Origin: a virus
Strand: one strand, 5' to 3'
DNA: 31,952 nt
IMG/VR virus record: IMGVR_UViG_3300030102_007046
Location: 1-31,952 of that record
The stretch's first letter is position 1, and each line of letters opens with the position of its first letter. The translations under genes and the position numbers were made by a program. Below the pieces are notes generated by a model. It worked only from the letters and a program-made list of their open reading frames with translations, was not told where the DNA came from and did not search any database. Below are positions 1 through 31,952 of the stretch, piece by piece.

Positions 1-166
1 GCTTTCTTTGCTTTCTCAGTATTAGCTACAAACTGTTTTCCTTTACGAGAACCTTCTCGTTTTTTACGATCAGTATCCTCTCTTTCTTTTTTAGAAAGTT
101 TGGCCCATGCTTTTTTGGGGAGGTAACGCTTGGTTGTACCGTCTGATTGGATTGCTTTATCTGCCA
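1..166 (-). CDS. Lys-rich small protein, C-terminus beyond window
   Basis: The start is an ATG at 166 and the frame runs off the left edge after 55 codons. The visible part is very basic and contains YLPKKAWAKLSKKERED followed by RKKREGSRKGKQF. This looks like the C-terminal half of a viral basic-protein family I recall as DUF5872, whose N-terminal half resembles the gene at 2019-2306. The assignment is from memory. It is the last visible gene of the leftward block. Charge suggests nucleic-acid binding or a virion role, but function is unknown. Confidence 0.6.
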
Positions 167-202
167 TTTTTTGAATTTGTTATAAACCTAGTCAAACATT
201 CT

Positions 203-895
203 TTAAAATCGTGGACGTGTAGTATCTATAGGTGACATATTACCAATTGGACTTGGTCCACCTGGCATCATTGGTCCACCCATTCCAGGGGGACCTGGTA
301 TTGGCATAGGCATAGGCCCACCCAACATAGGCATGTGTGGTGGTACCCTTCTGGGTTTTCCATCTATACCTAACTCAATAGAATACTTTTCAGCCCCAGG
401 TGCTTCAAAAACTTTGGGATCAACTGGATTTGTTTTACTAAATCTAATCATTCCTCCATAACCAGGAGGAGGGGTAATGCCTTGATAATCTTTTTGGCCT
501 GGATTGTAATAACCTTCTACACCAATTTTATAACCTTTTTCTGCTGGACCAATAGGTATTGTTGCGTTTCCTTTAATTCCGCCTGTTGTTGGATTATAAG
601 TTGCACCTATATTTGTCCCATAGATATTTCTATAACCTGCTTTAATTGGAAGATCAGTTACATAAGTCGGTTGTGGTCCTTCTATTTCAATAGGTCCTAA
701 TATATTGGGTTCTTTAAGACTTTCTTGTTTTAATTCTGCAGGAGATAACGTACCTTCTAATGCTTCCAAAGGAATTTCCATTGGCATAGGAGGTCTCATG
801 CCATCCATATTACCCACGGCTTGTCCTGGGATTGGACTTGCTTGTGCAATAGTAAAAGGTTTAAATGAACTTAAATGTTGTTGATATGGGTTCAT
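203..895 (-). CDS. Pro/Gly/Met-rich low-complexity protein, probable virion component
   Basis: This 230-residue protein has a middle section with YNPTTGGIKGNATIPIGP-type strands (about residues 88-150), compatible with a beta-rich fold. Its C-terminal third (about 185-225) is a Pro-Met-Gly tract with short repeats such as PMPMPIPGPPG. No enzyme motif is visible. The Pro/Gly tail resembles those of the proteins at 2306-2815 and 2832-3167, so these may be related structural or decoration proteins; that is inference from composition and context. The ATG at 895 is the only sensible start. Confidence 0.7.
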   Translation of the reverse strand: MNPYQQHLSSFKPFTIAQASPIPGQAVGNMDGMRPPMPMEIPLEALEGTLSPAELKQESLKEPNILGPIEIEGPQPTYVTDLPIKAGYRNIYGTNIGATYNPTTGGIKGNATIPIGPAEKGYKIGVEGYYNPGQKDYQGITPPPGYGGMIRFSKTNPVDPKVFEAPGAEKYSIELGIDGKPRRVPPHMPMLGGPMPMPIPGPPGMGGPMMPGGPSPIGNMSPIDTTRPRF

Positions 896-932
896 TTTAT
901 CTACTTTTTTATTATTCTAAATGATTTATCAT

Positions 933-1106
933 TTAACTTTCCGTTTCTAAACATTCAGGCCAGGTTTTTGATTTAAAAAATTCGTGTAAGTTTCTACGTT
1001 CTTGTGCTTGCTCCGGTTTTTGAAAAAATGGATCAGCATACAAACGGTCTATAGCTCCATGATACTGGGAACAACTTAAAGACCAGGCTAGTAAAACTGT
1101 AATCAT
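933..1106 (-). CDS. Small hypothetical protein, 57 aa
   Basis: The ATG overlaps the stop of the upstream 42-codon gene in an ATGA junction, so translation is probably coupled. The N-terminus is hydrophobic (MITVLLAWSLSCSQ), followed by a charged part rich in Glu, Arg and Lys. The hydrophobic stretch is short, and the Ser-Leu-Ser-Cys segment is not a good lipobox. A membrane-associated lysis accessory protein is possible but unsupported. I do not recognise the family. Confidence 0.55.
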   Translation of the reverse strand: MITVLLAWSLSCSQYHGAIDRLYADPFFQKPEQAQERRNLHEFFKSKTWPECLETES

Positions 1107-1231
1107 TTATCCATATATTTTCCTGCAATTTTAATTACGCCTTCGATCTTATCTGCTTGTTCGGCATGCATTTTGGCACTACCACGCAATTGTTTTTGGA
1201 TCTTTTTTAGATCGTTAATTTCTTTTTTCAT
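1103..1231 (-). CDS. Small coiled-coil-like protein, 42 aa
   Basis: This short charged helix-forming protein starts MKKEINDLKKIQKQLRG and has regularly spaced Leu and Ile. It overlaps the next gene by ATGA and the preceding short frame (1228-1317) by ATGA, which supports it as real in a translationally coupled chain. Function is unknown; small coiled-coil proteins in phage late operons can be scaffolding or lysis accessories. Confidence 0.5.
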   Translation of the reverse strand: MKKEINDLKKIQKQLRGSAKMHAEQADKIEGVIKIAGKYMDK

Positions 1232-1317
1232 TGTTGAGTGTTTGTTGTAACTTCTAAAATTTTATCAATAACTTGAGGAGAGTATCCATTGTTCTTTAAT
1301 TCTATTACTTTAAACTT
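1228..1317 (-). CDS. Short coupled frame without a standard start codon
   Basis: An open frame of 29 codons follows the two tandem TAA stops of the LysM gene in the same frame, and ends in TGA overlapping the next ATG (ATGA). The peptide, with IELKNNGYSPQVIDKIL, looks like genuine protein, but I find no ATG, GTG or TTG. It may use a rare start, be made by readthrough of the double stop, or be the remnant of a gene that lost its start. Confidence 0.3.
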   Translation of the reverse strand, partial: KFKVIELKNNGYSPQVIDKILEVTTNTQQ

Positions 1318-1320
1318 TTA

Positions 1321-2022
1321 TTATCTTCGTATTTGTTGTCCGATTTGAATTTGATCAACATTAGCAATCTGGTTTTTACGTGCAAGTTCTTCTACTGTCG
1401 TGCCTAAAAGACTTGCAATAGCTGAAAGAGTATCCCCTGACTTGACTGTATAAGCCTGTGGTTGTGTAATCGTAACAGGACTAGGCAAAACCGGTTGTTG
1501 AAAATCAACATTATGAGTGGTTAGTCCTCTACCTTGCACCGTAGAAAGTAATGCTTCAAATGGTTTGTAAATACCAGCAGTAACGTCACCTCCTTCTAAA
1601 CGCTCTTTTCCTTCTCGTAGTGCTTGCATCGCGGTTTTATTTGTATCGTATTTCTCGCCTTGAATACCAATTACATTACCGGCTGAATCGAACTTAAGAT
1701 TATCTTTTCCTACTGTGCCAAAAGTATATTTAGCACCGATTCCACCTGGAGTAGACATGTCATAGTCTTTATATTCAACAACATCAGAGCCACGTTTTTG
1801 TGCCATCCGATAGGCATCAATCAGACCTTGGCCCATCCTTGGATCAATAGATGTATCTACTCGGTCTCTTCCAACCAGACCTCCAAAAATAGCAGGTAAA
1901 GCTTCTTGAGCTGCTATTCCAAATCCTTGAGCCTTTACGCTTGCGCGGTTTAATAAATCCTGGAAGTTAATCATTTTTTTCTGTCCTTGAGCACGGTTTA
2001 ATAAATCCTGGAAGTTAATCAT
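1321..2022 (-). CDS. LysM-domain protein, probable lysis or virion peptidoglycan-binding protein
   Basis: The protein has 233 residues. A LysM domain covers about residues 189-233, with the motif YTVKSGDTLSAIASLLG; LysM domains bind N-acetylglucosamine-containing glycans such as peptidoglycan. The preceding 150 residues contain no catalytic motif I recognise, so this could be a non-enzymatic wall-binding protein or an unrecognised hydrolase. The N-terminus is duplicated: MINFQDLLNRA occurs at residues 1-11 and again at 17-27, from a 48-base tandem duplication. The first ATG overlaps the upstream stop as ATGA; the second ATG at 1974 also follows an A-run and could be the ancestral or alternative start. 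Confidence 0.85.
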   Translation of the reverse strand: MINFQDLLNRAQGQKKMINFQDLLNRASVKAQGFGIAAQEALPAIFGGLVGRDRVDTSIDPRMGQGLIDAYRMAQKRGSDVVEYKDYDMSTPGGIGAKYTFGTVGKDNLKFDSAGNVIGIQGEKYDTNKTAMQALREGKERLEGGDVTAGIYKPFEALLSTVQGRGLTTHNVDFQQPVLPSPVTITQPQAYTVKSGDTLSAIASLLGTTVEELARKNQIANVDQIQIGQQIRR

Positions 2023-2038
2023 TTTTTGCTGTCCTTAT
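1943..2038. repeat. Tandem duplication, two 48-base units at a gene start
   Basis: Units 1943-1990 and 1991-2038 are nearly identical over about 46 bases, with two mismatches seen in the aligned core. Each unit carries an ATG on the minus strand followed by the same eleven codons. The duplication keeps the frame, adding 16 codons to the LysM protein. Confidence 0.9.
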
Positions 2039-2306
2039 ATTTTTTAGCCGCGCCACGGGATTTCTTGCGCTTTTCATATTCATCTTTTGTCATCCACTTC
2101 TCTTTACCCCATTTCTTTAGATCTTTTTGTTTTTTGCCTTCACCACCTTTATAGCCACCGCCTTTCTTTTTATATTCAGCTGCGACCATCTGTGCTTTAC
2201 GCGCAGACCACTGACCAGGTTTACCACCTTTACTACCAGCTGTAATACGCTTTTTAATTGATTCGCGTAAACCTGGTTTTGTATATTTTGAATCGTCTTG
2301 TGCCAT
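2019..2306 (-). CDS. Small basic protein, DUF5872-like N-terminal half
   Basis: The 95-residue protein contains KPGQWSARKAQMVAAEYKKK and then GGGYKGGEGKKQ, matching my memory of the N-terminal part of DUF5872 proteins found in viruses and environmental genomes. It ends in a Lys-rich tail. The C-terminal part of that family seems to be encoded separately at the left edge of the window. The start overlaps the upstream stop (TAATG) and the stop overlaps the LysM start (ATGA). High positive charge suggests DNA binding or packaging; this is inference. Confidence 0.7.
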   Translation of the reverse strand: MAQDDSKYTKPGLRESIKKRITAGSKGGKPGQWSARKAQMVAAEYKKKGGGYKGGEGKKQKDLKKWGKEKWMTKDEYEKRKKSRGAAKKYKDSKK

Positions 2307-2815
2307 TAGACAAACCCTGGCATTGGTTTAGGGGGTAAACCTCCTCCAGCTGGACCAACTGGTCCATAACCCATACCTGGATACATTTGAATTGGTGTAT
2401 TAGGCCCTTGAGCTGGACCTTGTTCTCCAGCAGGTAACTGAGAAAGAAAATCTGGAAATTGTTTCATTTTCATCAGTTCGCCATAACGCCCAGCTAACCC
2501 TGGGCTAAAAGCAGGATCACCAAAAGCCATTCCTAAAGAACCGGCAATAGATCCTAAAGCTTTACCAACGTTAAAACCTCCTTGGTTATTACCTTGATTA
2601 CCAGGCATCGGAACTGGATAAGGAAGCGGAATAATTTGTGGCGTACCGTCACGGGTAGGATCATACTTAAAAGTATCAAACGAAGGCGGACGTACATTGC
2701 CATATAAGTCCGTAGGGTAAGCTTCTTGATCAGTTAAAAATCCTCGCCCAGGATAATAAGTCCTGGGTATTTCATCCAGTACTATTGGTGGTTCTTTTTG
2801 TCTTGGCATCAACAT
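2306..2815 (-). CDS. Pro/Gly-rich hypothetical virion protein, 169 aa
   Basis: The N-terminal half has PIVLDEIPRTYYPGRGF and similar extended, aromatic- and Pro-rich sequence. The second half includes GKALGSIAGSLGMAFGDPAF, a glycine-spaced hydrophobic stretch, then a Gly/Pro/Met-rich tail. An alternative ATG lies two codons downstream of the first. Composition and position within the late block suggest a structural protein. No family is recognised. Confidence 0.65.
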   Translation of the reverse strand: MLMPRQKEPPIVLDEIPRTYYPGRGFLTDQEAYPTDLYGNVRPPSFDTFKYDPTRDGTPQIIPLPYPVPMPGNQGNNQGGFNVGKALGSIAGSLGMAFGDPAFSPGLAGRYGELMKMKQFPDFLSQLPAGEQGPAQGPNTPIQMYPGMGYGPVGPAGGGLPPKPMPGFV

Positions 2816-2831
2816 TAGAACTATCCCCGAA

Positions 2832-3167
2832 TTAAAAAACTTTTTTAATTGTCATCGGATCAATTAAGCTTCCGGCCATTCCCATGCCTAAACCGCCAGC
2901 ATTACCCATTTGAGTACCACCAGTCATTGAACCAAGGAAACCACCAAAAGGATTAGCAGCAATGGCACCTGCTAAACCCATAGATTTATCCATTTTGAGT
3001 TTGTCAACAATATCTTTATTAATACCACCAATTTGACCTACAGCTCCTAAAGGAAACTGAGAAGCTAAGCCTCCCGAATTACCAATAAAACCACCTTGCA
3101 CAGATGGAGCCATGGGGCCAAGACTACCGCCGCCACCTAAAACACTACCTGCAATTCCGCCTAACAT
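2832..3167 (-). CDS. Glycine-rich hydrophobic protein, 111 aa
   Basis: This protein is dominated by Gly, Ala and Met, with glycine-zipper-like stretches near the N-terminus (GGIAGSVLGGGG) and in the second half (AGAIAANPFGGFLGSMTGG). Such proteins in phage late operons may insert in membranes or form parts of the ejection apparatus. No catalytic motif is seen. It follows the AbrB-like gene after a short gap. Confidence 0.65.
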   Translation of the reverse strand: MLGGIAGSVLGGGGSLGPMAPSVQGGFIGNSGGLASQFPLGAVGQIGGINKDIVDKLKMDKSMGLAGAIAANPFGGFLGSMTGGTQMGNAGGLGMGMAGSLIDPMTIKKVF

Positions 3168-3185
3168 ATCAAATAAAGCTTTTCA

Positions 3186-3365
3186 TTATTCTAACGGTTC
3201 ATAACCTCCATCTCCATTTAACCGTTGAAGAACAATACCGTCTCCTTTTAAATCCCAGGTTAACAAATCACTCATTTGCCAACCCAAGGTTTCAATTATT
3301 TCTTCTGGTAAAGGTATAATTAAATTACCATTTTGGTCTTCTTCCAGCTCAACGTAATAGCTCAT
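3186..3365 (-). CDS. AbrB/SpoVT-like small protein, 59 aa
   Basis: The segment IIPLPEEIIETLGWQMSDLL followed by DGIVLQRL has the shape of a SpoVT/AbrB swapped-hairpin domain: a strand, a Pro-Leu-Pro turn, a short helix ending in Leu-Gly-Trp, then a strand pair. Similar small proteins are common in cyanophages as I recall. It may be a transcription or host-takeover factor, though the domain is also used in non-DNA-binding roles. The start overlaps the upstream stop as ATGA. Confidence 0.65.
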   Translation of the reverse strand: MSYYVELEEDQNGNLIIPLPEEIIETLGWQMSDLLTWDLKGDGIVLQRLNGDGGYEPLE

Positions 3366-3586
3366 TTGGAAAATAATCTTTCCACAAGTTTATCAAGCTT
3401 AGTATTAATTTCGCGAAATTCTGTATTCATTTTTTCTATCTCACGTATATAGTCTTGCTTTAAAACATATTCAAGAGGCATTCGATCAATACGATCTTCC
3501 AAGGCACGCATTCTTCCGAATACCTTGGTTGTCATCCAACCGCCCCCAGTAACTAAAGCAATTCCTAATGCAACTAATTGCTCCAT
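3362..3586 (-). CDS. Holin-like small membrane protein with coiled coil
   Basis: The 74-residue protein has one N-terminal membrane segment (about residues 4-22, LVALGIALVTGGGW) followed by a charged helical region with regularly spaced hydrophobic residues (about 45-72). This layout fits a single-span holin or a spanin-like accessory, and genes of this kind often lie next to the terminase in T7-like phages. The family is not recognised by sequence; lysis function is inferred from topology and neighbourhood. Confidence 0.6.
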   Translation of the reverse strand: MEQLVALGIALVTGGGWMTTKVFGRMRALEDRIDRMPLEYVLKQDYIREIEKMNTEFREINTKLDKLVERLFSK

Positions 3587-3622
3587 TATTAATTGTGTAT
3601 TTAATGAGTATTTAAATCCTAT

Positions 3623-5149
3623 TTAGAAGTCTACTTGAAGTTTCCCTCGCTTCATTAAACCGTTAACTAACCACACTAAAGCGTCAACACAGTCATCATG
3701 AGAACTTACTCCAAAATTTGTTAGCTCTTCAAACATATTTGTAAAGTTACGATATCTGTTAAATACAATCTTTCGATCTTCAAACATTCCCATAATTCCA
3801 CGGAAACGTGCAAGTTTATCTGAACGAAAACCTTTTACAGGATGCCAAATTAAGTTATATAGATTCTCTTGCTGGAGACAAACACGTTTAAAGTCTGCTT
3901 CTAAAGAAGCTTGATACTGTACAGCTTCTGACCAAATATCACACGTCGAATATGTTGGAAAATACAGGCCGTCGTCTTGACGGCCAATAACTGACCAGTC
4001 ATTAAGTAATTCTTTCATTGCATCTAACTTTTCTAGATTGCCCATTACACGCAATCGTCTGTAATCAATAATATGAATTTTGTCTCCTATGCGCCCACCT
4101 AGAACCATAACTGTATAGTCATTCTTTTCTTTAACACCTGCTGATAAGTCAACACCAATGCCAAGACAATCAAACTCAGTGGCAATCTCAGCCTTAACTA
4201 ATAACTCTGGTGCCAAAGACAGTTCATTTTGCCTGACGATTTGATTCATGTATTGAAAAGAAAAAGCAATAGGAGCTTGCCGCTTTTTCTCCTTGAGATA
4301 ATCTAAACTCCACATGTCGGGCCAATATGACTCTTCTTCGCCTGTCTCCGGGTTATTTAAGATCGCTGATAGGACGATTTGCGTCCAATTGTTCTGCGGA
4401 CAAAACGTTGTTGCATGAATATCATCATGACGGAATCGTGTCCCCAGGCAAATCGCACGGCCTCCTTCAAACATCGTCGGCGCAATCACAGCATTCCAGT
4501 TATCCTGCATCATCTTGCGGATGTCTGGGTTGCCAATATCTGCGGCAGATTTCACCGGGTCATCGATTATCACGAGATGAGATCGTTTACTGGTCACTGA
4601 ACCTTTAAGACCAGCGGCACATAAAGTAAATTGTTCTTCACCTGTTGTATCAATACCTGCAAACTTATGATCAATAGACCAGTATTCGTTACTGGTTACA
4701 TTTTTTAAAAGTTTGACTGTAGGAAATACGTTTTGAAATTTTTTAGATTCAATAATACGTTTAATCGTGGCAGATTTAGAACGTGCAATATCAACTGTAT
4801 AACTGAGGTACAGAATTTGTAACGGTTTTTTTAGTGTAGTATGAACACCAATTGCCCATGCTGTATACAAACCAAGAACAGTACTTTTAGCAGATCCCCG
4901 TGGACCTAATAAATCAATATTTGGCCCTGCAATTCTTAAAAGACAAGAGCTATCTTCGTTTGTAACTAACTGACGGTGCCAATCTTTATGATGTTCTGCT
5001 GGAACTTTATCAGCTACATATTCACAAAAGAAACCAAAATCGTTTCTTGCTTTTTCAAATAATTCTTCTTGATCTGACTTGCGTAATCGATGATTAGCAG
5101 CAGCTGCTTTAGCATTACGTCGATACGCAAGATGCAGATGAGAAGACAC
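3623..5149 (-). CDS. terL: Terminase large subunit (packaging ATPase-nuclease)
   Basis: At 508 residues it fits the usual 450-600 range of phage large terminases, which pump and cut DNA during head filling. The Walker A motif GPRGSAKST is at residues 82-90, Walker B LVIIDDP at 192-198, and a coupling-motif-like CLGTRF at 234-239. The RNase H-like nuclease begins at GVDLSAG (Asp334), and the C-terminal acidic cluster HDDCVDALVWLV holds likely metal-binding Asp residues near 485-490. It lies downstream of a candidate small subunit and upstream of a holin-like gene, an order similar to T7-like phages. Which packaging class it belongs to cannot be judged by eye. Confidence 0.92.
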   Translation of the reverse strand: MSSHLHLAYRRNAKAAAANHRLRKSDQEELFEKARNDFGFFCEYVADKVPAEHHKDWHRQLVTNEDSSCLLRIAGPNIDLLGPRGSAKSTVLGLYTAWAIGVHTTLKKPLQILYLSYTVDIARSKSATIKRIIESKKFQNVFPTVKLLKNVTSNEYWSIDHKFAGIDTTGEEQFTLCAAGLKGSVTSKRSHLVIIDDPVKSAADIGNPDIRKMMQDNWNAVIAPTMFEGGRAICLGTRFRHDDIHATTFCPQNNWTQIVLSAILNNPETGEEESYWPDMWSLDYLKEKKRQAPIAFSFQYMNQIVRQNELSLAPELLVKAEIATEFDCLGIGVDLSAGVKEKNDYTVMVLGGRIGDKIHIIDYRRLRVMGNLEKLDAMKELLNDWSVIGRQDDGLYFPTYSTCDIWSEAVQYQASLEADFKRVCLQQENLYNLIWHPVKGFRSDKLARFRGIMGMFEDRKIVFNRYRNFTNMFEELTNFGVSSHDDCVDALVWLVNGLMKRGKLQVDF

Positions 5150-5179
5150 GTTTATAACAGGTACTAGATAAATAGTACT

Positions 5180-5359
5180 CTATTTTTTATCTTTATGTTT
5201 CTTAGCAGCTTTAGCAGATTTCAAGCCTTTTTTAGCCATTTCTTCTGCTTTCTTTCCTTTATCATTTTCTTCTTTTTTATTACTGGAATTGTCCTCATCA
5301 CCTTTATTTTTTTTCTTGAAATATTCAAGAAGTTGAGGTGGCATTTTTTTCTTAGCCAT
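5180..5359 (-). CDS. Small Lys-rich protein, 59 aa
   Basis: The sequence begins MAKKKMPPQLLEYFKKKNKG and is mostly Lys, Glu and Asp after that. The PP-LLEYFKKK opening is one I associate with small cyanophage late proteins, but no function is known to me. It sits three bases after the preceding gene's stop and just before the large terminase. Confidence 0.6.
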   Translation of the reverse strand: MAKKKMPPQLLEYFKKKNKGDEDNSSNKKEENDKGKKAEEMAKKGLKSAKAAKKHKDKK

Positions 5360-5362
5360 TTA

Positions 5363-5518
5363 TCAAGACCGTTTGTTTAAAAAACGTTGAAAGAGTTCAG
5401 GATCAACGTCTTCTTCTACTACAGGAACACCTGTAAAAGGATCAGAAGTTAACTCTGCATTTCTCCGATTACTGGCAATTACTTCCAATAAATTAGCTGG
5501 AGTTTCTTGGTCAAACAT
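5363..5518 (-). CDS. Small acidic hypothetical protein, 51 aa
   Basis: The protein starts MFDQETPANLLEVIASNRRN and ends with a helix-like FQRFLNKR. A Pro-Phe-Thr-Gly turn lies in the middle. It is in line with the terminase genes and closely spaced on both sides. No family is recognised. Confidence 0.55.
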   Translation of the reverse strand: MFDQETPANLLEVIASNRRNAELTSDPFTGVPVVEEDVDPELFQRFLNKRS

Positions 5519-5531
5519 TTATATAAAAATT

Positions 5532-6077
5532 TTATTCTTCAAATTGTATTTTAGCCCATATAGACATTCCTGCTTCAGATAAAGGGCCTTCAATAGGATC
5601 ATCTTTAAATACAGAAGTTAATTCACGCAGTGCACGATCAGCACCTGCAAGTAACAAACCTTTTCTATCTTTAGAAGATACAAAAGAATCTACTTGTGCA
5701 ATTGTACCTCGCAGTTCTTTTTGCATTTGTGCGATACGTGCTACACCAGCATCACGCTTTACTGTAAAATTTTCAATGTCTTCTCGTAATTTACGAATAT
5801 CTTCTTGCATTTCATTAATTTCGTGCAAAAGAACTTTTAAATGATTTGGCTTAGGATATACAGCATTAACCCAATCATCAACACAGATAATACTACCGTC
5901 ATAACCAATAAATTTAGCGTATAAATAAACTTGGATCGGAGAAAAAGTATCTTCTGCAAATGCATTAAAAGATTCTCTTGACGCGCTATCTAAATTATCT
6001 AACCAATGCTGAAACGTTTTTACATTGATATCAGAATCGATATGCTTTCTGGGATTGTTTGTAGTCTCTTTCTTCAT
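5532..6077 (-). CDS. Candidate terminase small subunit
   Basis: This is a roughly 181-residue protein when started at the internal ATG (6077); the frame is open upstream to an ATG at 6128 (198 residues). It has an N-terminal helical part (HWLDNLDSASRESFNAFAED) and a long charged helix, about INEMQEDIRKLREDIENFTV, typical of an oligomerising coiled coil. That pattern and the position two small genes ahead of terL suggest the DNA-recognition subunit of the terminase. No sequence motif proves it. It overlaps the upstream gene by 47 bases even with the later start, which is unusual here. Confidence 0.5.
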   Translation of the reverse strand: MKKETTNNPRKHIDSDINVKTFQHWLDNLDSASRESFNAFAEDTFSPIQVYLYAKFIGYDGSIICVDDWVNAVYPKPNHLKVLLHEINEMQEDIRKLREDIENFTVKRDAGVARIAQMQKELRGTIAQVDSFVSSKDRKGLLLAGADRALRELTSVFKDDPIEGPLSEAGMSIWAKIQFEE

Positions 6078-6261
6078 CCTTTTCTCGGAAAGCTTGTTGT
6101 TGACGGTCGGTTTTACGTTCTTGGTCACCGGCCTCTTTCATCTTACCAATAGAAAAGTCATATGCAATTTGAGCAGCTTGCTTATATTTATCTGCGTCAA
6201 ACCAGTCGTCATCATCATATGTCTTATCTACATCATCTGAACTTTTAAAACTAGAAGTCAT
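6031..6261 (-). CDS. Small charged protein, 76 aa
   Basis: The N-terminus is very acidic (SSDDVDKTYDDDDWFDADKY), while the C-terminal half is rich in Arg, Lys, Gln and Glu and probably helical. It is the first gene after an extended -10 promoter candidate (6286-6311). Its 3' end overlaps the following gene in another frame. Function is unknown; the acidic-then-basic design could suit a scaffold or DNA mimic, but that is speculative. Confidence 0.55.
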   Translation of the reverse strand: MTSSFKSSDDVDKTYDDDDWFDADKYKQAAQIAYDFSIGKMKEAGDQERKTDRQQQAFREKDEERDYKQSQKAYRF

Positions 6262-6285
6262 TGTTTACTACCTAACAATAATTTA

Positions 6286-6311
6286 AGTATAACAGTGGCT
6301 GTTAATAAGAC
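6286..6311 (-). promoter_or_regulatory. Candidate extended -10 promoter for terminase genes
   Basis: On the minus strand a TG dinucleotide, one spacer base and TATACT form a good extended -10 (bases 6294-6286). A recognisable -35 is absent; the best hexamer at the right distance, ATGTCT, is poor. It lies in the 64-base gap before the gene starting at 6261, the only sizeable gap in this part of the block. It could drive a separate transcript for the terminase region. Confidence 0.4.
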
Positions 6312-6325
6312 ATTGCGTTTATTGT

Positions 6326-6817
6326 TTACCAGAAACCACTGACTAAAGAACCATAAATAGAGGCATCGCGTGTAATAGCAGCTACTTCTGCCTTTCCACT
6401 ATTAATAATACTCTGAAGTTTATTTGCATTTGCTGCATCAAGATTCCGTAATTCAATCTCTCTAATCCTGTCAAGTTCGAAATTAGTTAAACCATCAGAA
6501 TTTTTAAAAAAATCTGAACCTTTTTTATTGAACCCTTTTCCTCCTTTTCCTCCTCCTCCTTTCCCTTTATCACCCTTACCTCCACCACCTTTGTTGAGTA
6601 TTGCTTTTAACCTATCAATAGTTGATTTGGTAACATCACCTGTTTTATAATCTTGTTCTTCAAACCATCCACTATCGTAGTAATCAATAACATCCTCAGG
6701 TTCAGCACCTCTATCTACCATCATGCGGATGTCTAATCCGCTAATCCTTGCGACATCTCTATCAGAACCTGCACCATATTTCTTAGCTTTCCAGTCTTCA
6801 ATAATTTCGTAACTCAT
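6326..6817 (-). CDS. Hypothetical protein with Gly/Lys linker, 163 aa
   Basis: The N-terminal 75 residues look folded (AKKYGAGSDRDVARISGLDI). A low-complexity Gly-Lys tract follows (about residues 76-97, repeated GGGGKG and KGGKG), then a helical C-terminus. The linker would join two domains or bind DNA. The start overlaps the upstream stop in ATGA. No family is recognised; a virion role is inferred from position. Confidence 0.6.
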   Translation of the reverse strand: MSYEIIEDWKAKKYGAGSDRDVARISGLDIRMMVDRGAEPEDVIDYYDSGWFEEQDYKTGDVTKSTIDRLKAILNKGGGGKGDKGKGGGGKGGKGFNKKGSDFFKNSDGLTNFELDRIREIELRNLDAANANKLQSIINSGKAEVAAITRDASIYGSLVSGFW

Positions 6818-7479
6818 GACTTAGCCCCCAATTTTTTAAGGTAGTTTTTGCTAAATTCTGCACTTTTAGCACCAATATCTTTAAATGCTCTAGCAGCTTT
6901 AGCTCCTTTTTTACCCGTACCAAAAGCGGCAAATTCACCAGTTAAATTACCTTTTTTATCTCGTAAAGCACGACCATAATATGATTCTTTTGCAGTAATC
7001 TCTGGTGTTTTATATTTATTCATTCCTTCTAAGGAAGTAGCCATACGGCCTTGAATAAAATTACTTAATTCAGTAGCACTTCCTGTTTTACCCATAGATT
7101 GGGCTAACGTTTTATATGCCTTTAAATCATCTTTATTTAAATCACGGAAAAAATTGCTTTGCGCAGCACCTTGAATAATCTCTTTTTGATCTTCTTTTGG
7201 CAGTTCGTAGTTTAAAAACTTACTAAATTTTTTTGAAGTATAAAAATCACTATTACCAGGAAGACGACTATCTAGGAAAGCCGACGCAGTTTCTCTATCT
7301 AAATTCCCCTTAGTTAAAGCATCATAAATTATATTTGCAAACTCTCTAGTTTCACCACGACTTTCAATAAAAGTTTGATCAGCGTAATTGATAAAAGGTT
7401 TTAGAGAATCCGGAGTTTCATAGTCAATTTTAGGTGCACTCGGAGTCTTTGGTTTACCAAATAAAAAATCAAGTACCAT
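6814..7479 (-). CDS. Hypothetical virion-associated protein, 221 aa
   Basis: The protein begins MVLDFLFGKPKTPSAPKIDY, a hydrophobic opening followed by a Pro-rich linker, as often seen in phage internal virion proteins that start with a short membrane-active peptide. The remainder is soluble and helical (about residues 45-175), with a basic C-terminus. It sits two bases after the preceding gene's stop and overlaps the next by ATGA. Assignment as an ejection or internal protein rests on context. Confidence 0.55.
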   Translation of the reverse strand: MVLDFLFGKPKTPSAPKIDYETPDSLKPFINYADQTFIESRGETREFANIIYDALTKGNLDRETASAFLDSRLPGNSDFYTSKKFSKFLNYELPKEDQKEIIQGAAQSNFFRDLNKDDLKAYKTLAQSMGKTGSATELSNFIQGRMATSLEGMNKYKTPEITAKESYYGRALRDKKGNLTGEFAAFGTGKKGAKAARAFKDIGAKSAEFSKNYLKKLGAKS

Positions 7480-7481
7480 GA

Positions 7482-7988
7482 TTAAGCACCTCCAAACATT
7501 TGTGTAAACCTTGCAACTTGATCAGGCCCAAATCCCCGACCAGCCAAATTAAAACCAGCTTCTCTAGTTAAGTTATTAATATATGGCGCACTATTCATTA
7601 AGTTAAGAGATTGAATTGAACCTCTTACTTGTCGTCCATAATCAGTATCAGCAGCCTTTTGGCCCATACCAAACTGAGCTGCTAATAGATCAGCACCAGA
7701 TTCTTGTTGGGCTTCGAACAAGTTCTTTTGGAACTTCATGGCCTCGCCACCAGCAGCTGCTTGAGACCTGGCTGCACCGCGCTGGCCTAAAAAGTTAAGA
7801 CCTGCGCTACCAATGGTGGCTGCTGCCATCCATGGAAATGCCATATTACCTCCTGTAGGTGCTGATGATGCTGGATTAGGTATTCCCCATTTTGATTCCA
7901 TTCCTCCTGGATTCCAAAAAGGGGAAGTATCGACTCCTGCTGTGGAATTTAAAAGGTCAGTGGATAATGAAGGAATTCTTGTCTGCAT
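7482..7988 (-). CDS. Internal virion-like protein with membrane segment, 168 aa
   Basis: A membrane-like segment, FPWMAAATIGSAGLNFLGQR (about residues 51-70), is followed by a Gln/Ala-rich helix with AARSQAAAGGEAMKFQKNLF. That arrangement recalls T7 gp14-type internal virion proteins, which start with an Ala/Gly membrane helix and continue as a Gln-rich amphipathic helix. The resemblance is architectural, not a proven homology. It belongs to the run of Ala/Gly-rich proteins between 7482 and 15087. Confidence 0.5.
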   Translation of the reverse strand: MQTRIPSLSTDLLNSTAGVDTSPFWNPGGMESKWGIPNPASSAPTGGNMAFPWMAAATIGSAGLNFLGQRGAARSQAAAGGEAMKFQKNLFEAQQESGADLLAAQFGMGQKAADTDYGRQVRGSIQSLNLMNSAPYINNLTREAGFNLAGRGFGPDQVARFTQMFGGA

Positions 7989-8011
7989 TTATCTATATTA
8001 ACGCAACCTTA

Positions 8012-8578
8012 TCAAATTCTAATATAGTTACGTGCTGGTGGATTTGCAGTTGCAGGCATTGAAGCAAGTGACTGTTTAATACCAGCTGATTGCTCACGCA
8101 CTTGATCTGCTTGCATGCGAAGCATATCTCCGATATACATATTGCTACGTCGATATTGTTCGCTAAGAGTCCGTGGAAGGTCTTTTAAGACTGATCCCAT
8201 GATCGTATTCCATTGGCCCATCCTGTTAGCTCTTTCTGCTTCTTCTCGACGTTTATCAAACAAGTAATCAGCTTGTTCTTTCCAATCTGTATTTGCGTCT
8301 TTTTTCATATTTTCCATAATATAAACTAAATTTCTATCAACTCCTTCAGGAAATTGCATAGGAGCTTGTTCTGGAGAAGGAGGTAAAGTAGTTGTAGCCC
8401 CTGGTAAAAATCCAGAATTATCAGGTTGATCTAATGCACCACCGAGGCCATGTCGTAAAGAACTATATGAAAAAGTAGGTGCTGATGGACCAAAAAAATT
8501 CATATGCTTACCAGCTAAATCACCACTAATAAAGGATGGTGCGTCTTCGCCAAAATAATTAATAGGTATATTATTCAT
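8012..8578 (-). CDS. Hypothetical virion-associated protein, 188 aa
   Basis: The first 75 residues are Gly/Pro-rich with repeated short motifs (NYFGEDAPSFISGD and NFFGPSAPTFSYSS), which look like an internal repeat of an F-G-x-x-A-P-[ST]-F pattern. The second half is helical and charged. No catalytic motif is seen. The start lies a few bases after the upstream stop. Confidence 0.55.
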   Translation of the reverse strand: MNNIPINYFGEDAPSFISGDLAGKHMNFFGPSAPTFSYSSLRHGLGGALDQPDNSGFLPGATTTLPPSPEQAPMQFPEGVDRNLVYIMENMKKDANTDWKEQADYLFDKRREEAERANRMGQWNTIMGSVLKDLPRTLSEQYRRSNMYIGDMLRMQADQVREQSAGIKQSLASMPATANPPARNYIRI

Positions 8579-8580
8579 GA

Positions 8581-9417
8581 TTAAAAGCTAATGTTAGGGG
8601 CCTGCATTACAGCACCGGAGTAAGGATTAGACTGCAGTGCAGTACGCATCGTTGCACCACGTTCAGCCTGTGCGCCAGTTGCTAACTTGCCAGCGGTAGC
8701 CAGCATGCCAAGACGAGAATAGTTATTCGTCATGGTGTTCATCAAAGCCTGATTACGAGCAAGCTCTTGATTCTTCATCTGATTAATTAACGGCATTTGC
8801 CGTTGCATCATCGTGATCTCTTGATCATTCATAGCGCCCATCAGTTGCAGAAGGTTCTGATTCTGTGCGCTCATTGAGCGGTTATAAAAATCAAGGTCTT
8901 GAGCAAACTGTTTCTCACGCTTTCCACGAGTTGCTGGACCGCTACCTTCTTGACCAGCAATCTCTTGTCCCGTTGCAGCAGCCTTAGTGCGCTCTGCCAT
9001 CTGGCCCAGACCACCAGAAAGAAGGCCGCCGCCAAGGGCAATAGCACTTCCAACAACTTTGGGTGCAAGACCAGGCATCTGTGCAATTCGCGTGCCAAGA
9101 GCAGCAGCACCGATACCACCGGCTGCCTGCACAGTTGCTTCTAAAGTACGTCCTTCACTTGCAGACTCTGCTGCACTCATAAGACTAGGAGCTGCTAATA
9201 GCGCACCACCTAAAAGAGCACTGCGAGGGAACAATGCATTTTGTTGAGCTTGAGCCACTTTCTGACCCAAGTTTGATTGCAAATTCTGAAAACTTTGTTG
9301 TGCTGCGCCTGCGTAATATTTACCAGTAGCTGCAGGATCACGATAGAAACCTTGAGCAGCGAGTTCAGGTCTGAAGACGGTTAAAGCACCACCCTGTGGA
9401 ATACGTTCACTCGCCAT
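8581..9417 (-). CDS. Ala/Gly-rich membrane-active protein, candidate ejection protein
   Basis: Of 278 residues, about 65-150 form glycine-zipper hydrophobic stretches such as LLGGALLAAPSLMSAA and VVGSAIALGGGLLSGGLGQM. They are followed by a Gln/Met/Asn-rich helical C-terminus. Glycine zippers allow helices to pack in membranes, and phage ejection proteins often use them to build a DNA channel through the cell envelope. GC content here is visibly higher than in neighbours. Function is inferred from composition and context. Confidence 0.55.
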   Translation of the reverse strand: MASERIPQGGALTVFRPELAAQGFYRDPAATGKYYAGAAQQSFQNLQSNLGQKVAQAQQNALFPRSALLGGALLAAPSLMSAAESASEGRTLEATVQAAGGIGAAALGTRIAQMPGLAPKVVGSAIALGGGLLSGGLGQMAERTKAAATGQEIAGQEGSGPATRGKREKQFAQDLDFYNRSMSAQNQNLLQLMGAMNDQEITMMQRQMPLINQMKNQELARNQALMNTMTNNYSRLGMLATAGKLATGAQAERGATMRTALQSNPYSGAVMQAPNISF

Positions 9418-9459
9418 TTTGTTTTCTACGAATACTTTTATATTTAAATTCTATCTCAA

Positions 9460-10647
9460 CTAATACCCTGCAGAATATAGTCCTTCAGGAAACTCTTCAT
9501 TTGGTGAAACAACTTGATCATATCGAACACCATTTTCTACCTTAGTAATACCACCTGCATTGTTCTTGTAATAACTAACACCATATTCTTGAGTTGTTGG
9601 TAAGTCTGATTGACCAGCAGATGCAATCATTCGATTAGCTAACTTGCCAGCAAGTGCTCCGGTGAAAGCGCCTGCAGCACCATAAGCTAAAGCAGTACGG
9701 GTACGCGGTCCAACATAGTCAGTGCGTGTGCCAGTGCGATCACCAACTCCTTGACCCATACGCACTCTCTTATCTCCTTTTCGATAAACAGTTTTATCTA
9801 CAGGACGCTTACCAGAAACACTTTCGGATACATCTTCACTACGTACAGTCCTTGGTTGTTTAGGACCAATGCCACCAGGAATAATTTCTGGCGTTGTGCG
9901 ATCACCTGCAAGACGCAAGGCAGTTGCGCCACCAACTAATGCACCTGCCGCCTGTAAACCCACTGGGAATCCAACAATACGTACTTCAGGTTCACCTTGT
10001 AAATTTTCCATGGTGCCTTTAATGACACCAACACCTAAGGGACCTTTTTCGTTATACAAATAATTCATATAGTTTGCATAACGTTGCTTAGTAAGATCTG
10101 GAATATCTTCTTGTGCAGTAGCAAATTTCAAAGGTCGTCCTTGACGACCAAGAACAAAACGATCAATTAATTCGGGAGCAATTTGTCCTGTTTGACGACG
10201 ATCTTCTGATCCCTGTTCTGCATATGACTGAGCAAAACCTTTTGGCCTACCTAATTCAGCAATGTTAGTTGGATCAAATGTACCTAACGAAGCACTAACA
10301 GGAATACCAATGCCAGCCAAAGTAATAGCACTACGTTGTGTTGGTGTGTAGTTTAGATATCGATCTCCAATGATTTGCTCTGCTGCTTTATCAGCTAGAG
10401 CCATTGGATGGTTATAACGCCAATACAAATGACGAGTTGCGTCTGTACCAACGTCAGTTAATAACCGTGCACCTACAGCACCTGCTAATTGCACAGGTGT
10501 TTCCAAACCAACACCCTCTTTTTTTAAGCCTCTGTAAAACTTTCTTGCGTCTTCTGTAATTGGAAGCACGCTATGACCACGATCTTTCGTACCCATTTGG
10601 CTAACAGCTTTCTGCCAACCTTTTAAATAATCTGCTCTATATCCCAT
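9460..10647 (-). CDS. Large hypothetical protein with glycine-zipper segments, 395 aa
   Basis: I start at the ATG at 10647, two bases after the preceding gene's stop; a TTG two codons upstream is also open. The N-terminal 200 residues look soluble (KGWQKAVSQMGTKDRGHSVL). Two Ala/Gly hydrophobic segments follow, around residue 230 (VGLQAAGALVGGATALRLAG) and around 330 (AYGAAGAFTGALAG), separated by a basic Thr/Arg-rich stretch. The C-terminus is a YGVSYYKNNAGGITKVENG region like a small beta domain. It belongs with the other candidate internal virion proteins. No family is recognised. Confidence 0.55.
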   Translation of the reverse strand: MGYRADYLKGWQKAVSQMGTKDRGHSVLPITEDARKFYRGLKKEGVGLETPVQLAGAVGARLLTDVGTDATRHLYWRYNHPMALADKAAEQIIGDRYLNYTPTQRSAITLAGIGIPVSASLGTFDPTNIAELGRPKGFAQSYAEQGSEDRRQTGQIAPELIDRFVLGRQGRPLKFATAQEDIPDLTKQRYANYMNYLYNEKGPLGVGVIKGTMENLQGEPEVRIVGFPVGLQAAGALVGGATALRLAGDRTTPEIIPGGIGPKQPRTVRSEDVSESVSGKRPVDKTVYRKGDKRVRMGQGVGDRTGTRTDYVGPRTRTALAYGAAGAFTGALAGKLANRMIASAGQSDLPTTQEYGVSYYKNNAGGITKVENGVRYDQVVSPNEEFPEGLYSAGY

Positions 10648-10649
10648 GA

Positions 10650-11270
10650 TCAAAGCCCCAGAATTTGTTGCATACCTTTTTCATAACCAGCCATATCAAA
10701 GCCTAGTCCACTATCATTCATTGCCTGTTCAAGCATTGCGTTTCTTGAAGGCATCCCAAGATTTTGGAAGTTGGTATAAGGCATATAAGCACCCGCTAAA
10801 AGCTGGGCATCATTATTGACTGCCGCACGTTGTGTTTGCTGCTGAAGAATCTGTGCTTGCTGTGAACCTTGAATACCTTGAGGACTCATTCCACCTGTTA
10901 ATGCCATAACCGGAATAGAAGAAGCAACAGAAGCAGCAACGTTAACTGGTGTCTCTAATCTTGAACGAACACGTTCTCGGCTAGTGACTTTCTGACCATC
11001 TTTACCTCTTTGAGTTACTGTCCGATAACCCTTTGGACGGAGTCCACGAACAAGACCAATACTGGCACCAGAAGCAAGAGCATCAGCACCGCCATACGCA
11101 AGTGCTTCCATTGGATCCATGCCAAAAGCAAGATTAGCTCCCGTATTGATTGCACCACTTAATGCAGCCTCACCAGCAATTCCTTGTAGTCCTTTAGCTC
11201 CTCCTAAAGCACGCAAAGCTTTAGGACCAAGCAACCTACCAGCTAATCTTGTTATTACTCCAAGTGCCAT
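10650..11270 (-). CDS. Ala/Gly-rich hypothetical virion protein, 206 aa
   Basis: The first half is nearly all small residues with zipper spacing (ALGGAKGLQGIAGEAALSGA, then YGGADALASGASIGLVRGL). A basic stretch containing RGKDGQKVTSRERVRSR follows. Another Ala/Ser/Gly membrane-like part (about 110-132) leads to a Gln/Asn-rich C-terminus. It shares design with 8581-9417 and 9460-10647, hydrophobic zippers separated by basic linkers, which could indicate paralogy or convergent composition. Confidence 0.55.
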   Translation of the reverse strand: MALGVITRLAGRLLGPKALRALGGAKGLQGIAGEAALSGAINTGANLAFGMDPMEALAYGGADALASGASIGLVRGLRPKGYRTVTQRGKDGQKVTSRERVRSRLETPVNVAASVASSIPVMALTGGMSPQGIQGSQQAQILQQQTQRAAVNNDAQLLAGAYMPYTNFQNLGMPSRNAMLEQAMNDSGLGFDMAGYEKGMQQILGL

Positions 11271-11294
11271 GATATTGCCTAATATTTAACTATT

Positions 11295-11819
11295 CTATTC
11301 GTTAATAATCTGAGCAACAGTCTTATTATCTTCAATTTCATTTTCTGCACGCTTCTCCATCTTCATCATAATGAAGTTCTGTGGGTCAGGATTTTTAACA
11401 CTAGGCATTGTGCTCTTAGCTGTTTCACCTGGATTTACAGTTGGGCTAACTCGATACATCTCCTCCCACATTGGGTTGTACTCTGGATATGTGCGAAAGT
11501 CTGCGATTGTATTTGGTTTGCCAAGTTCAAAGTCATATAACTCTTTACGATTTTTATCAAAGCGTGGAAGACCAGTAAACAACTGAAACTCAGTTGGATC
11601 ACCACCCACAAAATTAAGACGTGGGTTTTGAGTTAACTTTTTAGTCTGTAATTTATTTAATAGATCTTCTGTTTCAAAACGTCCACCAGCAGTAAATGGT
11701 GCTTCAGTCGGCTTACTCTTAAAAGCCTCCTGATAATTAATTTTTTTCTTTTTATGGAACTTACGATCTACTTCTGCAATGTAATCAGAAGGATCTGAAA
11801 GTCGTGCGTCCCGTGGCAT
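11295..11819 (-). CDS. Hypothetical protein, 174 aa
   Basis: This is a soluble, Lys/Pro/Asn-rich protein without membrane segments, unlike its neighbours. Noticeable pieces are DPSDYIAEVDRKFHKKKK near the N-terminus and YPEYNPMWEEMYRVSPTVNP in the last third. The start overlaps the upstream stop as TAATG. Function is unknown. Confidence 0.55.
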   Translation of the reverse strand: MPRDARLSDPSDYIAEVDRKFHKKKKINYQEAFKSKPTEAPFTAGGRFETEDLLNKLQTKKLTQNPRLNFVGGDPTEFQLFTGLPRFDKNRKELYDFELGKPNTIADFRTYPEYNPMWEEMYRVSPTVNPGETAKSTMPSVKNPDPQNFIMMKMEKRAENEIEDNKTVAQIINE

Positions 11820-12037
11820 TACTTCTTAGCCTTTTTCTTCTTACTTAATTTTACAAGAGTCTCCCGAAGCTGAGCTTGCTTCCTTGTTTTTTCATCATAC
11901 TTTTCAGGATTCTTTTCTACATTTGCTTGAAGTTGAGCAGATGTAATTCCTTTCTTTTTTGCTTTTCTGGTAAAGGATCCCTCTTTGATGTCAGCTTTTT
12001 GAATCCACTTACTATCCTTCTTTTTTTTCTCAGACAT
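11819..12037 (-). CDS. Lys-rich small protein, 72 aa
   Basis: The protein is about one-third Lys, with KKKKDSKWIQKADIKEGSFT near the start and KLSKKKKAKK at the end. A short ordered part, KKGITSAQLQANVEKNPEKY, resembles a helix-turn-helix-like or PLD-linker segment but is too short to assign. It is linked by one-base overlaps on both sides (TGATG and TAATG). Nucleic-acid binding is plausible from charge alone. Confidence 0.6.
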   Translation of the reverse strand: MSEKKKKDSKWIQKADIKEGSFTRKAKKKGITSAQLQANVEKNPEKYDEKTRKQAQLRETLVKLSKKKKAKK

Positions 12038-15000
12038 CAGTAACCCCTAGGACGCTCAACAACAAACTGGTCACGGAACCTATTAGGCATTTTAACAGGA
12101 CCACCTCTGAGGGCAGGATCGTTCATCAGCTGTTCAGTAGTAAAACGCTCTTGTCCCCGCATGTTTGGATAACGAATATTTTGTCCATACTGAGTAATTA
12201 CAGGACCAGTTGCTTGACCTTCCCGTGCTGGACCACGATCCACACGACCAATCTTAGGTAAACCAGGTGATTGAGTTAACGGACCAATAGGCTGAGGCAT
12301 ACCTGCTTGAACACGTTCAGTTGCAGCTTGCTCTGACAACTGTTGCTGAAGCGGGCTTGTAATGTAGTCATAACCAGTTTTTGTATCTCTATACACAGTG
12401 CGAGTAGGAGCTTCTGGACCAGCAAAAGACATTGTGCGTGCACGCGCTGCTGGATTTGCACTTAAGTTAGGTAATGTACGACCAACATCAGTGGGACGGT
12501 ATGCATCAGACTGTGGCATTGATGCATAATCAATATTCACAGTAGGACTAACTCCTGTAACAACACCGGCAGGCTTACTGCCTGTTGCTTCAGGACCAAC
12601 GTAGTAACGAGCATAACCGAGTCGTTGACTAGGTTCTGGACCAAGATTGGGGTTTACTGCAGTGCTAGACGATTTACCTGTTGATAAATAAGGTGTATCT
12701 AAAGGTTGATTACCAAATATTTCTAGTTGACGCCTACGACCGCCTGGTCCTACTACAATATCAGCAACAGGCTCTGTAGTTTGAGAAGGTGTATAAACAT
12801 AGCCTGGAGTTTGTTTCTGTGTTAACCCACCACTAATAGCCCGCTGAAGGAAGGCTTGAGACTGATCTTCAATCTCTGCTGCAACTTCAGGGTTAGAAAC
12901 AACACCACCTTGAACCAACGGTGCACTTTCTCCGACAACAACATCTTTCAAGCTTCCAGCTGCATCACGAGCTGCTCCGGTATAAACATCACTTGGACCA
13001 ATAGCACCAATAACTTCTTTATCTCCTTCAAAACCGATTCCAATATTCCGAATATCAGGAGTAACAGGAGCTGGTTCTGAAGGCTCAACTGACATGCCTT
13101 GACGTAACGTTTCCATAGAACGTGCTACATCTTGAACTGGTTGAGAAGCCGGAACTGGAGGTTGATTCTCAAAACGTTTACGGGATGTTTCGGAAGCTTC
13201 TAAACCTTTACGGCCACGACTTAATGCGCGGTACTGAGGACCAGACATATCAACGCCTTTATCCATTGACGTTTGTGCCCGTGTTTTTAATACTCGTTGT
13301 GCAGTTTGTAATTCATCTAAATCTTGTTGCATCATATCTCCATAAGGGATACGAGCTTTATTGCTAGCAATTTGCTCTAACTCATCATCGCTATAGCGAT
13401 TAAACATCGCCTCAAGCTGTACTTTTGGTTTATATTTTTCTCCTCGTTTTGCAACTCGCGCACCAGTGCTTGCATATGTTGTTTCTCCACCTGCACCATA
13501 GAAACGTACATCACCTGCTCTATCAATTAATCCGCCATCGACGTCATAATAAGAGCGATCCTCATCAACTTTTCCGCCCCGTAATTGACGGCCTTGTAAG
13601 TTAGTTTCAATCGGCGCATCTTCTCCAGTCAAAACAGTTTCAATAGTTTCACGCGGTGCATCAATTGCAGAGAGAGTCTTCTGTTCTCTACGTTGACGAA
13701 TATTATCTACATCTCGGTAACCAGGGAGTTCGCCAGTTTTACCTTGACGCTGTTCTTTTGCAAACCTGGCACGATCTGCTACAGCACGTGCTTCTGTGCG
13801 TAATTCATCAATGATTCCTTCTGCAGCTACACGCGTAGGATTATTTTGAATGCGTTCCAGTGCTTGACCAACTGCTGCTGCTTGCCTGGACTCTTCAGGC
13901 GTATAGTCATACTTAAGATCAATCTCTTGACGAATTAAGTAATCGCGTGCATCTTGCACAAGTTGATTCTCACGGAATAAAGCATCTTGTGCACTTTGTG
14001 TACTAGAAGCATCAAGAACATCTTCATTGACCATAGTCATATCAATATCTTCATTGCGTTGCAGTTCACGCAAGAAGCGACCATCAGATTGATCTTCTGC
14101 AGTATTTAAAGCAGCTGCACTTTGCTCCTCAATTAGGGGTTCGCGATTTTTTTGGAAGTCAACAAGAGTATCTTCTTGTTGAATCTCTCTGAGAATCTCT
14201 TCAGCTTTAATTTTTTTAACTTCATTTACATTACGAGTCTGCCGCGCAGACTCTTGACCCATCATTGCCCGACTCTCTCGTTCAACATCAGGTTCTAAAT
14301 CTTTAATTAATTGATTAACACGTTCATCAATTTGTGCTTGAGCAAATTGTCTACGAGCGAGTTGACGACTTGCTTCTACTTCGTCAATACTTCCATCGCC
14401 AACAACTGCTAAAGGTCCGCCCATTGGACGGTTACTCTTGCGAGGAGCATCAGGATAAGTATTAATTTCTTGAATACGTTGACGACGTGCCATCAGTGCA
14501 CGATCTTCCTCAGAAAGTGCACTAGAACCTCGTGGATACATGATCCCAGTTTCAGGATCTACAATCATCATATTCTGACGATTTACAATCTGTGCATCTT
14601 GACCTTCATAACTAGTTGGAGGTCGATATTCAACATCTTTTCCTACACCAGGATCTGGGTATTTATCTACAAGATCACGATACAAATTCTGTGGCTGACG
14701 GCGTAAATCAGTTCGTTCTGCGGCAGTAGGACGCTCATTGCCAGTAAAACCAGAGCTACGGTACTGATCACTCGGTGTAGGTTCCCGTCTACGGGCAAGA
14801 TCAGCGAAACCAACACCTCCACGGCGGCCACCTGCACTAGATGCTGCTCGTTGCGCCTGACGATTAGCTAATGCACGGCGACCAGCAGCAGTGCCTAGAG
14901 CTAATCCACCAAGACCCAGGGCACCAATTGCAATATTCTCTCCAATATTGTTTTCATCCTCGCTTTTTAACTGGTTATTCCGAAAATTACGGACCTCAGG

Positions 15001-15087
15001 GTACATTTCAGCCCGTTCTTCTTCATTTTGTGGGTAGGGACGTCCAGTAGCCCGACTATATGCTGCGTAATCGGTGGCATTTAACAT
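12037..15087 (-). CDS. Giant Gln/Arg/Glu-rich protein, 1016 aa, first gene of the late block
   Basis: It is the longest gene of the window and the first read leftward from the divergent region. One membrane-like glycine zipper lies at residues 52-69 (IAIGALGLGGLALGTAAG). The rest is largely helical, charged and low in hydrophobic clusters, with many Gln, Arg, Glu and Pro. The C-terminal third is Pro/Thr/Ser/Gly-rich and probably disordered. Large size plus one membrane segment fits a tape-measure-like or internal virion protein, as with gp15/gp16 of T7-like phages, but no lysozyme or transglycosylase motif is visible. Function is inferred from place and architecture only. Confidence 0.6.
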   Translation of the reverse strand: MLNATDYAAYSRATGRPYPQNEEERAEMYPEVRNFRNNQLKSEDENNIGENIAIGALGLGGLALGTAAGRRALANRQAQRAASSAGGRRGGVGFADLARRREPTPSDQYRSSGFTGNERPTAAERTDLRRQPQNLYRDLVDKYPDPGVGKDVEYRPPTSYEGQDAQIVNRQNMMIVDPETGIMYPRGSSALSEEDRALMARRQRIQEINTYPDAPRKSNRPMGGPLAVVGDGSIDEVEASRQLARRQFAQAQIDERVNQLIKDLEPDVERESRAMMGQESARQTRNVNEVKKIKAEEILREIQQEDTLVDFQKNREPLIEEQSAAALNTAEDQSDGRFLRELQRNEDIDMTMVNEDVLDASSTQSAQDALFRENQLVQDARDYLIRQEIDLKYDYTPEESRQAAAVGQALERIQNNPTRVAAEGIIDELRTEARAVADRARFAKEQRQGKTGELPGYRDVDNIRQRREQKTLSAIDAPRETIETVLTGEDAPIETNLQGRQLRGGKVDEDRSYYDVDGGLIDRAGDVRFYGAGGETTYASTGARVAKRGEKYKPKVQLEAMFNRYSDDELEQIASNKARIPYGDMMQQDLDELQTAQRVLKTRAQTSMDKGVDMSGPQYRALSRGRKGLEASETSRKRFENQPPVPASQPVQDVARSMETLRQGMSVEPSEPAPVTPDIRNIGIGFEGDKEVIGAIGPSDVYTGAARDAAGSLKDVVVGESAPLVQGGVVSNPEVAAEIEDQSQAFLQRAISGGLTQKQTPGYVYTPSQTTEPVADIVVGPGGRRRQLEIFGNQPLDTPYLSTGKSSSTAVNPNLGPEPSQRLGYARYYVGPEATGSKPAGVVTGVSPTVNIDYASMPQSDAYRPTDVGRTLPNLSANPAARARTMSFAGPEAPTRTVYRDTKTGYDYITSPLQQQLSEQAATERVQAGMPQPIGPLTQSPGLPKIGRVDRGPAREGQATGPVITQYGQNIRYPNMRGQERFTTEQLMNDPALRGGPVKMPNRFRDQFVVERPRGY

Positions 15088-15187
15088 AATCGTCCTATTA
15101 TCAACAAATATTTTTAGATATCTATATTTTAACGGGTAAAATTTCTTGGAACTAAACTATATTTATAGAAATGCCCAAGTAATAGGG
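15088..15187. promoter_or_regulatory. Divergent intergenic region with palindrome
   Basis: This 100-base gap separates the leftward late block from the rightward small gene at 15188. It is AT-rich and carries the perfect 10-base palindrome TAGATATCTA at 15115-15124, a possible operator. A GATAAT hexamer on the minus strand about 17 bases before the ATG at 15087 could be a -10 site, without a good -35. Divergent promoters are expected here but none is convincing. Confidence 0.35.
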
Positions 15188-15400
15188 ATGGAAAGTCCGA
15201 ATCGAGAGATGAGGGAAGCCGCTGATGCTTTAATTGCTAACGAAGCGTCGGCAATGGAAGCAAAAGGTAGTTCACCTCTAGAAATTCAAACCTTTTTAAA
15301 CGGAGCTAACCGGGCCAGGGCCGAAGAGTATCCGGATTACGGAAAGATGGGCCGCGCAGCTGAAGCAGCAGCGGCATACAGAGCAAATATTGCAAAGTGA
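15188..15400 (+). CDS. Small Ala/Glu-rich protein, 70 aa
   Basis: I chose the ATG at 15188, preceded by AATAGGG as a weak ribosome-binding sequence; the frame is open back to a TTG at 15146, but that adds sequence overlapping the regulatory region. The protein is helical (REMREAADALIANEASAMEA) with a conserved-looking EEYPDYGKMGRAAEAAAAYR near the end. Function is unknown. A terminator follows at 15421, so it forms its own transcript between the two arms. Confidence 0.6.
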   Translation: MESPNREMREAADALIANEASAMEAKGSSPLEIQTFLNGANRARAEEYPDYGKMGRAAEAAAAYRANIAK

Positions 15401-15420
15401 TTTGGGGTAAAAGTTTGGGG

Positions 15421-15447
15421 TAACTGGGGAATTTCCAGTTATTTTTT
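15421..15447 (+). terminator. Rho-independent terminator
   Basis: TAACTGG at 15421-15427 pairs with CCAGTTA at 15435-15441 around a seven-base loop and is followed by six T. It closes the transcript of the small gene at 15188-15400 and shields the origin-like region from read-through. Confidence 0.75.
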
Positions 15448-15707
15448 GCTGAAAATTTTTATTCCTAAAATATTTTTTATAATTTTTTTATTTTTTAAAA
15501 TATCAAAGTAATTACTGAGTATTTGTACCGGGTCCACCAGGGCTCTTTTTTTGTGGCCGGGGGAAAGCCCGAGTTTTTACCTCAAAATAGTTTTGATTTT
15601 CCTGACTGTTCTCACAAGTGTCTTCCGACTGGGAATGCGTAGAGAAAAAAAATAACAGCCAACGGCCTATAGGAGGAAGCACGCAGTGGAAAGCGGAAGA
15701 ATGTGAA

Positions 15708-15754
15708 GATTAGCTAAAGATTTAGCACAAAGTGCGACAATTTGTCAGCTAATC
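15708..15754. repeat. Nested inverted repeats (possible cruciform or structured RNA)
   Basis: GATTAGCT at 15708-15715 is matched by its exact complement AGCTAATC at 15747-15754. Inside lie two further dyads: GCAC-AAA-GTGC (15725-15735) and GACAA-T-TTGTC (15736-15746). As single-stranded DNA or RNA this would form a three-armed junction. It may be an initiation structure, a protein-binding site or part of a small RNA. Confidence 0.65.
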
Positions 15755-15780
15755 GACACAATCCGCTCTCTTTCTGAGAC

Positions 15781-15808
15781 TTTCGCGCACATTTAGGTGT
15801 GCTATTAT
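15781..15808 (+). promoter_or_regulatory. Promoter-like site with operator-like palindrome in the spacer
   Basis: TATTAT at 15803-15808 resembles a -10 box. The 16 bases upstream (15787-15802) are exactly an inverted repeat, GCACA-TTTAGG-TGTGC. A -35 at 15781-15786 (TTTCGC) is poor. A palindrome filling the spacer would suit control by a dimeric regulator. It points toward the right-arm genes. Confidence 0.45.
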
Positions 15809-15837
15809 CGCTGCTTTTTTCCAAGTAATACGGTTAG

Positions 15838-15880
15838 TTATCCACAGCTTGTGGAGAAAGCTACGTTTACTTGTGGAAAA
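15838..15880. promoter_or_regulatory. Three clustered DnaA boxes
   Basis: TTATCCACA on the plus strand (15838-15846), and TTCTCCACA and TTTTCCACA on the minus strand (15858-15850 and 15880-15872), all match TTNTCCACA. The last equals the box I recall as the cyanobacterial consensus. The first two face each other and form a TCCACA-GCT-TGTGGA dyad. Three matches within 43 bases of non-coding DNA are unlikely by chance. Confidence 0.75.
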
Positions 15881-15919
15881 CACAGCCAACAACCAAACAA
15901 TTGTAATTGATTTAATCAA

Positions 15920-16114
15920 ATGCAACTCTTTATAGTTACTTGCGACTGTAAAACTGTTTCAGTCTGGGCTGATTACTCTGATGCTGAAGCAGCTGCCTCT
16001 GAGGCAGGTGCGATGGATCCTGAGGTTAGTTACCAGGTTGAAACAGTTAACCAACGCGAGCTGCTTAACTTCTGGGATAACAATCCAGAGATGTATATCA
16101 GTGGTGTCTTCTGA
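15920..16114 (+). CDS. Small hypothetical early protein, 64 aa
   Basis: The protein starts MQLFIVTCDCKTVSVWADYS and includes a helix rich in Ala and Glu, then VSYQVETVNQRELLNFWDNN. It looks like a compact alpha-beta domain. No Shine-Dalgarno sequence precedes the ATG; the leader ends in G-free TTTAATCAA. It is the first gene of the right arm beyond the DnaA boxes. Family unknown. Confidence 0.65.
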   Translation: MQLFIVTCDCKTVSVWADYSDAEAAASEAGAMDPEVSYQVETVNQRELLNFWDNNPEMYISGVF

Positions 16115-16138
16115 TCCACTGAACAACAGCCAACAACT

Positions 16139-16168
16139 GAGACCTGAGCATGTCTCTAAACTGCTCAG
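16139..16168 (+). ncRNA. Leader element family 1, copy 1 (H-type pseudoknot)
   Basis: Stem 1 pairs GAGAC (16139-16143) with GUCUC (16152-16156). Stem 2 pairs CUGAGCA (16144-16150) with UGCUCAG (16162-16168). Because stem 1's 3' strand lies inside the loop of stem 2, the two interlock as a pseudoknot. An A-U pair replaces a G-C pair of the other copies. The ATG at 16150 opens MSLNCS, which in this copy alone stays in frame with the following gene (16189). Confidence 0.65.
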
Positions 16169-16188
16169 TTCATATCACATCTAATCAA

Positions 16189-16365
16189 ATGCAAACACTT
16201 GCTTTTGTCACTGACAAGTTCTACTTCGAGTTTGTTATCAACTCCGAAGAAGATCTCGCACGCATCACCAAGCGTGCATTCAAAGGTGTCAAGTTTAATG
16301 ATCAGAGCACAGTGACAACAGTCACTGCTGCTCGTAAGTACTACGCAACATTGCTTGCTAACTGA
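16189..16365 (+). CDS. Small hypothetical protein, 58 aa, under a family 1 leader
   Basis: The protein starts MQTLAFVTDKFYFEFVINSE, an alternating pattern typical of a beta strand pair, then EEDLARITKRAFKGVKF, a helix. The start at 16189 follows a G-free leader. The frame is also open from the ATG at 16150 inside the pseudoknot, giving 71 residues with a MSLNCS-type extension, so two protein forms are conceivable. Function unknown. Confidence 0.6.
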   Translation: MQTLAFVTDKFYFEFVINSEEDLARITKRAFKGVKFNDQSTVTTVTAARKYYATLLAN

Positions 16366-16368
16366 TCA

Positions 16369-16536
16369 ATGACTGACGTTAAACCCAACACACCACTGAC
16401 TGACAAGGAGAAGCAACGTCTTGCAGACATTGCAACCCTTGGCCTCATTGGTATCAGTGCCCTTGCATTCCCACCGGCTGCTCTAGTCGGTGGTGTGCTC
16501 TGGGCACGGGACGTTATCAAACGTCCATCCAAGTGA
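16369..16536 (+). CDS. Small single-span membrane protein, 55 aa
   Basis: A soluble start (TDVKPNTPLTDKEKQRLAD) is followed by one membrane segment, ATLGLIGISALAFPPAALVG (residues 22-41), and a short basic end (RDVIKRPSK). It starts three bases after the previous stop. Such small membrane proteins are common among early phage genes acting on the host envelope, but the role is unknown. Confidence 0.6.
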   Translation: MTDVKPNTPLTDKEKQRLADIATLGLIGISALAFPPAALVGGVLWARDVIKRPSK

Positions 16537-16551
16537 TCCGTCAAAGCGGGA

Positions 16552-16597
16552 CCAGGGGTGCAAACCCCCTGGCACTTATTGCCACAATCTAGTGGCA
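16552..16597 (+). other. Two tandem stem-loops upstream of a start codon
   Basis: CCAGGGG (16552-16558) pairs with CCCCTGG (16566-16572), and TGCCAC (16580-16585) pairs with GTGGCA (16592-16597). No T-run follows, so they are not ordinary terminators. The second ends 16 bases before the next ATG, the same arrangement as the repeated leader elements. Confidence 0.55.
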
Positions 16598-16613
16598 TCT
16601 ATTACATCACACC

Positions 16614-16820
16614 ATGTCTTTTATCAAAGCAGTTCCTGCTATTTGTTTTGGTCTTGCACTTGGCATGCTTGGTACTTCTGCGTTACAGAAACATCTGAAC
16701 AGCCAAGCAAGATATGACTGCAACAAGCCAGGTATATCAGACACCCATCGCTTGGTCATGTTGACCAGTGTCGTAGGTGATACTTATGCTTGCATGCACA
16801 TTCGTTATCTTGGCGGCTAA
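16614..16820 (+). CDS. Small secreted or membrane-anchored protein, 68 aa
   Basis: The N-terminus has a short basic-hydrophobic signal (MSFIKAVPAICFGLALGMLG, membrane segment about 5-21). A small domain with two Cys (at DCNKP and YACMH) follows, which could form a disulfide outside the cytoplasm. The ATG comes after ACATCACACC, a leader motif repeated in this arm. Function unknown. Confidence 0.6.
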   Translation: MSFIKAVPAICFGLALGMLGTSALQKHLNSQARYDCNKPGISDTHRLVMLTSVVGDTYACMHIRYLGG

Positions 16821-16843
16821 TCATTCGTTTAAATTGAATAGAT

Positions 16844-16870
16844 GGACCTGAACATGTCCTTAAACTGCTC
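16844..16870 (+). ncRNA. Leader element family 1, copy 2
   Basis: Stem 1 pairs GGAC (16844-16847) with GUCC (16856-16859); stem 2 pairs GAACA (16850-16854) with UGCUC (16866-16870) with one A-C mismatch. A competing pairing, UGGAC (16843-16847) with GUCCA (16873-16877), exists only here. The start codon of a short reading frame lies in the element (16854). Confidence 0.6.
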
Positions 16871-16901
16871 GTGTCCACCTAACTACATCACAACACAGTG
16901 A
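16854..16901 (+). CDS. Leader peptide MSLNCS type, 15 aa
   Basis: The frame begins inside pseudoknot copy 2 and encodes a 15-residue peptide, MSLNCSCPPNYITTQ. Its TGA stop overlaps the GTG start of the next gene (GTGA at 16898-16901), the geometry of translational coupling. All four copies share the first six residues, using TCT/TCC and CTA/TTA synonymously, so either the peptide or the RNA pairing is being kept. Confidence 0.4.
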   Translation: MSLNCSCPPNYITTQ

Positions 16902-17239
16902 TCAACACACTTCGTCTTCTTATTCCTGTAGTTCAAGCACAGGTCGAGAACGATCTTTACAACCTTTCAGCCAAGTGGACCGACGAAGATGGTCTGTGCT
17001 CCAAGCACACCGTCAAGATCGGCTACACCTACAACGACGAGAAGCTTGCACTTTTGCAAGGTGAACGTCAACAAGACGGCAGCTACGTCTACGTCTCACC
17101 AAAAGGTCGGGTGCATCACTGCCCAGCAGAGAAAGCCGCGGCCTTCATCAAAGCTCAAGCCGAACGTCAATCTCAATACAACACCTGGAAACAACGCCAG
17201 CAGGGTGTTGAGCCAGTAACTGTATCTGTCGAGAGTTGA
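16898..17239 (+). CDS. Hypothetical protein, 113 aa, GTG start
   Basis: The start is GTG, overlapping the stop of the leader peptide. The protein has MINTLRLLIPVVQAQVENDL at the N-terminus, a beta-rich middle (HTVKIGYTYNDEKLALLQGE, then GSYVYVSPKGRVHHC) and a long charged C-terminal helix (about residues 78-105). Cys34 and Cys75 are the only Cys. GC content is higher than in neighbours. No family is recognised. Confidence 0.6.
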   Translation: MINTLRLLIPVVQAQVENDLYNLSAKWTDEDGLCSKHTVKIGYTYNDEKLALLQGERQQDGSYVYVSPKGRVHHCPAEKAAAFIKAQAERQSQYNTWKQRQQGVEPVTVSVES

Positions 17240-17245
17240 CCTAAC

Positions 17246-17288
17246 AGAGATGCATTGCCCACTCTTAGTTAGTGGGCATGCTATCTCT
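17246..17288 (+). other. Long imperfect stem-loop, 17 pairs
   Basis: AGAGAT, GCAT and GCCCACT on the left pair with AGTGGGC, ATGC and ATCTCT on the right, with one single-base bulge on each side and a seven-base loop (CTTAGTT). It is not followed by a T-run and ends 24 bases before the next ATG. It could be an RNase-type processing site, an mRNA end stabiliser or a weak terminator. Confidence 0.65.
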
Positions 17289-17312
17289 TTGCACACATCA
17301 CATCACACCACA

Positions 17313-17639
17313 ATGAAGCAACAAGTTCAAGATGATGTTCCCCCTCCACGAACCACCACCACTACCACCACATATACCGGCACGAGCACAGCTGAACTAA
17401 AGCAACGTGCGATTGAGAGTGCCAGGCGTAGAGGATGGGTAGTTCTTGAAGCAGGCACTGACTACACCTCGATAGTCATTGCTTTTGAGAACAACCTACA
17501 CGCCAAACAATACCGTGAACTCATCATTGTTGACGGTATCGGTGACGCTCAATGGGTTGAAGCAGAACCAGACTGCTTCCATGACCCTAAAATCTTGGAG
17601 AAGATCGAATGCTTCAAACTTAATACACATCAAGTCTGA
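17313..17639 (+). CDS. Hypothetical protein with Thr-rich linker, 108 aa
   Basis: I start at the ATG after the ACATCACACCACA leader; an earlier ATG at 17250 lies inside the long stem-loop and is unlikely. Residues 10-28 are a Pro/Thr tract (PPPRTTTTTTTYTGT), and a compact domain follows (about 30-108, with VVLEAGTDYTSIVIAFENN). The C-terminus ends with a TGATG overlap to the next gene. Function unknown. Confidence 0.6.
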   Translation: MKQQVQDDVPPPRTTTTTTTYTGTSTAELKQRAIESARRRGWVVLEAGTDYTSIVIAFENNLHAKQYRELIIVDGIGDAQWVEAEPDCFHDPKILEKIECFKLNTHQV

Positions 17640-17788
17640 TGATCCATCTGTACAACGCACACAATCTTTCTCCCAATGGGCACAGTTTTCGCATCACTCC
17701 AGGACACTTTTGTCGGCTGGATAGCTACAAGAGTCCTGGCTTGCGTAACGCTTTGGCTCGTTGGATCTATCATCTTCTGAAATTATGA
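17639..17788 (+). CDS. Small basic protein, 49 aa, coupled both sides
   Basis: The ATG overlaps the previous stop (TGATG) and the TGA overlaps the next ATG (ATGA), strong signs of a real coupled gene. It begins MIHLYNAHNLSPNGHSFRIT and has a C-terminal helix-like RNALARWIYHLLKL. A second frame inside it (17676-17780) encodes a 34-residue peptide with a membrane segment, WIATRVLACVTLWLVGSIIF. Either or both may be used. Function unknown. Confidence 0.5.
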   Translation: MIHLYNAHNLSPNGHSFRITPGHFCRLDSYKSPGLRNALARWIYHLLKL

Positions 17789-18138
17789 ACATCACTACAA
17801 CACAACGTCACGCTCTTGAAACCAAGATTAAAGCTGTAGCTAATGCTGCAGGCGAAAAGCTACACAAACAGTATCCCAACATGAAATTCATGTATGAGAT
17901 ACGACCAGGTAAGAAGTACTACAAGGTTGTAACTGGTCACGTCACTGGACTAGCACAAGATGCACCAACGCAATGGTCAGCGTGGTGTTTCATTGATGCA
18001 ACAACAGGTGACGTTTACAAACCTGCTAGCTGGAAAGCACCGGCTAAGCATGTACGCTACAACCTATTCAATGAAAACTCATACAACAAAGCACTAAAGA
18101 AAGCTGATCCATACGGCAGCTGGCTTTACATGAACTAA
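17785..18138 (+). CDS. Conserved phage hypothetical protein, 117 aa
   Basis: The middle has KKYYKVVTGHVTG and FIDATTGDVYKPASWKAPAK, a pattern I recall from small conserved proteins in many unrelated phages, in which a Tyr/Lys-rich strand pair is followed by a GDVYK-x-ASWK-x-PAK motif. Their function is unknown to me. The ATG at 17785 overlaps the upstream stop. The sequence TAACAGCCAAC at its stop codon is a repeated word in this arm. Confidence 0.65.
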   Translation: MNITTTQRHALETKIKAVANAAGEKLHKQYPNMKFMYEIRPGKKYYKVVTGHVTGLAQDAPTQWSAWCFIDATTGDVYKPASWKAPAKHVRYNLFNENSYNKALKKADPYGSWLYMN

Positions 18139-18153
18139 CAGCCAACAACTACT

Positions 18154-18321
18154 ATGTCTAGTATCAAAGTTCTATTTGAATTAACTCCTGATCAAGTCAA
18201 TCAAATTCTTTATTGCATGGAACAAATGGCATCTGATTACACAGATGAAACCACTAAAGATTACAAAGATTGGTCTTCTGCATTAGAAGCTCTTCAAGAA
18301 CCTCTAGTTTGCCGACGCTGA
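18154..18321 (+). CDS. Small hypothetical protein, 55 aa
   Basis: The protein starts MSSIKVLFELTPDQVNQILY, a strand followed by an amphipathic helix, and continues with a second charged helix (SSALEALQEPLV). The layout suggests a helical hairpin. It lies 15 bases after the preceding stop. No family is recognised. Confidence 0.55.
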   Translation: MSSIKVLFELTPDQVNQILYCMEQMASDYTDETTKDYKDWSSALEALQEPLVCRR

Positions 18322-18373
18322 CTGATTGCCTGTTGATCGCGCCGCCCTCTCGCCCTTCTCACACCTTTGCCCC

Positions 18374-18529
18374 ATGTCAGACCTAGTTCACATCGACCTA
18401 GAAGACGCTCAAGCCATTGCTCAGAACATTGAAGAAAATCTTCAATTCGACGAAGATGTCGATCGAGAGTTCTGGCAAGTAATTTTAACGCGCCTGAATA
18501 TCGCTATTCGCCACGCTTCAACTGATTGA
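18374..18529 (+). CDS. Small acidic helical protein, 51 aa
   Basis: I start at the ATG after the C/T-rich CCTTTGCCCC; the frame is open from a TTG at 18326. The protein is acidic (DLEDAQAIAQNIEENLQFDE) and ends in a helix with FWQVILTRLNIAIRHAS. It looks like a compact helical bundle. It precedes the third family 1 leader. Function unknown. Confidence 0.55.
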   Translation: MSDLVHIDLEDAQAIAQNIEENLQFDEDVDREFWQVILTRLNIAIRHASTD

Positions 18530-18534
18530 TTGAT

Positions 18535-18563
18535 GGACCTGAGCATGTCCTTAAACTGCTCAG
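18535..18563 (+). ncRNA. Leader element family 1, copy 3
   Basis: Stem 1 pairs GGAC (18535-18538) with GUCC (18547-18550). Stem 2 pairs CUGAGCA (18539-18545) with UGCUCAG (18557-18563), seven perfect pairs. The loop crossing stem 1 is UUAAAC. The MSLNCS frame opens at 18545 and overlaps the main gene out of frame, ending at 18634. Confidence 0.65.
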
Positions 18564-18584
18564 TTCCTTATATCAAATCACATC

Positions 18585-18758
18585 ATGTCACTCATCAAAC
18601 AGTGGATCATCGACCAAGAGCGCAAGATGGATGAAGACTTAATGTTCTTCGACGCAGACTGTCACTATTATCTTGAACAAGCTATGCAAGAAGAGTGTGA
18701 CGAACCGGGAACTTCAGAAGAAGCTCCATCAGAGCCAAAGTCAAATGTCCCATTTTAA
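18585..18758 (+). CDS. Small acidic protein, paralogue of 21199-21372, 57 aa
   Basis: The opening MSLIKQWIIDQERKMDEDLM parallels the MSLIKTWLLKQQRLNN opening of the gene at 21199, which has exactly the same length. A shared MQEE/MQEL motif lies near residue 34-43. Both are preceded at 21-22 bases by a family 1 leader, so leader and gene were probably duplicated together. Function unknown. Confidence 0.6.
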   Translation: MSLIKQWIIDQERKMDEDLMFFDADCHYYLEQAMQEECDEPGTSEEAPSEPKSNVPF

Positions 18759-18824
18759 TTATTACATTATTGAGTCTGACTATCACGTTATTGAGCACAT
18801 CCTTTGCCTCCTCTCATTTCTTTT

Positions 18825-19187
18825 ATGGCCCTCAAAACTTGGACAGAGCGTTACCCAAAGACCGGCCTTGCTCGGTTCTACATCAACGCTTATAACATCC
18901 ACAAAGACTGGGAAGGTGAACCCATCACAGTCTGCGTCCACAAAGTCTGGCAAAACTACGGTGGTCCAGAAGAAGGAGGTTGGTGGTATGAAGCAGGTAC
19001 CCCAATCGCAACACACTTCGTATTCAGCAAAAAGTCAGCCATTAAACGCTGCATCGAACTTGCAAAAGAATTCGAGGTTACAGATCAAGAGCCCATTGAT
19101 GACAGTCGTGGTCTCACCGCTTACGACATCACATTTTGTGACGGGTATGCCCAGTACTATCCCTCTGAACAGCCTCACTATTGCTAA
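18825..19187 (+). CDS. Hypothetical protein, 120 aa
   Basis: The start is the ATG after a C/T-only leader (CTCATTTCTTTT). The protein has many aromatic residues, with RYPKTGLARFYINAYNIH, VCVHKVWQNYGGPEEGGWWY and AYDITFCDGYAQYY, suggesting a small alpha-beta domain. A long competing frame over the same bases (18673-19194) is Ser/Thr/Pro-rich and looks like a shadow. A strong terminator follows. Family unknown. Confidence 0.65.
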   Translation: MALKTWTERYPKTGLARFYINAYNIHKDWEGEPITVCVHKVWQNYGGPEEGGWWYEAGTPIATHFVFSKKSAIKRCIELAKEFEVTDQEPIDDSRGLTAYDITFCDGYAQYYPSEQPHYC

Positions 19188-19213
19188 GCTTTAATCGCGG
19201 CAAACACGGGCGA

Positions 19214-19246
19214 TACCCGGAGATTTAACCCTCCGGGTATTTTTTT
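19214..19246 (+). terminator. Strong rho-independent terminator
   Basis: TACCCGGAG (19214-19222) pairs with CTCCGGGTA (19231-19239) around an eight-base loop, followed directly by seven T. It ends the first early transcript unit after the gene at 18825-19187. Confidence 0.9.
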
Positions 19247-19258
19247 GTCTATTTACAT

Positions 19259-19280
19259 GAAGTTTATTGTAATGAACTTC
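19259..19280 (+). promoter_or_regulatory. Inverted repeat in an inter-operon gap
   Basis: GAAGTT (19259-19264) and AACTTC (19275-19280) flank ten A/T-rich bases between the terminator and the ATG at 19313. A promoter for the next unit is expected here, but no clear -35/-10 pair is visible. The repeat could be an operator. Confidence 0.35.
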
Positions 19281-19312
19281 CAACATTTATTTGTCGTTTA
19301 ATTATTGTATTT

Positions 19313-19564
19313 ATGGACACAGTCACTGACATTTACGGTTCCTACTACCAAGAGAAGGGCCGTAAAATTCCAACCAAATCTTCTTTGTCTCCCTCAGCTA
19401 CAAAACTGTGGCGTGAAATGGAAATGGCAGTTCATGCTCAGCTTTACCAAGATGGATCTACAGCAGCTATTGACATTGCAATTGATCGTTTATTAGCTGA
19501 TCCAGGTTGTAGTTGGCAACGATCAACGATCGAATATTGGATCCGCCAGCACTATTACAAATAA
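19313..19564 (+). CDS. Hypothetical protein, 83 aa
   Basis: The protein starts MDTVTDIYGSYYQEKGRKIP, with the folded part at about residues 30-80 (REMEMAVHAQLYQDG, then AIDIAIDRLLADPGCSWQRS). It is helical, with conserved-looking Trp residues. It is the first gene after the terminator at 19214, so it probably begins a new transcript. Family unknown. Confidence 0.6.
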   Translation: MDTVTDIYGSYYQEKGRKIPTKSSLSPSATKLWREMEMAVHAQLYQDGSTAAIDIAIDRLLADPGCSWQRSTIEYWIRQHYYK

Positions 19565-19604
19565 ACCAACCAGACCTAACAAAGGACACACTATTTTAAG
19601 CATC

Positions 19605-19820
19605 ATGTCTGACATCACTACACCAAACAACATTCCAGATTCTAAGAAACTTGCGGCCATGCAGATGGTAGCTAAGATGCGAGCGGCAGCAGACAAAGCT
19701 GGCATCCCGTTCGTTGGAGGCTTTATTGCACCTGACGGTTCCAAGTTCATGATGAATAACTTGGGCGATGACGAGGATACTATTAATCAAATGCTACCTG
19801 ATTCCTTAAAAGATTCTTAA
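19605..19820 (+). CDS. Small hypothetical protein, 71 aa
   Basis: A helix (KLAAMQMVAKMRAAADKAG) is followed by IPFVGGFIAPDGSKFMMNN, a likely strand-turn-strand, and an acidic tail (DDEDTINQMLPDSL). Spacing to the next gene is four bases. Function unknown. Confidence 0.6.
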   Translation: MSDITTPNNIPDSKKLAAMQMVAKMRAAADKAGIPFVGGFIAPDGSKFMMNNLGDDEDTINQMLPDSLKDS

Positions 19821-19824
19821 ATCA

Positions 19825-20010
19825 ATGGATTCAAATTCTATTGCACTTTCACCATTTCATTTCAAACTTCTTCAAGCAAATGCAGCTCATCTCATGATGC
19901 TTAATGCTTCTGACACATGGGAAGAAATTTTCTTTTCTAATCGTTGGAAAGCATTAGAGCAAGAATTAGACCAAATCGCATCTGAAATCTTTAATGATCA
20001 CAAATCATGA
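19825..20010 (+). CDS. Small hypothetical helical protein, 61 aa
   Basis: The protein is helical and acidic at its end, with FHFKLLQANAAHLMMLNASD and RWKALEQELDQIASEIF. The stop overlaps the next start (ATGA at 20007-20010), so the two are probably co-translated. No family recognised. Confidence 0.6.
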   Translation: MDSNSIALSPFHFKLLQANAAHLMMLNASDTWEEIFFSNRWKALEQELDQIASEIFNDHKS

Positions 20011-20243
20011 CTATTGAACTACCGGCTCACAAAGTAACCGCGATGACAAATGTCGATCAACAAATGATTGAATTGTTATCAGACATTTTAGACATCGATG
20101 AATCACGAGTAATTGAAATTGCATTGCATGAATGGCTTGAGGCTAACTTTATGCGAGTTAACTCACTTCATCGCAATACACTTTCAACTTACAATCAATT
20201 ACATCCCAATTCAAAACCTCATTGGATTCAATCCCCTTCCTGA
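20007..20243 (+). CDS. Ribbon-helix-helix-like small protein, 78 aa
   Basis: Residues about 14-48, with DQQMIELLSDILDIDESRVI followed by EIALHEWLEANF, resemble the two helices of a ribbon-helix-helix DNA-binding domain, preceded by a short strand (IELPAHKVTAMT). A role as a small repressor or antitoxin-like regulator is possible. The match is structural intuition only. It is translationally coupled to the preceding gene. Confidence 0.5.
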   Translation: MTIELPAHKVTAMTNVDQQMIELLSDILDIDESRVIEIALHEWLEANFMRVNSLHRNTLSTYNQLHPNSKPHWIQSPS

Positions 20244-20255
20244 CATCAATTCAAA

Positions 20256-20525
20256 ATGACTCAAAAGAAATCAGCATTTAACTTTGACAAAACCATTTTT
20301 GGTTTCAATATTACCGAACGTGGTGTCAAATCATTCTCTAAAACATTCAAAGTCGGACCTTTTAGTCAGACACTGAATATCAAATTGAAATCAGGTAAGG
20401 TCAGGGGAACAACATCATTGCCTGGCACTGGCCTAGCTAAACGGTACGATCTACCAAGCTTGGAAGATTTCCAAGTGCCTGACCTGCCTGAACACAAAGA
20501 GGACATGTGGCATGACTCGAATTAA
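20256..20525 (+). CDS. Hypothetical protein, weakly DUF4236-like, 89 aa
   Basis: The middle shows SKTFKVGPFSQTLNIKLKSG followed by VRGTTSLPGTGL. That order (basic strand, Gly-Pro turn, Ser/Lys-Gly strand, then Pro-Gly-Thr-Gly) recalls the short DUF4236 domain, where a similar RKSFK...NLSKSG...GGPG pattern occurs. The resemblance is weak. The 3' end overlaps the next gene by 14 bases. Confidence 0.55.
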   Translation: MTQKKSAFNFDKTIFGFNITERGVKSFSKTFKVGPFSQTLNIKLKSGKVRGTTSLPGTGLAKRYDLPSLEDFQVPDLPEHKEDMWHDSN

Positions 20526-20748
20526 CCACACCAAAATTCCAAAGGGGGCTCAAATCTTTACAGGAGCCCGTGGTTCAAACTACATCTTGCGTAATGGCAA
20601 CAAGGTCTACATTGATTATCAAGATCAAAAACTTTATCCGTCAGCAAAAGGTGCAATGAGCAAACCACGAACAACTCCTCGACATAGAGATCCAAAGAAA
20701 CGTGGAGCTTTTCTACGTTTTATTGAAAATCAGTCTCAGTCTGTTTAA
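20512..20748 (+). CDS. Small basic protein, 78 aa
   Basis: The protein starts MTRINHTKIPKGAQIFTGAR, with a beta-rich part (SNYILRNGNKVYIDYQDQKL) followed by a very basic tail (KPRTTPRHRDPKKRG). It could bind nucleic acid. It overlaps the previous gene by 14 bases in another frame. Family unknown. Confidence 0.6.
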   Translation: MTRINHTKIPKGAQIFTGARGSNYILRNGNKVYIDYQDQKLYPSAKGAMSKPRTTPRHRDPKKRGAFLRFIENQSQSV

Positions 20749-20848
20749 CCCCCACACCCCCGGAACAGCCGCCACCACACTTTTTATTATTAATGGTATA
20801 ACTTTTAATTACTTTACACACTACCACTCAACACACACCAAGTTTTTT

Positions 20849-21106
20849 ATGGCTATTCAAACCTATGGCAACGGTGGATTTGTTATCACTAACGATGACA
20901 CCTACAAGTTCAAACTTCTCACTCTCCACAAAGCTTTACTGCTTGAAACCAAAAACATAAAGCTGTCTCGTAACTTTCCCAGTGTATATTCAACTGTGAA
21001 AAAAAAGTATGGCTTTAAAGGTTCTAAGATAAAAGTATTGGCTCAATTTGAGTCAATGTTGATTGAGAAATATAAACTGCCAATCACAAGACATATGACT
21101 GACTAG
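20849..21106 (+). CDS. Hypothetical protein, 85 aa
   Basis: The start is the ATG after a G-poor leader with ACACACACC and a T-run. The protein is basic, with YKFKLLTLHKALLLETKNIK and RNFPSVYSTVKKKYGFKGSK, and probably helical. About 100 bases upstream are gene-free (20749-20848): a C-rich run, then an A/T-rich part with TATAAC that might be a -10 site. Function unknown. Confidence 0.6.
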   Translation: MAIQTYGNGGFVITNDDTYKFKLLTLHKALLLETKNIKLSRNFPSVYSTVKKKYGFKGSKIKVLAQFESMLIEKYKLPITRHMTD

Positions 21107-21130
21107 GATGTGTGTGGTTGCACACAATCC
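21106..21130 (+). other. Stem-loop after a stop codon
   Basis: GGAT and TGTGTG pair with CACACA and ATCC around the loop GTTG, with one bulged G. There is no T-run. It begins at the last base of the TAG stop and stands 18 bases before the fourth family 1 element. It might mark a transcript end or processing site. Confidence 0.5.
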
Positions 21131-21148
21131 ATACAATAATTGACCAAT

Positions 21149-21176
21149 GGACCTGAGCATGTCCTTAAACTGCTCA
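21149..21176 (+). ncRNA. Leader element family 1, copy 4
   Basis: Stem 1 pairs GGAC (21149-21152) with GUCC (21161-21164). Stem 2 pairs UGAGCA (21154-21159) with UGCUCA (21171-21176). The MSLNCS frame opens at 21159 and ends at 21227, overlapping the main gene out of frame. Confidence 0.65.
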
Positions 21177-21198
21177 TTGATCTATACTATTTCAAATC

Positions 21199-21372
21199 AT
21201 GTCACTAATCAAAACCTGGTTACTTAAACAGCAACGCCTCAACAATGCTGTCAAAACTGAGTACACTCAAGACCAACAATTTATTCTCAACGACATTGCC
21301 AACGAGCAAGAACAACTTATGCAAGAACTTATGTCAGAAGAGATGGCGGGCGATGCCGACTATCATAGCTAA
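21199..21372 (+). CDS. Small protein, paralogue of 18585-18758, 57 aa
   Basis: The protein begins MSLIKTWLLKQQRLNNAVKT and has a Gln/Glu-rich helix (DIANEQEQLMQELMSEEMAG). It has the same length and the same MSLIK-x-W opening as the gene at 18585, and the same type of leader 22 bases upstream. Function unknown. Confidence 0.6.
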   Translation: MSLIKTWLLKQQRLNNAVKTEYTQDQQFILNDIANEQEQLMQELMSEEMAGDADYHS

Positions 21373-21390
21373 TAAATCTTATTATTTCAC

Positions 21391-21609
21391 ATGATTATGA
21401 CTACTAAACTTGTAGGCTTTGATGTCTACAAAACTTTTTCCGGTATGGCTGATCAAATTCAACGAGAACTTATTCAACTTGAAACATCAGGTGAAACAAC
21501 AACAGCCAACTACCATGAAAAGGTTGGTTATCAAAAAGCCATGCGTCAAGCTGCACTTACAGTCCTTACAACACTTGATAATGATGCACTTTTTGGTTTT
21601 AACAAATGA
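21391..21609 (+). CDS. Small hypothetical protein, 72 aa
   Basis: The protein may start at 21391 or at the second ATG (21397). It has a helix pair (FSGMADQIQRELIQLE, then YQKAMRQAALTVLTTL) and ends FGFNK. The stop overlaps the next start as ATGA. It contains one CAACAGCCAAC word. No family recognised. Confidence 0.6.
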   Translation: MIMTTKLVGFDVYKTFSGMADQIQRELIQLETSGETTTANYHEKVGYQKAMRQAALTVLTTLDNDALFGFNK

Positions 21610-21893
21610 CTAACGAAATTCTTTCAATCGAATTAATTGAAGTCGACTGCACTAATTCTGATGGATCTATTGACTGGGTTGTTGTTGCCAACATTGCTGA
21701 CATGCGTTTGCTCCGTCCTGCTATCTATCATCCAGCAGAACTTGCAGAACCTGAAGAATGGGGCGCAGGGATTTGCAGCGCCGTGGTAACAACAGAAGAA
21801 GATGAACAGTCTCCACTATCTGCAGGTACAGAGATTGAACAGATTATCTACCTCCAGAACATGGATCTAGACTGGCAACTCGATGAAGAGTAA
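21606..21893 (+). CDS. Acidic hypothetical protein, 95 aa
   Basis: The protein is strongly acidic, with strands (ILSIELIEVDCTNSDGSIDW, then VVVANIADMRLL) followed by Glu-rich segments (AELAEPEEWGAG, TTEEDEQSPL). High acidity at this size can go with DNA mimicry or inhibitor roles in phages, but nothing specific supports this. It is coupled to the preceding gene. Confidence 0.6.
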   Translation: MTNEILSIELIEVDCTNSDGSIDWVVVANIADMRLLRPAIYHPAELAEPEEWGAGICSAVVTTEEDEQSPLSAGTEIEQIIYLQNMDLDWQLDEE

Positions 21894-21896
21894 CTA

Positions 21897-21940
21897 CCTG
21901 GGCAGCAGATGCTAACGCAATTTTCTGTGTAAGTCCTAGG
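21897..21940 (+). ncRNA. Leader element family 2, copy A
   Basis: The outer stem pairs CCUGGG (21897-21902) with CCUAGG (21935-21940). After GGGCA comes an inner stem, CAGA (21906-21909) with UCUG (21924-21927), and then the conserved strand GUAAGU before the closing stem. It ends 30 bases upstream of the PcfJ-like gene, with no Shine-Dalgarno sequence between. Confidence 0.65.
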
Positions 21941-21970
21941 CTTTTTCATTACATCACACTACATTGTATT

Positions 21971-23755
21971 ATGTATTTCAATCTTCCTAATCAGCTTGCA
22001 CTCGAAGTTGCAGGCTATGACGCAACACGCAAGAAACTTGCAGCTGCCATGGCTGCAGAAGATCGTAACAAAAACAAACGACAGACTTTCCCTTGTGGTC
22101 GTCCTTCAAATATGTTTCCTACTCATATTGTCAAAGACAATTTGTGGGAAACAACTGTTGAAGCACTTAACAAAGACAAGTCACCAGACAAGTTTCACTT
22201 GTTTACTAAGCCTGTCTTTGGACAGGAACCTGAACCTTTTGCTGTTGTTTACTATCATCGCCAACTGTGGGTAGCTGCATGGCTGCCACGGTCAAAAGAT
22301 GATTCTTATATTTATGGCTTGACGATTGCTTATCGAGATACAGCAGCGGCACGCAAGCAATGCACTGATGCATACATCACAAGTCGTCGCACGATTGGTA
22401 AACATATGTTTGACCAGTTTGAAGAATCCAAAATGCTGCCACGCGTTAAAGATGGTCGTAGTTACTGGTATCGCAAAACAATTCTTATGACTAAAAATAA
22501 TATTGCGGATGGCTATACCGGTAACTACTGGAAAAATCCCAACCGTAACGACCATCGCCTTAAGTCTTACGGCAAGACTTGGCAAATGTATCGTGCTGTT
22601 CAAAAATGGGAGAACCAACTTGCTAAAGATATTCCTCAGTTCAAAGGAGGAACAAACGATGAAATCTTCACTCGGCTTGATCCTGAAAATAATAAGTTTG
22701 AAAATATCTTGTCAGGCTACTGGTCTAGGCCCAGGTGGATGGGTGGTCAAGATAAATACATCCATGATGTAAATGATATTCTTGATAAATTACGTCAACG
22801 TTTTTGTTCAAAATGGATGCAAGATGTGTTTTCTGCAAAGTGGTTTAGATCTTTAATTTTAAATGCAATGAATGACACTAAGGTCATTCATGAAAATACT
22901 ATTACAGAAAATATATACGATCGTGAAGCACTTAAAGCACCTTATGCAATCCTTTATCAGTTTCTATTATCTATTAATCAAATTAAACAAATTTATCATG
23001 ACATTGATCACAATTTGCTTCATTCTAGATTTGATTGGCTTTCTAAATTAGAATTAGATTACAATATTTATAACAACGAGGTTGGTCATCAATGGATGCG
23101 AGAAAACTTGCCTGTTGAATCATTTCTCAACATGCTTTATCAAAAATACAAACAACAATTAGATTTTGACCGACAAAAAAGTGAATCAGGAGGTTATTTT
23201 CTAAGTTGTGACTCTGCTACAGGACAACATCATATTTATTTACACGATTGGCGTGATACTTATCAGATGCTTTGCCAATGCATTACTGCTGGTTTTACTG
23301 ACAACATCAAGCCCAGGCGCTGGCGTTTGATGGAATGGCATGATCATCTCATGGCAGAGACCTGGAAAATCAGTAACGCTAACGTTGACTTACCTCAGAA
23401 GCTATTCCCTCAACCCATCAAGGTTGAGCAATGTAATGACGGTGAAGATGTTAAGTACAGCTTCTTCCAACCTCATGACACACACCAGCTGGCAGCTTGG
23501 GGTCGAGCCGTACGCAACTGCGTTGGCGGCGGCCATGGCTATGCAGATGGAGTCAAGAAAATGAAGCACCTCATTATCTTGACCATGATTGAGAATCAAC
23601 CGCGCTACACCATTCAACTCACTGTTGATAATGGTGTAATGACTGTTAATCAAATCGCTGACATTGGTAACAGAAGACTTAGTGACTTTGAACGTTCCAA
23701 TGTTGAAGACGCTTTCAAACTTGCGTTGACAAAGCGAGAAGAAGAACTAACGTAA
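21971..23755 (+). CDS. PcfJ-like protein, 594 aa
   Basis: The C-terminal part (about residues 502-594) matches the PcfJ-like pattern: an AAWGRAVRNCVGGGHGYADG segment with the Asn-Cys-Val-Gly-Gly core near 515-520, then strands as in KHLIILTMIENQPRYTIQL, a V-N-Q-I motif and a terminal helix. The family was named from conjugative plasmids and occurs in phages; its biochemical role is not known to me. The N-terminal 480 residues are aromatic- and Trp-rich and mostly helical, without a recognised domain. It follows family 2 leader A and precedes a terminator-like hairpin and tRNA-Leu. Confidence 0.75.
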   Translation: MYFNLPNQLALEVAGYDATRKKLAAAMAAEDRNKNKRQTFPCGRPSNMFPTHIVKDNLWETTVEALNKDKSPDKFHLFTKPVFGQEPEPFAVVYYHRQLWVAAWLPRSKDDSYIYGLTIAYRDTAAARKQCTDAYITSRRTIGKHMFDQFEESKMLPRVKDGRSYWYRKTILMTKNNIADGYTGNYWKNPNRNDHRLKSYGKTWQMYRAVQKWENQLAKDIPQFKGGTNDEIFTRLDPENNKFENILSGYWSRPRWMGGQDKYIHDVNDILDKLRQRFCSKWMQDVFSAKWFRSLILNAMNDTKVIHENTITENIYDREALKAPYAILYQFLLSINQIKQIYHDIDHNLLHSRFDWLSKLELDYNIYNNEVGHQWMRENLPVESFLNMLYQKYKQQLDFDRQKSESGGYFLSCDSATGQHHIYLHDWRDTYQMLCQCITAGFTDNIKPRRWRLMEWHDHLMAETWKISNANVDLPQKLFPQPIKVEQCNDGEDVKYSFFQPHDTHQLAAWGRAVRNCVGGGHGYADGVKKMKHLIILTMIENQPRYTIQLTVDNGVMTVNQIADIGNRRLSDFERSNVEDAFKLALTKREEELT

Positions 23756-23783
23756 GCACGGCTTCGGCTTTCCTTGTTCGTAG

Positions 23784-23818
23784 GGTGTTAGATCAGGTGC
23801 TTTAACACCTGATCTTTT
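23784..23818 (+). terminator. Terminator-like hairpin with an alternative pairing
   Basis: AGATCAGGTG (23790-23799) pairs perfectly with CACCTGATCT (23806-23815), and the T-run begins in the 3' arm: a good rho-independent terminator. The overlapping GGTGTTA (23784-23790) can instead pair with TAACACC (23803-23809), which would break it. The two exclusive foldings resemble an attenuator just ahead of the tRNA-Leu gene. Confidence 0.65.
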
Positions 23819-23821
23819 CTT

Positions 23822-23906
23822 GGGAGTGTGGTGGAATCGGTAGACACACCAGACTTAAAATCTGTTGACCATTACGGTCGTGCGAGTTCAAGTCTCGTCA
23901 CTCCTA
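23822..23906 (+). tRNA. tRNA-Leu (anticodon UAA)
   Basis: The acceptor stem is GGGAGUG (23822-23828) with CACUCCU (23899-23905), discriminator A at 23906. The anticodon loop is CUUAAAA with UAA; the long variable arm GACC-AUUAC-GGUC marks a type II tRNA; the T arm carries UUCAAGU. CCA is not encoded. The sequence closely follows bacterial tRNA-Leu(UAA). It may supplement host decoding of UUA, frequent in this AT-rich genome. Confidence 0.95.
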
Positions 23907-23937
23907 CTTCCTGCGAAAAACATTTACTCTTCATTAA

Positions 23938-24195
23938 ATGACAACGTCTCCATCTCCTGGTCCTAGATCAAAAGGTGTTCAATATGTAGTAGGCGACCGT
24001 GTTATGCACAAGCCTGCATTGCAAATGGCACTCAATTCACCATTGCCTGATCGAAAGAAGCAAGGCACAGTTATTGAAGTTATTTACAAAACAAACAAAC
24101 GTGGTGCCAAAATGCCTTATGTTCGTGTTCAATGGGATGACAGCCAAATGCCTGAGTTGCACATGACAATGAGAATTAAACATGTTGATGACTGA
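23938..24195 (+). CDS. Small SH3/KOW-like beta-barrel protein, 85 aa
   Basis: The segment VQYVVGDRVMHKPALQ, then QGTVIEVIYKTNKRGAKMPY and VRVQWDD have the strand pattern of a small KOW/SH3-like barrel (x-G-D-x-V ... G-x-V ... V-x-V-x-W). Such proteins are common in cyanophages, by memory. The leader is G-poor with ACTCTTCATTAA. The 3' end overlaps ThyX. Function unknown. Confidence 0.65.
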   Translation: MTTSPSPGPRSKGVQYVVGDRVMHKPALQMALNSPLPDRKKQGTVIEVIYKTNKRGAKMPYVRVQWDDSQMPELHMTMRIKHVDD

Positions 24196-24862
24196 CGCAA
24201 TGTTTACACCACATGATGTCAAACTTGTTTGGCGCACTGATGATGCTGAACAGATGATTGTTCGTATGGCTCGTGTTTCTGCACCTCAAAATGCAGAAGA
24301 CATGAGTACAGGTCCTAGGCTTCTACGTTATTTGATTAATAATAAACATTGGTCGCCATTTGAAATGGCTTCCATGTGTTTAGAAATTCATACAACTAGA
24401 GCAATTAGTCCACAAATCTTACGTCATCGTTCATTTTCATTTCAGGAATTTTCACAACGCTATGCCAATACTAATTCTATTGGTCGTCCCATCATTCCTC
24501 ATTTGCGCTCGCAAGATCCAAAGAACAGGCAAAACTCCACAGATGATCTTAGAAAACGTTTGGGCAAAATTAAAATTGCAGATTACAACCGTCGCATCTC
24601 AATTCTCTTTGAAGAAGCGGAGCATTTATATCAAGAGATGATTTCTGATGGTGTTGCTAAAGAATGTGCAAGATCTATTTTGCCATTAGCTACGCCTAGC
24701 AAAATGTATATGACAGGAACTCTCCGGTCATGGCTTCATTACATTGATTTACGTTCAGCAAACGGTACTCAACTTGAACACAAACGTATTGCCGACCAAT
24801 GCAAAACAATCTTCAAAGAACAATTCCCAATCATTGCAGAAGCCATGTGGCACAAAAACTAA
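24182..24862 (+). CDS. thyX: Flavin-dependent thymidylate synthase ThyX
   Basis: ThyX makes dTMP from dUMP with methylene-tetrahydrofolate, FAD and NADPH. The signature RHR-x7-S is present as RHRSFSFQEFSQRY (about residues 81-94). Other expected parts are the substrate-region CARSILPLATPSKMYMTGTL and the C-terminal HIDLR-like YIDLRSANGTQLE. At 226 residues the length is normal. It overlaps the preceding gene; three ATGs (24182, 24188, 24200) are possible starts. It would supply thymidine nucleotides for replication with the polymerase at 27447. Confidence 0.95.
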   Translation: MLMTDAMFTPHDVKLVWRTDDAEQMIVRMARVSAPQNAEDMSTGPRLLRYLINNKHWSPFEMASMCLEIHTTRAISPQILRHRSFSFQEFSQRYANTNSIGRPIIPHLRSQDPKNRQNSTDDLRKRLGKIKIADYNRRISILFEEAEHLYQEMISDGVAKECARSILPLATPSKMYMTGTLRSWLHYIDLRSANGTQLEHKRIADQCKTIFKEQFPIIAEAMWHKN

Positions 24863-25238
24863 GAACTTTTTTCCTGAATACTCACATCAATGTGGTTATC
24901 TTCAATTAACTTGTGCCTGTTGTCAAAAGAAATTTTGGCGGCGTGTGGGCCAAGAAAAGGATCGATTACGTAGAAAAATGACAGGTCCTTATTGTTCTAA
25001 CTCTTGTCAATCTAAATCACGTACAAACAAATCAGGTGGTAATTACAAATTAACTCCTGAACTTGTTGCCAAGATGCGTGCATGTGATCGCAAAGGCGTG
25101 CCCATTAAATTAATGATGGAAACTTTTCAAGTGTCTAGATCGTGTATTTATGACATAGTTAGGTATTGTAAATGGAAGGATGTTCCAGATTTAGATGGAG
25201 TTAGAAGAAGCTCTCGACCTGTTATACAAAGGTACTAG
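24834..25238 (+). CDS. Zinc-finger/HTH-like protein, about 134 aa
   Basis: The start is uncertain: the frame is open from an ATG at 24744 deep inside thyX, and I prefer the TTG at 24834. After a short lead come CxxC-type pairs, LTCACCQKKFWRR and then YCSNSCQSK about 30 residues on, as in a zinc ribbon. A helix-turn-helix follows (TPELVAKMRACDRKGVPIKL with FQVSRSCIYDIVRY). Such zinc plus HTH architecture suits a DNA-binding regulator or a homing-endonuclease remnant. Function is inferred from motifs. Confidence 0.6.
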   Translation: MQKPCGTKTKNFFPEYSHQCGYLQLTCACCQKKFWRRVGQEKDRLRRKMTGPYCSNSCQSKSRTNKSGGNYKLTPELVAKMRACDRKGVPIKLMMETFQVSRSCIYDIVRYCKWKDVPDLDGVRRSSRPVIQRY

Positions 25239-25377
25239 TAATGTTGCTATCACTGCAAAAGAAACAGGTGTCACATTAGAAACAATGCAACACCTGCTTA
25301 CTGATTACATTAAACTCAGGCCAGTTGATCCTGATGTTTGGCTAGCCGATGTAGAACTCGGCTGGCCGTGGGTTTGA
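25195..25377 (+). CDS. Small HTH-like protein, 60 aa
   Basis: The segment NVAITAKETGVTLETMQHLL (residues about 16-35) fits a helix-turn-helix, with the Ala-Lys-Glu-Thr-Gly-Val turn. It overlaps the preceding gene by 44 bases, an arrangement that needs checking. The C-terminal part is acidic with two Trp (VWLADVELGWPWV). Probably a small regulator. Confidence 0.5.
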   Translation: MELEEALDLLYKGTSNVAITAKETGVTLETMQHLLTDYIKLRPVDPDVWLADVELGWPWV

Positions 25378-25381
25378 ACTT

Positions 25382-25477
25382 ATGACCGTACATGATTTAG
25401 AACTCATGGTCTTTCTCCTTGCACCAGCCATGTTCATGTCTGTCCTTCTTATATGGACTTTTGCTGCTGGTGGTTAA
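25382..25477 (+). CDS. Tiny single-span membrane peptide, 31 aa
   Basis: A short frame four bases after the previous stop encodes MTVHDLELMVFLLAPAMFMS followed by VLLIWTFAAGG, essentially one membrane helix. Its stop abuts the stop of the minus-strand gene at 25478. Tiny membrane peptides of this type occur both in phages and among photosystem subunits, but no similarity is recognised. It may be a host-membrane modulator. Confidence 0.5.
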   Translation: MTVHDLELMVFLLAPAMFMSVLLIWTFAAGG

Positions 25478-25621
25478 TCAATCGTTGGCAATGCGTTCAC
25501 GATCGAGTTTTGATTCAAACTCTTCTCGTTGACGCTTAAGCCGTTCTTTCATCATCCACTCGGTCAGTGGATCCCGGCGCTCATATTTGACGCCTCGGTA
25601 GGTCAGCTGCTGTGTAGCCAT
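25478..25621 (-). CDS. DUF4278-like small protein, 47 aa, opposite strand
   Basis: Read leftward, the protein starts MATQQLTYRGVKYERRDP. The LTYRGV-x-YE opening matches the cyanobacterial DUF4278 family, whose members begin with a similar L-x-YRGV-x-Y motif. The rest is a charged helix (KERLKRQREEFESKLDRERI). It is isolated on the minus strand between plus-strand genes. Function of the family is unknown. Confidence 0.65.
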   Translation of the reverse strand: MATQQLTYRGVKYERRDPLTEWMMKERLKRQREEFESKLDRERIAND

Positions 25622-25639
25622 GATGTTCTCCGCTAAAGC

Positions 25640-25688
25640 CCAGGTCCCCGTTCCATGGCCTGGTGAATTGCGCCAGCACTATAGCTGG
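25640..25688. other. Two short hairpins in an intergenic gap
   Basis: CCAGG (25640-25644) pairs with CCTGG (25659-25663), and CCAGC (25673-25677) pairs with GCTGG (25684-25688), around loops of fourteen and six bases. This gap must hold the promoter of the minus-strand gene at 25621 and the leader of the gene at 25725. No convincing -10/-35 pair is seen. Confidence 0.35.
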
Positions 25689-25724
25689 TGAACGTACTAA
25701 CATTCTACTGCCACCCAAACTTTT

Positions 25725-26147
25725 ATGCCTGGCACTCCTCGAACCAAACGCGAATATCACTACACAACATCTGAAGTCTTACAAAAGACTCTGATGTCTC
25801 GTGCTGCATTAATTCGTTATGTCAAAGCAGGTAAGTTTCCAGCTCCCAAACTAAAACCTAAAGACATTGGAGCCAAGGGGGCTGATTGGTATTGCAAACA
25901 TGAAGTCAATGAATGGATTGAAAAAAATACTGATTTTGTTTCATGGCGACAGAAAAAAATCTCTGAGACTTTTAATGTCACTATTGAAGCTAAGCAAGTA
26001 AGACAAATTCGTGAAGCTTGCAAACTTCTTAAATGTGACGAATTAGACTTTATCCGCGATGCTGCTATATGGAAAGCAGACCAAGTTAAAAAGCTAACAG
26101 CCAACGAACGTCCATTTGAAAATTATATTGTTGAATATGATGATTAA
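25725..26147 (+). CDS. AlpA/MerR-type winged-helix DNA-binding protein, 140 aa
   Basis: Residues about 13-70, with YTTSEVLQKTLMSRAALIRY, KAGKFPAPKLK and WYCKHEVNEWIEKN, follow the AlpA-like HTH_17 pattern: evaluator helix, recognition helix, G-x-FP-x-P wing and a terminal V-x-EW-x. Such proteins act as phage regulators or excisionases. The C-terminal half is an extra helical domain (QVRQIREACKLLKCDELDFI). The 3' end overlaps the next gene. Confidence 0.7.
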   Translation: MPGTPRTKREYHYTTSEVLQKTLMSRAALIRYVKAGKFPAPKLKPKDIGAKGADWYCKHEVNEWIEKNTDFVSWRQKKISETFNVTIEAKQVRQIREACKLLKCDELDFIRDAAIWKADQVKKLTANERPFENYIVEYDD

Positions 26148-26382
26148 TCTTTTTTCTTTTATTCTTGTTGCAACAATGTGGGTACAAGTCCCTCAATGGA
26201 ATGCTGATTGGTCTAAATGTTCAATAGATGTACCTGATATTGATTGTCATTGGTACATTACTAATCCTGACAATACATTTGGCTCAGGATTTTCCTGGAA
26301 AAATGCACCTTGGTTTAGTGTTGAAGGTCTTTTAGATGTTTCAAAACTTAAAAATACAATGACTAATTTACAAAATCATTAA
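26137..26382 (+). CDS. Small exported or membrane-anchored protein, 81 aa
   Basis: The start is one of two adjacent ATGs (26137/26140) overlapping the upstream stop. The N-terminus (MMINLFSFILVATMWVQVPQ) is a signal-like hydrophobic segment. The remaining domain is Trp/Asp-rich with two Cys ten residues apart (KCSIDVPDIDCHW), which could form a disulfide in the periplasm. Function unknown; a superinfection or envelope role is conceivable. Confidence 0.6.
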   Translation: MMINLFSFILVATMWVQVPQWNADWSKCSIDVPDIDCHWYITNPDNTFGSGFSWKNAPWFSVEGLLDVSKLKNTMTNLQNH

Positions 26383-26390
26383 AGCTTAAT

Positions 26391-26427
26391 CTGGGCAGCA
26401 AATTAGCCAACGTTTGCGTAAGTCCCA
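26391..26427 (+). ncRNA. Leader element family 2, copy B
   Basis: The outer stem pairs UGGG (26392-26395) with CCCA (26424-26427). The inner stem pairs GCAAA (26398-26402) with UUUGC (26413-26417), five perfect pairs that differ from those of copy A while pairing is kept. GUAAGU joins the inner and outer stems. It ends 22 bases before the Gp88-like gene. Confidence 0.7.
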
Positions 26428-26449
26428 CTTAATCACACTGAATTAAATC

Positions 26450-27220
26450 ATGCACACCTTGAAATTTTCCACAGGCAATGCAAAGCTTGGTAAACGTCTC
26501 ATCTTTTCCTTACCAGCAGGTTACACCTGTCCTAACGCTGGTCATTGCAAAACATTTGCTGATCGTACTACAGGTAAAGTCCAAGATTTACCGCAGTCAG
26601 CTCACGCAACTGGACTTGAGTATCGCTGCTTTGCTGCCATGTCAGAGGCACGCAGTAAGAACTGCCGCGATGCGCGGTGGTTTAATTGGGACGCACTTAA
26701 AGAGATCCTTCATTCTGAAGATACAAAAGATCCAGTAGGTGTTATTGCTGATACAATTTCTTACGGAATCTGGCAATACAACAAAGGCCAATTAGTTTAT
26801 GATCTCTGTCGCATCCATGAATCTGGAGATTTCTGGTCTGAGCTTTATTTCCAGGCTTGGTTAGAAGTTGCGCGACAGCATCCCAAAATTAAATTTTATG
26901 CTTACACCAAACAACTCAGCTACTGGCTCAATGCTCAAAGTGACATTCCTTCTAACATGTTTCTCACTGCTTCAGTTGGCGGTAATCTCGATCCTTTACT
27001 CACCAGGTATGCACACATCTTTAAACGTATAGCTCATGTGGTCTACACAGAAGATCAAGCTGCTGATATGGGTCTGGACATTGACCATGACGACAGCCAC
27101 TGTTTTGGTAATAAGCCGTTTGCACTTTTAGTACACAACATACAACGTGCAGGATCTGACGCATCAAAAGCATTAGCTGCACGTAAACGTCAGGGATCTT
27201 GGACAGGTTATTCAAAATAA
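26450..27220 (+). CDS. Gp88-family phage protein, 256 aa
   Basis: The order LIFSLPAGYTCPNAGHCKTF (about residues 17-36), then EYRCFAAMSEARSKNCRDAR and W-x-NWDALKE matches the 'gene product 88' family first noted in mycobacteriophages: a Leu-Pro-Ala-Gly-x-x-CP motif, a distal Arg-Cys-Phe-Ala-A and an RW pair. Cys27, Cys33, Cys60 and Cys72 could hold a metal or iron-sulfur cluster. Later strands (IKFYAYTKQLSYWLN, NMFLTASVGG) suggest an alpha-beta enzyme fold. Biochemical function is unknown. It follows family 2 leader B. Confidence 0.8.
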   Translation: MHTLKFSTGNAKLGKRLIFSLPAGYTCPNAGHCKTFADRTTGKVQDLPQSAHATGLEYRCFAAMSEARSKNCRDARWFNWDALKEILHSEDTKDPVGVIADTISYGIWQYNKGQLVYDLCRIHESGDFWSELYFQAWLEVARQHPKIKFYAYTKQLSYWLNAQSDIPSNMFLTASVGGNLDPLLTRYAHIFKRIAHVVYTEDQAADMGLDIDHDDSHCFGNKPFALLVHNIQRAGSDASKALAARKRQGSWTGYSK

Positions 27221-27235
27221 TTAGTTGCATATTTA

Positions 27236-27271
27236 GATGGAATGGGTACTCTTTACCTGTTCCATCTTTTT
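27236..27271 (+). terminator. Rho-independent terminator-like hairpin
   Basis: GATGGAA (27236-27242) pairs with TTCCATC (27260-27266), with inner GGT/ACC pairs possible, followed by five T. It ends the Gp88-like unit. It also sits nine bases before the GTG I choose for the next gene, so it may act as a leader structure too. Confidence 0.75.
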
Positions 27272-27274
27272 AAT

Positions 27275-27508
27275 GTGTCTTACTTAATTACTGCCATCAT
27301 TGATGGTATTCCTCATGCAGTCCGTCCTAATGTTGCTAACAATTGTTTTGAACTAATTAAAATCAGACGTGACTCAGAAATATCTAAAGCTTTTTGTTCT
27401 CCCAACAAAACTGGTGCTGTTAGTATTCTCAAATGGATAGAAGAAAATGATGCAAAACTTTCTAGTAAAGGACTTGAAGTTCAACCTCAAGCCAAATTCT
27501 TCCACTGA
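27275..27508 (+). CDS. Hypothetical protein upstream of the polymerase, 77 aa
   Basis: The frame is open from an ATG at 27242, but that codon lies in the terminator stem, so I prefer the GTG at 27275, giving MSYLITAIIDGIPHAVRPNV. It has a beta-rich start and a helix (NKTGAVSILKWIEENDAKLS). It overlaps the polymerase gene by 62 bases in another frame. Family unknown. Confidence 0.5.
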   Translation: MSYLITAIIDGIPHAVRPNVANNCFELIKIRRDSEISKAFCSPNKTGAVSILKWIEENDAKLSSKGLEVQPQAKFFH

Positions 27509-29306
27509 AAAGTGGTACGTATTTGATTTAGAAACTAACGGACTTTATGATGATGTTAATGAAATCTTCTGCATCGTTATCCACGATGTCAACAGAAACC
27601 AAACTTTTAGTTATGGGCCTGAGTCTATTAACCATGCTCTTAATCTTATCCGCTCCGCTGATTGTCTTATTGGTCATAACATAGTCTTTTATGACATTCC
27701 TGTTATTAAAAAATTAATTCCTGATTTTAATTTTAACGGCCATGTCATTGACACCCTCATCTGCACCAGGCTCTTATGGCCGAAAGAAAAACTGTACGAC
27801 TTGGATGAAAATCACTACGTCAACGTGCCGAGTGGTCTCAGAGGATCAGCTTCGCTTAAAGCTTGGGGTTATCGTCTCTCAGATAACAAGATTGACTTCA
27901 AAGACTTTTCTGAATTCTCACAGGAAATGCTTGACTACTGCATCCAAGATGTCAACGTTACCAATAAACTCTTCCAAATCTTTCAAAAACAAACCATCGC
28001 AGAGTCTACGCTTTACCTTGAACACATTTTTGCTCAAGCCATTGAGCGTCAAATTAGATCAGGTTTTCCATTTGATGTTGATCAATGTCTTGATTTTGTG
28101 GATGGACTTGAACATCGAAAAAAACAAATAGAAAATAAACTTAAAGAACTATTTCCACCGATTGAACATAAAGAAATATTTATTCCAAAAGTAAATAATG
28201 CAAAACGTGGTTATATCAAAGGTCAACCTTTTGAAAAAATTTATTTAGAAGAGTTCAATCCAGGATCGCGTCAACAAATTGTAGATCGTCTTAAAAAAAA
28301 GTACAACTGGATTCCACAAGCTACCACAGAAAAAGGCAACCCAATTCTTAATGACGATGTCTTAGAAAAACTTCCATATCCAGAAGCCAAACCGCTGTCA
28401 GAATATATGTTGTTGAATAAACGTTTAGGCCAAATCAAAGATGGAAAAAACGCTTGGCTTAAATTGGTTACACCCGACGGTTATATTCACGGCGACGTCA
28501 TTACTAATGGCTGTATTACTGGTCGCTGTAGTCATCGTAATCCAAATACTGGACAAATTCCGGCTGTTTATTCTCCTTATGGAAAAGAATGTCGTTCTCT
28601 TTTTCATGCCCCTGATGGCTGGACTCTCATGGGTTCTGATGCAAAAGCTTTAGAACTAAGATGCCTTGCTGGTTATTTAGCCATCTGGGATATGGGAGAG
28701 TATGCCAATATGGTAATTGATGACTCCATTGATATTCATACCTATAACCAGGAGCAATTTGGTGTCTCTACGCGTGACATTAGCAAACGTCTTTTATACG
28801 CTGTTCTTTATGGCAGTGGAAACATTAAAGCGGGCAGCATTGTTAATCCAAATGAAAAAGATCCGGAGCGCCTTAAAATTCTCGGAAAAAACGCTATCCA
28901 ATCCTTTATGTCTGGAGTACCAGCACTCAAAAAACTCAAAACATCTCTTGCACAAACATTGACATTACGTGGACATCTAATCGGTTTAGATCGTCGTCCT
29001 CTTTATTGCAGATCAGATTTCAAAGCATTAAATGTTTTATTACAAGGAGCTGGTGCTGTAATTATGAAACAAGTTGTAATTAATATTCATAATGCATTAA
29101 CAGCCAACGGTTTGCATTATGGAGAAGATTGGCATCAACACGCCATGATTCATGATGAAGTTCAGATGTCTTGCCGTCCTGAATTGATTGGTATAATTCA
29201 ACCTTTAGTTTTGCAAGCTTATGAAGATGCTGGTAACTTTTTTGGTTTTAGATGCAAAATTGAAGGTGATGTAAAAACTGGATATAACTGGTCAGATACA
29301 CATTAA
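27447..29306 (+). CDS. DNA polymerase, family A, T7-like, with 3'-5' exonuclease
   Basis: The 619-residue enzyme has an N-terminal DnaQ-like exonuclease: Exo I FDLETNGL (Asp27, Glu29), Exo II GHNIVFYD (Asn78, Asp83), Exo III YCIQD (Tyr164, Asp168). The polymerase domain has motif A GSDAKALELR (Asp398), motif B RDISKRLLYAVLYGSG (Arg443, Lys447, Tyr451, Tyr455) and motif C IHDEVQ (His569-Asp570-Glu571). Layout and motifs follow T7 gene 5. Tyr451 stands at the position of E. coli Pol I Phe762, as Tyr526 in T7. It probably replicates the phage genome with the SSB downstream. The start may be the first or second of two adjacent ATGs. Confidence 0.95.
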   Translation: MMQNFLVKDLKFNLKPNSSTEKWYVFDLETNGLYDDVNEIFCIVIHDVNRNQTFSYGPESINHALNLIRSADCLIGHNIVFYDIPVIKKLIPDFNFNGHVIDTLICTRLLWPKEKLYDLDENHYVNVPSGLRGSASLKAWGYRLSDNKIDFKDFSEFSQEMLDYCIQDVNVTNKLFQIFQKQTIAESTLYLEHIFAQAIERQIRSGFPFDVDQCLDFVDGLEHRKKQIENKLKELFPPIEHKEIFIPKVNNAKRGYIKGQPFEKIYLEEFNPGSRQQIVDRLKKKYNWIPQATTEKGNPILNDDVLEKLPYPEAKPLSEYMLLNKRLGQIKDGKNAWLKLVTPDGYIHGDVITNGCITGRCSHRNPNTGQIPAVYSPYGKECRSLFHAPDGWTLMGSDAKALELRCLAGYLAIWDMGEYANMVIDDSIDIHTYNQEQFGVSTRDISKRLLYAVLYGSGNIKAGSIVNPNEKDPERLKILGKNAIQSFMSGVPALKKLKTSLAQTLTLRGHLIGLDRRPLYCRSDFKALNVLLQGAGAVIMKQVVINIHNALTANGLHYGEDWHQHAMIHDEVQMSCRPELIGIIQPLVLQAYEDAGNFFGFRCKIEGDVKTGYNWSDTH

Positions 29307-29319
29307 AAATTGCAAATAA

Positions 29320-29348
29320 CTGGGCAGCCTCTAAGGTGTAAGTCCCGG
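29320..29348 (+). ncRNA. Leader element family 2, copy C
   Basis: The outer stem pairs CUGGG (29320-29324) with CCCGG (29344-29348). The inner stem pairs GCCU (29327-29330) with AGGU (29334-29337) around the three-base loop CUA. GUAAGU is conserved. This is the shortest copy. It ends 27 bases before the SSB gene. Confidence 0.7.
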
Positions 29349-29375
29349 CTCATCCGTTGATTTTTTTATTAGACC

Positions 29376-30251
29376 ATGAACAAAATCTATGTTTCCGTTC
29401 AAACCATTGAAGATCCTCGTCAGGTATACGTGGATTCATCACGAACTAATGTGTTGGTAAAGGCTTTGATTCCTCCTTCTAAGGACAAAGCACCTACTCC
29501 TGTTACCATTCACATTTACACTCCGGCAGAACAAACACGAGTAATGCAAGCTGTTAAAACTAACAATCATTTATTTATTGCAGGCGGAAAACTCCGTCAT
29601 AATCTTGATTCTCGTGAATACAGCATTCATGGCGGATCAATTGCCATTGTTTCACCTGAAACTTTTCCCATTATTAACGAAGTTGTATTAGGCGGTCGGT
29701 GTATTAAAGACATTGATCAAAGCGATAGCCGTGCTTTTAAACGCACAGACAGTGGCTATGTAATTTGTAATCAAACTCTGTCAGTTAATACTGGTAAAAA
29801 CAAAGCAGATCTGTTTAATTTCTTTGCTATCAATAAAGTTGATGATCGCTTTAACAAAGCCGAGTATCTTGCCAGTCTTACTCGTAACGGTACTGGTCTG
29901 ACAATTTCTGGTCGTGTAGTAACCGATGCATGGACTGATAAAGCAACAGGTCAAGCTAAAAGCAAGACACAAATTCAAATGTACGACATGACCCTGGCAC
30001 CAAAACCTAAAGCTGGAACCATTCAACCTAGCACTGAGTTACCTGCTAACACTCCTGTGCAATCACTTTGGGGTGGTCAAACACAAGCTGACACTGTTGA
30101 AGCAGGTGCTGAGACTTTTGTTTCTGAGTCGCCACATCAAGCAGCTATTACTACACCGAAAGGTCAAGTGTTAGATAGCCAGCAACCAGCAGCCGTTGGA
30201 TCAATTAATTCTTCTAATGATGCATGGGATGACAACGACGCACCATTCTAA
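29376..30251 (+). CDS. ssb: Single-stranded DNA-binding protein with tandem OB folds
   Basis: The second half of the folded part (about residues 102-208) follows bacterial SSB: GGRCIKDID, then NKADLFNFFAINKVDDRF, AEYLA, GTGLTISGRVV and an Ile-Gln-Met strand. Residues about 5-93 look like a further, diverged OB fold. A long Thr/Gln/Ala linker (209-283) leads to the acidic tip WDDNDAPF, like the DDDIPF tip of E. coli SSB that recruits repair and replication partners. It lies just after the polymerase under leader C, so the two probably act together at the fork. Confidence 0.8.
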   Translation: MNKIYVSVQTIEDPRQVYVDSSRTNVLVKALIPPSKDKAPTPVTIHIYTPAEQTRVMQAVKTNNHLFIAGGKLRHNLDSREYSIHGGSIAIVSPETFPIINEVVLGGRCIKDIDQSDSRAFKRTDSGYVICNQTLSVNTGKNKADLFNFFAINKVDDRFNKAEYLASLTRNGTGLTISGRVVTDAWTDKATGQAKSKTQIQMYDMTLAPKPKAGTIQPSTELPANTPVQSLWGGQTQADTVEAGAETFVSESPHQAAITTPKGQVLDSQQPAAVGSINSSNDAWDDNDAPF

Positions 30252-30267
30252 GTAAACTCCCTTTATA

Positions 30268-30302
30268 GCTAGGCATCCTCCCCGACGGTGTAAGTCCTAG
30301 TT
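30268..30302 (+). ncRNA. Leader element family 2, copy D
   Basis: The outer stem pairs CUAGG (30269-30273) with CCUAG (30296-30300), extendable by a G-U and an A-U pair. The GGCA and GUGUAAGUCC words match the other copies, but the inner stem is weak here, with only two or three pairs. It lies 24 bases before the TTG start of the DUF5895-like gene. Confidence 0.6.
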
Positions 30303-30324
30303 TGTTCATTACCCTGAACCTACC

Positions 30325-31347
30325 TTGACTCCTACCAAGACCACATCACTCGCTAAACGCAAACTGGATTCGTTCCAGATGTTCAACGACAAGAAGTTTG
30401 TCTCTGGCTACCAGCCTCTTGTTACTATTCAACCACTTAACAAATCAAAGAAGCGCGGTTGGTTTATCCGCAATTCTGATCTCGACAATTGCGGTTGGAC
30501 TGCAACTGTAGATGATTTTGAAAAAGGCTCTGTCATTTTTGACTACGAGCAAACGTTTGGCATGCCGCCAAATACCAGCAAAGAACAGGGTCTGAACTTC
30601 CAGGCTCCTCGTGTACAGATCTTGCTGCGTTCACCACTGATGGTTGAAGAAACCGGTGGTATGCGTCAAGTCATTGGTACCTTTGAAGATGACGAGGTCA
30701 AAGCACTCTTTGACAACGACAAGCTTGCCTCTGAACTTGCTTCAAGTAAAGGGGAAATGCGAAAGCGTCATTACGCTGTACGTACCAAGTATCTTGTTTA
30801 TCTTCTAACCAAAGAGAACAAACGAGCACACAAAATTCCTATGGTGCTGACTATTAAAGGTCTGAATGGTACAGACCTTTCTGAAAAAATTAAGATGTAT
30901 GAAAAAGAGATGAGCAAGTGCTTGTCTAAGGCTCTTGATACTGAGGTGCCTATGCAGTACAACGAACAGTTCTACGCAACTACTGTCTTCTGTCCTCAGT
31001 TGGTAAGTGACATGCGTGGTGCCAATGGCGTTGAAATCTGTGCTGTTGAATCATTCGACATCCCTGAATACCAGGATCAAGATGCAGCCCTCGAATCCCT
31101 CGACCGACTGTCCATCCCTGATAACGACCGAGAATCAACTTGGAAGTTTCAAGAGATGTACAACGACTACATCAACCAACATTCCAAACAAGATGCTAGT
31201 CGGCTTGGCGGTGCGTATGGGATCAAAGAAGGAGTTGAGATTCTTCCACAATCTCGAACCGTGCCAGCAGAAGTTGTTGATGAAGGACCAATCAAACTGA
31301 TGGCAGGTGCAACCAAGGATTCACTTGGTGCAGATTCCCATTTTTGA
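30325..31347 (+). CDS. DUF5895-like cyanobacterial/phage protein, 340 aa
   Basis: The protein starts with TTG (30325), giving MTPTKTTSLAKRKLDSFQMF. The N-terminal part has VTIQPLNKSKKRGWFIRNSD and FEKGSVIFDYEQTFG, and the middle has VRTKYLVYLLTKENKRAHKI and VLTIKGLNGTDLSEKIKMYE. I recall this pattern from a family named DUF5895 in cyanobacteria; that naming is from memory and uncertain. Function is unknown, though its place after SSB suggests a replication or recombination accessory. It follows leader D. The 3' end overlaps a minus-strand gene. Confidence 0.6.
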   Translation: MTPTKTTSLAKRKLDSFQMFNDKKFVSGYQPLVTIQPLNKSKKRGWFIRNSDLDNCGWTATVDDFEKGSVIFDYEQTFGMPPNTSKEQGLNFQAPRVQILLRSPLMVEETGGMRQVIGTFEDDEVKALFDNDKLASELASSKGEMRKRHYAVRTKYLVYLLTKENKRAHKIPMVLTIKGLNGTDLSEKIKMYEKEMSKCLSKALDTEVPMQYNEQFYATTVFCPQLVSDMRGANGVEICAVESFDIPEYQDQDAALESLDRLSIPDNDRESTWKFQEMYNDYINQHSKQDASRLGGAYGIKEGVEILPQSRTVPAEVVDEGPIKLMAGATKDSLGADSHF

Positions 31348-31530
31348 TTCCCATTGATCTAGGTTTTCTTTAACCAATGCTTTAATAGCAACTTGGCGGG
31401 TCGCGGAGAGCTTGACAAGCAGCTTCGCGATCTGCTTTAATTCATCAACGGAACTACATTCATCGATGTAACGTTCCATTTTGACTTTCCAGAAATCTTC
31501 TTCTGGACTAGCTTCAAACTTTAACATCAC
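31321..31530 (-). CDS. Small charged protein on the opposite strand, 69 aa
   Basis: Read leftward, the protein is helical with FWKVKMERYIDECSSVDELK followed by LLVKLSATRQVAIKALVKEN. The regular helix pattern and Arg-x-Ala-Ile-Lys-Ala-Leu segment look real, and I recall similar small proteins in marine cyanophages. Its 3' end overlaps the end of the 340-residue gene by 27 bases. Function unknown. Confidence 0.55.
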   Translation of the reverse strand: MMLKFEASPEEDFWKVKMERYIDECSSVDELKQIAKLLVKLSATRQVAIKALVKENLDQWESKMGICTK

Positions 31531-31559
31531 ATCAAATTTTATTTCATTTTATTCTAATC

Positions 31560-31952
31560 ATGTCTACACAATTACAATCTTTAAATGAGGCGCAAGCTCT
31601 CATTTATTCTCGAAACAACATATCAAGAACATATGAAAACTTTGACCCCAGCGACATTGCTGGTCTTTTCCGTAGTGATAATGACATCATTGTTACTCGG
31701 ACTGACGGCTCTCAACAAGCTTTTCCAGCACAACAAATTAAAGAATCATTCAAAGAATTTACCAGTAGATTGCCCAATTTCTTTGAATACCTTGGACCAA
31801 ATTTTCGAGGTCCCAGCATTTGGCGAAACAACTGCTACATCTTGTTCAAAGGCTGGCATTACCAGGCTCAAGGTAGTGCCTTATCAATGCCCGCAAAAGC
31901 CCAAAGTCGTTGGGCCGACAAATTAGCTGCGTCTTCCATCTACTCAGAAGAT
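31560..31952 (+). CDS. Hypothetical protein, partial at the right edge
   Basis: An ATG at 31560 opens a frame that stays open for 131 codons to the window end, so the gene is truncated here. It starts MSTQLQSLNEAQALIYSRNN and includes IAGLFRSDNDIIVTRTDGSQ and FRGPSIWRNNCYILFKGWHY. The protein looks globular, with many aromatic residues; the family is not recognised. A competing frame from 31585 is a shadow. Confidence 0.7.
   Translation, partial: MSTQLQSLNEAQALIYSRNNISRTYENFDPSDIAGLFRSDNDIIVTRTDGSQQAFPAQQIKESFKEFTSRLPNFFEYLGPNFRGPSIWRNNCYILFKGWHYQAQGSALSMPAKAQSRWADKLAASSIYSED

Follow-up and report, generated by a model that had tools for sequence, protein, structure and literature searches.

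Four elements in the window

Four short, similar sequences stand before four genes of this viral DNA, which raises the question of whether they are copies of one functional RNA and what such an RNA would do for the segments that follow it. The window, meaning the whole 31,952-nt stretch that was analysed, holds the motif GTAAGTCC four times on the plus strand and not once on the minus strand. At all four places a regular expression found GGCA-N-GTAAGTCC, where the first-pass annotation had described an outer stem, GGCA, an inner hairpin and GTAAGTCC. A covariance model (R1), trained on relatives' copies of the element and scanned over the window at E<=1, matched exactly the same four elements (Table 1), here called family 2. 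All outer stems pair despite their differences, as had been claimed, with one G.U pair each in elements 1 and 3. The inner stems likewise differ yet pair, and the earlier tally of three of four proved slightly low, since the inner hairpin forms in all four elements if the U.U closing pair of element 4 (with CC/GG) is counted. Pfam agrees with the PcfJ-like, Gp88-like, SSB and DUF5895-like assignments of the genes that follow, and the association recurs among relatives, in which the element precedes Gp88 at 14 loci, DUF5895 at 14, PcfJ at 10 and SSB at 9. Relatives of the DUF5895 gene carry ATG in place of its TTG start. Between core and gene start lie 24-34 nt in the window (n = 4).

Table 1. 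Family 2 elements and the genes that follow them in the window
Feature	Position	Strand	Stems or domain	Score	Context
Element 1	21897..21940	+	outer CCTGGG/CCTAGG; core GGCA..GTAAGTCC; inner (G.U) CAGA/TCTG; 24-nt insert	R1 E=2.6e-4	5' of PcfJ-like gene
Element 1 spacer	21941..21970	+			core CC to ATG 34 nt; without Shine-Dalgarno
PcfJ-like gene	21971..23755	+	Pfam PF14284	E=2.6e-5; 24.5 bits, slightly below the 25-bit cut-off	594 aa
Element 2	26391..26427	+	outer TGGG/CCCA; inner GCAAA/TTTGC	R1 E=6.4e-3	5' of Gp88 gene
Gp88 gene	26450..27220	+	Pfam PF17338	E=2.3e-39	start 24 nt past core of element 2
Element 3	29320..29348	+	outer CTGGG/CCCGG (one G.U); inner (G.U) CC/GG plus U-A	R1 E=7.4e-4	5' of SSB gene
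SSB gene	29376..30251	+	Pfam PF00436; PHROG 44	E=6.9e-7; E=3.4e-14	start 30 nt past core of element 3
Element 4	30268..30302	+	outer CTAGG/CCTAG plus G.U outside it; inner U.U then CC/GG	R1 E=4.7e-10	5' of DUF5895 gene
DUF5895 gene	30325..31347	+	Pfam PF19247	E=1.9e-14	TTG start 27 nt past core of element 4

Pairing is conserved across relatives

Among the phage loci that were fetched, at least 172 carry the element, and 359 non-redundant copies were collected, with one to nine per contig. The copies are approximately 25-60 nt long and consist of an outer stem, a fixed asymmetric internal loop (GGCA / RUAAG-N-CC) and a variable inner hairpin, with the family core GGC[A/g] - inner hairpin - [G/a]UAAG-N-CC. 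When compensated versions of the outer stem were scanned, 120+ and 85 matches were obtained, against 3 for the A.C-mismatch control. All three outer pairs form in 43 of 48 copies that were picked by core and inner stem alone from loci fetched by protein homology. Inner pairs 2 to 5 are Watson-Crick in 70/73, 58/71, 35/45 and 27/43 copies, compared with 36, 25, 14 and 11 after shuffling. Compensated versus mismatched stems and the unbiased pair statistics thus argue strongly that pairing is under strong selection, which bears out the earlier view, drawn from covariation in the window, that these are functional RNAs. The compensatory base pairs, the sense orientation on one strand only and the constant position relative to genes are those of a structured cis-acting RNA, and we regard it as near-certain that the element represents one family of small structured RNAs.

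A feature acting at the DNA level, be it a promoter, a protein site or a repeat, would also yield several copies per genome, but should show a conserved sequence at a fixed distance independently of pairing. Instead, stems and loops differ freely in sequence and in length, whereas the pairing is retained and required, a single strand carries the element, and no -10/-35 or other promoter signal was found upstream of the elements. The stem scan and the missing upstream signal together rule this reading out for practical purposes.

The RNA family is unregistered and has no Rfam entry. Scans of Rfam 15 at the gathering threshold and at a permissive E<=5 returned no convincing match, which rules out a known Rfam family at both thresholds; the homologues keep the pairing, and the novelty claimed in the first-pass annotation survived. 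The manA, wcaG and PhotoRC-II models included in these scans were not reported at the elements. These RNAs (RF01745, RF01761, RF01717) are structured and come from cyanophage and marine sequences, where they form gene leaders or parts of potential 5' UTRs (PMC2864571), whereas family 2 precedes replication, capsid and tRNA genes. Two specific forms of the element pattern had zero matches in 84,980 bacterial and archaeal species genomes, a result that applies to those two forms. A conserved antisense coding match (CTTGAGGYAGGACTTCCATTCCGTAAGTCC) and the intragenic regular-expression matches L043, L183, L202 and L231 were set aside as chance or decoy matches, as was L230, a match in contigs of gut-type phages that is probably due to chance.

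Carriers are unrelated cyanophages

Carriers belong to several unrelated cyanophage groups, the nearest isolates of which infect Synechococcus. A BLASTN search of phage isolates with 20 concatenated elements as query had no match, and isolates were therefore reached via their proteins. S-EIV1 has two confident copies, at record positions 41478 and 40787 on its minus strand, and in Bellamy there is a single weak candidate (E=0.0018), while S-CBWM1, S-TIM5, S-SM2, S-RIP2, S-SBP1 and S-LBS1 contain no confident copy. Some confirmed cyanophages of the carrier groups are without the element. All-against-all protein comparison for a common phage-encoded partner revealed no informative family shared by all groups, several of whose contigs are fragments; the most widely shared clusters were one of low complexity and tail-fibre-like, present in most groups, and a large protein, absent from two. 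The combination of unrelated Synechococcus-phage carriers and no shared informative protein, judged on incomplete contigs, points to the use of host machinery rather than of a phage factor.

The element lies at the 5' edge of genes and tRNAs

Most copies are squeezed between an upstream stop codon and, 24-35 nt further on, a start codon; across the family the distance to the start codon peaks in this range. Among copies with no gene end nearby upstream, the ATG remains at 20-36 nt in 38 of 45. A further 29 copies stop 1-4 nt 5' of tRNA genes, including tRNA-Leu, so that the position at the 5' edge holds whether the segment is an open reading frame or a tRNA. Relatives also carry the element before ArdC-like and other small genes, and in another phage group single copies precede the major capsid gene, with the start 50-54 nt away versus about 30 elsewhere. 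Noncoding arrays of elements occur in the S-LBS1-like group. In S-EIV1-like phages, the element is limited to the early/replication arm.

The element can also be replaced. Gp88 orthologues have either family 2 (19 cases) or an unrelated pseudoknot, family 1 (22 cases), at the same spot and distance; in the window, family 1 is a predicted pseudoknot. This swap, together with the copies at tRNA, capsid and small genes and in arrays, leaves the earlier suggestion of a single replication regulon, under one factor or ligand, poorly supported.

The spacers between element and start contain 5-6% G, an SD-like sequence is present in 12 of 217, and the RNA near the start folds less strongly (-4.0 versus -6.9 kcal/mol). 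Genes lacking the element in carrier contigs mostly have no SD either.

What the element may do

We tentatively read family 2 as a cis-acting 5'-border or leader element that defines or protects the 5' end of the downstream segment via host machinery. The compact fold would mark where the following functional RNA segment, gene or tRNA, begins, and might guard or define that end against 5'-end-dependent decay by two host enzymes, RNase E and RNase J (a 5'-3' exonuclease), either by itself or together with a bound host protein. The next ~27 nt, nearly G-free and unstructured, would then be a landing strip for the ribosome. The copies lying 1-4 nt from tRNA genes fit such a border rather than a purely translational element. 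On the other side, a core this invariant suggests that something recognises it specifically, and a simple stabilising hairpin would have no need of that. The wide spacing at capsid genes and the element-less cyanophages in carrier groups were also noted as counting against a border. The shortest copies (5 + 2-3 bp) are unlikely to be processed by RNase III. RNase J is present in every sequenced cyanobacterium (PMC10989914); one cyanophage raises host RNase E while it infects, and antisense RNAs have been proposed to shield that phage's transcripts (PMC9692554).

The constant distance of about 30 nt to the AUG, the G-free unstructured spacer and the lack of an SD could also suit an element of translation initiation, the fold of which recruits or positions the 30S subunit or holds the strip open in place of the Shine-Dalgarno sequence, and genes expected to need high output (major capsid, SSB) are among its targets. 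Such a role is possible but doubtful given the copies that adjoin tRNA genes and have no start codon, the S-LBS1-like noncoding arrays and the SD-less genes that manage without the element on the same contigs. The regulon under one factor that the first-pass annotation suggested could be built on a translational operator, with a phage protein (SSB, for example, or some other early product) that binds the core to repress or activate the genes, as T4 gp32 and RegA do. An invariant internal-loop core with free stems is typical of protein sites, and the confinement to the early/replication arm in S-EIV1-like phages and the presence of SSB among the targets agree with it. The operator of T4/RB69 gene 32 consists of a pseudoknot (~28-nt fold) and, from there to the start codon, a less structured strip (PMC535899), and family 2 likewise is a replication-gene leader in which a fold gives way to an unstructured strip into the initiation region, family 1 even being a predicted pseudoknot. 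In contrast to that operator, family 2 is an internal-loop hairpin with no UUAAA repeats noted, no SD and no binding protein known, and it precedes many unrelated genes and tRNAs in several phage groups. The core is identical in groups whose replication proteins differ, the tail-fibre-like cluster being the only one found in most of them, single copies stand at capsid or ArdC-like genes and others adjoin tRNAs, an unrelated pseudoknot can substitute, and the start region lies clear of the element; an operator is therefore unlikely.

HK022 put and lambda nut are short nascent-RNA structures repeated along early phage transcripts, and several sense-strand copies along one long early segment, before tRNAs as well and irrespective of gene identity, might similarly be read by host RNA polymerase for antitermination or pausing. 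Family 2 differs from put and nut in how closely it is spaced to start codons and to the 5' ends of tRNAs, and no resemblance to them was noted. A transcription element would leave that spacing unexplained, and we consider it very unlikely. Rho is not known from cyanobacteria (PMC13289151), so that a main reason for processive antitermination falls away. Still harder to credit is a metabolite riboswitch, for instance for nucleotides. A compact conserved internal loop near early and nucleotide-related genes would suit one, but no conserved expression platform was apparent in the G-poor, weakly folded and mostly SD-less spacers, the initiation region does not include the element, its targets are unrelated and include capsid and tRNA genes, and Rfam holds no relative.

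Returning to the 5'-border reading, the family 1 pseudoknot would perform an equal role through a different fold. Compact border folds that differ in structure and are equal in function are found in the xrRNAs of RNA viruses and the 5' stabilising hairpins of bacterial mRNAs, and family 2 resembles these by analogy in being a compact fold at the edge of a functional RNA segment; unlike xrRNAs it comes from a prokaryotic DNA phage, sequence relationship having been compared through Rfam. More speculatively, and with rather low probability, both folds may be interchangeable borders that block RNase J or steer RNase E and so carve the polycistronic early transcript into protected mRNAs and tRNAs, with the S-LBS1-like arrays as decoys or buffers. 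Such borders would be a DNA-phage counterpart of viral xrRNAs.

The location of the element before selected genes and tRNAs in unrelated groups of phages of Synechococcus-type bacteria points to a shared way of handling viral messages in these hosts. A strongly covarying RNA common to phage groups with few or no proteins in common, and not found in the bacterial genomes that were scanned, may be a joint answer to something that the hosts impose on viral RNA. If it protects mRNAs or starts SD-less translation, it would account for the expression of these genes and would give cyanobacterial engineers a small part for driving expression. Annotation would gain as well, since the element could tie viral contigs from aquatic samples to picocyanobacterial hosts. 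Because the element is small, recurrent and present in the isolate S-EIV1, its function is directly testable. As a minor observation, GGUGUAAGUCC may resemble the 16S decoding helix (GGUGAAGUCG).

Pairing is conserved in the family 2 leader RNA

The window contains the word GTAAGTCC four times, always on the + strand and within GGCA-N-GTAAGTCC, at the four places where the first-pass annotation had put copies of the family 2 leader RNA. A covariance model from relatives, its calibration rough, matched the window at exactly these places. The outer stem pairs in all four copies, whereas the inner hairpin, said to pair in three, does so in all four if a U.U or G.U closing position is permitted. 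Downstream lie the PcfJ-like, GP88, SSB and DUF5895 genes (Pfam), as claimed, with the PcfJ match slightly below the curated cut-off. The record is a virus fragment, near-identical to IMG/VR contig 3300030012_003861 across the shared part; by SSB, its closest isolate is Synechococcus phage S-EIV1.

An IMG/VR scan, which required GGC, UAAG and CC, found the outer stem CTGGG/CCCAG around the core in at least 120 loci and CTAGG/CCTAG in 85, whereas the control CTAGG/CCCAG, with the same letters and one broken pair (A.C), occurred in 3. Covariance-model matches outside the scan nearly always retain GGC, UAAG and CC. Among loci fetched only by protein homology, 43 of 48 copies picked by core and inner stem form all three further outer pairs. 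Copies picked by the outer stem formed inner Watson-Crick pairs in 70/73, 58/71, 35/45 and 27/43 cases (shuffled means 36, 25, 14 and 11). In a gapless alignment of 48 sequences, chosen with the outer-stem condition, 8 of 10 pairs changed on both sides, and all 500 shuffles fell short of the observed covariation score (0.355 vs 0.140), as did the slid versions, with 0.145 at best. The pair test on protein-homology loci is the cleaner one. Compensated stems are thus common, mismatched ones rare, and pairing is kept in homologues, as expected of the functional RNA proposed at first pass. Family 2 is a real RNA family.

Our collection holds 359 non-redundant copies from 172 loci, with inserts of 6-45 nt; many loci overlap or are related, several contigs are fragments, and counts are of non-independent events. 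The shortest copies span about 25 nt. The A after GGC is replaceable by G and the first G of GUAAG by A, while the base 3' of UAAG, apparently bulged, is variable (T>C>A>G). Of 286 first inner positions, 180 are U.U and most others G-C or C-G. Tetraloops of the UUCG and GNRA types are among the loops.

A confident Rfam match would have counted against the first-pass annotation, and Rfam 15 gave none for family 2. Searches of the openly accessible literature on structured RNAs and on S-EIV1 did not yield the motif either. Weinberg et al. 2010 (PMC2864571) described cyanophage motifs including manA, wcaG and PhotoRC-II; these three are in Rfam, and the Rfam scans did not report them at family 2 sites. 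We call family 2 a cis-acting phage leader RNA, a known kind, whose motif itself is new; its breadth across phage groups, tRNA-abutting copies and exchangeability with a pseudoknot are unusual.

Coordinates of family 2 and other features
Feature	Position	Strand	Remark
Family 2	window 21897-21940	+	34 nt from core CC to next start codon
Family 2	window 26391-26427	+	24 nt
Family 2	window 29320-29348	+	30 nt
Family 2	window 30268-30302	+	27 nt
Family 2, S-EIV1	record 41436-41478	-	confident copy 1
Family 2, S-EIV1	record 40726-40787	-	confident copy 2
Core-like GGCAGCACTTCGGTGTGTAAGTCC, S-EIV1	KJ410740.1 65517-65540	+	outer stem unmatched
Family 1 leader GGACCTGAGCAYGTCCNTAAACTRCTC	window 16142-16168, 16844-16870, 18535-18561, 21149-21175	+	predicted H-type pseudoknot
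Family 1, compensated GGAC/GTCC	L033 2209		second stem
Perfect hairpin GATCAGGTGCTTTAACACCTGATC	window 23795-23822	+	directly before tRNA-Leu(UAA)
S-LBS1-like arrays	L244 2916-3531; L250, L216, L253, L265, L268, L254, L263, L280, L273		2-6 units
Glutamine-II riboswitch match	window 25639-25697	-	56.8 bits
Glutamine-II riboswitch match	L018 9430-9483	-	
Glutamine-II riboswitch match	L023 9878-9929	-	
Repeated word AACAGCCAAC/ACAGCCAACAAC	window ~15655, 15882, 16126, 18134, 21497, 26093	+	several spacers and nearby genes

Family 2 keeps a constant distance to the start codon

With genes called by simple ORF rules, the upstream stop codon is usually followed within 1-5 nt by the outer stem, and the core lies 24-35 nt before the start codon. 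Among 99 copies without a nearby gene end, 38 of the 45 that have an ATG gene keep 20-36 nt, and the distance to the start codon is therefore independent of that to the stop. Spacers contain 5-6% G, with TCAA/CAAC abundant and an SD-like word in 12 of 217, and start regions fold weakly (-4.0 vs -6.9 kcal/mol in other genes). No -10/-35 signal was found upstream of family 2 copies. A tRNA gene begins 1-4 nt after 29 copies, tRNA-Leu(UAA) in 28 of them. At this position, where relatives have family 2, the window has a perfect hairpin.

Family 2 is shared by unrelated phages

Full contigs of the S-EIV1 group carry 1-9 copies on one strand, clustered in a single segment, the replication arm. In this group the leader repeatedly stands in front of the genes for Gp88, DUF5895, PcfJ and SSB, for a small alpha-CTD-like protein and for further small proteins, and it also precedes ArdC/IrrE-like genes. 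The alpha-CTD-like gene (locus L117, 7866, and relatives) encodes a small protein with a sub-threshold match to the RNA polymerase alpha C-terminal domain (PF03118, E=0.006). The core-like word in S-EIV1, elsewhere in the genome and with a gene 187 nt on, is perhaps a decayed or chance copy.

A myovirus group, whose capsid protein shares 65% identity with that of S-CBWM1, carries family 2 once, in front of the major capsid gene (16 loci). Family 2 is also present in a T4-like group (gp6 74% identical to S-SM2) and a T7-like group (RNA polymerase 68% identical to S-CBP1), and phage Bellamy has one weak candidate. Two specific forms were absent from all 84,980 bacterial and archaeal genomes searched. 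In every carrier group, the nearest isolates with a recorded host infect Synechococcus; unrelated phages of one host group have family 2 in common.

In the S-LBS1/S-2L-like group, 2-6 copies lie in a noncoding stretch of ~700 nt and alternate with a second hairpin, GCCTG-UACUUAA-CAGGC, which varies with its pairing kept. These arrays, variable in unit number, sit between two conserved genes and have T/C-rich linkers beside the hairpin (CTG-UACUUAA-CAG); by our reading, some units have tiny ORFs ending YKF(A/G)CT. The array may be a precursor RNA or act as a sponge. The loop of the window's hairpin before tRNA-Leu(UAA) resembles the array hairpin.

Family 1 and family 2 are exchanged on orthologous genes

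Family 1 in the window, GGACCTGAGCATGTCC-TTAAACT-GCTC, can form an H-type pseudoknot; the copy at 16142 is a compensated AGAC/GTCT version. The family occurs in 49 IMG/VR loci. Gp88 orthologues have a family 1 leader in 22 cases and a family 2 leader in 19. Both leaders likewise occur within each of two small-protein families (8 vs 24 and 2 vs 34); all these counts take in overlapping loci. The distance to ATG is similar in both families. This exchange on orthologous genes speaks for the two folds doing one and the same job, and against a factor specific to one fold as the whole story. The idea of one regulon read by one factor or ligand is poorly supported: the four gene families recur, but tRNA, capsid and array copies and the fold exchange do not fit it.

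A 5'-border element would unite most of the facts to be explained, which are RNA-level selection, fixed core, constant start-codon distance, tRNA 5'-end contact, fold exchange, cross-phage sharing and arrays. We infer that family 2 may define or protect the 5' end of the next RNA segment; existence and placement of the RNA are observed directly. The open strip of ~27 nt would meet the ribosome's need without SD, and a tRNA would do without one. Cyanobacteria possess both RNase E and RNase J, the latter a 5'-3' exonuclease of non-triphosphorylated RNAs in every sequenced cyanobacterial genome (PMC10989914). One cyanophage raises host RNase E, and its transcripts are almost wholly covered by antisense RNAs, thought protective (PMC9692554).

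The nearest rival to a 5'-border element is a translation enhancer, followed by a gp32-like operator, whose architecture is described in PMC535899. Antitermination ranks after these and is made less likely by the lack of a known Rho in cyanobacteria (PMC13289151); a riboswitch comes last of the four.

Other features of the window

The Glutamine-II (downstream-peptide) riboswitch matches, above the Rfam gathering score, lie on the strand opposite the replication genes, and no long ORF is evident behind them. A repeated word, AACAGCCAAC/ACAGCCAACAAC, recurs along the + strand.
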